Assembly: GCA_963971405.1 (NCBI GenBank)
Contig: OZ020489.1
Coordinates: 20,548,290-20,612,289 of the forward strand
Source: Psococerastis gibbosa
Lineage: Eukaryota; Arthropoda; Insecta; Psocodea; Psocidae
DNA: 64,000 bases
Direction of reading: 5' to 3'
The notes beneath the pieces are model-generated. The model did no database searches. It was not told the DNA's origin and saw only the letters and a list, made by a program, of their open reading frames with translations. Both the position numbers and the translations under genes were made by a program. Position 1 is the first letter of the stretch. Every line of letters starts with the position of its first letter. Below, in pieces: positions 1-64,000 of this stretch.

Positions 1-453
1 GCACTTCAAACCATGTTTTTGTCGTCCGAGAGAGAAGATCGATCTAGCAAACCGGGATAGATTAAATCCATGGGAAGTCCTGATTTGCTTGCCTCTCAAA
101 GTCTCGTACAAATTCTTCCTCCCAGAGATACAGATGTCTCGGGACTGACAGACGCCCAGAAATTTAACCAGGGGCTTCCTGTAGCCACTCATGTCTGTCG
201 AATGCCGGAACGGGTCGTAAGAGCTGCCATGAAAGGGTTGCTGGTGTTGCCAGGTCGGCGGTTGCTGCGGCATATGTGGCGGCGGTGGCTGTTGCCAGCC
301 TGTTGCTTGTGACGGCTGGTGGGCACTCTGGTGCTGTGGTGGCGTATGCCAAGCTTGTGGAAACTGTTGCTGCGGCTGCTGTGTAACTGTCGCCCGAGGC
401 GGCTGTTGGGCAGTCGGCTGCTGCAGTGGAGCACTCCACTGCGGTGGCATCGG
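1..453 (-). pseudogene. gag remnant, Pro/Gln-rich and capsid-like part (window-truncated)
   Basis: Minus-strand translation is rich in Pro, Gln and His (for example HTPPQHQSAHQPSQATGW) and runs into a capsid-like stretch, as in the complete modules described at 830-2344. The rest of this module lies left of the window. Where it meets the LINE fragment at about 453, the gag start codon is missing. Confidence 0.65.
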
Positions 454-828
454 CATGCGTTTGGACAAAAAAATATCGATGGCGCAGCAACAACGGCCGG
501 CAAGAGAGTATGCATGTTGAAAAGATTAGCAGGTACCACTTGGGGTGCAACGCAAGATGTCCTAGTCACCAACTACAAATCATACATAAGACCCCTTATT
601 TAATACTGCTGCGAAGCCTTCTGTACAGCAAGTGTCGCTAACATGCGAAAACTGGACATTGCCCGAAATAATGCGCTGAAAGCTATCAGTGGGGCTGCCA
701 AATCGACCCCTATCACAGCCTTGGAGTGTCAAACAGACATTGAACCACTAGAGTTGCGCAGCGACTGTACAACCCTTAAATTCTTTGAAGGAGGAGGAAG
801 ACTTCTGGAAACGTTGCCTTGCTTTTCC
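454..828 (+). pseudogene. LINE reverse-transcriptase 3' fragment, unit 1
   Basis: Plus-strand translation in two frames gives a typical post-catalytic non-LTR reverse-transcriptase tail: GATQDVLVTNYKSYIRPLI, then MRKLDIARNNALKAI, SGAAKSTPITALECQTDIEP and LELRSDCTTLKFFE. A stop and a frame change separate the halves. Only about 125 codons remain, with no palm or YADD box. The same family occurs in longer form at 31085-31712, where homology begins at the same gcatgc...ttggacaa stretch. The fragment is antisense to the flanking gag-protease modules and never appears without them in the array, so it was captured before amplification. Confidence 0.8.
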
Positions 829-829
829 T

Positions 830-2344
830 TTCTTGGATGTCTTTTTTTATTTTTTCCACAATGGTTTGAAGAGGAGATGGGCCGTGACTTCCTGGTGGCT
901 TCCTTGATACAACTTTTGTATTATTTGTAGTCGGATCCACACGTTTCATTTTGGTTAAGGCAACTCGCGATCGGAGAAACGGCATAGTATTTGCTGGCTT
1001 CTCTTCATTGCCTGGACCCCGCGTTGACATTGTTTTAATTTAGTTTCTCGCGGCCGTCTTGTTCAACTGTTTAACTGTTAGGGTTTTAGTACCAATAATA
1101 AACCCGCCACGTCGATGGAGGCCTTTAATTTCTTCAACAAATCAATGCCTATAAGGCACTGTTGCCTCAGACCCTTAAGAAGGTTGAACCGATGGTTGAA
1201 CATACGGGAACCAAGTTAAACTCGCTGCCAGGCGGTTCCCACGAGCTCTGCGTGCAATGAAGAGTTGGCTAACTTTACTCGACCAGACGTAGGCGTCACC
1301 CGGAAGCCACTCGTAACCAAAATGTCCCAGTAAGGGGCTGCTATTAGGGAAGAATTAGCGCCCGTGTCTACCAGCGTCGGAAAAAACGTTTCCCCTATTT
1401 TGACACGTAAGAAAGGTCACTCAGCCAGCCCTACACATGCCAGCTCGATCTGCTCTGGCGCCGGAAAAGTAATCCTTAATATTATCCGCAAATTCGGGAT
1501 GTGGAGCGTCCATGTCATCGGGCGGCCCCACAATCTTTAAAATAATGTGTAGCGAATCGCAATTGTAACAAAGATTCACCGCTGCTGCCTTGTTGGTGTA
1601 CGCATCGGCCATACTTACATACGGTATTTTTGTCTGCCAAATATTAATTGTTGCTTCTATTTCTGCACAGGCTGCCTCTAGTTGCCGGAAGATGTAGACG
1701 TCCGCGAAAATCAACTTTTCTCTGTAGAGAGGCAACAGGTTGTTGCGCACAAGGTTGACCTCATCAATTCCGAATATTGGCCAAGAATTCTACTGATCTC
1801 TGCCCCGGTGTCATCTTCCTGTTGTAGCGCTGCGTCACCCCGGACGACGGTAAACGCCTCCTGGAATTCCAACTTTGCAGATCCGGTAAGTGCACTTCAA
1901 ACCATGTTTTTGTCGTCCGAGAGAGAAGATCGATCTAGCAAACCGGGATAGATTAAATCCATGGGAAGTCCTGATTTGCTTGCCTTTCAAAGTCTCGTAC
2001 AAATTCTTCCTCCCAGAGATACAGATGTCTCGGGACTGACAGACGCCCAGAAATTTAACCAGGGGCTTCCTGTAGCCACTCATGTCTGTCGAATGCCGGA
2101 ACGGGTCGTAAGAGCTGCCATGAAAGGGTTGCTGGTGTTGCCAGGTCGGCGGTTGCTGCGGCATATGTGGCGGCGGTGGCTGTTGCCAGCCTGTTGCTTG
2201 TGACGGCTGGTGGGCACTCTGGTGCTGTGGTGGCGTATGCCAAGCTTGTGGAAACTGTTGCTGCGGCTGCTGTGTAACTGTCGCCCGAGGCGGCTGTTGG
2301 GCAGTCGGCTGCTGCAGTGGAGCACTCCACTGCGGTGGCATCGG
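830..2344 (-). pseudogene. gag-protease module of an LTR retrotransposon, spanning units 1-2
   Basis: Read from 2344 downward. First is a Pro/Gln-rich stretch of about 90 residues (PPQWSAPLQQPTAQQPP onward). Next is a capsid-like part in shifting frames, with pieces such as DLIYPGLLDRSSLSDDKN and, after a TGA stop, ALTGSAKLEFQEAFTVV. Then comes EATINIWQTKIPYVSMADAY and a zinc knuckle beginning CYNCDSL near 1540-1580 whose second half is in another frame. A retropepsin carries VDTGANSSLIAAPYW at about 1335-1370 and the flap-distal hydrophobic GxD motif LIGIDLL near 1135-1155, with an in-frame TAA at about 1216. A charged linker (KPPGSHGPSP) follows. The order gag-knuckle-DTGA protease matches Ty3/gypsy-like elements; no RT, RNase H, integrase or LTR is present. 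Frameshifts and stops make it inactive. Confidence 0.72.
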
Positions 2345-3782
2345 CATGCGTTTGGACAAAAAAATATCGATGGCGCAGCAACAACGGCCGGCAAGAGAGT
2401 ATGCATGTTGAAAAGATTAGCAGGTACCACTTGGGGTGCAACGCAAGATGTCCTAGTCACCAACTACAAATCATACATAAGACCCCTTATTTAATACTGC
2501 TGCGAAGCCTTCTGTACAGCAAGTGTCGCTAACATGCGAAAACTGGACATTGCCCGAAATAATGCGCTGAAAGCTATCAGTGGGGCTGCCAAATCGACCC
2601 CTATCACAGCCTTGGAGTGTCAAACAGACATTGAACCACTAGAGTTGCGCAGCGACTGTACAACCCTTAAATTCTTTGAAGGAGGAGGAAGACTTCTGGA
2701 AACGTTGCCTTGCTTTTCCTTTCTTGGATGTCTTTTTTTATTTTTTCCACAATGGTTTGAAGAGGAGATGGGCCGTGACTTCCTGGTGGCTTCCTTGATA
2801 CAACTTTTGTATTATTTGTAGTCGGATCCACACGTTTCATTTTGGTTAAGGCAACTCGCGATCGGAGAAACGGCATAGTATTTGCTGGCTTCTCTTCATT
2901 GCCTGGACCCCGCGTTGACATTGTTTTAATTTAGTTTCTCGCGGCCGTCTTGTTCAACTGTTTAACTGTTAGGGTTTTAGTACCAATAATAAACCCGCCA
3001 CGTCGATGGAGGCCTTTAATTTCTTCAACAAATCAATGCCTATAAGGCACTGTTGCCTCAGACCCTTAAGAAGGTTGAACCGATGGTTGAACATACGGGA
3101 ACCAAGTTAAACTCGCTGCCAGGCGGTTCCCACGAGCTCTGCGTGCAATGAAGAGTTGGCTAACTTTACTCGACCAGACGTAGGCGTCACCCGGAAGCCA
3201 CTCGTAACCAAAATGTCCCAGTAAGGGGCTGCTATTAGGGAAGAATTAGCGCCCGTGTCTACCAGCGTCGGAAAAAACGTTTCCCCTATTTTGACACGTA
3301 AGAAAGGTCACTCAGCCAGCCCTACACATGCCAGCTCGATCTGCTCTGGCGCCGGAAAAGTAATCCTTAATATTATCCGCAAATTCGGGATGTGGAGCGT
3401 CCATGTCATCGGGCGGCCCCACAATCTTTAAAATAATGTGTAGCGAATCGCAATTGTAACAAAGATTCACCGCTGCTGCCTTGTTGGTGTACGCATCGGC
3501 CATACTTACATACGGTATTTTTGTCTGCCAAATATTAATTGTTGCTTCTATTTCTGCACAGGCTGCCTCTAGTTGCCGGAAGATGTAGACGTCCGCGAAA
3601 ATCAACTTTTCTCTGTAGAGAGGCAACAGGTTGTTGCGCACAAGGTTGACCTCATCAATTCCGAATATTGGCCAAGAATTCTACTGATCTCTGCCCCGGT
3701 GTCATCTTCCTGTTGTAGCGCTGCGTCACCCCGGACGACGGTAAACGCCTCCTGGAATTCCAACTTTGCAGATCCGGTAAGT
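1892..3782. repeat. Array unit 2 (short, 1891 bp)
   Basis: Nearly identical to unit 1 in length and order. A visible difference is a C-to-T change that gives 'cttgcctttcaaag' where unit 1 has 'cttgcctctcaaag'. Confidence 0.95.
2345..2719 (+). pseudogene. LINE reverse-transcriptase 3' fragment, unit 2
   Basis: Same fragment as in unit 1, with the same end points, the same internal stop and the S (not R) variant in LELRSDCTTLKFFE. Confidence 0.8.
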
Positions 3783-4235
3783 GCACTTCAAACCATGTTT
3801 TTGTCGTCCGAGAGAGAAGATCGATCTAGCAAACCGGGATAGATTAAATCCATGGGAAGTCCTGATTTGCTTGCCTTTCAAAGTCTCGTACAAATTCTTC
3901 CTCCCAGAGATACAGATGTCTCGGGACTGACAGACGCCCAGAAATTTAACCAGGGGCTTCCTGTAGCCACTCATGTCTGTCGAATGCCGGAACGGGTCGT
4001 AAGAGCTGCCATGAAAGGGTTGCTGGTGTTGCCAGGTCGGCGGTTGCTGCGGCATATGTGGCGGCGGTGGCTGTTGCCAGCCTGTTGCTTGTGACGGCTG
4101 GTGGGCACTCTGGTGCTGTGGTGGCGTATGCCAAGCTTGTGGAAACTGTTGCTGCGGCTGCTGTGTAACTGTCGCCCGAGGCGGCTGTTGGGCAGTCGGC
4201 TGCTGCAGTGGAGCACTCCACTGCGGTGGCATCGG
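2720..4235 (-). pseudogene. gag-protease module, units 2-3
   Basis: Same layout as the module at 830-2344: Pro/Gln-rich gag, capsid-like part, single knuckle, retropepsin (about 3021-3291, DTGAN near 3245-3259) and linker. It shares the TAA inside the protease and the TGA inside the capsid-like part, so these breaks predate duplication. Confidence 0.7.
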
Positions 4236-5793
4236 CATGCGTTTGGACAAAAAAATATCGATGGCGCAGCAACAAAGGCCTGTAAGAGAGTATGCATGTT
4301 GAAAAGATTAGCAGGTACCACTTGGGGTGCAACGCAAGATGTCCTAGTCACCAACTACAAATCATACATAAGACCCCTTATTTGATACTGCTGCGAAGCC
4401 TTCTGTACAGCAAGTGTCGCTAACATGCGAAAACTGGACATTGCCCGAAATAATGCGCTGAAAGCTATCAGTGGGGCTGCCAAATCCACCCCTATCACAG
4501 CCTTGGAGTGTCAAACAGACATTGAACCACTAGAGTTGCGCCGCGACTGTACAACCCTTAAATTCTTTGAAGGAGGAGGAAGACTTCTGGAAACGTTGCC
4601 TTGCTTTTCCTTTCTTGGATGTCTTTTTTTATTTTTTCCACAATGGTTTGAAGAGGAGATGGGCCGTGACTTCCTGGTGGCTTCCTTGATACAACTTTTT
4701 TATTATTTGTAGTCGGATCCACACGTTTCATTTTGGTTAAGGCAACTCGCGATCGGAGAAACGGCATAGTATTTGCTGGCTTCTCTTCATTGCCTGGACC
4801 CCGCGTTGACATTGTTTTAATTTAGTTTCTCGTGGCCGTCTTGTTCAACTGTTTAACTGTTAGGGTTTTAGTACCAATAATAAACCTGCCACGTCGATGG
4901 AGGCCTTTAATTTCATCAACAAATCAATGCCTATAAGGCACTGTTGCCTCAGACCCTTAAGAAGGTTGAACCGATGGTTGACCATACGGGAACCAAGTTA
5001 AACTCGCTGCCAGGCGGTTCCCACGAGCTCTGCGTGCAATGAAGAGTCGGCTAACTTTACTCGACCAGACGTAGGCGTCACCCGGAAGCCACTCGTAACC
5101 AAAATGTCCCAGTAAGGGGCTGCTATTAGGGAAGAATTAGCGCCCGTGTCTACCAGCGTCGGAAAAAACGTTTCCCCTATTTTGACACGTAAGAAAGGTC
5201 ACTCAGCCAGCCCTACACATGCCAGCTCGATCTGCTCTGGCGCTGGAAAAGTAATCCTTAATATAATCCGCATATTCGGGATGTGGAGGGTCCATGTCAT
5301 CGGTGGTGTTGCTGGTTCCGTGGTTAGCGGTCTTCCAGTATTTCGCCCTCTGACTTTGTGGGCACTCACTGTGTTCATCCACGCCCTTTTGGCCACAATA
5401 TCCGCAAAATTCACGGCGGGCGGCCCCTCAATCTTAAAAAAAATGTTTTAGCGAATCGCAATTGTAACAAAGGCTCACCGCTGCTGCCTTTAAGTTGGTG
5501 TACGCATCGGCCATACATACATACGGTATTTTTGTCTGCCCAATATTAATTGTTGCTTCTATTTCTACACAGGCTGCCTCTAGTTGCCGGAAGCTGTAAA
5601 CGTCCGCGAAAATCAACTTTTCTCTGTAGAGAGGCAACAGGTTGTTGCGCACAAGGTTGACCTCATCAATTCCGAATATTGGCCAAGAATTCTACTGATC
5701 TCTGCCCCGGTTTCATCTTCCTGTAGTAGCGCTGCGTCACCCCGGACGACAGTGAACGCCTCCTGGAATTCCAACTCTGCAGATCCGGTAAGT
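3783..5793. repeat. Array unit 3 (short with extra knuckle segment, 2011 bp)
   Basis: Like units 1 and 2 but 120 bp longer, because it keeps a segment at about 5297-5424 encoding a second zinc-knuckle-like motif on the minus strand. It directly precedes long unit 4. Confidence 0.95.
4236..4610 (+). pseudogene. LINE reverse-transcriptase 3' fragment, unit 3
   Basis: Same fragment and ends as unit 1. It has the R variant (LELRRDCTTLKFFE), which is the form expected from the family, and a TGA instead of TAA after IRPLI. Confidence 0.8.
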
Positions 5794-6117
5794 GCACTTC
5801 AAACCATGTTTTTGCCGTCCGAGAGAGAAGATCGATCTAGCAAGCCAGGATAGATTAAATCCATCGGAAGTCCCGATTTGCTTGCCTCTCAAAGTCTCGT
5901 ACAAATTCTTCCTCCCAGAGAAACAGATGTCTCGGGAACGACAGACGCCCAGAAATTTAACCAGGGTCTTCCTGTAGCCACTCATGTCTTTCGAATGCCG
6001 GAACGGGTCGTAAGAGCGGCCATAAAAGGGTTGCTGGTGTTGCCAGGTCGGCGGTGGCTGTGGCCAGCCTGTTGTTTGACGGCTGGTGGGCACTCTGGTG
6101 CTGTGGTGGCGTATGCT
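4611..6117 (-). pseudogene. gag-protease module with second zinc-knuckle segment, units 3-4
   Basis: As the module at 830-2344, with two differences. The first knuckle (CYNCDSLKHFF) stays in frame but meets two stops. A second Cys/His cluster follows at about 5350-5390 (FCGYCGQKGVDEHSECPQ), with spacing CX2CX7HX2C, which is not the standard CX2CX4HX4C. The Pro/Gln-rich part carries small deletions and at 6117 abuts the viral-helicase frame rather than the LINE fragment. Protease at about 4912-5182. Confidence 0.7.
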
Positions 6118-7190
6118 TCGTTTGGTCGTTTAGTTTTCGTTCTATTCCCTCTATATACTGTTGGAGGTCACAATCGTCTAACCATCCATCCTGCGTTCTC
6201 ATGTCGGGAGTATTAATTGCCTGTATAGTACTATAGTGTTTAGGTCCACGGCTTGAGCAGGTGTCAAGTGCAGAGTCTGTTTTCTCTGACGCAGTGGCCT
6301 CAGCTGTCACAATTTGTTTTGACGTACAGGTAATTAGCCACAGCTGATTCCATTCATCGATGTTTTTGTTTGTTGTTGCCACTATAAATCTTGAAAGAGA
6401 GTCATCGGCAGCAGCTGTTATGTATTTCAAAGATTGTTTGTGCTTACTAATGGCAGCAATAGCATGTGGAACGCTGTGGTAGATGTGATTTTCCTCACGA
6501 TTTAGCCTTACAATCGCTATGTTGTCTGTGCAACCACCCTGCAGTTCATGGTCAGTATAACATTGATTTCCATATTCCTGTACTCCCTGCTTGATTAACT
6601 CTCCTTTTTTCAATTTTAGTGAAAGTAAGGTATATATTGTTTGGATAATTTGGCAATGGCGTGTTTTGGCTAATCGGGATTTGTTCAAGTGACGTCACTA
6701 CTTTGATTGTAGTGTGAATGTTTTTGTATAAATCTTTTAATGCAAAGCATAGGTCAGCGGGGCAGCGATGTGTGGTCGATATTTCCTCTGTAATTTTGCC
6801 CCATATATATCAGGCCTATGGAATTTTAAACCAGAGGGGCACACTTTTTCCCTGTCCAGGTTAGGAATTGGGTTGGAGTGCCCGAGTACCAGTATTTCTT
6901 TGCACTCAGCTTTGATGGCAGAAACTCATAAAGATCCGGCATGGAGTAGCTATCCCTTGTCTACTATGACCCTATCAAATTTTATTTCGGAGCCGTTAAT
7001 TAGGATTGATGCGACAGTCCTGTAGTCTTTTTGGAGAACGGCCCGCTTTATACCGTACGCATTCGTTACAGCATGTATCACGGACTTGACTCCTTCTCTG
7101 GTCGCTGTTAAAATTTTAAATCCTTCCCAGGGATATGGTTTTTTATAACCTAAGTCGTTTTTCCACAACCCGAATCCATTTCCGAACAGT
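6118..7190 (-). pseudogene. Endogenous RNA-virus superfamily-1 helicase, copy 1 (unit 4)
   Basis: Minus strand, read downward. Motif I (Walker A) DSGCGKTT lies at about 7153-7176 and is followed by a TAG. In a second frame motif Ia is ILTATREGVKSV. Motif II is FDRVIVD at 6959-6980, then a TAG and a HAG tripeptide. Motif III is VLGHSNPIPNLDRE at about 6850-6892. A YRP..AAPLTYALH segment follows, then a stop. In the long frame 6688-6118, motif V is HELQGGCTDNIAIVRL (residues 47-62) and motif VI is PHAIAAISKHKQSLKYIT (74-91). Motif order, spacing and the HAG after Walker B fit viral SF1 helicases of alpha-like/virga/nege-type replicases (Pfam Viral_helicase1 family). At least four stops or frameshifts make it non-functional. 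No methyltransferase or RdRp is seen. After motif VI about 100 further residues continue before gag sequence begins at codon 191. Confidence 0.82.
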
Positions 7191-8117
7191 CATCTAGCCC
7201 GATTTCTATGACTTTGCCCAGGCTTGCTATTTCTTCTGAAAGTGGTTTTAATATCGTCGATTATGTGCCTATTTTGTCCTTTGTCAAGTCAGCAATTACT
7301 ATTGGCTTCCTGTTGTGGCCTAAGATAGCCTTACATGTCACTTGGTTTAGTTTTAAGGTTGGTAGTCTGTTGAAGTCATCCTGCTGCAGCCGCTTTTTTG
7401 TGTGGGGAAAGCAGCGTGCTAGCCCACGTGAGATGTCATATTTGCCCTCTCTACCTTTATTGGCAAATGAAATTGTCAAATGGACCTTTTCGTGCAAGCA
7501 GTAAGTAGAGGTCACCAGGGTTTTCTTACCTACATGGAATTGTTCGTGGCTACTAGGTACTTATTCCAGTCATCACTTGATACAGGTTTAAAGTGTGGCT
7601 TTTTTACTGGTGATAAGCTAATAAGATATTTATTAGGGAACGCTTTAGGGATAGTGGCCTCTTTCCAGCAAAGAAGGGTTTCATGCTTACTTGCCATTTG
7701 GTGAGTTTGTATCGTCACCGTCTCCAGCTGACCGGGTGGCTTAGTTTGTGTGCCGTGGTTGCTACTGCTGTTGCGTGGCTCAGTTTGGGGTGCTCTGTGG
7801 CGGCTGCTGCTGAATGGCACAGTTTGCTTGGCTGCCTCATTGTTCCGGTGGTCTCTTTGGATTCCAACTTCGACAAATATCTTGCTTGGTGCAATTATTT
7901 GTGAGGTTTGTGTGGCTCCATCTCGGGTCTGGTTGTTTAAGCCAATCGTCTTTGCTTGCTTGCTTCTGCATTTCTGCATTTTTCTCTTAAGTCGTCTAGA
8001 AAAGGTTTTCTCTTTCCTTTGTGGCTTTATGCTCAACTTCACACGGTTTGTGCACTTCCTCCTGTGTCATGGATTCTTTGGGGGATATGGAGTCCGTCGT
8101 ATCACCTATCCCTTCTT
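7191..8117 (-). pseudogene. Unassigned minus-strand coding remnant upstream of helicase (unit 4)
   Basis: Two open stretches lie N-terminal to the helicase on the same strand. 8042-7530 (about 170 codons) begins basic (KPQRKEKTFSRRLKRKMQK) and becomes Ser/Thr/Gln/Pro-rich, with two TQT tripeptides (GATQTS, HGTQTK). 7515-7261 (about 84 codons) is followed after one stop by KPLSEEIASLGKVIEIGLDD, which runs directly into helicase motif I. The second stretch could be the natural N-terminal neighbour of the helicase in the viral replicase; the first looks like a disordered linker. Neither is recognised. Junction with the retrotransposon linker is at about 8117, shared with the other long units. 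Confidence 0.5.
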
Positions 8118-9601
8118 TCTTGGATGTCTTTTTTTATTTTTCCACAATGGTTTGATGAGGAGATGGGCCGTGACTTCCTGGTGGCTTCCTTGATACAACT
8201 TTTATATTATTTGTATTCGAATCCACACGTTTCGTCTCGGTTAAGGCAGCTTTCGATCGGAGAAACGGAATAGTATTTGCTGGCTTTTCTTCATTACCTT
8301 GACCCCGCGTCGACATTGTTTTAATTTAATCTCTCGCGTCCGTCTTGTTCAACTGTTTCTGTAAGGGTTTAAGTACCAATTATGAACCTGCCACGTCGAT
8401 AGAGGCCTTTAATTTCAACAGCAAATCAATGCCTATAAGGCACGGTTGCCTCAGACCCTTAAGAAGGTTGAACCGATGGTTGATCATACGGGAACCAACT
8501 TAAACTCGCTGCCAGGCGGTTCCCACGAGCTTTGCGTGCAATGAAGAGTCGGCTAACTTTACTCGACCAGACGTAGGCGTCACCCAGAAGCCCCTCGTAA
8601 CCAACATGTCCCAGTAAGGGGCTGCTATTAGGGCAGAATTAGCGCCCGTGTCTGCCAGCGTCGGAAATAACGTTTCCCCCATTTTGACACGTAAGAAAGG
8701 TCACTCAGCCAGCCCTACACATGCCAGCTCGATCTGCTCTGGCGCCGGAAAAGTAATCCTTAATATTATCCGCAAATTCGGGATGTGGAGCGTCCATGTC
8801 ATCGGGCGGCCCCACAATCTTTAAAATAATGTGTAGCGAATCGCAATTGTAACAAAGATTCACCGCTGCTGCCTTGTTGGTGTACGCATCGGCCATACTT
8901 ACATACGGTATTTTTGTCTGCCAAATATTAATTGTTGCTTCTATTTCTGCACAGGCTGCCTCTAGTTGCCGGAAGATGTAGACGTCCGCGAAAATCAACT
9001 TTTCTCTGTAGAGAGGCAACAGGTTGTTGCGCACAAGGTTGACCTCATCAATTCCGAATATTGGCCAAGAATTCTACTGATCTCTGCCCCGGTGTCATCT
9101 TCCTGTAGTAGCGCTGCGTCACCCCGGACGACGGTAAACGCCTCCTGGAATTCCAACTTTGCAGATCCGGTAAGTGCACTTCAAACCATGTTTTTGTCGT
9201 CCGAGAGAGAAGATCGATCTAGCAAACCGGGATAGATTAAATCCATGGGAAGTCCTGATTTGCTTGCCTCTCAAAGTCTCGTACAAATTCTTCCTCCCAG
9301 AGATACAGATGTCTCGGGACTGACAGACGCCCAGAAATTTAACCAGGTTCTTCCTGTAGCCACTCATGTCTTTCGAATGCCGGAACGGGTCGTAAGAGCG
9401 GCCATAAAAGGGTTGCTGGTGTTGCCAGGTCGGCGGTGGCTGTGGCCAGCCTGTTGTTTGACGGCTGGTGGGCACTCTGGTGCTGTGGTGGCGTATGCCA
9501 AGCTTGTGGAAACTGTTGCTGCGGCTGCTGTGTAACTGTCGCCCGAGGCGGCTGTTGGGCAGTCGGCTGCTGCAGTGGAGCACTCCACTGCGGTGGCATC
9601 G
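8118..9601 (-). pseudogene. gag-protease module, units 4-5, best-preserved protease
   Basis: The protease frame is open from 8682 to 8500 with GETLFPTLADTGANSALIA, then ends at the same TAA seen in all copies; the hydrophobic GIDLL motif follows near 8411-8440. The knuckle has the single form. The Pro/Gln-rich part in unit 5 carries a roughly 26 bp net deletion relative to units 1-3, explaining the 1985 bp length of unit 5. Confidence 0.72.
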
Positions 9602-11160
9602 GCATGCGTTTGGACAAAAAAATATCGATGGCGCAGCAACAACGGCCTGTAAGAGAGTATGCATGTTGAAAAGATTAGCAGGTACCACTTGGGGTGCAAC
9701 GCAAGATGTCCTAGTCACCAACTACAAATCATACATAAGACCCCTTATTTAATACTGCTGCGAAGCCTTCTGTACAGCAAGTGTCGCTAACATGCGAAAA
9801 CTGGACATTGCCCGAAATAATGCGCTGAAAGCTATCAGTGGGGCTGCCAAATCCACCCCTATCACAGCCTTGGAGTGTCAAACAGACATTGAACCACTAG
9901 AGTTGCGCCGCGACTGTACAACCCTTAAATTCTTTGAAGGAGGAGGAAGACTTCTGGAAACGTTGCCTTGCTTTTCATTTCTTGGATGTCTTTTTTTATT
10001 TTTTCCACAATGGTTTGAAGAGGAGATGGGCCGTGACTTCCTGGTGGCTTCCTTGATACAACTTTTTTATTATTTGTAGTCGGATCCACACGTTTCATTT
10101 TGGTTAAGGCAACTCGCGATCGGAGAAACGGCATAGTATTTGCTGGCTTCTCTTCATTGCCTGGACCCCGCGTTGACATTGTTTTAATTTAGTTTCTCGC
10201 GGCCGTCTTGTTCAACTGTTTAACTGTTAGGGTTTTAGTACCAATAATAAACCTGCCACGTCGATGGAGGCCTTTAATTTCATCAACAAATCAATGCCTA
10301 TAAGGCACTGTTGCCTCAGACCCTTAAGAAGGTTGAACCGATGGTTGACCATACGGGAACCAAGTTAAACTCGCTGCCAGGCGGTTCCCACGAGCTCTGC
10401 GTGCAATGAAGAGTCGGCTAACTTTACTCGACCAGACGTAGGCGTCACCCGGAAGCCACTCGTAACCAAAATGTCCCAGTAAGGGGCTGCTATTAGGGAA
10501 GAATTAGCGCCCGTGTCTACCAGCGTCGGAAAAAACGTTTCCCCTATTTTGACACGTAAGAAAGGTCACTCAGCCAGCCCTACACATGCCAGCTCGATCT
10601 GCTCTGGCGCTGGAAAAGTAATCCTTAATATAATCCGCATATTCGGGATGTGGAGGGTCCATGTCATCGGTGGTGTTGCTGGTTCCGTGGTTAGCGGTCT
10701 TCCAGTATTTCGCCCTCTGACTTTGTGGGCACTCACTGTGTTCATCCACGCCCTTTTGGCCACAATATCCGCAAAATTCACGGCGGGCGGCCCCTCAATC
10801 TTAAAAAAAATGTTTTAGCGAATCGCAATTGTAACAAAGGCTCAGCGCTGCTGCCTTTAAGTTGGTGTACGCATCGGCCATACATACATACGGTATTTTT
10901 GTCTGCCCAATATTAATTGTTGCTTCTATTTCTACACAGGCTGCCTCTAGTTGCCGGAAGCTGTAAACGTCCGCGAAAATCAACTTTTCTCTGTAGAGAG
11001 GCAACAGGTTGTTGCGCACAAGGTTGACCTCATCAATTCCGAATATTGGCCAAGAATTCTACTGATCTCTGCCCCGGTTTCATCTTCCTGTAGTAGCGCT
11101 GCGTCACCCCGGACGACAGTGAACGCCTCCTGGAATTCCAACTCTGCAGATTCGGTAAGT
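9176..11160. repeat. Array unit 5 (short with extra knuckle segment, 1985 bp)
   Basis: Combines the long-unit version of the Pro/Gln-rich gag region (about 26 bp shorter) with the LINE fragment and the second knuckle segment (about 10664-10791). It looks like a crossover between a long and a short unit. Confidence 0.95.
9602..9976 (+). pseudogene. LINE reverse-transcriptase 3' fragment, unit 5
   Basis: Same fragment and end points as the other short units, with the R variant in LELRRDCTTLKFFE. Confidence 0.8.
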
Positions 11161-11484
11161 GCACTTCAAACCATGTTTTTGCCGTCCGAGAGAGAAGATC
11201 GATCTAGCAAGCCAGGATAGATTAAATCCATCGGAAGTCCTGATTTGCTTGCCTCTCAAAGTCTCGTACAAATTCTTGCTCCCAGAGAAACAAATGTCTC
11301 GGGAACGACAGACGCCCAGAAATTTAACCAGGGTCTTCCTGTAGCCACTCATGTCTTTCGAATGCCGGAACGGGTCGTAAGAGCGGCCATAAAAGGGTTG
11401 CTGGTGTTGGCAGGTCGGCGGTGGCTGTGGCCAGCCTGTTGTTTGACGGCTGGTGGGCACTCTGGTGCTGTGGTGGCGTATGCT
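9977..11484 (-). pseudogene. gag-protease module with second knuckle, units 5-6
   Basis: Same layout as 4611-6117, including the unusual second Cys/His cluster and junction to helicase at about 11484. Protease at about 10279-10549. Confidence 0.7.
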
Positions 11485-12545
11485 TCGTTTGGTCGTTTAG
11501 TTTTCGTTCTATTCCCTCTATATACTGTTGGAGGTCACAATCGTCTAACCATCCATCCTGCGTTCTCATGTCGGGAGTATTAATTGCCTGTATAGTACTA
11601 TAGTGTTTAGGTCCACGGCTTGAGCAGGTGTCAAGTGCAGAGTCTGTTTTCTCTGACGCAGTGGCCTCAGCTGTCACAATTTGTTTTGACGTACAGGTAA
11701 TTAGCCACAGCTGATTCCATTCATCGATGTTTTTGTTTGTTGTTGCCACTATAAATCTTGAAAGAGAGTCATCGGCAGCAGCTGTTATGTATTTCAAAGA
11801 TTGTTTGTGCTTACTAATGGCAGCAATAGCATGTGGAACGCTGTGGTAGATGTGATTTTCCTCACGATTTAGCCTTACAATCGCTATGTTGTCTGTGCAA
11901 CCACCCTGCAGTTCATGGTCAGTATAACATTGATTTCCATATTCCTGTACTCCCTGCTTGATTAACTCTCCTTTTTTCAATTTTAGTGAAAGTAAGGTAT
12001 ATATTGTTTGGATAATTTGGCAATGGCGTGTTTTGGCTAATCGGGATTTGTTCAAGTGACGTCACTACTTTGATTGTAGTGTGAATGTTTTTGTATAAAT
12101 CTTTTAATGCAAAGCATAGGTCAGCGGGGCAGCGATGTGTGGTCGATATTTCCTCTGTAATTTTGCCCCATATATATCAGGCCTATGGAATTTTAAACCA
12201 GAGGGGCACACTTTTTCCCTGTCCAGGTTAGGAATTGGGTTGGAGTGCCCGAGTACCAGTATTTCTTTGCACTCAGCTTTGATGGCAGAAACTCATAAAG
12301 ATCCGGCATCCCTTGTCTACTATGACCCTATCATATTTTATTTCGGAGCCGTTAATTAGGATTGATGCGACAGTCCTGTAGTCTTTTTGGAGAACGGCCC
12401 CCTTTATACCGTACGCATTCGTTACAGCATGTATCACGGACTTGACTCCTTCTCTGGTCGCTGTTAAAATTTTAAATCCTTCCCAGGGATATGGTTTTTT
12501 ATAACCTAAGTCGTTTTTCCACAACCCGAATCCATTTCCGAACAG
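11485..12545 (-). pseudogene. Endogenous RNA-virus SF1 helicase, copy 2 (unit 6)
   Basis: Motifs I, Ia, II, III, V and VI as in copy 1. The long C-terminal frame is 12055-11324 and fuses to gag. About 10 bp are missing next to motif II relative to copies 1 and 4, so the frame reads VIVDKGC and continues past the stop seen there. Confidence 0.8.
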
Positions 12546-12846
12546 TCATCTAGCCCGATTTCTATGACTTTGCCCAGGCTTGCTATTTCTTCTGAAAGTG
12601 GTTTTAATATCGTCGATTATGTGCCTATTTTGTCCTTTGTCAAGTCAGCAATTACTATTGGCTTCCTGTTGTGGCCTAAGATAGCCTTACATGTCACTTG
12701 GTTTAGTTTTAAGGTTGGTAGTCTGTTGAAGTCATCCTGCTGCAGCCGCTTTTTTTGTGTGGGGAAAGCAGCGTGCTAGCCCACGTGAGATGTCATATTT
12801 GCCCTCTCTACCTTTATTGGCAAATGAAATTGTCAAATGGACCTTT
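12546..12846 (-). pseudogene. Helicase-upstream remnant, truncated (unit 6)
   Basis: Equivalent to 7191-7490 of unit 4: the stretch immediately N-terminal to helicase motif I. It is cut at about 12846 by fusion to gag. Confidence 0.5.
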
Positions 12847-13448
12847 TGCCTCTAGTTGCCGGAAGATGTAGACGTCCGCGAAAATCAACTTTTCTCTGTA
12901 GAGAGGCAACAGGTTGTTGCGCACAAGGTTGACCTCATCAATTCCGAATATTGGCCAAGAATTCTACTGATCTCTGCCCCGGTGTCATCTTCCTGTAGTA
13001 GCGCTGCGTCACCCCGGACGACGGTAAACGCCTCCTGGAATTCCAACTTTGCAGATCCGGTAAGTGCACTTCAAACCATGTTTTTGTCGTCCAAGAGAGA
13101 AGATCGATCTAGCAAACCGGGATAGATTAAATCCATGGGAAATCCTGATTTGCTTGCCTCTCAAAGTCTCGTACAAATTCTTCCTCCCAGAGATACAGAT
13201 GTCTCGGGACTGACACACGCCCAGAAATTTAACCAGGGGCTTCCTGTAGCCACTCATGTCTGTCGAATGCCGGAACGGGTCGTAAGAGCTGCCATGAAAG
13301 GGTTGCTGGTGTTGCCAGGTCGGCGGTTGCTGCGGCATATGTGGCGGCGGTGGCTGTGGCCAGCCTGTTGCTTGTGACGGCTGGTGGGCACTCTGGTGCT
13401 GTGGTGGCGTATGCCAAGCTTGTGGAAACTGTTGCTGCGGCTGCTGTG
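12847..13448 (-). pseudogene. gag remnant without knuckle or protease, units 6-7
   Basis: Starts at the gag position just upstream of the knuckle and runs through the capsid-like and Pro/Gln-rich parts. It is cut at 13448 within the Gln-rich stretch (TQQPQQQFPQAWH), where it joins helicase-upstream sequence. Confidence 0.65.
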
Positions 13449-15435
13449 TCATCTAGCCCGATTTCTATGACTTTGCCCAGGCTTGCTATTTCTTCTGAAA
13501 GTGGTTTTAATATCGTCGATTATGTGCCTATTTTGTCCTTTGTCAAGTCAGCAATTACTATTGGCTTCCTGTTGTGGCCTAAGATAGCCTTACATGTCAC
13601 TTGGTTTAGTTTTAAGGTTGGTAGTCTGTTGAAGTCATCCTGCTGCAGCCGCTTTTTTTGTGTGGGGAAAGCAGCGTGCTAGCCCACGTGAGATGTCATA
13701 TTTGCCCTCTCTACCTTTATTGGCAAATGAAATTGTCAAATGGACCTTTTCGTGCAAGCAGTAAGTAGAGGTCACCAGGGTTTTCTTACCTACATGGAAT
13801 TGTTCGTGGCTACTAGGTACTTATTCCAGTCATCACTTGATACAGGTTTAAAGTGTGGCTTTTTTACTGGTGATAAGCTAATAAGATATTTATTAGGGAA
13901 CGCTTTAGGGATAGTGGCCTCTTTCCAGCAAAGAAGGGTTTCATGCTTACTTGCCATTTGGTGAGTTTGTATCGTCACCGTCTCCAGCTGTCCGGGTGGC
14001 TTAGTTTGTGTGCCGTGGTTGCTACTGCTGTTGCGTGGCTCAGTTTGGGGTGGTCTGTGGCGGCTGCTGCTGAATGGCACAGTTTGCTTGGCTGCCTCAT
14101 TGTTCCGGTGGTCTCTTTGGATTCCAGCTTCGACAAATATCTTGCTTGGTGCAATTATTTGTGAGGTTTGTGTGGCTCCATCTCGGGTCTGGTTGTTTAA
14201 GCCAATCGTCTTTGCTTGCTTGCTTCTGCATTTCTGCATTTTTCTCTTAAGTCGTCTAGAAAAGGTTTTCTCTTTCCTTTGTGGCTTTATGCTCAACTTC
14301 ACACGGTTTGTGCACTTCCTCCTGTGTCATGGATTCTTTGGGGGATATGGAGTCCGTCGTATCACATTTCCCTTCTTTCTTGGATGTCTTTTTTTATTTT
14401 TCCACAATGGTTTGATGAGGAGATGGGCCGTGACTTCCTGATGGCTTCCTTGATACAACTTTTATATTATTTGTATTCGAATCCACACTTTTCGTCTCGG
14501 TTAAGGCAGCTCTCGATCGGAGAAACGGAATAGTTTTTGCTGGCTTTTCTTCATTACCTTGACCCCGCGTCGACATTGTTTTAATTTAGTCTCTCGCGTC
14601 CGTCTTGTTCAACTGTTTCTGGAAGGGTTTAAGTACCAATAATGAACCTGTAACGTCGATAGAGGCCTTTAATTTCAACAACAAATCAATGCCTATAAGG
14701 CACGGTTGCCTCAGACCCTTAAGAAGGTTGAACCGATGGTTGATCATACGGGAACCAACTTAAACTCGCTGCCAGGCGCTTCCCACGAGCTCTGCGTGCA
14801 ATGAAGAGTCGGCTAACTTTACTCGACCAGACGTAGGCGTCACCCGGAAGCCCCTCGTAACCAACATGTCCCAGTAAGGGGCTGCTATTAGGGCAGAATT
14901 AGCGCCCGTGTCTGCCAGCGTCGGAAATAACGTTTCCCCCATTTTGACACGTAAGAAAGGTCACTCAGCCAGCCCTACACATGCCAGCTCGATCTGCTCT
15001 GGCGCCGGAAAAGTAATCCTTAATATTATCCGCAAATTCGGGATGTGGAGCGTCCATGTCATCGGGCGGCCCCACAATCTTTAAAATAATGTGTAGCGAA
15101 TCGCAATTGTAACAAAGATTCACCGCTGCTGCCTTGTTGGTGTACGCATCGGCCATACTTACATACGGTATTTTTGTCTGCCAAATATTAATTGTTGCTT
15201 CTATTTCTGCACAGGCTGCCTCTAGTTGCCAGAAGATGTAGACGTCCGCGAAAATCATCTTTTCTCTGTAGAGAGGCAACAGGTTGTTGCGCACAAGGTT
15301 GACCTCATCAATTCCGAATATTGGCCAAGAATTCTACTGATCTCTGCCCCGGTGTCATCTTCCTGTAGTAGCGCTGCGTCACCCCGGACGACGGTAAACG
15401 CCTCCTGGAATTCCAACTTTGCAGATCCGGTAAGT
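13066..15435. repeat. Array unit 7 (recombinant long unit, 2370 bp)
   Basis: Gag to 13448 is fused to the helicase-upstream segment beginning 'catctagcccg', so this unit has the upstream remnant but no helicase. The remainder (linker, protease, gag) is normal. Confidence 0.93.
13449..14373 (-). pseudogene. Helicase-upstream coding remnant without helicase (unit 7)
   Basis: Equivalent to 7191-8117 of unit 4, with the 170-codon Ser/Thr/Gln-rich frame at 14302-13790. The breakpoint at 13448/13449 lies just outside helicase motif I. Confidence 0.5.
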
Positions 15436-15888
15436 GCACTTCAAACCATGTTTTTGTCGTCCGAGAGAGAAGATCGATCTAGCAAACCGGGATAGATTAA
15501 ATCCATGGGAAGTCCTGATTTGCTTGCCTCTCAAAGTCTCGTACAAATTCTTCCTCCCAGAGATACAGATGTCTCGGGGCTGACAGACGCCCAGAAATTT
15601 AACCAGGGGCTTCCTGTAGCCACTCATGTCTGTCGAATGCCGGAACGGGTCGTAAGAGCTGCCATGAAAGGGTTGCTGGTGTTGCCAGGTCGGCGGTTGC
15701 TGCGGCATATGTGGCGGCGGTGGCTGTTGCCAGCCTGTTGCTTGTGACGGCTGGTGGGCACTCTGGTGCTGTGGTGGCGTATGCCAAGCTTGTGGAAACT
15801 GTTGCTGCGGCTGCAGTGTAACTGTCGCCCGAGGCGGCTGTTGGGCAGTCGGCTGCTGCAGTGGAGCACTCCACTGCGGTGGCATCGG
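14374..15888 (-). pseudogene. gag-protease module, units 7-8
   Basis: Single-knuckle module; protease open at 14942-14760 (GETLFPTLADTGANSALIA) and ending at the shared stop. Only minor substitutions from the module at 8118-9601. Confidence 0.7.
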
Positions 15889-17326
15889 CATGAGTTTGGA
15901 CAAAAAAATATCGATGGCGCAGCAACAACGGCCTGTAAGAGAGTATGCATGTTGAAAAGATTAGCAGGTACCACTTGGGTTGCAACGCAAGATGTCCTAG
16001 TCACCAACTACAAATCATACATAAGACCCCTTATTTAATACTGCTGCGAAGCCTTCTGTACAGCAAGTGTCGCTAACATGCGAAAACTGGACATTGCCCG
16101 AAATAATGCGCTGAAAGCTATCAGTGGGGCTGCCAAATCCACCCCTATCACAGCCTTGGAGTGTCAAACAGACATTGAACCACTAGAGTTGCGCCGCGAC
16201 TGTACAACCCTTAAATTCTTTGAAGGAGGAGGAAGACTTCTGGAAACGTTGCCTTGCTTTTCCTTTCTTGGATGTCTTTTTTTATTTTTTCCACAATGGT
16301 TTGAAGAGGAGATGGGCCGTGACTTCCTGGTGGCTTCCTTGATACAACTTTTTTATTATTTGTAGTCGGATCCACACGTTTCATTTTGGTTATGGCAACT
16401 CGCGATCGGAGAAACGGCATAGTATTTGCTGGCTTCTCTTCATTGCCTGGACCCCGCGTTGACATTGTTTTAATTTAGTTTCTCGCGGCCGTCTTGTTCA
16501 ACTGTTTAACTGTTAGGGTTTTAGTACCAATAATAAACCTGCCACGTCGATGGAGGCCTTTAATTTCATCAACAAATCAATGCCTATAAGGCACTGTTGC
16601 CTCAGACCCTTAAGAAGGTTGAACCGATGGTTGACCATACGGGAACCAAGTTAAACTCGCTGCCAGGCGGTTCCCACGAGCTCTGCGTGCAATGAAGAGT
16701 CGGCTAACTTTACTCGACCAGACGTAGGCGTCACCCGGAAGCCACTCGTAACCAAAATGTCCCAGTAAGGGGCTGCTATTAGGGAAGAATTAGCGCCCGT
16801 GTCTACCAGCGTCGGAAAAATAGTTTCCCCTATTTTGACACGTAAGAAAGGTCACTCAGCCAGCCCTACACATGCCAGCTCGATCTGCTCTGGCGCCGGA
16901 AAAGTAATCCTTAATATTATCCGCAAATTCGGGATGTGGAGCGTCCATGTCATCGGGCGGCCCCACAATCTTTAAAATAATGTGTAGCGAATCGCAATTG
17001 TAACAAAGATTCACCGCTGCTGCCTTGTTGGTGTACGCATCGGCCATACTTACATACGGTATTTTTGTCTGCCCAATATTAATTGTTGCTTCTATTTCTA
17101 CACAGGCTGCCTCTAGTTGCCGGAAGCTGTAAACGTCCGCGAAAATCAACTTTTCACTGTAGAGAGGCAACAGGTTGTTGCGCACAAGGTTGACCTCATC
17201 AATTCCGAATATTGGCCATGAATTCTACTGATCTCTGCCCCGGTGTCATCTTCCTGTTGTAGCGCTGCGTCACCCCGGACGACGGTAAACGCCTCCTGGA
17301 ATTCCAACTTTGCAGATCCGGTAAGT
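15436..17326. repeat. Array unit 8 (short, 1891 bp)
   Basis: Same class and length as units 1 and 2, with scattered substitutions (for example 'ctgcagtgtaactg' for 'ctgctgtgtaactg'). Confidence 0.95.
15889..16262 (+). pseudogene. LINE reverse-transcriptase 3' fragment, unit 8
   Basis: Same fragment and end points as in unit 1, with the R variant. Confidence 0.8.
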
Positions 17327-17780
17327 GCACTTCAAACCATGTTTTTGTCGTCCGAGGGAGAAGATCGATCTAGCAAACCGGGATAGATTAAAACCATGGG
17401 AAGTCCTGATTTGCTTGCCTCTCAAAGTCTCGTACAAATTCTTCCTCCCAGAGATACAGATGTCTCGGGACTGACAGACGCCCAGAAATTTAACCAGGGG
17501 CTTCCTGTAGCCACTCATGTCTGTCGAATGCCGGAACGGGTCGTAAGAGCTGCCATGAAAGGGTTGCTGGTGTTGCCAGGTCGGCGGTTGCTGCGGCATA
17601 TGTGGCGGCGGTGGCTGTTGCCAGCCTGTTGCTTGTGACGGCTGGTGGGCACTCTGGTGCTGTGGTGGCGTATGCCAAGCTTGTGGAAACTGTTGCTGCG
17701 GCTGCAGTGTAACTGTCGCCCGAGGCGGCTGTTGGGCAGTCGGCTGCTGCAGTGGTGCACTCCACTGCGGTGGCATCGGC
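16263..17780 (-). pseudogene. gag-protease module, units 8-9
   Basis: Single-knuckle module; protease at about 16567-16835 carrying DTGAN and the shared stop. A mixed copy: the knuckle side is like short units, while the neighbouring EATINIGQTKIPYVSM stretch has the Gly of the double-knuckle units. Confidence 0.7.
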
Positions 17781-19337
17781 ATGCGTTTGGACAAAAAAAT
17801 ATCGATGGCGCAGCAACAAAGGCCTGTAAGAGAGTATGCATGTTGAAAAGATTAGCAGGTACCACTTGGGGTGCAACGCAAGATGTCCTAGTCACCAACT
17901 ACAAATCATACATAAGACCCCTTATTTAATACTGCTGCGAAGCCTTCTGTACAGCAAGTGTCGCTAACATGCGAAAACTGGACATTGCCCGAAATAATGC
18001 GCTGAAAGCTATCAGTGGGGCTGCCAAATCGACCCCTATCACAGCCTTGGAGTGTCAAACAGACATTGAACCACTAGAGTTGCGCCGCGACTGTACAACC
18101 CTTAAATTCTCTGAAGGAGGAGGAAGACTTCTGGAAACGTTGCCTTGCTTTTCCTTTCTTGGATGTCTTTTTTTATTTTTTCCACAATGGTTTGAAGAGG
18201 AGATGGGCCGTGACTTCCTGGTGGCTTCCTTGATACAACTTTTTTATTATTTGTAGTCGGATCCACACGTTTCATTTTGGTTAAGGCAACTCGCGATCGG
18301 AGAAACGGCATAGTATTTGCTGGCTTCTCTTCATTGCCTGGACCCCGCGTTGACATTGTTTTAATTTAGTTTCTCGCGGCCGTCTTGTTCAACTGTTTAA
18401 CTGTTAGGGTTTTAGTACCAATAATAAACCTGCCACGTCGATGGAGGCCTTTAATTTCATCAACAAATCAATGCCTATAAGGCACTGTTGCCTCAGACCC
18501 TTAAGAAGGTTGAACCGATGGTTGACCATACGGGAACCAAGTTAAACTCGCTGCCAGGCGGTTCCCACGAGCTCTGCGTGCAATGAAGAGTCGGCTAACT
18601 TTACTCGACCAGACGTAGGCGTCACCCGGAAGCCACTCGTAACCAAAATGTCCCAGTAAGGGGCTGCTATTAGGGAAGAATTAGCGCCCGTGTCTACCAG
18701 CGTCGGAAAAAACGTTTCCCCTATTTTGACACGTAAGAAAGGTCACTCAGCCAGCCCTACACATGCCAGCTCGATCTGCTCTGGCGCTGGAAAAGTAATC
18801 CTTAATATAATCCGCATATTCGGGATGTGGAGGGTCCATGTCATCGGTGGTGTTGCTGGTTCCGTGGTTAGCGGTCTTCCAGTATTTCGCCCTCTGACTT
18901 TGTTGGCACTCACTGTGTTCATCCACGCCCTTTAGGCCACAATATCCGCAATATTCACGGCGGGCGGCCCCTCAATCGTAAAAAAAATGTTTTAGCGAAT
19001 CGCAATTGTAACAAAGGCTCACCGCTGCTGCCTTTAAGTTGGTGTACGCATCGGCCATACATACATACGGTATTTTTGTCTGCCCAATATTAATATTTGC
19101 TTCTATTTCTACACAGGCTGCCTCTAGTTGCCGGAAGCTGTAAACGTCCGCGAAAATCAACTTTTCTCTGTAGAGAGGCAACAGGTTGTTGCGCACAAGG
19201 TTGACCTCATCAATTCCGAATATTGGCCAAGAATTCTACTGATCTCTGCCCCGGTTTCATCTTCCTGTAGTAGCGCTGCGTCACCCCGGACGACAGTGAA
19301 CGCCTCCTGGAATTCCAACTCTGCAGATTCGGTAAGT
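17327..19337. repeat. Array unit 9 (short with extra knuckle segment, 2011 bp)
   Basis: Same class as unit 3; the second knuckle segment lies at about 18841-18968. It directly precedes long unit 10. Confidence 0.95.
17780..18153 (+). pseudogene. LINE reverse-transcriptase 3' fragment, unit 9
   Basis: Same fragment; private F-to-S change (TTLKFSE). Confidence 0.8.
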
Positions 19338-19660
19338 GCACTTCAAACCATGTTTTTGCCGTCCGAGAGAGAAGATCGATCTAGCAAGCCAGGATAGATT
19401 AAATCCATCGGAAGTCCTGATTTGCTTGCCTCTCAAAGTCTCGTACAAATTCTTGCTCCCAGAGAAACAAATGTCTCGGGAACGACAGACGCCCAGAAAT
19501 TTAACCAGGGTCTTCCTGTAGCCACTCATGTCTTTCGAATGCCGGAACGGGTCGTAAGAGCGGCCATAAAAGGGTTGCTGGTGTTGGCAGGTCGGCGGTG
19601 GCTGTGGCCAGCCTGTTGTTTGACGGCTGGTGGGCACTCTGGTGCTGTGGTGGCGTATGC
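18154..19660 (-). pseudogene. gag-protease module with second knuckle, units 9-10
   Basis: Same layout as 4611-6117; protease at about 18456-18726. A substitution gives an extra stop in the second knuckle segment of this copy ('cgccctttaggcc'). Confidence 0.7.
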
Positions 19661-20637
19661 TTCGTTTGGTCGTTTAGTTTTCGTTCTATTCCCTCTATAT
19701 ACTGTTGGAGGTCACAATCGTCTAACCATCCATCCTGCGTTCTCATGTCGGGAGTATTAATTGCCTGTATAGTACTATAGTGTTTAGGTCCACGGCTTGA
19801 GCAGGTGTCAAGTGCAGAGTCTGTTTTCTCTGACGCAGTGGCCTCAGCTGTCACAATTTGTTTTGACGTACAGGTAATTAGCCACAGCTGATTCCATTCA
19901 TCGATGTTTTTGTTTGTTGTTGCCACTATAAATCTTGAAAGAGAGTCATCGGCAGCAGCTGTTATGTATTTCAAAGATTGTTTGTGCTTACTAATGGCAG
20001 CAATAGCATGTGGAACGCTGTGGTAGATGTGATTTTCCTCACGATTTAGCCTTACAATCGCTATGTTGTCTGTGCAACCACCCTGCAGTTCATGGTCAGT
20101 ATAACATTGATTTCCATATTCCTGTACTCCCTGCTTGATTAACTCTCCTTTTTTCAATTTTAGTGAAAGTAATGTATATATTGTTTGGATAGTTTGGCAA
20201 TGGCGTGTTTTGGCTAATCGGGATTTGTTCAAGTGACGTCACTACTTTGATTGTAGTGTGAATGTTTTTGTATAAATCTTTTAATGCAAAGCATAGGTCA
20301 GCGGGGCAGCGATGTGTGGTCGATATTTCCTCTGTAATTTTGCCCCATATATATCAGGCCTATGGAATTTTAAACCAGAGGGGCACACTTTTTCCCTGTC
20401 CAGGTTAGGAATTGGGTTGGAGTGCCCGAGTACCAGTATTTCTTTGCACTCAGCTTTGATGGCAGAAACTCATAAAGATCCGGCATCCCTTGTCTACTAT
20501 GACCCTATCATATTTTATTTCGGAGCCGTTAATTAGGATTGATGCGACAGTCCTGTAGTCTTTTTGGAGAACGGCCCCCTTTATACCGTACGCATTCGTT
20601 ACAGCATGTATCACGGACTTGACTCCTTCTCTGGTCG
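19661..20637 (-). pseudogene. Endogenous RNA-virus SF1 helicase, copy 3, lacking Walker A (unit 10)
   Basis: Motifs II, III, V and VI are retained; the C-terminal frame is 20232-19501 and fuses to gag. The deletion at 20637 removed motif I. The join creates a frame at 20737-20450 in which Ser/Pro-rich upstream sequence runs into TREGVKSVIHAV of motif Ia. It shares the small motif II-adjacent deletion with copy 2. Confidence 0.78.
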
Positions 20638-21033
20638 TCTCCAGCTGTCTGGGTGGCTTAGTTTGTGTGCCGTGGTTGCTACTGCTGTTGCGTGGCTCAG
20701 TTTGGGGTGCTCTGTGGCGGCTGCTGCTGAATGGCACAGTTTGCTTGGCTGCCTCATTGTTCCGGTGGTCTCTTTGGATTCCAGCTTCGACAAATATCTT
20801 GCTTGGTGCAATTATTTGTGAGGTTTGTGTGGCTCCATTCTCGGGTCTAGTTGTTTAAGCCAATCGTCTTTGCTTGCTTGCTTCTGCATTTCTGCATTTT
20901 TCTCTTAAGTCGTCTAGAAAAGGTTTTCTCTTTCCTTTGTGGCTTTATGCTCAACTTCACACGGTTTGTGCACTTCCTCCTGTGTCATGGATTCTTTGGG
21001 GGATATGGAGTCCGTCGTATCCCATTTCCCTTC
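20638..21033 (-). pseudogene. Helicase-upstream remnant, truncated (unit 10)
   Basis: Equivalent to about 7720-8117 of unit 4: the N-terminal basic and Ser/Thr/Gln-rich part of the 170-codon frame only. An extra base at about 20839 breaks that frame. Confidence 0.5.
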
Positions 21034-22546
21034 TTTCTTGGATGTCTTTTTTTATTTTTCCACAATGGTTTGATGAGGAGATGGGCCGTGACTTCCTGGT
21101 GGCTTCCTTGATACAACTTTTATATTATTTGTATTCGAATCCACACGTTTCGTCTCGGTTAAGGCAGCTCTCGATCGGAGAAACGGAATAGTTTTTGCTG
21201 GCTTTTCTTCATTACCTTGACCCCGCGTCGACATTGTTTTAATTTAGTCTCTCGCGTCCGTCTTGTTCAACTGTTTCTGGAAGGGTTTAAGTACCAATAA
21301 TGAACCTGTAACGTCGATAGAGGCCTTTAATTTCAACAACAAATCAATGCCTATAAGGCACGGTTGCCTCAGACCCTTAAGAAGGTTGAACCGATGGTTG
21401 ATCATACGGGAACCAACTTAAACTCGCTGCCAGGCGGTTCCCACGAGCTCTGCGTGCAATGAAGAGTCGGCTAACTTTACTCGACCAGACGTAGGCGTCA
21501 CCCGGAAGCCCCTCGTAACCAACATGTCCCAGTAAGGGGCTGCTATTAGGGCAGAATTAGCGCCCGTGTCTGCCAGCGTCGGAAATAACGTTTCCCCCAT
21601 TTTGACACGTAAGAAAGGTCACTCAGCCAGCCCTACACATGCCAGCTCGATCTGCTCTGGCGCCGGAAAAGTAATCCTTAATATTATCCGCAAATTCGGG
21701 ATGTGGAGGGTCCATGTCATCGGGCGGCCCCACAATCTTTAAAATAATGTGTAGCGAATCGCAATTGTAACAAAGATTCACCGCTGCTGCCTTGTTGGTG
21801 TACGCATCGGCCATACTTACATACGGTATTTTTGTCTGCCAAATATTAATTGTTGCTTCAATTTCTGCGCAGGCTGCCTCTAGTTGCCGGAAGATGTAGA
21901 CGTCCGCGAAAATCAACTTTTCTCTGTAGAGAGGCAACAGGTTGTTGCGCACAAGGTTGACCTCATCAATTCCGAATATTGGCCAAGAATTCTACTGATC
22001 TCTGCCCCGGTGTCATCTTCCTGTTGTAGCGCTGCGTCACCCCGGACGACGGTAAACGCCTCCTGGAATTCCAACTTTGCAGATCCGGTAAGTGCACTTC
22101 AAACCATGTTTTTGTCGTCCGAGAGAGAAGATCGATCTAGCAAACCGGGATAGATTAAATCCATGGGAAGTCCTGATTTGCTTGCCTCTCAAAGTCTCGT
22201 ACAAATTCTTCCTCCCAGAGATACAGATGTCTTGGGACTGACAGACGCCCAGAAATTTAACCAGGGGCTTCCTGGCGCCACTCATGTCTGTCGAATGCCG
22301 GAACGGGTCGTAAGAGCTGCCATGAAAGGGTTGCTGGTGTTGCCAGGTCGGCGGTTGCTGCGGCATATATGGCGGCGGTGGCTGTTGCCAGCCTGTTGCT
22401 TGTGACGGCTGGTGGGCACTCTGGTGCTGTGGTGGCGTATGCCAAGCTTGTGGAAACTGTTGCTGCGGCTGCAGTGTAACTGTCGCCCGAGGCGGCTGTT
22501 GGGCAGTCGGCTGCTGCAGTGGAGCACTCCACTGCGGTGGCATCGG
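21034..22546 (-). pseudogene. gag-protease module, units 10-11
   Basis: Single-knuckle module; protease open at 21600-21418 with LADTGANSALIA and ending at the shared stop. Private change giving MDPPHPEF after the knuckle. Confidence 0.7.
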
Positions 22547-24104
22547 CATGCGTTTGGACAAAAAAATATCGATGGCGCAGCAACAAAGGCCTGTAAGAGA
22601 GTATGCATGTTGAAAAGATTAGCAGGTACCACTTGGGGTGCAACGCAAGATGTCCTAGTCACCAACTACAAATCATACATAAGACCCCTTATTTAATACT
22701 GCTGCGAAGCCTTCTGTACAGCAAGTGTCGCTAACATGCGAAAACTGGACATTGCCCGAAATAATGCGCTGAAAGCTATCAGTGGGGCTGCCAAATCGAC
22801 CCCTATCACAGCCTTGGAGTGTCAAACAGACATTGAACCACTAGAGTTGCGCCGCGACTGTACAACCCTTAAATTCTTTGAAGGAGGAGGAAGACTTCTG
22901 GAAACGTTGCCTTGCTTTTCCTTTCTTGGATGTCTTTTTTTATTTTTTCCACAATGGTTTGAAGAGGAGATGGGCCGTGACTTCCTGGTGGCTTCCTTGA
23001 TACAACTTTTTTATTATTTGTAGTCGGATCCACACGTTTCATTTTGGTTAAGGCAACTCGCGATCGGAGAAACGGCATAGTATTTGCTGGCTTCTCTTCA
23101 TTGCCTGGACCCCGCGTTGACATTGTTTTAATTTAGTTTCTCGCGGCCGTCTTGTTCAACTGTTTAACTGTTAGGGTTTTAGTACCAATAATAAACCTGC
23201 CACGTCGATGGAGGCCTTTAATTTCATCAACAAATCAATGCCTATAAGGCACTGTTGCCTCAGACCCTTAAGAAGGTTGAACCGATGGTTGACCATACGG
23301 GAACCAAGTTAAACTCGCTGCCAGGCGGTTCCCACGAGCTCTGCGTGCAATGAAGAGTCGGCTAACTTTACTCGACCAGACGTAGGCGTCACCCGGAAGC
23401 CACTCGTAACCAAAATGTCCCAGTAAGGGGCTGCTATTAGGGAAGAATTAGCGCCCGTGTCTACCAGCGTCGGAAAAAACGTTTCCCCTATTTTGACACG
23501 TAAGAAAGGTCACTCAGCCAGCCCTACACATGCCAGCTCGATCTGCTCTGGCGCTGGAAAAGTAATCCTTAATATAATCCGCATATTCGGGATGTGGAGG
23601 GTCCATGTCATCGGTGGTGTTGCTGGTTCCGTGGTTAGCGGTCTTCCAGTATTTCGCCCTCTGACTTTGTGGGCACTCACTGTGTTCATCCACGCCCTTT
23701 TGGCCACAATATCCGCAAAATTCACGGCGGGCGGCCCCTCAATCTTAAAAAAAATGTTTTAGCGAATCGCAATTATAACAAAGGCTCACCGCTGCTGCCT
23801 TTAAGTTGGTGTACGCATCGGCCATACATACATACGGTATTTTTGTCTGCCCAATATTAATTGTTGCTTCTATTTCTACACAGGCTGCCTCTAGTTGCCG
23901 GAAGCTGTAAACGTCCGCGAAAATCAACTTTTCTCTGTAGAGAGGCAACAGGTTGTTGCGCACAAGGTTGACCTCATCAATTCCGAATATTGGCCAAGAA
24001 TTCTACTGATCTCTGCCCCGGTTTCATCTTCCTGTAGTAGCGCTGCGTCACCCCGGACGACAGTGAACGCCTCCTGGAATTCCAACTCTGCAGATTCGGT
24101 AAGT
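22094..24104. repeat. Array unit 11 (short with extra knuckle segment, 2011 bp)
   Basis: Same class as units 3 and 9; directly precedes long unit 12. Confidence 0.95.
22547..22921 (+). pseudogene. LINE reverse-transcriptase 3' fragment, unit 11
   Basis: Same fragment and end points as in unit 1, with the R variant. Confidence 0.8.
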
Positions 24105-24427
24105 GCACTTCAAACCATGTTTTTGCCGTCCGAGAGAGAAGATCGATCTAGCAAGCCAGGATAGATTAAATCCATCGGAAGTCCTGATTTGCTTGCCTCT
24201 CAAAGTCTCGTTCAAATTCTTGCTCCCAGAGAAACAAATGTCTCGGGAACGACAGACGCCCAGAAATTTAACCAGGGTCTTCCTGTAGCCACTCATGTCT
24301 TTCGAATGCCGGAACGGGTCGTAAGAGCGGCCATAAAAGGGTTGCTGGTGTTGGCAGGTCGGCGGTGGCTGTGGCCAGCCTGTTGTTTGACGGCTGGTGG
24401 GCACTCTGGTGCTGTGGTGGCGTATGC
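22922..24427 (-). pseudogene. gag-protease module with second knuckle, units 11-12
   Basis: Same layout as 4611-6117; protease at about 23223-23493, second knuckle segment at about 23608-23735, junction to helicase at about 24427. Confidence 0.7.
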
Positions 24428-25500
24428 TTCGTTTGGTCGTTTAGTTTTCGTTCTATTCCCTCTATATACTGTTGGAGGTCACAATCGTCTAACCATCCAT
24501 CCTGCGTTCTCATGTCGGGAGTATTAATTGCCTGTATAGTACTATAGTGTTTAGGTCCACGGCTTGAGCAGGTGTCAAGTGCAGAGTCTGTTTTCTCTGA
24601 CGCAGTGGCCTCAGCTGTCACAATTTGTTTTGACGTACAGGTAATTAGCCACAGCTGATTCCATTCATCGATGTTTTTGTTTGTTGTTGCCACTATAAAT
24701 CTTGAAAGAGAGTCATCGGCAGCAGCTGTTATGTATTTCAAAGATTGTTTGTGCTTACTAATGGCAGCAATAGCATGTGGAACGCTGTGGTAGATGTGAT
24801 TTTCCTCACGATTTAGCCTTACAATCGCTATGTTGTCTGTGCAACCACCCTGCAGTTCATGGTCAGTATAACATTGATTTCCATATTCCTGTACTCCCTG
24901 CTTGATTAACTCTCCTTTTTTCAATTTTAGTGAAAGTAAGGTATATATTGTTTGGATAATTTGGCAATGGCGTGTTTTGGCTAATCGGGATTTGTTCAAG
25001 TGACGTCACTACTTTGATTGTAGTGTGAATGTTTTTGTATAAATCTTTTAATGCAAAGCATAGGTCAGCGGGGCAGCGATGTGTGGTCGATATTTCCTCT
25101 GTAATTTTGCCCCATATATATCAGGCCTATGGAATTTTAAACCAGAGGGGCACACTTTTTCCCTGTCCAGGTTAGGAATTGGGTTGGAGTGCCCGAGTAC
25201 CAGTATTTCTTTGCACTCAGCTTTGATGGCAGAAACTCATAAAGATCCGGCATGGAGTAGCTATCCCTTGTCTACTATGACCCTATCAAATTTTATTTCG
25301 GAGCCGTTAATTAGGATTGATGCGACAGTCCTGTAGTCTTTTTGGAGAACGGCCCCCTTTATACCGTACGCATTCGTTACAGCATGTATCACGGACTTGA
25401 CTCCTTCTCTGGTCGCTGTTAAAATTTTAAATCCTTCCCAGGGATATGGTTTTTTATAACCTAAGTCGTTTTTCCACAACCCGAATCCATTTCCGAACAG
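24428..25500 (-). pseudogene. Endogenous RNA-virus SF1 helicase, copy 4 (unit 12)
   Basis: Same content as copy 1, including motif I at about 25464-25487, motif Ia and II in the frame 25479-25261, and motifs V and VI in the frame 24999-24268. It keeps the stop after VIVDKG found in copy 1. Confidence 0.82.
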
Positions 25501-26426
25501 TCATCTAGCCCGATTTCGATGACTTTGCCCAGGCTTGCTATTTCTTCTGAAAGTGGTTTTAATATCGTCGATTATGTGCCTATTTTGTCCTTTGTCAAGT
25601 CAGCAATTACTATTGGCTTCCTGTTGTGGCCTAAGATAGCCTTACATGTCACTTGGTTTAGTTTTAAGGTTGGTAGTCTGTTGAAGTCATCCTGCTGCAG
25701 CCGCTTTTTTTGTGTGGGGAAAGCAGCGTGCTAGCCCACGTGAGATGTCATATTTGCCCTCTCTACCTTTATTGGCAAATGAAATTGTCAAATGGACCTT
25801 TTCGTGCAAGCAGTAAGTAGAGGTCACCAGGGTTTTCTTACCTACATGGAATTGTTCGTGGCTACTAGGTACTTATTCCAGTCATCACTTGATACAGGTT
25901 TAAAGTGTGGCTTTTTTACTGGTGATAAGCTAATAAGATATTTATTAGGGAACGCTTTAGGGATAGTGGCCTCTTTCCAGCAAAGAAGGGTTTCATGCTT
26001 ACTTGCCATTTGGTGAGTTTGTATCGTCACCGTCTCCAGCTGTCCGGGTGGCTTAGTTTGTGTGCCGTGGTTGCTACTGCTGTTGCGTGGCTCAGTTTGG
26101 GGTGGTCTGTGGCGGCTGCTGCTGAATGGCACAGTTTGCTTGGCTGCCTCATTGTTCCGGTGGTCTCTTTGGATTCCAGCTTCGACAAATATCTTGCTTG
26201 GTGCAATTATTTGTGAGGTTTGTGTGGCTCCATCTCGGGTCTGGTTGTTTAAGCCAATCGTCTTTGCTTGCTTGCTTCTGCATTTCTGCATTTTTCTCTT
26301 AAGTCGTCTAGAAAAGGTTTTCTCTTTCCTTTGTGGCTTTATGCTCAACTTCACACGGTTTGTGCACTTCCTCCTGTGTCATGGATTCTTTGGGGGATAT
26401 GGAGTCCGTCGTATCACATTTCCCTT
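25501..26426 (-). pseudogene. Helicase-upstream coding remnant (unit 12)
   Basis: Equivalent to 7191-8117 of unit 4; the 170-codon Ser/Thr/Gln-rich frame is at 26354-25842. Confidence 0.5.
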
Positions 26427-27984
26427 CTTTCTTGGATGTCTTTTTTTATTTTTCCACAATGGTTTGATGAGGAGATGGGCCGTGACTTCCTGATGGCTTC
26501 CTTGATACAACTTTTATATTATTTGTATTCGAATCCACACTTTTCGTCTCGGTTAAGGCAGCTCTCGATCGGAGAAACGGAATAGTTTTTGCTGGCTTTT
26601 CTTCATTACCTTGACCCCGCGTCGACATTGTTTTAATTTAGTCTCTCGCGTCCGTCTTGTTCAACTGTTTCTGGAAGGGTTTAAGTACCAATAATGAACC
26701 TGTAACGTCGATAGAGGCCTTTAATTTCAACAACAAATCAATGCCTATAAGGCACGGTTGCCTCAGACCCTTAAGAAGGTTGAACCGATGGTTGATCATA
26801 CGGGAACCAACTTAAACTCGCTGCCAGGCGGTTCCCACGAGCTCTGCGTGCAATGAAGAGTCGGCTAACTTTACTCGACCAGACGTAGGCGTCACCCGGA
26901 AGCCACTCGTAACCAAAATGTCCCAGTAAGGGGCTGCTATTAGGGAAGAATTAGCGCCCGTGTCTACCAGCGTCGGAAAAATAGTTTCCCCTATTTTGAC
27001 ACGTAAGAAAGGTCACTCAGCCAGCCCTACACATGCCAGCTCGATCTGCTCTGGCGCCGGAAAAGTAATCCTTAATATTATCCGCAAATTCGGGATGTGG
27101 AGCGTCCATGTCATCGGGCGGCCCACAATCTTTAAAATAATGTGTAGCGAATCGCAATTGTAACAAAGATTCACCGCTGCTGCCTTGTTGGTGTACGCAT
27201 CGGCCATACTTACATACGGTATTTTTGTCTGCCCAATATTAATTGTTGCTTCTATTTCTACACAGGCTGCCTCTAGTTGCCGGAAGCTGTAAACGTCCGC
27301 GAAAATCAACTTTTCTCTGTAGAGAGGCAACAGGTTGTTGCGCACAAGGTTGACCTCATCAATTCCGAATATTGGCCAAGAATTCTACTGATCTCTGCCC
27401 CGGTGTCATCTTCCTGTTGTAGCGCTGCGTCACCCCGGACGACGGTAAACGCCTCCTGGAATTCCAACTTTGCAGATCCGGTAAGTGCACTTCAAACCAT
27501 GTTTTTGTCGTCCGAGAGAGAAGATCGATCTAGCAAACCGGGATAGATTAAATCCATGGGAAGTCCAGATTTGCTTGCCTCTCAAAGTCTCGTACAAATT
27601 CTTCCTCCCAGAGATACAGATGTCTCGGGACTGACAGACGCCCAGAAATTTAACCAGGGGCTTCCTGTAGCCACTCATGTCTGTCGAATGCCGGAACGGG
27701 TCGTAAGAGCTGCCATGAAAGGGTTGCTGGTGTTGCCAGGTCGGCGGTTGCTGCGGCATATGTGGCGGCGGTGGCTGTGGCCAGCCTGTTGCTTGTGACG
27801 GCTGGTGGGCACTCTGGTGCTGTGGTGGCGTATGCCAAGCTTGTGGAAACTGTTGCTGCGGCTGCTGTGTAACTGTCGCCCGAGGCGGCTGTTGGGCAGT
27901 CGGCTGCTGCAGTGGAGCACTCCACTGCGGTGGCATCGGCTTATGTGGTCTGGCCGCGTTCCCTGTCGTCTCCTGCATTGACAT
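26427..27984 (-). pseudogene. Terminal gag-protease module with native gag 5' end
   Basis: As 830-2344, but the Pro/Gln-rich part is not cut by the LINE or helicase. It continues upstream (higher coordinates) to a plausible start in MSMQETTGNAARPHKPMPPQ at about 27984, the only place in the window where the gag N-terminus is seen. The open frame runs from about 28077 to 27430. The knuckle is frame-broken, protease sequence at about 26723-26996 carries DTGAN, and the shared stop is present. Confidence 0.7.
27487..27940. repeat. Array unit 13 (partial, right edge of array)
   Basis: Matches the first 454 bp of the other units and stops matching at 'ggtggcatcggc', exactly where short units switch to the LINE fragment. 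Confidence 0.93.
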
Positions 27985-28221
27985 GACATAAACGTCCTCA
28001 TATTGACACAACGATAATGAAAATAAATTGTTATAATTAATACTAAAATATGTTTTCCTGTTTCCAGGTATACCCAAGAATTAAAAATATTCAAGAACGT
28101 GGAAGCACTCAAAATTACATAGGAAAATCCCGGGCTTAATAACCAAATCGGGAAGACAAAATCCTCAATCTCAAGAGGAGCCAAACAACCAGTCGCAAGA
28201 TGACAGCGACTAACAATCAAA
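27985..28221. other. Array flank, possible retrotransposon 5' leader
   Basis: AT-rich sequence immediately upstream of the gag start on the minus strand. It could be the 5' untranslated leader or LTR of the element, but I find no matching second LTR or clear primer-binding site. Confidence 0.3.
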
Positions 28222-28626
28222 ATGTGCAATCACTTATACATAGAACATTATAATATCAGCTTGTATTATAATCTATACAACCACCTGCCTACCTACACGG
28301 TTATTGTTTATAAACCTGTAAAATTACAGCCAGTGATAGAGCATAGACATTCAGAAACTATGTCTACTCCCACCACTGGCGGTAACCGAATGGAAAAAAA
28401 GGATCAGGTTAAAATCGCAGCAGTATGGAACCATGTCGGTGACAGAACACAACCGATGAGTGCCCATACAACTGCGAATCATCCGGGAAGGAACAGCAAT
28501 GGAAGGACAAAATCCCCTTCCCGCGACGCTATTCCGGACAATATAAATCCTGATGATGAAATGTATATGAAACGGGCCCATTTGAAAGTAAAAGGCCGTG
28601 CCTACCAAAGTGGAGAAAATCATTAG
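28222..28626 (+). CDS. Hypothetical open frame, 134 codons
   Basis: An open plus-strand frame whose second half (from MSTPTTGGNRMEKKD) is hydrophilic, rich in Asn, Lys, Arg and Ser, without membrane segments. A purine-rich run (28627-28690) follows the stop. No family recognised; it may be a chance frame or an ORF1-type fragment of a retroelement. Confidence 0.25.
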   Translation: MCNHLYIEHYNISLYYNLYNHLPTYTVIVYKPVKLQPVIEHRHSETMSTPTTGGNRMEKKDQVKIAAVWNHVGDRTQPMSAHTTANHPGRNSNGRTKSPSRDAIPDNINPDDEMYMKRAHLKVKGRAYQSGENH

Positions 28627-28812
28627 AAGGGAAAGTTAGGAAAGATAGGGAAAGGGGAAGGGAAAGGAAAGAAAGGGAAGGGAAACAACAGAACAGTCCA
28701 AGCACCCAAACGCGTAGGCGCCACTTGTGAAATTTTATTTAATATTCATAACTTTGGAAAATAAATAATCTGATCTCTTATTATAATAACTTCCTTTAAT
28801 TATTGTTAAGCT

Positions 28813-29160
28813 TTGTCTTCTTCTTCTTCTGGCTCTACAGCCCTTGGTGGGCTTTGGCCTGCTCGACAACACTCCTCCATTCTTCTTGGTTTTGCACAAC
28901 GCTCCACCATCTGGAGACTCCCAACTCGCGAAGGTCATTCTCTAACTCGTCCTTCCAGCGGTTTCTTGGCCGTCCTGGCAGTCGTCTTCCCGTCATGCTT
29001 GCTTTGTACATTTTTCGTGGCATGCGTTCTTCAGACATCCTTACAACGTGTCCCAGCCACCTTAATCGTTGTGCTTTAATGAACCTTACTATGTCTTCTC
29101 CGTTGAGAGCGGCGTCGATTTCAGCGTTGTTTCTTATACGCCATTCTCCGTACTCGTAAA
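28813..29160 (-). pseudogene. LINE reverse-transcriptase C-terminus
   Basis: Minus-strand translation ends with the characteristic LINE tail: WRIRNNAEIDA, VRFIKAQRLRWLGHVVRMSE, then LPGRPRNRWKDELENDLREL and a WRSVVEQAKAHQGL end. Only the last 110 or so residues are present, so this is a 5'-truncated insertion. It differs from the array LINE and from the LINEs at 51765 and 62350. Confidence 0.8.
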
Positions 29161-29981
29161 GGAAAGCTTTGTGATGGTCGAAATTTTCGATTCCGAGATT
29201 TCAACGGATTTACACGTTTTGAGGTCCCAGGAACCCAAAAAAGTGGTTTTTACAAAATGTCGGTCTGTCTGTCTGTTCGTCGATTTCCGGGCAAACTACT
29301 CAGTGGATTTGAGTGAAATTTGGCATGTAGGTTCACAAAAATCATACCTCGGGACCATTTTTTTTTTTTTGTGCTAACTCAATTTAGGGGGGTTTTATTT
29401 TCAAAAAACTCCATAAAAACGTCTAAAAAAATTATTTCTCAAAAACGGCTCCAACGATTTCTTTTAAATTCTCGTAGATTGTAGTCGTTATTAATGTTGA
29501 CAAAATGCGGGGGGTCGCTTGCCCCTTGATAGTTTGCTTCTGGGGGTTAAAAAATAAAAATAACTAAATTTTAATGAAAAAATGACTAAAAAATGCGAAA
29601 CCTTTCTATCGATGATTTCTACCTTCAAGCATGTTTTAGGTGTTAAATTGAGTAACGAAGCCGGATAGGTTGCTTTCCCAAAAAAATATTTGGTTTTGCC
29701 CAAAAAATTATTTTTTGAAAAAAATGATAGAAAATTCGCGCTCAAATGCATTGCATGCTCTGCCATTATTGCTGTGTGGTAATTAATGTGTTTGTTTGAC
29801 CTATCGAGAATTTACCTCACTTCCAGTGACGTCAGGTGGACAACCGCCCCCCCCCCCCCCCCCGAGATATCGGAAATTTAACCATAGGAAAAATATTTGC
29901 CATAAAATTACTAATTTTCTCTATCTAATAATTTTGATAAATTGGAAAGCATGTTCGAGTGAACTCGGACCGGTTCTTTGT
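29152..29981 (+). mobile_element. Element X copy 1 (dispersed TIR element)
   Basis: Starts near 'aaaggaaagctttgtgatggtcg' and ends 'ataaattggaaagcatgttcgagtgaactcggaccggttctttg'. The internal part contains a (TCTG)n-like stretch, 'gggcaaactactcagtgga' and a poly-C run at about 29853-29872. Found in whole or part at six other places. No transposase is encoded, so it is probably a non-autonomous element. Confidence 0.65.
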
Positions 29982-30460
29982 ACTGCTATTTCTTATTATT
30001 AAAACTGCGTGTGATCACTGGCGATTTCAAGGGGACCCCCCCCCCCCCCTCTTACAGGCCGTAGCCAAGAGGGGCTTTTTGGGCTGCCCTCTGTGGTAGG
30101 TTTATTCGTCGGTAAAATCTCATCTGTACTGCTTGCAAAATGCGCAAATCCACCCAAATGTGAACCATTAATCAATTTTTTTCTCCGAGGGATACCCCCG
30201 GGTCTTCTTTCCCCAAGGTACATTATGCGTAAAACCTTACTGATTTAGGCCTATTGTACAATTGTTTTCTCCGGGGGGGGGGGGGGGGGGGAGCGGCCTT
30301 TAAATGCCCCCCCCCCCTTTCGAAAAATTTTAAAGCGCCACTGCGTGTGATTATTCGATTCTTGAATCACTGATTTAGGAAAATTAGACTCTGAAAATTA
30401 TGGATTACTTATTGAATATTAACATAGGGCTACTCTAGAAAGTTGCCGTTTTCTTAAACT
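29982..30460. repeat. Homopolymer-rich repeat stretch
   Basis: Contains long C and G runs (about 30038-30050, 30272-30290, 30307-30319) and copies of a '...aatgcgcaaatcc/aatgcgtaaaacc...ctccgaggg' motif related to the tandem repeat at 36100-37730. No gene seen. Confidence 0.5.
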
Positions 30461-30461
30461 G

Positions 30462-30782
30462 TTGACTGTCCTGATAGTCTCGGAAGCATGGAGCCTGATT
30501 AGCCTGGGATTGGTGTTAAAAGTTAAACGGGCTAGCCCAGTCGACAACCATGCTAATCTTCCTCCAGCTTCTCACCTTCTCAACACAATCGAGAAATATA
30601 CAGCTGCGGATGTCAAGCTCATGTTGGATCCGACAGGAAACCGGATCGCAGGGCGCTTGGCTCCAGAGCCGCACCCCGCCTTTTGCGGAGACTCAATTCA
30701 AGCCTCAGGGAGCGCTGAGGTCAGAAAAATCAACCTGGACAAAATCTGCAACAACAAACTCTTTTATAATGCAAAATTATAA
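30462..30782 (+). CDS. Unrecognised open frame, 106 codons
   Basis: Open frame with segments such as TIEKYTAADVKLMLDPTG and RLAPEPHPAFCGD. No recognised domain. It lies in TE-rich DNA upstream of a LINE remnant and could be a degraded retroelement piece or chance frame. Confidence 0.2.
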   Translation: MTVLIVSEAWSLISLGLVLKVKRASPVDNHANLPPASHLLNTIEKYTAADVKLMLDPTGNRIAGRLAPEPHPAFCGDSIQASGSAEVRKINLDKICNNKLFYNAKL

Positions 30783-31084
30783 AAGGACAACAATAAATTG
30801 AAATTGCAAAGAAAATCCGCCAAAACAATATCGAGTGAATTACGTTAAAACCACGTCATAAACGGGGCAATAGATGAATATGAATAGAAAAATTCCAGAA
30901 ACAAGTATGGCTGACTCCAAGAAAAATTGTACCAAAACTAATTATTTTTATTTAAAATATCAGTTAAAACCCCAGCCGGGAACTTCCTATTCCGTTTTCA
31001 CAAATGCAACAACAAAATATAATGTGAGAGTGACAAGAAATTACTACGGTAAGTACTGAGAAAACCATTATATTGACAAAACCA

Positions 31085-31712
31085 GTGGCCTAAGACCGGG
31101 CCCTCCAAACAGACTTTAAAAGATTGATAAACGACTTGATAATACAACTTAGAAGTATCACCGGGATCGATGTTCTATGCTATGGAGACAACCTAACAAT
31201 CTGGGGCACGTCCTGCAATATACAAGCCCTCGAGTGAGCACTGAACCAAGCCCTGCATGTCCTGAGAGCGTGGTGTGCGGAAAATGAGATGCTCTTCAGC
31301 AAAGGCAAAACTACTGCACAACTTTTCTCCCTGTCTACCAAGAACCACACAGTCAACTTAAAATACGACGACTGCGACATTGCCGTAGTTGCCAACTCCA
31401 AATACCTTTGCATGCTTTTGGACAACAAAATATCGATGGCGCAGCAACAAAGGCCTGTAAGAGAGTATGCATGTTGAAAAGATTAGCAGTGGGGTGCAAC
31501 GCAAGATGTCCTAGTCACCAACTACAAATCATACTGAAGACCCCTTATTGAATACTGCAGCGAAGCCTTCTGTACAGCAAACTTGTGTCGCTAACATGCG
31601 AAAACTGGACATTGTCCGACTTAATGCGCTGAGAGCTATCTGCGGGGCTGCCAAATCCACCCCTATCACAGCCTTGGAGTGTCAAACAGACATTGAACCA
31701 CTAGAGTAGAAA
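31085..31712 (+). pseudogene. LINE reverse-transcriptase remnant, same family as the array LINE fragment
   Basis: Plus strand: a decayed palm box VLCYGDNLTIWGTS (normal consensus Y/F-A-D-D), then after a stop ALNQALHVLRAWCAENEM, VNLKYDDCDIAVVANSKYL, LLDNKISMAQQQRPVREY, then GATQDVLVTNYKSY and LIEYCSEAFCTA, and a frame-broken ALECQTDIEPLE counterpart. From about 31413 it is clearly homologous to the 375 bp fragment in the array, and it extends further 5'. Several frameshifts and stops. Confidence 0.75.
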
Positions 31713-32857
31713 AAAAAATTCAAAATATGCGCTCGTCCTAACAAAAACAGCTGAGGATGGTGAGTGATAATTTAATTTCCTAATGACAATAATGCAACTG
31801 AAGTGACCTCGCGGACAAAAAGTGCAGGCATTAGGCTAAACCAGGGCCTGCATTTCTTGCTAGGCTATTAACAACTTTTTTTTAATTACACCATAGCATT
31901 AGGCTTCCGCCATCAGCTTTCTTGCAGCCCAATACAACACATAATCTGGTGAACCTCTGCTACTGGCAAGAGCCTGGCACGTGCTCTCTCTGAACCGCAA
32001 TTTTTATGCTATATATGCCTACTTTTTGACGTTTAGAAGAGTTATTTTACAACTTTACATAGAGCTTGGCGAAATTATAGTATTTTTGGTCCATTTAAAA
32101 AATAAATATAGTAGTACAGGGCCCGAAAAAATCTCAAAATATAGTATGTGTTTAGTGTACACGGTGGTTAAAAAATCGTTGCATCACAACAGCCCATTTA
32201 CGGCTCAGGCCTGAGGAGTAGTAGGGCACACTCTTTCAAGACCTCGGCACAAGTTGGGGTGTTGTGGTCAGCAACTCGCCCGGTAGCACTATCAGGAAGA
32301 AGTGAACCCTGTTTCCTATCCATGGAAGTGGTCGTATTTCGACGCCATCAGCGCGTCAAATTTATACTGGGACAAGAATTTTCTACCTACTGAGATTTAA
32401 AGTCTACATGCCCGATTGCTATTGCTGTAGTATGTGTTATGTTAAATCTTCATGAGATTACCAATCCGGTGCCAGTAAAATTTACTGTGAGTTGGTTGTT
32501 AAAATGAAAACTTCCTTAGGCCGACAGATTTTACAATAGTTACGTTAATATAAGTTTTATTAGTATAAATATATTAATATTTTTTTATTTTGGGTGAAGG
32601 CACTGGCACTGGAGTGGATGATATCCACGTGCAAAAACTTTGGTACTTCAGCCATCTCCATTTCATGAATGAATGAGCTCAACGAACAAGCAAAACAACC
32701 TCTTCAATTATTGAAGATTTACCATTCGGAGAAAATGAGGTGAGAAACAACAGTTGCTTAATTTTTCACCATTTATTTAGTTAAGGTAACTTAAAAGCTG
32801 ATTTCTTTAAACATTTAGCCTAATTGTCTGCCGACGCAACAAATGACGACGTCCCTG
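31713..32857. other. No gene recognised
   Basis: AT-rich sequence between the LINE remnant and the Harbinger transposase. It may include the left end of the Harbinger element, but I cannot place its terminal inverted repeat. Confidence 0.4.
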
Positions 32858-33620
32858 TCATAGCCCTATTTTTGCGTCTTGCCAGTCCACTTGCCCTTCC
32901 CCAACGAAATATTCTGCAAACTTTTCGCGCACAAGCTTTGCTGACATACTTGCATTTCTCGATAAAGTGCACTGAAGGCTGGGTTGTAAATTATACTCTT
33001 CATTTTCCTCACCAGTGTCTTCTACGTTGTATGAGTTTGTACTATACAATTTCTTCTGAGAAAATTATGTAGAATAACAACATGTAAGAACGACAATGTC
33101 GATCCGCTCTAATGACAAGTTAATGCTTGTATGAAGTATTCGAAACCTGCTGGCCAAAATTCCAAAAACATTTTCAACAATTCTTCTTGCCCTGGATAAG
33201 CGGTAGTTAAAAATTCGACGCTGTGTGTTCAAATTTTGTTGGCTTAAAGCAAACGCTTCATCCCCAATAAAAACATATGACACTTGGGTCATGCCATCTG
33301 ATAGAAATTGCGGAGGAGGCAGGTTCAGTTGATGATTTTCAAGTTTCTTGAAGTACTCGGTATTTCTTATAACTCCGCCATCTGATCTGCGACCATTTGT
33401 ACCGACATCCACCCAGATAAACTCGTAGTCGGCATTAACGCAAGCCATGAGTACAATAGAATGGAAGTGTTTGTAATTGTAAAAGTAAGACCCGCTTCCG
33501 GGAGGTGGAGTTATTCTGATGTGCTTCCCATCCCAAGCACCAAGACAATGCGGAAAATTCCATATTTTTTCGAATTGCTCAGCAACTTCCCTCCATTCTT
33601 GCTCTGTACTAGGACTCTGA
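32858..33620 (-). pseudogene. PIF/Harbinger DDE transposase, 3' exon with one stop
   Basis: Minus strand. After a good acceptor (ttattattttcag) the exon encodes SPSTEQEWREVAEQFEKIW, the GAWDGKHIRI block, YNYKHFHSIVLMAC, VDVGTNGRRSDGG, a FIGDEAFALS block, and RARRIVENVFGILASRFRIL. These correspond to the Asp-Asp-Glu catalytic blocks of the DDE_Tnp_4 family. The C-terminal part (LVREKFAEYFVGEGQVDWQD) follows in the same frame after a TAA at 33065-33067. The N-terminal exon is not identified. One stop in otherwise well-conserved sequence suggests recent decay. Confidence 0.85.
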
Positions 33621-33700
33621 AAATAATAAAGTTGTAATTTAGAATCTCGTAAGTACACTGCTCTGCGATTTGTTATTAAACAGAGATATAATTGTTCCAG

Positions 33701-34118
33701 GCAAGCGATTCCATCGATTCAGAACAAAGTGTTTCGAGCCCAGCGAGTGTATATTCTACGTCATCGTCGAAGCAATTCAAAAGACCAGCAACAAAAGCTC
33801 ACTTGGTTTTGGAAAAAATATCTAAGAGGTTGGATGTAACTGGTGGCCAAACCGCAGTTGCAAAATTGAAGAATAAACATGAGGCAAAACTTCGAGCGAT
33901 TGAAATGGTTCCTTTCTGTCAGAAAATGATTAGTGAAGTGCTTTTTTTTTGCCGAACTTCGCACCCTTAACGTTACTAGTAGGATAGTAACCGATAATTA
34001 TCCCCCACCTCCCCCTCTCACTTCTTCTCATGACACTTCATCAGGCTCGGTTAATAAAGTAATGCAAGCTTATGAAGAGGCAATGGATGATGAATACCGT
34101 TGTGAGGATTTGGGGTGA
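33701..34118 (+). pseudogene. Harbinger partner (MADF/Myb-like) gene, 3' part, frameshifted
   Basis: After an acceptor-like 'ttgttccag', a Ser-rich stretch leads to FKRPATKAHLVLEKISKRL, VAKLKNKHEAKLRAIEM and FCQKMISEVLFF. This fits the C-terminal region of the SANT/MADF-type protein that accompanies Harbinger transposases. A run of T at about 33943-33952 shifts the frame; the other frame resumes with FAELRTLNV and ends at TGA near 34118 after AYEEAMDDEYRCEDLG. It is divergent from the transposase, 80 bp away. The 5' exons are not identified. Confidence 0.6.
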
Positions 34119-34534
34119 TTTTTTAAAATAAAATAAAGAAATAAAATAAATTTTGACTTTTTGTTCTATTACTAAGCCAACCTACTAGCTACCAACCTTC
34201 TGCTATGAATCACTGTACAACCACAAATAAAAATTCTGGGCATGTAAAGATACATGCTTACTCTAACCATTGCCACAAAAATAATATCTTCAAAATTGCT
34301 AATTTTTCTGATATTGAATTTTGAAGAGTGCAATGTGTGCCCCAAGGTCGCGGGTATATGGTTCAGCCTTGAGGCTAAATATCTCATTCATAACTTCTAT
34401 GAAAATAATTGTGCTATAGGCCCCGCACGACCAACTGCCGATTGACGTGTGACGAGTGACGTGCCCAGCCACCTGCATAGAATAGGTATCGCCGAGTCAC
34501 CCGAATGCCCCCTCTGCTTCAACTTCAACTCTGT
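34119..34534. other. No gene recognised; likely Harbinger 3' flank
   Basis: AT-rich sequence with an AATAAA-like signal just after the partner gene (aaaataaaataaagaaataaaataaa, 34126-34150). No further coding signal. Confidence 0.4.
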
Positions 34535-34868
34535 CAACATTAATAACGACTACAATGCATGTGAATTCAAAAGGAATCGTTTTTGAGAAATAATTTTTTC
34601 GAAGTTTTTTTGGAGTTTTTTTTAAAATAACCCCCCCCCCCCAAATCGAGTTAGCCCAATGTAAAACAATAAATGGTCTCGAGATATGATATTTGTGAAC
34701 CTACATGCAAAATTAAATAAAAATCGACCGAGTAGTTGCCTGGAAATCGATGAAATGACAGAGCGACAGACAGGCGTCAAAACGTAATTCCGTTGAAATC
34801 TCGGAATTGAAAATTTCGACCATCACAAAGCTTTCCTTATGCTACCTATTAATTGGAAAGCTATAATC
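34535..34868 (-). mobile_element. Element X copy 2 (partial, reverse)
   Basis: Reverse copy of the element described at 29152-29981, running from 'caacattaataacgactacaat' to 'cacaaagctttccttatgctacctattaattggaaagc'. Includes a poly-C run at about 34629-34642. Confidence 0.65.
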
Positions 34869-35049
34869 ATCAAATTGTCAAGTACCACGGAAATAGGCTT
34901 GCGTAGCAACATATTGCAAGTGACAGAATGACAAGAACGAATAAAACGAAAAACACTTCACTTGGCCCACCTTGTTCTTTCTAAACAAAATGTTATTCTC
35001 TCATAACGATTTTTACCGTTCAAAGAGAGACTTAAAAAAAAAAAAAAAA

Positions 35050-35650
35050 ATGAACCGAGAGTTGCAATTGCTTTTAGATGGAGCCAGCTCTATGTGGGGA
35101 GGAGGTCCTGCCCCCAGTCGGCTCGGCCGAACAAGGTAGGTTACAAATTTGTATTTTTGAATTTGTTAATTTCCAATAATTCTTATATTAGTAATATACA
35201 TAATGAAGTAGGGTCGGCCCAAAGGATTTCTCCCGTGCTGGGCTCCCCTTAATACTAATAACTTTAAATTAAACTAAAATGTATCAATTTCACTCATAAT
35301 AGCATCTTTAAATTTGCCCAGGTACCCTATTTTAATTTGTTGCTGTTTCAGACGGGATACACCCTATTCGAGGGGGGAAGTGGCACCCCCCCGATGCCCA
35401 CGACGACAACCACCCACCGCCGCCGCTACCACCACCACCGCCACCTCTACTACCACCACCGCCACCTCCACTACCACTACCAACACCATCTCCACCACCA
35501 ATCCGACACCCAACCCCGACGGCGAATGGGTTGAGCAACATCTGCCTGATGACAGCCCCGAAGGCGTGATGGAGGGACAGGAGACCCCACCCCGCAGCAA
35601 GAAAGCGGCGTCACCGGCGGGGATGGGGTCGACACCAAAACGGCAAGTGC
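35050..35650 (+). CDS. Possible two-exon gene, Pro/Thr-rich product, incomplete
   Basis: Exon 1 (35050-35135) encodes NRELQLLLDGASSMWGGG and ends at a good donor (aacaag|gtaggt). Exon 2 begins after a strong acceptor (ttgttgctgtttcag, ending 35351) and keeps the frame, giving RRDTPYSRGEVAPPRCPRR and then a (Ala/Thr/Ser)-rich tract built from CCACCAC-type repeats, ending in ETPPRSKKAASPAGMGSTPK. A possible GC-AG donor lies at about 35643. No domain recognised. The spliced open frame argues for a real transcript, but it could belong to a transposon. Confidence 0.4.
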
Positions 35651-35699
35651 TTAGAAATATACTAATATTTACAATTTACCGATCATAAAAAAATTTGTA

Positions 35700-36100
35700 A
35701 ATTAAAATCCAAAGGAATATTTGCGTCCGACAACCATGGGCGGAAAATGGGGGTCCTGGGGAGGGGGGGGGCATAGCCCCCCCAGCTCTGGCCTAGCTCC
35801 CTAGGTCTGGCCTAGCCCCCCAAGCCCCCCAGGTCTGTCCCTGTCCCCCTAGCATCCTAAGTAACTATAAAATTTATATGTATTGTCTCATCCATTAATG
35901 AAATGAAATGAAAATACGACTTTATTGTAAACAAAACAAAAGGCGAACAAAATTAAGCGAATAAAGTCCGAATTATTTTATTGGAAGTCACTATGTTGGA
36001 TACGTATTTATGAAAAAATTATAATAACTCAAGTCTTAACAAAATCTTCGTCTGTAAAATCTAGCCAATTATCTCGAAGAAATTCTCCGGGCCCCCATTG
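35700..36100. repeat. C/G-rich minirepeat and unassigned sequence
   Basis: 35765-35860 repeats 'ccccccaggtctggcctagc'-like units next to a G run. No gene seen in the rest. Confidence 0.45.
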
Positions 36101-36570
36101 TTTAGAGTATATTCTTCTAACTGTTACTGCTCTAAAAACGCGTAAAACCCCAATATTTCAGGGATATTTTTCAAAAAATTTCACTCGCGAGAGACCCCCG
36201 GGCCCCCTTGTCCAGCTATTTTCTACGTTACTACTATCAAAATTCGTACAATCCCACTATTACAAGCCACATTTTAAAGAAATTTCACCCTGAGGAGACC
36301 GGCACTGCGGCCAATTGCCAATCAGTTATATTTGTTGCGTCTAAAATCCAATTGTTACTGTACTCAAAATGCGTCAAACTCCACTATTTCAGGCATATTT
36401 TTCTAAAAGTTTCACACGGGGAAGACTCCCTGGCCCCCCTTGGTCGCAATTGCATTAATTGCCTGTAAAATCTCTAAGGTACTGCTATCGAAATGCGTAA
36501 AATAAAACTATTTCAGGTCTGTTTACTCCCCCCCCCCCTTTCAGGTCCCCTGAACCCTCTGGCTCCTTCG

Positions 36571-36727
36571 CAAAGGACACTAAGGTTATTTAATCATATA
36601 ATTACTAAAAATCAAACTTATATTTTATTAAATCGTCATCTTTATTTTTCTTTCTACCAACATCAGATCGAATTACCGAATGTAAACAAACAAAGTAGCC
36701 GACAAACGGAGGACTATTATCCAAGTT
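36571..36727. repeat. 155 bp direct repeat, copy A
   Basis: 'aggttatttaatcatataat' through 'ggaggactattatccaagttctcac'. Matched with very few differences at 37204-37359. Confidence 0.85.
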
Positions 36728-36732
36728 CTCAC

Positions 36733-37010
36733 TTACTCCCCCTTAGACCTGATCAAATCAAGTCTACTTCCTTGCAAACGCAATTTACAATCCCTCTTCC
36801 CCCATCTGGGCACACAAGCACAACATCTCCAATTTTTAACCGCCCCCCGTGAAGCTCTAGATCGGGAACTCAAAACACCGATGTATTCCCTTTGAAATCT
36901 GTTCTTCAAATCAACCCTTACATTATGCAAGTAGTTAATACGGTCCACTTCATCATCATCTTCTTCATTATCATGATCATCATCATCATAATCCATATCA
37001 TCATCAAAAA
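36733..37010 (-). CDS. Unrecognised open frame with Asp-rich start
   Basis: Minus-strand frame. The N-terminus is Asp/Glu-rich because of an (ATC)n microsatellite (about 36945-37005), followed by [17 protein letters not shown] and a basic, Cys-containing tail. It lies between two direct repeats. No family recognised; may be chance. Confidence 0.2.
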
Positions 37011-37203
37011 CTTTCGTATTGGGTGAATGAAATATACTTCACAAAATTTTAAAGCCATTACATAATTTCCATCTTCCTTAATCGGAATATCGTAGCCAAA
37101 TGTGCTGTGGTGGTATCGTCCTTCGTGTATCTTCCCTGCTAATGTATATGAAATTTTGCTTAGAAACTCACTGTCCTGTCACGGTCGTTAAAATGTTAAA
37201 ACG

Positions 37204-37359
37204 CAGGTTATTTAATCATATAATTACTAAAAATCAAACTTATATTTTATTAAATCGTCATCTATATTTTTCTTTCTACCAACATCAAATCGAATTACCG
37301 AATGTAAACAAACAAAGTAGCCGACAAACGGAGGACTATTTTCCAAGTTCTCACAAAGG
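37204..37359. repeat. 155 bp direct repeat, copy B
   Basis: Second copy of 36571-36727, same orientation, 476 bp downstream. Could be remnants of small LTR-like ends or a local duplication. Confidence 0.85.
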
Positions 37360-37730
37360 TCATTAATTTTAAGCTGTATGTGTGACGTTCCCCCCCCCCC
37401 CCTTCGAAACCCTATCGTTCACTGCTGTTAAAATGCGTAAAACCCCACTATTTTTCCATTATATTTTCATATTTTGCCTCCGGGGGAGACCCCCTGGATC
37501 GTGCAATATGAATAAGCATTATTGCTGCTTTATTACTGATGTTAAAATGCAGAAAACCCCTTTATTTTGGCCTTATATTTTCAAATTTTTCCTCCGGGGG
37601 TGACCCCTGGCCCCCCCTGATTCCAAAATATGAATAAGCATTATTACTGCTGTTAAAATGCGTAAAACCCCACTATTTTGCCCTTATATTTTAGATTTTT
37701 CCTCCGGGACACCCCCGGACGCCCCATTGG

Positions 37731-38149
37731 TATCTCTCTGCATCAAATTCAAATAATTGCCACTACCTTGCGTCACATCCTTATCGTCAGATTATTGAAT
37801 GTGGGCTTCTTATAGGTTCACTTAACATCCCCTAAAAAAATCTGACGCGCCCGATTAAATTTTTTTTTCTTCATTTTTAACCCTTACGTATGACCGACCA
37901 CCCCCACCATGCAAACGGTCAGATTAACATACGCACATGATTAAAAATAAGTAGGGCATGTACGCTATCAATATCTGACGCGCTCGAGTATGTCCACGTA
38001 GCAGTTTTTTTTTACATTTTTGAAAATCGATAGCCGCTTACTCCACCGCTGAAGAAGTATACTTTATATAACATTTTCTTCTTTTTAACACCTATGCTTT
38101 GAAACCCAACAGGTCTCTATGACGCTCGAGTAAATCCCCATTTAGCATC
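37731..38149. other. No gene recognised
   Basis: AT-rich sequence with several T runs and no coding or repeat signal that I can assign. Confidence 0.4.
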
Positions 38150-38239
38150 ATGGGCTCCCCTACTAATACAGCCAGAGTAATGAAATACGTTAGGACATAC
38201 CTTTTACTTAAAGCGAATCCTACGGTTTTCTCCCAAACT

Positions 38240-38450
38240 GAAACCGTCAATTACTTTTTCGATACCAATATTGATTTGTCGCTCGATCTCCATAACAGCA
38301 AGCAAGAGATGACAACTGATTTTGACCAATATAGTGTTCCTGGTGTAGGTTTTAAATTAGACATAAGAATGACCGCTCACAAAAAGATGCTGCGCTTACC
38401 GGGACTGTCTGCAGGAGCCTGAATATAAGTTGTTGAAAACCATGGGGAAA
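38240..38450 (+). repeat. Dispersed repeat, copy 1
   Basis: 'caattactttttcgataccaatattgattt' to 'gaaagcttctt', similar to 56305-56468. An open frame 38150-38422 (90 codons) crosses it but the second copy is not open, so coding is doubtful. Confidence 0.55.
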
Positions 38451-39660
38451 GCTTCTTTACGATATTTTCGACAAGCTCAGTAGACATTTCTTATTTTTAA
38501 TTAATTCCCTGTTGTGCAAACAGCTTAATTCGGCTACTGCTCGGTTTCCCAGTAACTTGTAAAACTGCATTAAGTCACCCCTCGGCAACGTTACAATGTA
38601 GGCTAGTCACCAGTTTTGTTATGTATTAAAAAAAATGTTCGCCTACTTTTGAGATTTGCAGCTCCTGCTTGCTCTCTTACAGTAGGACCTAGGAGAAATA
38701 TGTACATGTTGAGGTTCGTGAGTTGGGAACGTTTGCAAACAAGGACAAACAGGAAAGCAGAAATTGTCAACCACTCACTCAACCTTAATGGTAGTTAGTG
38801 ACGCAACAACAGAAGGGGGCAGGAGGTACATAGCACCCGGCTGGAAAACAATTTACCTCAATTGAAACATAATAAAATTGCCTATAACCCCCCCCCCCTT
38901 TTAAGTCTAAAACTAAATTACTTTTAACTGTTTATTTATTGTACTCTTTGGGTTTGGATAAATAAAATAACAATGCAATGTAGGCCATATTCCATGTATT
39001 CTAATAAGAAACTTTGTTTATGAACCCCTCCCCCTCCGAAAAATTCCTGTCAACGGTCTCGTTGTAATTGTTGGGAATGGTTGGTGCTAATTATTAATAA
39101 TATTATTAGAAATTCTGCAGTAGGCAGAATTTACGGTTTTTTAGTTGCCCCCTGCTGGAAACTGTCTGTTGTTGCATCCCTCAAACAAGGTGTAATACAA
39201 ATGGTACATAGCAACTGAGCTATCAATCGGAATGTCATAGTTCGCCATAATTTACAACAAATAAACTTTCCACAGATACTGTCCCCAACGGCCTGTCTTC
39301 CGACGCTACCTGCTTGACCTCTCGCCAAGGTAAGTCACCCGTCAGCAACAATATATAGTATATATTATTTCGTCATAGCGTCAATCACGTTTATTCGATG
39401 GAGCTTGTATAAGATTCATAGCTCCGGCGTGGTCTATTACAATAGAAAACTATGTGCTATGTAGGCTTGTGAATTTAAACAAGGTAGCTTTGGCGTACGA
39501 TTTTGCGGTACCTACTGGCGTAGTCAAGTACAGTAGATTAATTAATTATTAACTGGAAAACGTTTTGATCGAGACACGGGTAGAAGAAAAACACGACAGA
39601 TTGTCATGGCGCCGACCGTTTAATAGGAAGCTTGCAGTTGTCATCCCAAAATAGGTTGGT
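38451..39660. other. No gene recognised; element-end fragments
   Basis: Contains a segment (38480-38570, 'ttcttatttttaattaattccctgttgtgcaaac') resembling 61365-61435, and a sequence at 39285-39345 ending 'gccaaggtaagtcacccgtcagc' resembling 61490-61540. These suggest fragments of one dispersed element. No coding region supported. Confidence 0.4.
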
Positions 39661-39666
39661 TTCAAA

Positions 39667-39924
39667 TCAAATCAAATCATAGGCATTTTTTCTTATTGTA
39701 CTACAACAGGCGCACCATCCGGAACAATATTTAGGTTTACCTATCTGCGCACAGTTACCGACAGCCATCGCTTGGGTCTTTTCCATCTTAATTAAGATGT
39801 CCGCAGTTCTGCCTGCTGCACTTATGTTAATTAATAACGACTGCAGTTGTACTGATGTAGCAATCATCCCAGTGTCAATCGCATAAGGCCGATTGTTTGA
39901 TAACAATGCCTTCCATGGCTGCAT
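39667..39924 (-). CDS. Unrecognised open frame, 85 codons
   Basis: Contains DTGMIATSVQLQSLLINISA and a Cys-rich end (YCSGWCACCS). No recognised family; possibly chance. Confidence 0.2.
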   Translation of the reverse strand: MQPWKALLSNNRPYAIDTGMIATSVQLQSLLINISAAGRTADILIKMEKTQAMAVGNCAQIGKPKYCSGWCACCSTIRKNAYDLI

Positions 39925-40202
39925 CCAAAGTGGCCGTCATTATCTGCTCATTAGCAAACAGCTTGAGCCAGGCTTAATGTGTAGGCCCATTCTGCCCATT
40001 TGATTTGACTTCGTGTTTTCCACGAGGACTACAAAGATTAGACAGACTTTTCTCCTAATTTATGGCACTCCACTGCTGGCCACACACATTGTAAGGTATC
40101 TAGTATCTATTGCCAAATTTGAATCGATGCATAACATGGCTTAAAAAACGAAATAGGGGGAATTTTCCACTTAATATTAATTTTGGTATTTTTGTGGTTT
40201 CA

Positions 40203-40468
40203 GGGATGATGACGACGACGATCAGGACGAGTGCGCCGCCTCCATCTCGTGGCACTCGTCTTGGTTTTCGGATTTTAGTTCCACCTCGCCGCCTGCCCAG
40301 CTGTCCACCTCGCTGCCTGGCCCGCAACCCACCTCGCCGCCTCCCACCTCGCCGCCTGCCCCGCACCCCACCTCGCCGCCTGCCCCGCATCCCACCTCGC
40401 CGCCTGCCCCGCTGCCACCCCGTAGGAGCCGCTGCACCGAGTTGGAGAGGCTGCTCTCCGGTAGAGGT
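40203..40468 (+). CDS. Exon-like segment, acidic then Pro-rich
   Basis: Preceded by an acceptor (tttttgtggtttcag) and ended by a donor-like agag|gtcagt. The open frame reads an Asp run, QDECAASISWHSSWFSD, several TSPPAP repeats, then RRSRCTELERLLSGRG. The equivalent at 57030-57215 begins the same way but contains a stop. No domain recognised. The Glu-Leu-x-x-Leu-Leu end resembles the start of the exon at 35050. Confidence 0.35.
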
Positions 40469-40524
40469 CAGTGGGAATGGTGGAATGATTTAAATTATCT
40501 TCCAACAGTTAGACCCCGGCGCGC

Positions 40525-40560
40525 CCCAGTTCGCCTGGGGTTGTAATTTTTTTTTAATTT
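40525..40560 (+). other. GC hairpin followed by T run
   Basis: A 6 bp stem (ccccag / ctgggg) with a ttcgc loop, followed by 'ttgtaattttttttt'. Conserved at 57268-57302. May be an RNA structure or Pol III-type stop; function unknown. Confidence 0.4.
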
Positions 40561-40589
40561 TCATTACAGTCTCTCCGGATGCCATACTG

Positions 40590-42480
40590 CTTAGACTCAT
40601 TAGACCATAGAAAAGTGGAATTTTCTCTTATTTTGAAAAAATCCAACGTTTTCATTTTCCCTGACTTTTATGTAATGGGTCTCAAGTTAAGGGAAGAGGA
40701 ACGATTAATTGTAAGGAACTTTGGTATTATCGTCCTGATGCCTAAAAGTCTTGTAACCATAAAAATTGGTTTCGGCAAAGGAGGGGGTCTTAGCCTATGC
40801 CTCCAAAGCCTTCCCACTAAACATTGCACATCCACTCTGGGACAAGACGTCAACAGTCGCGGTTTTGTTGACAATACTTCCGAATCGGAATAGCGGGCAA
40901 CCAATAGACCAAAAAATAATATTTAGGCTATTTTTAATTTGCATATTATTGGACTTTGTCTGTTTGCAAATAAACGTTTATTTATTTATTTTTATTTATT
41001 TATTTAATCCAATTAAGTGGCAGCATAATATTATAAAAAAATGGTCGATAAACACTCAACACAATACCTACTACATACTATACCACAACCGATACGTTGT
41101 TACACATCACCGCGTTACGTTCACTTGCCAGAACAATACTTTTCTTCACGAGTAACTGTGAAGCAAGGTCCGAATAATTACAATTCTCATATCTGTAAAC
41201 CCCGTTCTTTTGTATTGTTCACTCTTCAACAGTTCTAGGAACTCCTATTCTCCTGTGACGTGCTAGGTACCTCTAGACATCCCTTCCTCTCAAACCTACA
41301 TAGAGTTCACACACTCTTAGCAGTAAATACACAAGCACAATACTGCATACTATGTCACAACTGTTATGTAATACAGTAATCATAGGTTCATGTCATCGAC
41401 TTCGATGGCCAGGTGGTAACGTGCTTGCACTTGTGCGAGTCTTTACACGCCATGCGATCGGAGACGTGTCGCAGCTCAACACGGGTAATAACCTAGCGAG
41501 GCGACTAAAGATCGGATACATTCATTAAATTGTTTGTATGCGATTAACCTTTAAAAATACTATTACTTTACAATCACGATACATTCCAATTCCTTAACCC
41601 TAATAAATTGCAGAGCAACATGCTCTCATCTCTTAAATCATAATATAACTTAACGTTGAACATACAAGATTAGATTTAAAAAAAATAGATCCTCTATAAC
41701 TGCTTTAATTTTTAAAAATATTTTTTTTAGTTTCTAACAATAATGCTATGTTAAAAGTAACTGAGCCTTAACCTTGTGGCGCAGTATTTGAAATTGGGGA
41801 TATTCACTTATTTATTGAGTGCTCGTAGGCCTAGTTATAGAAAAGCCGTATGACAGGCCTGTTCCCATCTATTGTATCAATATACACCTGCATGGGTAGT
41901 TAGCCTGAAACAATGGTCTTAACGTGTTATAATTTAGAAAATATTTCACATTTCAGTTTTTCATAGTTAAAGGCATGTTCCTTTTTAATTTTGATTGCAT
42001 AGACAATACTGCTGACGTGATTGTTGGATAAATTTCTTTTGTATAGTAGGTACTGTCCTTTTCCGCAGGTGGATTGCTACTTAATTATCACTTGAAGTTT
42101 GTATGAATGTTGCATTTTTTTGGTAAAAGGGCCTCAAAACATCAACATTGGTTGGAAACTTGGGAATTCCTACCCAACGCCCTGCCCAGTGCAAGTTGTG
42201 TGCTTCAGAAACATGCGCATATTCTGCTTCTCATCAGCATTACATGTCGTCCTCAGGTAGCAGCAGCTTTGAAAGCCGCTATGCCATCCTCGATTATAGG
42301 CCCAGAGTAGCTGTCTGTTGATGATAAATTTCGATAAAAGTCGGTATAGCTTAGGCGCATTCCGTAGAGTCAGTGATGTATGTCAGGCTAGGTATTCTTC
42401 TTAAGAGGCTGGGGAAGTCTTGTAACGTGTTTTTGCCTCGCAAAATAAATGGCTGCTGACCTATAAGTTCTTCAACGGCT
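40590..42480 (+). repeat. Inverted arm, left, copy 1
   Basis: Aligns as reverse complement with 43860-45880. For example 'gggacaagacgtcaacagtcgcggtttt' at 40839 matches the complement of 45660-45690, and 'gaggctggggaagtcttgtaacgtg' at 42408 matches the complement of 43960-43985. Confidence 0.75.
41399..41515 (+). repeat. tRNA-like SINE candidate, copy 1
   Basis: 'cttcgatggccaggtggtaacgtgcttgcac' fits a Pol III A box (TGGCNNRGTGG type). A near-identical 110 bp copy is at 48662-48775. The B box is not clean and no poly-A tail is obvious. Confidence 0.35.
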
Positions 42481-42483
42481 AGT

Positions 42484-42752
42484 TGCTTTCTAATTTATAC
42501 GTAGTATGTCGTATAAAGAAAGCTTTGTGATGTTCGAAATTCTCGACTCCGAGATTTCAACGGTGTTTTTTAGGAAATGTCTGTCTGTCGCTCTGTCAGC
42601 CTGTTAATCGATTTGCGGGCATATCGGTTTAAAAAATCATACCTCGGAATAGGTAGTTTTTATTTTTATTTACTATGAAATTACACATTATCTCCATCTA
42701 CTTATTTATAAATTGGAATGCATGTTCGAGTAAACTCGGACCGGTTCTTAAA
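42484..42752 (+). mobile_element. Element X copy 3 (internally deleted)
   Basis: Begins 'gctttctaatttatacgtagtatg' and ends 'ataaattggaatgcatgttcgagtaaactcggaccggttct', so both ends are present but most of the middle is missing. Sits at the loop edge of the inverted-arm element. Confidence 0.65.
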
Positions 42753-43500
42753 TTTTAGTTAGGAATGCGACTGGGAATTTGCAGTGGATTTTTGGAATAA
42801 GGCAGCCAAGTTGTATAGTTGACTAACGTTCGCAGAAGAGTGTAAGCAATGATGAACGATGCACATATAGAACAGCAGGCAGAAGAGCGACGAACGTAGC
42901 ATGTCTGCCATGTTCATTTAGTACTTTTACAAGCTCTTGTTCTGGAGTGTTGGTATGCAACTATTTCTACTCAGCACTCAGACCCTCGCCATTCTTACAA
43001 TTCCTCCATCTTCATCAAGCCATTCACGCCAAATTGCTCCCCGGGAAACCACTCGCGTCTGTACAGTGGATTTCGGCGTCTTTTTTTATCATTAGCTACT
43101 CTGAGAGCTTAATAAAATTGACTTCCAACTTGCATATAAATGTACCTATATGCCAACTTTTTCTATTGCTGCAGTACCATTCATCTTCCTACTAGCGGCT
43201 CAGAAATATAGCATTACTTCTCCCTTCGTGCATTACCATCAAAATCCCCCTACATGCTTAAATTCATTCACTTTTCCACTTTGAAATGTTACATTTTTAA
43301 CAATGGTTCCAAATAAACATTGCAGGCATATTAGTGATACTGGTCGTGGTTGCCCTTTAAGAGACTCTGATGGCTGGATGGACTTCTTCGGGCAGCTGGA
43401 TATCCGATAGTTTAGTTTAAAGCCAAGTGATTGTGAAATTGATAATTGACGAAGATGGAAAGACATTGTGAAGTGCTTAAGATTAAGATAGGTCCGAGGG

Positions 43501-43571
43501 CAAGTGAAGTGAAGTGAAGTGAAGTGAAGTGAAGTGAACTAAAGTGAAGTGAACTAAAGTGAAGTGAAGTG
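43501..43571. repeat. (GTGAA)n minisatellite with variants
   Basis: Runs of gtgaa interspersed with 'ctaaa' variants. The second element copy has a longer version at 59158-59262. Confidence 0.9.
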
Positions 43572-43859
43572 ATGTGTAGGGTTTAGCCTCCCAGCTGCCT
43601 GAAGTCGTTCTACCTGCTATCTGTCACTGCAGCATTGGCTTTTTTTAATGGCCGGGTCCACAGCAGATTCTTAATCCAGGGCGCCTTCTACGCTCTTCTG
43701 TCTGGTATGTACTAATAAAACTGTGATTCCGCCATTTTGAACTCAACTGACAACATTGACACACTATTCAACTCTTCCGCCTAATTGCCAGTCCCAATCT
43801 ACCTCTGTACTGTTCAATGACTGCGGTCACCGGTCAGGCATGAATTCCAAAATGAAGGT

Positions 43860-45880
43860 TCAATAACTCACTTCATTCAAAACTAAATTTGAGATACAGT
43901 CGTTAAGTTATATAGGTCAGCTGTCATTCATTTTGCGAGGCAATCTTCAGAAAAACACGTTACAAGACTTCCCCAGCCTCTTAAGAAGAATACCTAGCCT
44001 GACATACACCGCTGACTGTACGGAATGGCAATCAATGCGCCACAGCTATACCGACTCTATCGAACTTTATCATCAACAGTTAGTTACACTGGGCCTCTAA
44101 GATCGAGGATGGCACCGCGACTTTCAATGCTGCAACAACCTGAGAACGGGATGTAATGCAGATGCGAAGCAGAATATGCACATATATGATGCACACAACT
44201 TGCACTGCGCAGGGTGTAGTGTAGGACTTGCCGAAATTCCCAAGTTTCCTACCAATGTTGATGTTTTGAGGTCCTTTTACCAAGAAATGCAACCTTCATC
44301 CAACCTTCCAGTGATAATTAGTGGCAAGTCCACCTGCGGATAAGGACAGTGCCTACTATTGAAATGAAATTTATTCAACAATCACGACAGCAGTATTGTC
44401 TATGCAATCAAAATTAAAAAGGAACATACCTTTAACTATTAAAAACTGAGTGCATGTGAAATATTTTAAAAATTATAACACGTTATGACCATTGTTTCAG
44501 CCTAACTATCCATGCTGGTGCAATATACAATAGATGGGGACTTATGGCATTTAATACTGTTTTTGTTAAACTAGGCCTACGAGGACTCAATAAATAAGGG
44601 AATTGTCCACATCCCCAATTTCAAATCCTACGCCACAAGGGTAAGACTGTAATTGTTTCTTTTAGCTGCCTATTGTTTAAAACTAAAAAAAAAAATATTT
44701 TTTAAAACTAAAGTAGTTTCTGAGAGCAGGTACTGTAACTGACAATACATCTTTTAACAATTTTTTTATTCAATTGATTCTTGAACGGGTTGCGACCCGG
44801 TGGGGGTAATCCAGCATCACATATATACAGCATTAAATATTATTACTTATTGTATGTTCAATGTTAAGTTATATTACGATTTAAGAGAGGGCATGTTGCT
44901 CTGCGATGCAATAGTGTAAAGCAATTGGAACGTATCGTAATTGCAAAGCAATAGTTTGGGCAAGTATCCATGATTACTGCATTACATAACAGTTGTGGTA
45001 TAGTATGCGGTAATGTGGTTAGTATTTACTGTTAAGAGTGAATGAGCTGTATGTAGGTAAGAGAGGATGGGATAAATAGACGTACCTTGCACGTTACAGG
45101 AGTTTAGGTGTTCTTAGAACTGTTGAAGATTGGACAATAAAGAAATACTGGATTTACAGATATGTGAATTATAAACATTTGGACCTTTCTGCACGCACGC
45201 AGTTACCCGTATATAAAAGCATTGTTCTGGCAAGAGAACGTAACGATGGCGTGTAACAACATTTCAGTTGTCGTATATGGCAGTGAGTGGTGAGTGTTTG
45301 CTGTTAGTAGTTTGTGTACTGTGTGTCGCAGCTTGGAGAGGATGAGATATATAGAGGTACACGGTGCAGGGGATTAGAAATGGAACTATTGAAGAGTGAC
45401 CAATAAGAGAATACGGGATTTACATTTACACAGTAGGGTATTATTGAATCCACATTTTATGCGTTATACCACCTGATGTCGCCAACTACTTTCTTTCAGT
45501 TCACAAATAGTTATTGTGTACTATTTCTGGATTTTGCGTATTTGCTCCAGGTTTGTCGACTATTTTTATAGTACTGCGCCCCACATAATTGCGTTGAACA
45601 ATAAAGCCTAAATATCATTTTTTTTTTGGTTCAAGGTTGTCGGCTATTCCAATTCGAGAGTATTGTCATTAAAACCGCGACTATTGACGTCTTGTCCCTC
45701 AGTGTATGTGAAATGTTTAGTGGGAAGCCTTAAGAGGAATAGGCCGAAACCAATTTTCATGATTGCAAGGCTTTTTGGCAAGAGGAACCTTAATTCCTTA
45801 CCTTAGTTCCTTTCAATTAATCGTTCCTCTTACCTTAACTCAGAACCCATTACATAAAAGCCAGATTTTTTTTTCAAATT
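43860..45880 (-). repeat. Inverted arm, right, copy 1
   Basis: Reverse-complement partner of 40590-42480. Apparent open frames inside it do not match between arms and are not supported as genes. Confidence 0.75.
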
Positions 45881-45989
45881 TCTCTATTTTAGAACCAAGC
45901 AGTTTGTAACGTCTATGGAAGAATTTACGTAAATCCTCAATCCAATTATTGGTCCATTCTTCCTCAATTAGGAACTTATGTAATAAAAA

Positions 45990-46300
45990 GTAGGAAAAAG
46001 TAATGTCACTCCTTAAGAAAAATGATGGGAAGATGGGCAGGTATCAAAATTCGACTCACAGCTCAAACCGAACGTTTACATTTTAATACATAAATTAATT
46101 AATAATGCTTCGTGGCTCCACCCTGTGTTCATGCCGTTACCTACCTACCCTCTGTTATGGCATCCGGAAACTGTAACGCTATTTTTTTTGTTGGCATTTT
46201 GCCTTTTATTCTGCCACCATGACCACTGCCTCGTTCGTGCGTCTCCAGGGGTATTTCCGTAACTTACTTACCTTTTATACTTTTACTAATGTTCCTAGTT
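45990..46300. other. No gene recognised
   Basis: Includes 'atggcatccggaaactgtaacgct' at about 46157, which recurs at 61314-61340 and probably marks the end of a dispersed element. Confidence 0.4.
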
Positions 46301-46425
46301 CTTAGTTCCTTGTTCTTTGTTCTTTGTTTTTAGTTCCTTGTTCTTTGTTTTTAGTTCTTTGTTTTTAGTTCTTTGTTCTTTGTTCTTTGTTCTTTTTTCT
46401 TTGTTCTTTGTTCTCTGTTTTTCAG
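46295..46425 (+). repeat. (TTCTTTG)n-type microsatellite
   Basis: About 130 bp of ttctttg / ttcctag / tttttag units. Confidence 0.9.
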
Positions 46426-46605
46426 GCTCTCACCATTTCTAAAACAACACGATGGAGCTTACTCCTCAAGATTTCCACGGGTAGTTTATCACGTACGATA
46501 GAAAGGTGTCAGCGCAATGAGAGGAAATGGGTTGATCGCATATGGAAGGGACGTAGACCCATAGCTGACTCGACATACGAAAATGTTCCTGCTGCTGTTG
46601 TCAAG
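46426..46605 (+). pseudogene. Exon-like duplicate, decayed copy
   Basis: Same segment as 48006-48193, flanked by acceptor-like 'tttttcag' and donor 'gtcaag|gtacgt'. In the frame of the other copy it contains a TAG, so it looks inactive. Confidence 0.4.
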
Positions 46606-46647
46606 GTACGTATTTATATTTTATTTTGTTTTCATACTTATGCGTAG

Positions 46648-46925
46648 TCTAAGAAAAGCTTTGTGGTGGTCGACATTTTTGATTGCGAGATTCAAGATTC
46701 GACTGGATTTATACGTGTTGAGACCCATGTAAGCAAAAAGTGGTTGTCTGTTCATCGATTTGTGTTGAGTTGAAATTGGGTAGGTTCAGAAAAAGCATAA
46801 TTTTTCTTACTGGGCTAACTCAATTTTATGGTGATATAATTTACCCCCCTGAAAAAGACTTAAATTTTTTTCTAGAAAATGGCTACACCGATTTTCTTTA
46901 AAATCGCATACACAGTCAAATTCAA
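46648..46925 (+). mobile_element. Element X copy 4 (partial)
   Basis: Begins 'cttatgcgtagtctaagaaaagctttgtggtggtcg' directly after the exon-like segment and fades at about 46925. Confidence 0.55.
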
Positions 46926-48003
46926 GCTATTAAGATGGTCACCCACTACTCAGGGACCAAAGGTCAAGTGCGCAGAACATACTGCGCCTAAATTCTGTTG
47001 TCTGCCTGTTGAATTGTTAATTTGTTAACATTTCCCGATATATTCTTAGTTTTGCAACCCTACAACCTGGAAATAATTAATCGACGATGAATTGACTAAT
47101 GGCACCTGTGTTTGCTCGCTATCCGCCATGCTTAGCTTATGGTTAGGGGCGAGTTATTATTATTTTTATTATCGTTGAACTTCTGCATTATAGTGCAACA
47201 CTTTGCTGTTGTTTTTACAGTTTACGTGGTAACTATTCTTGAGGCAACCTTAGATCATATAATACTCTAGACATGGCGTTCTAGATGCACTGCATGAGAA
47301 AGTTGGGGCACCAACATTATGTTTATCACAGCCCAGATTACCTATCAACAAAGACTTTGTTGCTAGTCAGGTATCCTGGTCACCCGAGGGAGTAGTTTGT
47401 TTTTTGAAAAATTGACGGAATGATCGTTAAAAGCTTCTAATTGAATACATGAACATTAAAAATAAGTTTCACCAAATTAAAAAATGTTTTCTAGCTCCAA
47501 ATAATTAATTAACTAAACAAAACTTGAAAATAATAAGTTCGCGCCTCTAAAAGCAACTGCTTTTGCCAGTGTGTCACGTCATTTCATGTTGGCCCCTCGG
47601 ACATTCTAGAGAGTTTTGTGAATTAAATGGTCTAAGGAAGCGACAGTACAATATTTTCGGTTTGTGCATCGCAATACTCGTATGTTCCCAATTTATATCG
47701 ATGACGTGCATGTTTCCATGGTTTACCACGCAACCTAATTGCAATGTAACTGCAAAGGCCGGAGTCAAATGGAGAGCCAGTAGCATCCAGGCTGATGGGC
47801 CGTGGTCGAGATCAAAGTGAACTTCCAAACGTTTCGTCAACATCTGCGGTCGACATCTTCAGTGGCGCTGCCTAGACTTCGGAGGTTGTACCTCGGTGGC
47901 TCCGTAGCATCAGTCCGGATTCTACTGGTTCTTCATTAACCTAATTGCACCTATTTTGTTACTGGAGAGTGTTTGTTCTATGATATGATCAATTTAATTT
48001 TTC
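46926..48003. other. No gene recognised
   Basis: AT-rich. Two short overlapping frames at 47563-47843 have no recognisable content. Confidence 0.4.
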
Positions 48004-48005
48004 AG

Positions 48006-48193
48006 GCTCTCACCATTTCTATAACAACGCGAAGGTGCTTTCTCCCCAAGATTTCCACGGGTGGTTTATCACGTACGATAATAATGAGGAAGGTGTCAGC
48101 GCAATGAATGGATATGGGTTGATCGCATATGGAAGGGAAGTAGACCCCCTAGCTGGCTCGACATACGAAAATGTTCGTACTGCTGTTGTCAAG
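48006..48193 (+). CDS. Exon-like segment with splice sites, 62 codons, open
   Basis: Acceptor (aatttttcag) then one open frame: SHHFYNNAKVLSPQDFHGWF, ITYDNNEEGVSAMNGYGL, REVDPLAGSTYENVRTAVVK, then donor gtcaag|gtacgt. No domain recognised. Preserved reading frame and both splice signals suggest a real internal exon of an unknown gene or of a transposon; no neighbouring exons found. Confidence 0.4.
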
Positions 48194-48211
48194 GTACGTA
48201 TTTATATTTTA

Positions 48212-48660
48212 TTTTGTTTTCATACTTATGCGTAGTCTAAGAAAAGCTTTGTGATGGTCGACATTTTTGATTGCGAGATTCAAGATTCGAGTGGATTTCT
48301 ACGTTTTGAGGCCCAAGTAAGCAAAAAGCATATTTTTCATACTGGACTAACTCAATTTTATGGTGTTAAACCCCTCTGAATAAGGAATAATTTTTTTTTC
48401 TCGAAAACGGCTACAACGATTTTCTTGAAAATCACATACATTTTAGTCGTTTGCTCATTTTCATGAAAAATGAGTAAAAAATAATTTTTCTTCGGAATCA
48501 TTGTATCAATGCTTTCCAACTTCTGTAAGGTATTAGGTGTTAAATAGAGTGACAAAAGCGAACAGGTTGCTTTCCCAAGCAAAGATTTCGTATTGAATAA
48601 AAAATTATTTTTTGAACAAATTTTGGATTTTAATTCATGCCCCAAATACATTGCATACCC
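48212..48660 (+). mobile_element. Element X copy 5 (partial)
   Basis: Begins 'cttatgcgtagtctaagaaaagctttgtgatggtcg' after the exon-like segment, as in copy 4, so exon and element were duplicated together. Confidence 0.6.
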
Positions 48661-48661
48661 T

Positions 48662-48775
48662 GCCTTCGATGGCCAGGTGGTAACGGGCTTGCACTTGTGC
48701 GAGTCTTTACACGCCACGCGATCGGAGACGTGTCGTAACTCAACACGGGTACGAACCAACAAAGGCGACTGACCT
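48662..48775 (+). repeat. tRNA-like SINE candidate, copy 2
   Basis: Second copy of the 41399-41515 sequence, abutting element X copy 5. Confidence 0.35.
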
Positions 48776-49105
48776 TTAAAAAAAATATTACTGTATTTTA
48801 ATACATTAATTGTATATATTATACCCCGTTCTATACCATGCAATGGTCCTATCGTTCAAATCAGAGCTTTGGGATAGAGGAAGTTTAGGCAACTGAAATT
48901 TAACCGCAGGCAATTTTACAATTTTATCAAAGAAGATTAAGAAGAAAGACGTATCGGCAAGATACGCGACATGGAATGTAAGAATTTTTAAACTTGACAA
49001 CTTAATCAAGGAAATGAATTAAATGGAACCCTGGGAATATCAGAAATGTGATTGCCCAAATGTGGTGATTTTTGGAAAAATGATTATCGAATAATCCATA
49101 CAGGA
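48776..49105. other. No gene recognised
   Basis: Contains a short LINE-like scrap around 48955-49100 on the plus strand ('gcaagatacgcgacatggaatgtaagaa', typical of the endonuclease start TWNVR) but too short to be sure. Confidence 0.35.
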
Positions 49106-49312
49106 ACAATGAAAATAAACCAGGCCAAGGAGGGGTCGGATTGAAAATATGTTCTGGAGTTATAGGTGGACCACCTTGAAAGACACATTTTATTGTCAAT
49201 CAAATTTTCCTAGCTGCGAGCCGAAACGAGATATCTCCAAGAGCGTATTTTTTTCTAATGGAATGCCCTATCAGAAACTATGTCAATTGATAGATAATTT
49301 ATAACATATCAA

Positions 49313-50176
49313 AGAACCGGTCCGAGTTTACTCGAACATGCTTTCCAATTTATTTATTTTATTATACTTATTTATTTATTAATATTTAGTAGAGATAGGA
49401 AATGATTAATTTCATGCTAAATAATTTTCTTATGGGTAAATATCGGAAATCACGGCGGGGGGGGGGTCCACCTGGCGTCACTGAAGGTGACGTATATTCT
49501 AGATAGGTCAGACCAACACATTACAACACAGCAAGACAGGGCACGCAATGCATTTGAGCCCGAATTTTCTTTCATTTTTTCAAAATTTTTTTTTGTTGCA
49601 TGAAACCCAATAGTTTTTTGGGAAAGCAACCTGTCCGGTTTCGTTACTCAATTTAACATCTAAAATATGCCTGAAGTTAGAAATCATCGATAGAGAGGTT
49701 TCGCAGAAAAATGATTTTGTAGTCATTTTTCATTAAAATTGAGTTATTTTTATTTTTTTACCCCCAGAAGCAAACTATCAAGGGGCATGTGACCCCCGCA
49801 TTTTATCAACATTAATAACGACTACAATATATGTGAATTTAAAAGAAAGCGTTAGAGCCGTTTTTGGGAAATAATTTTTTTAGACGTTGTTTTGGATGTT
49901 TTTGAGAATAAAACCCCCCCAAATTGAGTTAGCCCAAAATAAAAATAAAATTGTCCCGAGGAATGATTTTTGTGAACCTACATGCCAAATTTCATTCAAA
50001 TCCACCGAGTAGTTTGCCCGGAAATCGATGAACTGACAGACAGACAGGCAGACATTTCGTAAAAACCACTTTTTTGGGTGCCTGGGACCTCAAATCGTGT
50101 AAATCCGTTGAAATCTCGGAATCGAAAATTTCGACCATCACAAAGCTTTCCTTATACTACGTATAAATTGGAAAGC
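49313..50176 (-). mobile_element. Element X copy 6 (full length, reverse)
   Basis: Runs from 'aaagaaccggtccgagtttactcgaacatgctttccaattta' to 'acgtataaattggaaagc'. The 13-14 bp gctttccaattta / taaattggaaagc pair forms terminal or subterminal inverted repeats. About 860 bp, non-coding. It interrupts the left arm of another inverted-repeat element. Confidence 0.7.
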
Positions 50177-50259
50177 AAAAATTTATGCACAGCAGATGTG
50201 CTAAAACGCACCGTTTAGGCACAGTAGCAAGTTTTCTGAAATAAAGAGTTTTTTGTTTA

Positions 50260-50450
50260 TTTTACTTTTTAATTCACATTAGGTGTTCAAATTGCTGCCC
50301 AATTTCTCGGATACACATTCGGCACCTACGGAGAACATTTTAGGTAGCGGCATTAATTTCCCTGGAATTTCTACTCGCAATAGCTCTTTCTACTTTTTTA
50401 GCAGATAGGTCATTCTCCTGAAAACGGTCACTTTTGGTGTTTTTTTTTGT
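50260..50450 (-). pseudogene. Mariner-like transposase C-terminal scrap
   Basis: Minus-strand translation in one frame gives ERAIASRNSREINAAT, a stop, then NVLRRCRMCIREIGQQFEHL. This resembles the C-terminal end of IS630/mariner-type transposases. Too short for a firm family call. Confidence 0.45.
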
Positions 50451-51764
50451 TATTTTAATTTAATGTTTCTGGTTGCTTTTCTAACGAAAACCACATAGGG
50501 ACTTCTCCTTGAGGCCTCTTTGATCACCAGCTGATCTTAATCACGCTTTAATCCCAGAATAAAATTAAAATAGAAGGACAGTTGTTGTGAGACGGCCCCG
50601 GACAGTAGTGAAACCGACATTGACAGAGTTGTTATAGGTCCATGCTAGATATCCCCGGACTGTTATTCGTTTATGCAAAAATTAATATATGCGGGAATTT
50701 CGCAAACACATCGCTGTCACACACTTATTTCGGGTGAAGAATATAAAAGGTCCGCATTTTACAAAAATTCCTGTATGACCATTTTCATAAAATATTTACG
50801 AACTATTTTATTTACATTAGTAATAGTGCCACATAGATTCCTCGTCTTTGCGCGCCATTCGAAGCTCGCGAGGTGATAATTCGCAATTATTCTTTAAGTA
50901 ATTTTTACATTTTATGAAAATTTTAAAACTTTGTCTGGTTTTTCACACCTTCCAATCATCCCATTCACTGTAAAGTTGGAGGTAACCCTAAGAAAATTTA
51001 ATTTATCTCAAAAAGCGGCGCAATGGGGACACGCGGACAGCTGTTAGAATTGAGACTTAAAAATGTTGCTAAACATTTTGGATGCTTTATTATTTGGTAA
51101 AATGAGATTGGCAAGCTGTAATTGGACAACCTTTACAACTGTCATAAGCTAATTAACTAAGATTAATGAACATGAAGGATAAAAAGGGTCCGGACATAAA
51201 ATGTACGTTTTCAGGAGAATGACCCAGATGTTGAACGCTTCTAATTTCTTCATTCTAAATCAAATCTTTTAATTTCTCCCAAAGGTCTGTGTTTTTAACT
51301 GAATGTAGCTTGAAAAGGCATCAAAAGTGTTTTAAATGAAATAACCGAAATCTGGCACCTGCGCGTGTAAATTTAACCTCACTCTGTGTTATAACTATCG
51401 CACAGTAATAAAATTATTATGTTGTCGACAACTTACGACATGAAAAAACATGTTCAAGTTCACAAAGGCACCACTGCGACGAACGAGGTGCTTAGTCCAG
51501 TAATGGAAACATCAGTTTCCAGAAACTGCTTACTGTGCCTAAACGGTGTGTTTTATCACCTCTATTGTACATAACTTTTTTGTTCTGTTATAAATTATCT
51601 ATCAATTGACGTAGTTTTTGATAGGGCATTCCATTAGAAAAAAATACACTTTTGGAGATATCTCGTTTCGGTTCGCAGCTAGGAAAATTTGATTGACAGT
51701 AAAATGTGTCTTTCAAGGTGGTCAGATTTTCCATCCGACCCCTTGTTTAAAAGCTAATCCCAAA

Positions 51765-53665
51765 ATATCTGTATATGCCTACAAGCCAATCAATCACATG
51801 ACGAAGTTATTGATAACTTCTATGAAAATTTATCAGTGATACTAAAGCTCAGGAGAATCTGATTATAATGGGAGACTGGAACGGTGTACTAGGAGAAGGC
51901 AGTGAAGGAAACCTTGTTGGTGCTTTCGGACTAGGAACAAGAAATCCAAGAGGGGACAAGTTAGCCGAGATCTGTGCCAGACATAACCTAGTAGCTGCAA
52001 ACACACTTTTCGAACATCATCCAAGAAGGAGGTATACGTGGATATCTCCAGGCGATAGAATAAGGCTCCAACTGGACTATATATTAATTCGACAAAGATT
52101 TAAAAACCAGCTGAAAAATTGTAGGGCATACTCTAGCCCAGACATAGACAGCGATCATAATATGGTCATGGCGAAGAGCACTCTTAAACTAAAAACGCTA
52201 AAGAAGAAAAAAGCAATGACATTGAACTTGGCAAAATTCAAAGATCCAATTGTAAGAGACAGATACCAAAGGAAAATTGATGAAAATGCGAGTGCATACC
52301 GCCCAAACGGAGGAGGAATGGACGAAATCAAGCGAACTGCCTGTGAAGTACTTGGTAAAAGAGTATCAGCAGCAAGAAGGGACTGGATAGCGGATGATAT
52401 ATTACAGCTTATAGATGAAAGAAAAGCAGCCAAAAAGAATGGAGATGATGTACTATATAGGTTTCTTCGCAACAGAATAAACAGAGAATCGGGGATCGCT
52501 AATGAAACTTACTATCAAGCTCAATGCACTGGGATTGACCAGTGTGGTACCAGGCAACGGGGATATGCCTTAGAGAAAGGTTTCATTGGACACAATAAAG
52601 GAAGAAGTGGGGCTATAGAGGATACAAATGGCAATATGCTCTTCCAAGATGACCTGATCAGCAAGAGATGTAAAGAATACATAGAAAGTTTATACTGTGA
52701 AAACGAACGTTACGACGAGCGAGACATCGTAGAAGACGTAAATAGTATTGCCGATGAAGAAGGAGGAATGGGTGACAAAATTCTAAGAGAAGAATTGGAC
52801 AAAGCAATTAAGAGACTAAAGAATATAAAATCTCCTGGCATAGATGATATCCCCGCAGAACTCTTGAACAATACGTACGAGACAATGCTTTTCAAAATTA
52901 TTTCTGATGCCCATGAGTCAGGACATGTGCTCGATGACTTGAAGAAGTGCCGTATTGTGACTCTGCTGAAGAAAGAAGGAGCCGTAAAATGCGAGCACCA
53001 TCGAAAACCAAGTATAATGTCACACGCCTCGAAAATCCTCACAAACATTATGCTAGATAGAATTGAGCCGGTTATAGATAGAAATGTAACACACGACCAA
53101 TGGGGCTTTAGGAGAGGGATGGCGACAAGAGAAGCAATTATAATATTCCTGAAAAAAAAAACTAAAAAAGGGAAAAGACACCTATTTTGTATACGTAGAT
53201 CTGGAAAAAGCATTTGAAAAAGTGTCGTGGAAAAAGTTGTTTGAGATCCTGAGGAAATCCGGGCTGAAATACAAAGACAGAAAAATCATATGGGCCCTCT
53301 ACAAGGAATAACTGGCTATCGTCCGGTGTGGCAACTCAGAAGAAGAAGTGGTGATAAAAGCCGGAGTAAGGCAGGGATGCTTACTCTCCCCTGTGTTTAA
53401 TCTGTACATTCAGTATGCAATAAAAGAGGTGAGAGAAGATCTGGAAGGTACAAGAGGTATAAGAATGCTCGGGAAAAAACAAATATGGTCAGGTATGCAG
53501 GCGACATTGCTATGTTGGCAGAAAACGAAGAAGATCTGACCGAAGCTCTAAATGCCATGGAGATTGGAGAAGGTACTACAAGCATACAACATGCACATTA
53601 ACAAGGCAAAAACCAAAGTGATGGTAGTAAGTACTGACCTGAACAAGAGCCCAAATGTGGAGCTT
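51765..53665 (+). pseudogene. LINE endonuclease/reverse transcriptase, 5' part
   Basis: Begins inside the endonuclease (IDNFYENLS, then NLIIMGDWNGVLGEG). Visible endonuclease blocks are YTWISPGDRIRLQLDYILI and DIDSDHNMVMAK. RT fingers and palm follow: LKNIKSPGIDDIPAELL, HDQWGFRRGMATREAI. At an A run (about 53150-53160) the frame shifts, then continues VYVDLEKAFEKVSWKKLFEI, GVRQGCLLSPVFNLYIQ, and a mutated palm box VRYAGDIAMLAENEE, where the catalytic Asp pair is broken. The first 449-codon frame is 51868-53217. The 5' end is truncated, frames are broken, and a TIR element splits it from its 3' part at 55643. A member of the APE-endonuclease LINEs common in insects; clade not assigned. Confidence 0.85.
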
Positions 53666-53795
53666 GGTTACAAACGTGGCCATCTCCAATTTTTTACAAA
53701 TTGGGGTTTTGATCCGACCTTGAAAAAAATTTTAATGCCCACCTGCACGTTGTAAAATAAAGTGACAAAAGCAGCCAGAAGCGCTGAGAAGTCTA
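53666..53795. other. Short unassigned insertion in LINE
   Basis: Not LINE-like in any frame; contains 'ttggggttttgatccgacctt', loosely like the end of the inverted-repeat element at 49125-51760. Lies between the LINE 5' part and the TIR element. Confidence 0.3.
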
Positions 53796-55651
53796 GGGTT
53801 ATAGTCCACGCAAAATGAGAAAAGTATGGATTTGGAATGTTTTGGTACTGTGCGACACTGTAACCTTTTCGATATTGCACCATTTTGTTATGCCTTGCAT
53901 CCAATGCATTTCCCCTATACAGATATAAAGAAGACACTTAGGACTGTTTTGTTCGAATGTTGTATACAAAACTACAAAGCTTCTGTATTCCATATTAGAT
54001 GTAAAAAGGGCATCAATGCGGATACGTTGCAAACACGATCGTAGGGTGTCATAAAATGTTCATCTTAGTTTTGGTATACAGTATGTGGCCGTTAACTTTT
54101 GGAACTCATCCTCAGTGGCTGATACTGTTGGCGTCTCAGAACAGCCTCGGAATTAGGGACACGATCTCTCCAAGATATGCGCTGCATCCATCTGCATTTC
54201 CACATTACAATAAAAATATTTATATAGGCTAACTAACACTTGTTTTGTACCTATTTTTCGACATTCCTGTTGGACTCATTTTGTTTTTCGTTGAAACAAT
54301 AGGAATTTTATTAGGAGAGACTAGTGGAGCGCATATCAGAATTAATTGAGCCGCAAATATGCCTACTTCTGGAGTAGGCTACCTATATGATAATATTGCA
54401 TCCCGGTGCTAGTGAAGGCTGGGTGAGTAACGTGCTTCTTCTATCAACGAAAGCGATGAAGGACTGCAATACAGATTATCATGAAGACATGACAGTGACA
54501 GTCTATCTTTTCGAAGAGTAGGTTGAGACACAATTGCTTTGGCTGATACAAGATCTGTTGTGGTTATGGACAACGCTCGTAGGCCCGTAGTATAGTAGAA
54601 TGTTGCAGAAGGTACCTTCAATGCGAAGGCATTAATGGCAACCAACGGCCTGGATGTACCTCAGCCCAAGCCTACGAACCCCGTTCTTATTGGTAAAGAC
54701 TAATTTTTTAACATTACCTTAATTGCCTAAAACATATGCTGCGGCCGCATGTAATGCCCAAAAAAGACCAGAGCACTGGAAGAATAGTCCTTTGCTTTTG
54801 AGTGGTGGAAGTGCCTTCTAAGGTCGGATTTGTAGAAAACATAGAAATAGGAATAACCATACTCATAATGTGGCTATTCCACTTGTCAGTTTTTCTTCAA
54901 TTTTGAAAATGTGATTGACGGAAATATCATAAATGTTGCTGCAACATGCATACATATTCTTACACCTCATTCCACTTGTCTTCAATAATTTACTGACAAT
55001 TTTTGTTTTCTAGTGGAATAGCCACCTAACCGTATTTTTATAGTGTTAACTTCGGGGCAGTTATTATGGATACGGTAATATAGTAACCCAAGAAAAGGAC
55101 GCAGACTGATTTAATACATCTATAAATACGGGGGGTTCATCAGAAGAAGATGATGATAAGGATTGGATATAACATGCAGCTTGCAGATGAAAATATGGTT
55201 GAATTTAATATAGTGGATACGGTACCTACTTTACTTTTTTAACATTTAATTCAGAAGTTTAGAAGTTTTGAAGCAAACAGTATCAGCCACTGAGGATGTC
55301 AAGCCGATTGAGCTCCAAAGACTGTGGCCATTTGGTGTTAGTCACGGCCATTTACTGTATACCAAAACTAAGATGAACTTATCAATTACTTTATGACACC
55401 CTACGATCGAGTTTGCGACGTATCCGCATTGATGCCCTTTTTACATCTAATGTGGAATACAGAAGCTTTGTAGTTTTGTATACAACATTCGAACAAAACA
55501 GTCCTAAGTGTTTTCATTATATCTGTATAGGGGAAATGCATTGGATGCAAGGTATAACAAAATGGTGCAATCGAAATTGGTACAGTGTCGCACAGTACCA
55601 AAACATTCCAAATCTATACTTTTCTCGTTTTGCGTGGACTATACCTAGGAA
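53796..55651. mobile_element. 1.86 kb TIR element inserted in LINE, TA duplication
   Basis: Inverted arms 53796-54135 and 55275-55651 start 'tagtccacgcaaaatgag' and end 'ctcgttttgcgtggacta', each bordered by TA. The interior (54136-55274) has no transposase. The TA target and long arms suggest a non-autonomous Tc1/mariner-type element. Confidence 0.75.
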
Positions 55652-56223
55652 GCAAAATTACCTCTGATGCCAGGTCCAACCAAGAGATAGAGTGTAGAGT
55701 GCACCAAGCAAAAGTGGCTTTCAACAAAATATCTAAAATTTTTGTGTCGAACAACATAAGCCTTGAACTAAGGAAACGAATGGAGAAGTCCCTGGTATGG
55801 AGCGTTGCTCTGTACGGATGGGAAACGTGGTTTATAAGTGAGAAACAGCTCAAGAAACTTGAAGCATTTGAGATGTGGTGTTAACGTCGCATGCTACGAA
55901 TACCTTGGCAAACCCCTGTTAAAAATGAGGACGTTCTAACCAGAGTAAGCGAAACAAAAACTCTCGTTGCATCAATAAGTAAAAGAAGAGCTCAATGGAT
56001 TGGACACTTGCTTCGACACGAAAACTTCATAAGCTGCATCATAGACGGAACAATAGAAGGCGTCAAATTACCTGGGCGCCCAAGAAACAAGTATCTGCAG
56101 CAAGTGATGGAGGATGTTGGGGCCAAGTCGAAGGTGGAGCTGAACAGGGCGTGCCAGAATCGAGGGGAGTGGAGGCATCGCAGTCACACGTTGCTGCCAA
56201 CCAGCCGTCCGGCTGTAACTTGA
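55643..56223 (+). pseudogene. LINE reverse transcriptase, 3' part
   Basis: Continues the LINE at 51765 after the TIR element: YLGSKITSDARSNQEIECRV, HQAKVAFNKISKIF, LVWSVALYGWETWFISEK, then a stop and RRMLRIPWQTPVKNEDVL, RRAQWIGHLLRHENF, LPGRPRNKYLQQVMEDVG and a REWRH-type end. Homologous to the minus-strand copy at 61560-62345. Confidence 0.85.
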
Positions 56224-56590
56224 AGAAGAGGCAATTTTACGGGTGAACTTCAAATGAGGCAAAACTTCGTATTGGTGGTTAGGGAATTAGTACTGGCAGC
56301 TATCATGATCAATTACTTTTTGGATACCAATATTGATTTTTCGCTCGATTGCCCTAAGAGCAGCTGATTTTGGCCAGTAGTTTGGTAGTTTGGTGTAGGT
56401 TTTAACGTTTAAGTCGCCTTAGACAGGAGCCTGAATAAGTAGTTCGAAGACCACCGCGAAAGCTTCTTGTTGTTGGGTTGTACTTTGTATTGTATTGTCG
56501 TTGCATTGAAAATTGGTATAAAAGAAAATATTCTGTAATGTATTGGAGGAATACATTTTTACTTTACTACTACTTTACTTTAAAAAAATC
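56224..56590. repeat. Dispersed repeat copy 2 and unassigned sequence
   Basis: 56305-56468 resembles 38240-38450. The rest shows nothing recognisable. Confidence 0.45.
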
Positions 56591-56956
56591 TATAGCCTAC
56601 TTTCCTGCTGTTAAAATGCGTATACCCCCAATATTTTGCCCTTATATTTTCAATTTTTCCCCGCCCCCCCCCCCCCCATTCGTATCTATCTGCACCAGGC
56701 GCATGAGTTATTCAAGTAATGCAATGTAAATTAATGTGCCTTCGCTAACAAACACACCAATTGCACAATTGCTAAAATTAATTTGTTAGGCTACACCCAC
56801 TTTTACCGGAATGGCCCCCCGAAAATCTGTCCTGAACCTGCACTTGGGGGGGGGGGGGGGCTCGCGCAGAATCTCGCTCCTGGGCTCGCGAACCCACGGG
56901 CCGGCCCTGCCCACCCCTTAAACTTTGTTTATGAACCCCTCCCCCTCCAAAAACTC
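56591..56956. repeat. Stray 120 bp-type repeat and homopolymer runs
   Basis: 56600-56690 is a stray copy of the 36110-37730 repeat, ending in a C run; a G run lies at 56847-56860. No gene. Confidence 0.5.
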
Positions 56957-57034
56957 GAAACAAACATGGCTTAAAAAACGAAATAGGTGGAATTTTTCAC
57001 TTAATATTAATTTTGGTCTTTTTGTGGTTTTAGG

Positions 57035-57215
57035 GATGATGAAGAATACCAAGACGAACAGGGCGAATGCGCCTCCATCTCCTGGCTCTCGTCCTGGCAC
57101 TCAGACTTGAGTACCGAGCCATCACCAGCTGCCCGCCACCTGCCCCGCTTCCCACCTCGCCGCCTGCCCCACGGCGCAGCAGGGCGATGCCACCCCGAAG
57201 GAGGCGCACCGAGTA
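57035..57215 (+). pseudogene. Exon-like segment, decayed second copy
   Basis: After 'tttttgtggttttag', reads DDEEYQDEQGECASISWLSS and a Pro-rich part, then RRRRTE followed by a stop where copy 1 has RCTELERLL. Confidence 0.35.
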
Positions 57216-57267
57216 GGAGAGGCTGCTGGTGACATAATATAAATTTTCTCCCCACAGTTAGACCCCG

Positions 57268-57302
57268 ACGCCCCAGTTCGCCTGGGGTTGCATTTTTTTT
57301 TT
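57268..57302 (+). other. GC hairpin followed by T run, copy 2
   Basis: Same stem-loop and T run as at 40525-40560. Confidence 0.4.
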
Positions 57303-57309
57303 AATTTTC

Positions 57310-58215
57310 ACTACAGTCTCTCCAGATGCCATGCTGCCCATTCTACCCTTATACTAATTAGACGATTGATAAGTGGATTTTTCAACAGAAACTGCCATAT
57401 ACTACAACTGTTATGTTGTAAGACGTCACTGCAACGTCCACTTGCCAGAGCTATGCTTTTATTAACGCGTAACTATGAAGTAAAGGAGTAATTATAATTC
57501 ACATAACTGTAAATCCCGTACTTCTGTATTGCTCACTCATCAACAGTTCTAAACCTAATCTCCTGTATCGTGCAACTGTGCAAGGTACCGTTTGAAAAAC
57601 CGTCTGACATGCCAAATGTTCCCATCTATTGTATATTGCTCCTGCATAGGTAGTTAGCCTGAAACAATGGTCTTAACGTAATATAATTTTTAAAATATTT
57701 CTCAAGTTTTTAATAGTTAAAGGCATTTTGATTGTATAGACAATACTGGCGTCGTGATTGTTGGATAAATTTCATTTGTATAGTAGGTACTTTCCATTTC
57801 CGCAGGTGCGTTGCCACTTAATTATCACTTGAAGGTTGAATGAAGGTTGCATTTTTTGGTAAAAGGACTTGGGAATTTCGGCAAGTCCTACACTAAGCCC
57901 TGCGCAGTGCAAGTTGTGTGCATCAAAGCATGTGCATATTCTGCTTCTCATCTGCCTTACATGACGTTTTCAGGTTGTAGCAGCTTTGAAAGTCGCGCTG
58001 CCATCCTCGATTTGTTGAATCTTGTAGGCCCGGAGAAGCTGTCTGTTGATGAAAAAGTTCGATAGAGTTGGTATAGCATTGGCGCATTGATTGCCATTCC
58101 GTACAGTCAGCGATGTATGCCAGGCTATGTATTCTTCTTTAGAAGCTGGGGAAGTCTTGTAATGTGTTTTGCAGGAGATTGCCTCGCGAAATGAATGTTA
58201 GCTGACCTATAAGTT
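57310..58215 (+). repeat. Inverted arm, left, copy 2
   Basis: Reverse complement of parts of 59560-60960; for example 'gaagctggggaagtcttgtaatgtg' at 58140 pairs with 'aacacgttacaagacttccccagcc' at 59650. Confidence 0.7.
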
Positions 58216-58505
58216 CTTCAACGGCTAGCTGCTTTCCAATTTAAACGTAGTATGTTTAAGGAAAGCTTTGTGATAGTCGAAAGTTACGCGTTTTGAGGCC
58301 CCAGGAACCAAAAAAAGTGTTTTTTTACGAAATGTCTGTCTGTCTGTGCCGCTCTGTTTGTTCATCGATTTGCGAGTAAACTACTCGGTGGATTTAGATG
58401 AAATTTGGCGTATAGGTTAAAAAAAATCATACCGTGGAACTTTTTTTTTATTTGCGCTAACAATTTTTTTTTTTTTGGGGGGGGGGGGGGTGGGGGTTAT
58501 TCTCA
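58211..58505 (+). mobile_element. Element X copy 7 (partial)
   Basis: Starts 'gctttccaatttaaacgtagtatg' and breaks off in a T then G run at about 58460-58495. Occupies the same loop position as copy 3. Confidence 0.6.
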
Positions 58506-59157
58506 AAACACTCAGAAAAGAAAGCCGACAGAAGAGCGACAAAGGTCTGCAAACATACCATGCCTGCCATGTTCATTTAACACTAGTTCTTGTTCTGGTG
58601 TGTTGGTATGCAATAATTTCTACTCAGCACTCAGACCCCCGCCATTCTTACAATTCCTCCCTCTTCATCAAGCCATTCACGCCAAATTGCTCCCAGGGAA
58701 ACCAACGCCACTCGTGTCTGTACAGTGGATATTGGCGCCTTTTTTTCATTGGCTACTCTGAAAGCTTAATAAATTAACTTCCAACTTGCGTATAAATGTA
58801 CTCATATGCCAACTTTTTCTATTCCTGCAGCACCATTCATCTTCCTACTAGCGGCTCAGAAATATAACATTACTTCTCTCGCCGTGCATTACCATCAAAA
58901 TCCCCCTACATGCTTAAATTCATTCACTTTTCCAATTTGAAATGTTACATTTATAGCAAAGGTTCCAAATAAACATTGCAGGCATATTAGTGATACTGGT
59001 CGTGGTTGTCCTTTAAGAGACTCTGGTGGCAGGATGGACTTCTTCGGGCAGCTGGATATCCGATAGTTTAGTTTAAGGCCAAGTGATTGTGAAATTGATA
59101 ATTGACGGAGATGGAAAGACATTGTGAAGTGCTTAAGATTAAGATAGGTCCGAGGGC

Positions 59158-59262
59158 AAGTGAAGTGAAGTGAAGTGAAGTGAAGTGAACTAAAGTGAAG
59201 TGAAGTGAACTAAAGTGAAGTGAACTAAAGTGAAGTGAACTAAAGTGAAGTGAAGTGATACG
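59158..59262. repeat. (GTGAA)n minisatellite, copy 2
   Basis: About 105 bp of gtgaa and ctaaa units; longer than the copy at 43501. Confidence 0.9.
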
Positions 59263-59559
59263 ATAGTGATGTGTAGGGTTTAGCCTCCCAGCTGCCTCAA
59301 GTCGTTCTACCTGCTATCTGTCACTGCAGCATTGGCTTTTTCTAATGGCCGGGTTCATAGCAGGTTCTAAATGCAGGGCGCCTTCTACGCTCTTCTGTCT
59401 GGTATGCACTAATAAAACTGTGATTCCGCCATTTTGAACTCAACTGGCAACATTGACACACTATTCGACTCTTCCACCTGATTGCCAGTATCAGTCCACC
59501 TCTGTACTGTTCAATGACTGCGGTCACCGGTCAGGCATGAATTCCAATATGAAGGTTCA

Positions 59560-60960
59560 ATAACTCACTTCATTCAAAACTAAATTTGAGATACAGTCGT
59601 TAAGTTATATAGGTCAGCTGTTATTCATTTTGCGAGGCAATCTTCAGGAGAACACGTTACAAGACTTCCCCAGCCCATTAAGAAGAATACCTAGCCTGAC
59701 ATACACCGCTGACTGTACGGAATGGCAATCAATGCGCCAAAGCTGTACTGACTCTATCGAACTTTATCATCAACAGACAGTTACTCTGGGCCTATAAGAT
59801 TCAACAAATCGAGGACGGCAGCGCGACTTTCATAGCTGCTACAACCTGAAAACGGCATGTAATGCTGATGAGAACCAGAATATGCGCATGTTTCTGAAGC
59901 ACACAACTTGCACTGCGCAGGGCGTAGTGTAGGACTTGCCGAAATTTCCAAGTTCTTTTTACCGAAAAATGCAACCTTCATTCAACCTTCCAGTGATAAT
60001 TAAGTGGCAATGCACCTGCGGAAATGGACAGTACCTACTATACAAATGAAATTTATCCAACAAGCACGACGCCAGTATTGTCTATACAATCAAAATTAAA
60101 AAGAAACAAGCCTTTAACTATTAAAAACGTAAGACATGTGAAATATTTTGAAAATTATAACTTCGTTAAGACCATTGTTTCAGGCTAACTACCTATGCAG
60201 GTGCAATATACAATTAATGGGAACATTTGGCATGTCATACGGTTTTTCTTACACTAGGCTTACGTGGCCTCAATAAATAAGCGAATAGTCCTTATCCCCA
60301 ATTTCAAATCCTACGACCACAAGGTTATGACTGTAATTGATTCTTTTAGCTGACTATTTTTTTAAAACTAATGAATTATTTTTAAAAGTAAAGCAGTTTT
60401 TGTGAGCACGTCAAGTACTGTACCCGACTATACATTTTTTAACAATATTTTTGATTCAGCGATTCAATTGATTCTTGAATGGGTTGTGACCCGGTGAGGG
60501 CGGTTTGTAAATCCTTTGCATGGCATTGACTACAGAAATTCTTGTGCATTCTGTTGTCATTTAAACTTAAATATTATTACTTACTGTATGTTCAACGTCA
60601 AGTTATACTATGATTTATAACAGGGCATGTTGCTCTGCGATGCATTAGTGTAAAGCAATAGTTTGGACATGTATCTATGATTACTGTATTGCATAACCGT
60701 TGTGGTATAGTATGCGGTAATGTGGTTAGATTTTCCATTATTAAGAGTGTATGGACTGTATGTAGGTAAGAGAGGAAGGGATATATAGAGGTACCATGCA
60801 CGTTCGTTGCAGGAGATTGGGAGTACTTAGAACTGTTGAAGAGTGGACAATAAAGAAATACTAGGTTTGCATGTATGTGAATTATAATTATTCGGACCTT
60901 ACTGGACGCAGTCACTCGTATATCAATGCATTGTTCTTGCAAGTGAACGTAACAGTGGCA
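59560..60960 (-). repeat. Inverted arm, right, copy 2
   Basis: Direct match to 43860-45240 of copy 1 and inverted match to 57310-58215. Confidence 0.7.
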
Positions 60961-61047
60961 TGAAGCAACCTAACAGTTGCGCTTGCAGTTGTTTTCTGTT
61001 AAAGAGTGCATGAACTGTATGTAGGTTAGAGAGGCAGGGATATACAT

Positions 61048-61436
61048 TTGGAAGCCAACAGAACTCTCCACAAATGGGCTGTGTTTCAACAATAACTTAA
61101 GCAAACAGAAAATTAATAAGTTGATGTTCTGTATTTTCTTATAGCCTTACCTTTACCTTAGTGTTTCTCATAAAGCCCATTATTGTATACATTTGCGAGA
61201 AGTTGGCTTTCAAAATTTTGGGAGGTACCAATTAATTGGATGGGTACCACCGTGAGAGGCGTTGGTTGGGGCCTTTCATTTCATTACCTAGTACAGTATA
61301 TAGGGTATAGTCATGGCATCCGGAAACTGTAACGCTTTTTTTTGGCGAATTGACCGAAATATTTCTTATTTTTCATGAATTCCCTGTTGTACAAACATCA
61401 TAACTTGGTTACTGCTCGGTTTCCCGGCACCGCAAC
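61048..61436. other. No gene recognised; element-end fragment
   Basis: Contains 'atggcatccggaaactgtaacgct' (61314), shared with 46157, and a segment shared with 38480-38570. Confidence 0.4.
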
Positions 61437-61559
61437 ATGGAGAAGTTACAAATTTCGCTGACTTCATTACGGATTCTGTCCTCAGCGGCCCCAGTTCAGG
61501 CGGTACCTGCTGGACCTTACGCCAGGGTAAGTCATCCCCCAGTTCTTCTCATCAAGTTA

Positions 61560-62345
61560 CAGCCGGATGATGGCTGGTTGGCAGCAACATATTGCAGCGA
61601 TGTCACCAGTCTCCGCGATTTTGACATGCCCTCTTCAGCTCCACATAGGACGTTATCCCCAAATCATTTAACTTGTTGGAGATATTCGTTTCGTGGTCGT
61701 CCCCGTCGATTTACGCCTTCCACGGTCCCTTCAATGACGCAGCTGACTAAGTTATCATGCCGAAGTAGGTGTCCGATCCAGTGTGCCCTCCTAGTGGGTA
61801 TGGATGCAACAAGGGTCCTTTTTCATTTATTTGGGTTAGGACTTCCTCATTAGTTACATGGTCTTGCCAAGGTATTCTCAAAATGCGGCGATAACACCAC
61901 ATTTCGAATGTTTCTAGTTTCGTGACATATTTTTCGCTTATGCACCATGTTTCACATCCATATAGTAGAATGCTCCACACAAGAGACTTAAGCATTCTTT
62001 TCCTGAGTCTGATATTTATATTGTTAGACTGAAAATTTTCGACTTTTTATTGAAAGCGACACTTGCCTGGTGCAATCTATACTCAATCTCTTGGATTGAC
62101 CTGCCGTCAGAGGTAATTTTGCTTCCTAGATATGTGAAGGTTTTAATATTGCTGAGTGGAGTGCCATTCATGTTTGTGCTCTTTGTCTCGTCAGTGCTTA
62201 CTACCATCACTTTGGTTTTGGATTTATTTATCTTCATGTTGAACGTTCTCCATGGCGTTTAGAGCCTCTCTAAGCTCTTCCTCACTTTCCGCCAGCAAAG
62301 CAATATCGTCCGCATATCTGACCAGTGCTTGCTTTGAATTCTTCG
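61560..62345 (-). pseudogene. LINE reverse-transcriptase 3' part, second copy
   Basis: Minus strand, same family as 51765-56223. It keeps an intact palm box, LVRYADDIALLAESEEEL (about 62290-62320). Then come MKINKSKTKVMVVSTDETK, FTYLGSKITSDGRSIQEIEY, LVWSILLYGCETWCISEK and RRILRIPWQDHVTNEEVL, with frame breaks. 5' truncated at about 62345, where it abuts another LINE. Confidence 0.82.
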
Positions 62346-64000
62346 TGCCAATACATAATCAAGTCCACGGCCCTCGTGACCTGAAGTTAGAAGCATTTCT
62401 CGCCGCTCTCAGTTCAATCGGGAGTTTTCTAAGGCAGGCGAAACCTTGTAGTATAGGATCCAGTCGCTCACACTTGGCTGTGCGTGGCGCTGGCCTAACA
62501 AGGTCTCCCCATTGCCTCGTGTTGTAGGTGTGAGTGTCCCCCATTTCTTTAAATGTCCCCCACACCTCAGGCTTTAAGATATGTAAGATGTAGCTAAATA
62601 TTTACAGACTTGGGGCTGTCATGATTTTTAATGATTTGAAGTGAGAGCGACAACTGTCACGGGGTCCCAGTTTTAGCATGTATCGCACTCCCCTCTTTTG
62701 AAGCCTGAGTACAGCGTCCATGTTCCCTACGGAGGTCCCTCCCCAGGCCAATATGCCGTAATTTATATGGCTCATTTCAGGTGAGTGGTAGGCCTGGAGA
62801 GTTACCTTTGGAGAACACACAGAGCTAAGGCACCTGACTACATAGAGGCCACTATTTGGTTTTTTTAATAGCTCAGACGCGTATTTATTTCAGTTTAAGT
62901 CCTTGTCAACTAGCATTCCTAAGAATCTGACGCTGTCGGTTGCGGTTACTGGTTGTCCTGCTATGCATGGGTATATGTCAAGCTCAGGTTGGGAGTTAGA
63001 GAACACTGTTAGTTGCGTTTATGTTTCGTTTAGCAAGAGCCCATGTGTGGCAAATTCGAGTCTTATGTCATCTAGCTTTTTAGTGCACATTATCGCAGTT
63101 TCTTCTATTGAAGGACCAGTTCTGATGAGCTTAGTGTCGTCCGCGAACATCAGCCTTTCGTTTCCATTACTTTCAAGTAGTGAGTTGACATAGAGTAGAT
63201 AGAAAAGTGGTCCCATAACGGAGCCTTGCCCTACGCCTATGTTGTTTGTAGCTACTTCTGATTGGTAATCTTCTGTCTGATCTTCCACTTCTGGATTTTG
63301 GTCTTGGATTTCTACGTGTTGTTTTCGGTCAGATATGAAGCTTGTGATCCAGTTTAATGCTTCTCCTCGTATACCGTAGCACACTAGCTTCTCCAGTAGT
63401 AGTTTATGCTGTACGCAGTCGAATGCGGCTGTGAGGTCTAGGTAAGCGCCTATTGTGATGAGCTTTTTGACTTTGTTGTTCAATATGTGCCCGAGTGCTT
63501 TGATGACAGCGTCAGTTGTCGATTTACCCTTTAGGAACCCCAGCTGATTAGGACTTATTATGAGGTGTTTTTCAAGGAAAGCTAATAATCTTTGGACAAA
63601 AACCTTTTCAAAGACCTTTTAAAAAAGAGAGTTAAGCGCTATTGGCCTATAGACTACTGGTTCATGTCTGTTTTTTCACCCTTGTTTTTGTATATTGGCT
63701 TAATTTTTGCCGTTTTCAGTGCTGCTGGGAATTTTCCTTTCATGAATGACGTATTAATTAAGAATGTAATTGGTTGTGCTAGCGCCTCTGCTTTGTTCTT
63801 CAGTAAGTTTGATGAAATCCCATCAGGTCCACATGAATGGGTATTTTTTAATTCGGCTTTTTACTTCAACGCTATCTGTAGGTGTGATAATAAATCAACT
63901 GGATATTTTCTTCATGATACCCAGTGGCCGTGTGCTAGTTCCCTTCCCAATTACAGCTTGAGCCTTTTCGCTGATTTTTATCGGCTTGCTTATGAGAAAG
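62346..64000 (-). pseudogene. LINE reverse transcriptase of another family (runs off window)
   Basis: Minus strand. From the window edge: YRPIALNSLF, a stop, KVFEKVFVQRLLAFLEKH, LGFLKGKSTTDAVIKALGHI. Then an open frame 63483-63019 has LDLTAAFDCVQHKLLLEKL, VGQGSVMGPLFYLLYVNSLL and an intact FADD box (LMFADDTKLI). Later come VTATDSVRFLGMLVDKDLN, MSHINYGILAWGGTSVGNM, LQKRGVRYMLKL, YNTRQWGDLVRPAPRTAKCE and LRKLPIELRAARNASNFRS. The order is typical of Jockey/CR1-like LINEs with no RNase H. Several stops (one in the fingers region, one after LLLNET). The endonuclease part lies beyond 64000. Confidence 0.85.

Follow-up and report, generated by a model that had tools for sequence, protein, structure and literature searches.

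The locus raises the question of how the motifs of an RNA virus helicase came to lie within a tandem repeat of an insect genome. The window (the whole stretch analyzed, 64,000 nucleotides of Psococerastis gibbosa, C14:20548290-20612289 in a searched genome of 409 Mb and 68 contigs) carries these superfamily 1 (SF1) motifs on its minus strand. The original prediction took them for a non-retroviral endogenous viral element and expressly not for part of a retrotransposon enzyme. We found that the DNA is 88-93% identical to ORF1 of a LINE with an endonuclease and a reverse transcriptase, and that the closest relatives found are LINE copies on contigs C21 and C12 and three unnamed proteins, not viruses. 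The helicase is very probably a dead fragment of the ORF1 of this resident LINE, multiplied within a satellite. What was read as an RNA-virus fossil in a satellite was thus likely misread, and is better described as a virus-type helicase, in a LINE ORF1, in a satellite.

The helicase remnant and its repeat unit

The motifs lie in the first block of the window, which has the following parts.

1-27940, minus strand: tandem array of 13 units with a spacing of 1891 to 3382 bp, built from a gag/protease part and the 5' part of a LINE ORF1
5001-5198, minus strand: retroviral-type aspartic protease remnant (PF00077 RVP, E 2e-4)
5417-6116, minus strand: LTR-retrotransposon-type gag remnant, frame-broken
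6117-8114, minus strand: insert of the long units, the LINE ORF1 5' part including the helicase remnant
11484-12847, minus strand: helicase-bearing copy in unit 6
19661-20637, minus strand: helicase-bearing copy in unit 10, without the Walker A end
24428-26426, minus strand: long-unit insert of unit 12, full-length and with 99.6% identity to the insert in unit 4

The short units are 1891 bp long and have in common with the long units the gag/protease part as well as ~130 bp from the start of the LINE. In place of the 1998 bp of LINE ORF1 in the long units (6117-8114), the short units have 478 bp of a different sequence (2241-2718); a portion of this is a dispersed repeat that recurs at 31410-31707.

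The predicted motif series is present, in the predicted order, on the minus strand at 7190-6118, where it is split among five pieces, each bounded by stops, that lie in two reading frames. We scanned 10 minus-strand pieces of this unit against Pfam, 8 from the LINE part and 2 from the gag/protease part. One of the ten, 5960-6694, matched PF01443 Viral_helicase1 (E 1.3e-4; score 22.3 bits, cut-off 21), and over motifs V and VI the same piece aligned with the tomato mosaic virus helicase (PDB 3vkw, E 8e-4). The proposed search for Viral_helicase1 was therefore positive for the C-terminal piece and negative for the others: the remaining helicase pieces had no helicase match in Pfam at E 10, and two of them had no match in PDB at E 10. 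The letters read as a Walker A motif (DSGCGKTT) are there, as only the second half of the motif, with a junction inside it. Four helicase copies do occur in the window, in units 4, 6, 10 and 12, that of unit 10 beginning after the Walker A region.

Each of the 8 loci compared, two of them within the window, showed a matching set of four motif-bearing pieces, equal in length, and in a few other copies the frames over the C-terminal helicase piece were somewhat longer (267 to 321 aa). Among the matches listed, stop-free coverage of the helicase was seen only in the row for C21. Neither an intact helicase nor a complete set of helicase motifs was found among the array copies examined, and these copies cannot make a working helicase. 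What the array holds is a broken viral SF1 helicase of the tobamo/virga type, multiplied in tandem, as had been predicted.

The parent LINE

At C21 the helicase lies within an open frame of 1130 aa, ORF1 of a LINE. Residues 573-828 of this ORF1 matched Viral_helicase1 (PF01443, E 5.3e-32) and residues 960-1069 matched Peptidase_C48 (PF02902, the C48/Ulp1 family, E 1.5e-12). The ORF1 matched the PDB structures of the tomato mosaic virus helicase with an E of 2.7e-33 and of SENP8 with an E of 4.9e-13, and an alignment to SENP8 1xt9 had an E of 5.4e-14. The full set of helicase motifs is in place, as are, by the alignment to 1xt9, the His, Asp, Gln and Cys of the protease, which in SENP8 we take to be catalytic and read as such in the C48 domain of C21. 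About 90 bp 3' of ORF1 a 597-aa frame carries an endonuclease (E 1.8e-5, below the Pfam cut-off) and the start of a reverse transcriptase (E 3.8e-9), and the reverse transcriptase goes on in a second frame (RVT_1, E 8e-11, above the cut-off). Since an endonuclease and a reverse transcriptase follow the helicase/C48 ORF1, we classified the parent element as a LINE. The endonuclease matches at C21 and C12 ranged from E 1.8e-5 to 3.3e-4, all below the Pfam curated cut-offs. A protein search with ORF2 gave 24 matches, which bore neither clade nor taxon names.

C21 was the only copy seen with a fully open ORF1, and its ORF2 is frame-broken. Comparison of the C21 ORF1 with five fossil stretches gave dN/dS values of 0.55-0.76, and two values between fossils, among the pairs computed, were 0.77 and 1.05. 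An AlphaFold model of ORF1 was poor, with a mean pLDDT of 48.

The insert and its surroundings map onto this LINE as follows.

6115-7172, minus strand: ORF1 helicase remnant, from the latter half of motif I as far as motif VI, with 93.5% DNA identity to C21
7176-8243, minus strand: N-terminal part of ORF1, ahead of the helicase, with 88.2% DNA identity to C21
8244-8325, minus strand: additional 5' sequence of the minus-strand ORF, lying upstream of where homology to C21 starts
62383-64000, minus strand: ORF2 from this LINE family (its reverse transcriptase region), with 90.7% DNA identity to C21

Residues 6-375 of ORF1 correspond to 8243-7176 and residues 578-928 to 7172-6115. The similarity between ORF1 and 6117-8114 is not due to chance: it scored 461 bits, while of 200 controls made by a rough shuffle of dinucleotide blocks 3 had any match, the best with 24.3 bits, and the reversed sequence had none. 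About 600 bp of the C21 LINE, between the N-terminal and helicase parts, are absent from the array, and the resulting junction falls inside Walker A. A copy at C14:41.57 Mb retains part of this stretch (from aa 438 onward), so the gap represents a loss in the array. At the other end, homology to the LINE stops at about aa 928 of ORF1, where the gag part starts; past this residue ORF1 runs on into C48 in both C21 and C12. Because the array retains sequence further upstream, the C21 copy seems to lack its 5' end, and 8244-8325 is probably the start of ORF1 that this truncated copy has lost. Within the ORF2 copy of the window, 63022-63618 matched RVT_1 with an E of 1.2e-17.

Four dispersed helicase copies were present among the listed matches to a 245-aa query, at C21, C12, C14:41.57 Mb and C14:22.53 Mb. 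Although degraded, the C12 copy aligns to the helicase, C48, endonuclease and reverse transcriptase in the order of C21, with 93% identity to the C21 endonuclease and reverse transcriptase over 2.4-kb stretches; its piece 4817-5401, which aligned to C48, matched no Pfam family at E 0.1 on its own. In a further copy, at 0.62 Mb on C13, C48 stands immediately upstream of the endonuclease. A TATTG-rich tail ends all three of the LINE copies compared.

The array and the macro-repeats around it

To count the helicase-bearing copies we searched the genome with the 245-aa piece and considered the best 150 of 260 places, which makes the counts lower bounds. At least 48 such places lie on C14 at 20.228-20.884 Mb (4 with motif VI only) and at least 27 on C3 at 25.589-25.888 Mb, each of the latter as two frame-shifted rows; the remaining places were gag parts or extra rows of the same copies. 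The array at 1-27940 is one block of the C14 array. On C3 the array has a regular period of 3393 bp and the same LINE-gag junction as in the window. These many head-to-tail, near-identical copies identify the structure as a satellite or macrosatellite.

Sequence outside the array is repeated as well. The stretch 46700-48300 occurs 7 times on C14, including the window's own copy (5 whole, 2 split by ~0.85 kb), and 5 times on C3, always split, with 99% identity over 1.4 kb and 95% over the first 213 bp. For the ORF2 copy at 62383-64000 we counted 7 occurrences on C14, all scoring the same, 5 on C3 and one at a single C13 locus. The repeats are spaced 55-108 kb apart and span C14:20.37-20.87 Mb and C3:25.56-25.87 Mb. 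Because these non-array stretches recur on both contigs, the array blocks are parts of a macro-repeat, and the window is apparently part of a macro-repeat common to C14 and C3. At C13:10.75 Mb (C13:10745500-10753500) both array flanks (99.0%, and 94-97% in pieces) enclose two gag-LINE units, neither with the helicase part; this low-copy version is possibly an ancestral or a shrunken state of the array.

In the preferred order of events, a LINE copy would have landed 3' of a gag/protease piece of an LTR element, and the DNA from gag through the ORF1 5' part would then have been multiplied head to tail, by unequal exchange or a similar process. The multiplied units would have lost coding capacity and been homogenized, and a second round of amplification may have turned the array blocks and their flanks into the macro-repeats of C14 and C3.

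Compatible with the LINE origin is the reading that the host keeps the array, either as a source of small RNAs against the LINE or as centromeric or pericentromeric DNA. The arrays are long, mostly on one strand and homogeneous, they occur on two contigs, and the C3 array lies near the middle of its contig (25.6-25.9 of 50.3 Mb; the C14 array is at 20.2-20.9 of 46.5 Mb). However, the C14 array is partly inverted, with its part at 20.22-20.28 Mb on the plus strand relative to the rest, and we consider retention by the host unlikely. A by-product of recombination is the best explanation of the array.

Three further features of the window lie outside the array: a DDE_Tnp_4 transposase fragment at 33068-33718 on the minus strand (E 5e-29), another LINE-like fragment at 51826-53214 on the plus strand whose weak endonuclease and reverse transcriptase similarity falls below the Pfam cut-offs, and two (AAGTG)n microsatellites of one unit type at 43502-43576 and 59158-59258.

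Origin of the helicase and comparison with known elements

A protein search with ORF1 residues 380-1130, in which the 7990 candidates sharing most words were scored, gave 5 matches. Three were unnamed proteins of 638-737 aa with 33-38% identity, which share with the LINE the region before the helicase and in which we looked for C48 and saw none. The other two were a plant virus replicase (32%) and an unnamed protein with a methyltransferase and a helicase (30%). In a 7-row helicase tree of the kind originally proposed, the two viral-type proteins were included and the C21 copy, a second genomic copy and the three unnamed proteins grouped apart from them (96/96), one of the viral branches being very long. 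A protein search with the 245-aa piece gave 0 matches from 41 candidates. Scans of a viral contig collection, presumably consisting mainly of DNA viruses and so implying no absence from RNA viruses, found no relative.

A piece of a virga/nege-like virus genome could in principle have been inserted directly and then amplified, as an independent non-retroviral element. The helicase is clearly of viral type by Pfam and PDB, and the plant virus replicase is the only named relative among the 5 matches. Yet the DNA identity to the LINE ORF1, the endonuclease and reverse transcriptase adjoining it at both C21 and C12, and the three unnamed proteins, which are closer than any virus found, all point to the LINE, and no viral methyltransferase or RdRp model was matched among the 13 array pieces scanned. 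We regard direct insertion as very unlikely.

The gag part of the unit offers a second source. Part of it has ~70-72% DNA identity to an open gag-like ORF, L038:3-1655 on the minus strand (C2:3.9 Mb), although the gag pieces tried had no Pfam match, and the protease piece of another unit matched RVP with an E of 0.018. (The L038 frame sits a few kb from a P-like transposase frame that bears C48.) Had the helicase been a domain of this gag/protease LTR retrotransposon, it would resemble published Copia fusions, and helicase-LTR fusions are reported from Aedes and Leptopilina (PMC5563155). Helicase and gag are directly joined in the array, and the open frame 5960-6694 runs from one into the other. 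This frame, however, is not that of gag itself, since the L038-like gag sequence is read in another, at 5737-6129. The LINE part breaks off abruptly where gag begins, at a residue past which the C21 and C12 ORF1 continue into C48, and the L038 ORF had no helicase match within the 551 aa seen. An LTR-element origin is accordingly most improbable. A Helitron/Pif1-like or cellular SF1 helicase can be dismissed almost with certainty: the general AAA_19 model matched the helicase region of the C21 ORF1 more weakly (E 1.4e-5) than the viral SF1 helicases that gave the strongest matches in both Pfam and PDB, and neither a Pif1 nor a Helitron model appeared among the matches, at thresholds of E 0.1 for this ORF1 and E 10 for the window pieces, which upholds the original family call.

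With the LINE as the preferred source, its ORF1 is a chimera of an N-terminal region, a tobamo/virga-type SF1 RNA helicase and a C-terminal cysteine protease of the C48 (Ulp1/SENP8-like) type, the helicase presumably having passed to it from a positive-strand RNA virus lineage. Viral SF1 helicases within LINEs, including Jockey ORF1, have already been published (PMC5563155 and PMC4686597). The SF1H Jockey-like LINEs of Hemiptera and Orthoptera (Morozov et al. 2017, PMC5563155) are alike in having a viral-type helicase in ORF1 and an endonuclease/reverse transcriptase ORF2 downstream, a likeness of domain layout. They differ in that the ORF1 described here adds a C-terminal C48/Ulp1 domain and that a fragment of it was amplified as a satellite. 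The SF1H TRAS LINEs of Lepidoptera (Lazareva et al. 2015, PMC4686597) also captured a tobamo/virga-type helicase, which there stands at the C-terminus of ORF2 and not in ORF1 as in the Psococerastis LINE.

NeSL LINEs, like Utopia, have a restriction-like endonuclease. Both the nematode NeSL and the Utopia LINEs (PMC4640811) resemble our element in carrying an Ulp1-like cysteine protease on a non-LTR retrotransposon; Utopia is described in that work with a restriction-like endonuclease and an N-terminal protease, whereas that of the Psococerastis ORF1 is C-terminal. The word helicase is absent from that paper (PMC4640811). Satellites derived from retrotransposons, with tandem arrays made from retrotransposon parts, are likewise known (e.g. 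PMC7004042); the present unit differs in that it joins LTR gag/protease to a LINE ORF1 inside 55-108 kb macro-repeats on two contigs.

What appears to be new is the joining of a helicase and an Ulp1 protease in one LINE ORF1. A literature search that covered few subscription journals found no published report of this combination. Few LINEs are known to carry a helicase, and one with a SUMO-protease-like domain now joins them, which suggests that such LINEs may gather means of countering host silencing and SUMO control. The ORF1 protein of a living LINE would bind the RNA of its own element. By analogy, the helicase would most likely unwind or protect that RNA, aid reverse transcription or blunt RNA silencing, and the C48 domain might remove SUMO or a related modifier from host factors. 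Silencing suppression has been proposed for other SF1H LINEs. Transposon-encoded helicases are reported to have a weak silencing-suppressor effect in a plant system (PMC6338049 and PMC4686597). Endogenous viral elements that consist of a helicase alone should be checked for a LINE origin.

The C48 part of ORF1 matched 13 places in the genome. Two of these were scanned and proved to be P-element-like transposases with a C-terminal C48, 38% and 40% identical to the C48 of the LINE.

L035:4676-8170 (C15:10.66 Mb), minus strand: P-element-like transposase with C48, THAP and TNP-like RNase H
L037:4433-5746 (C20:15.13 Mb), plus strand: C48 protein with a P-element transposase C-terminal model

The two share C48 with the LINE and differ from it in being DNA transposons, with no helicase listed. 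For Ulp1 domains of DNA transposons a role in transposition has been suggested (PMC2836005). The chances are about even that ORF1 combines three sources, its own N-terminus, an RNA-virus helicase and a SUMO-type protease common with P-element transposases. Were that so, the element could pair RNA unwinding or silencing suppression with the removal of SUMO from host defence factors.
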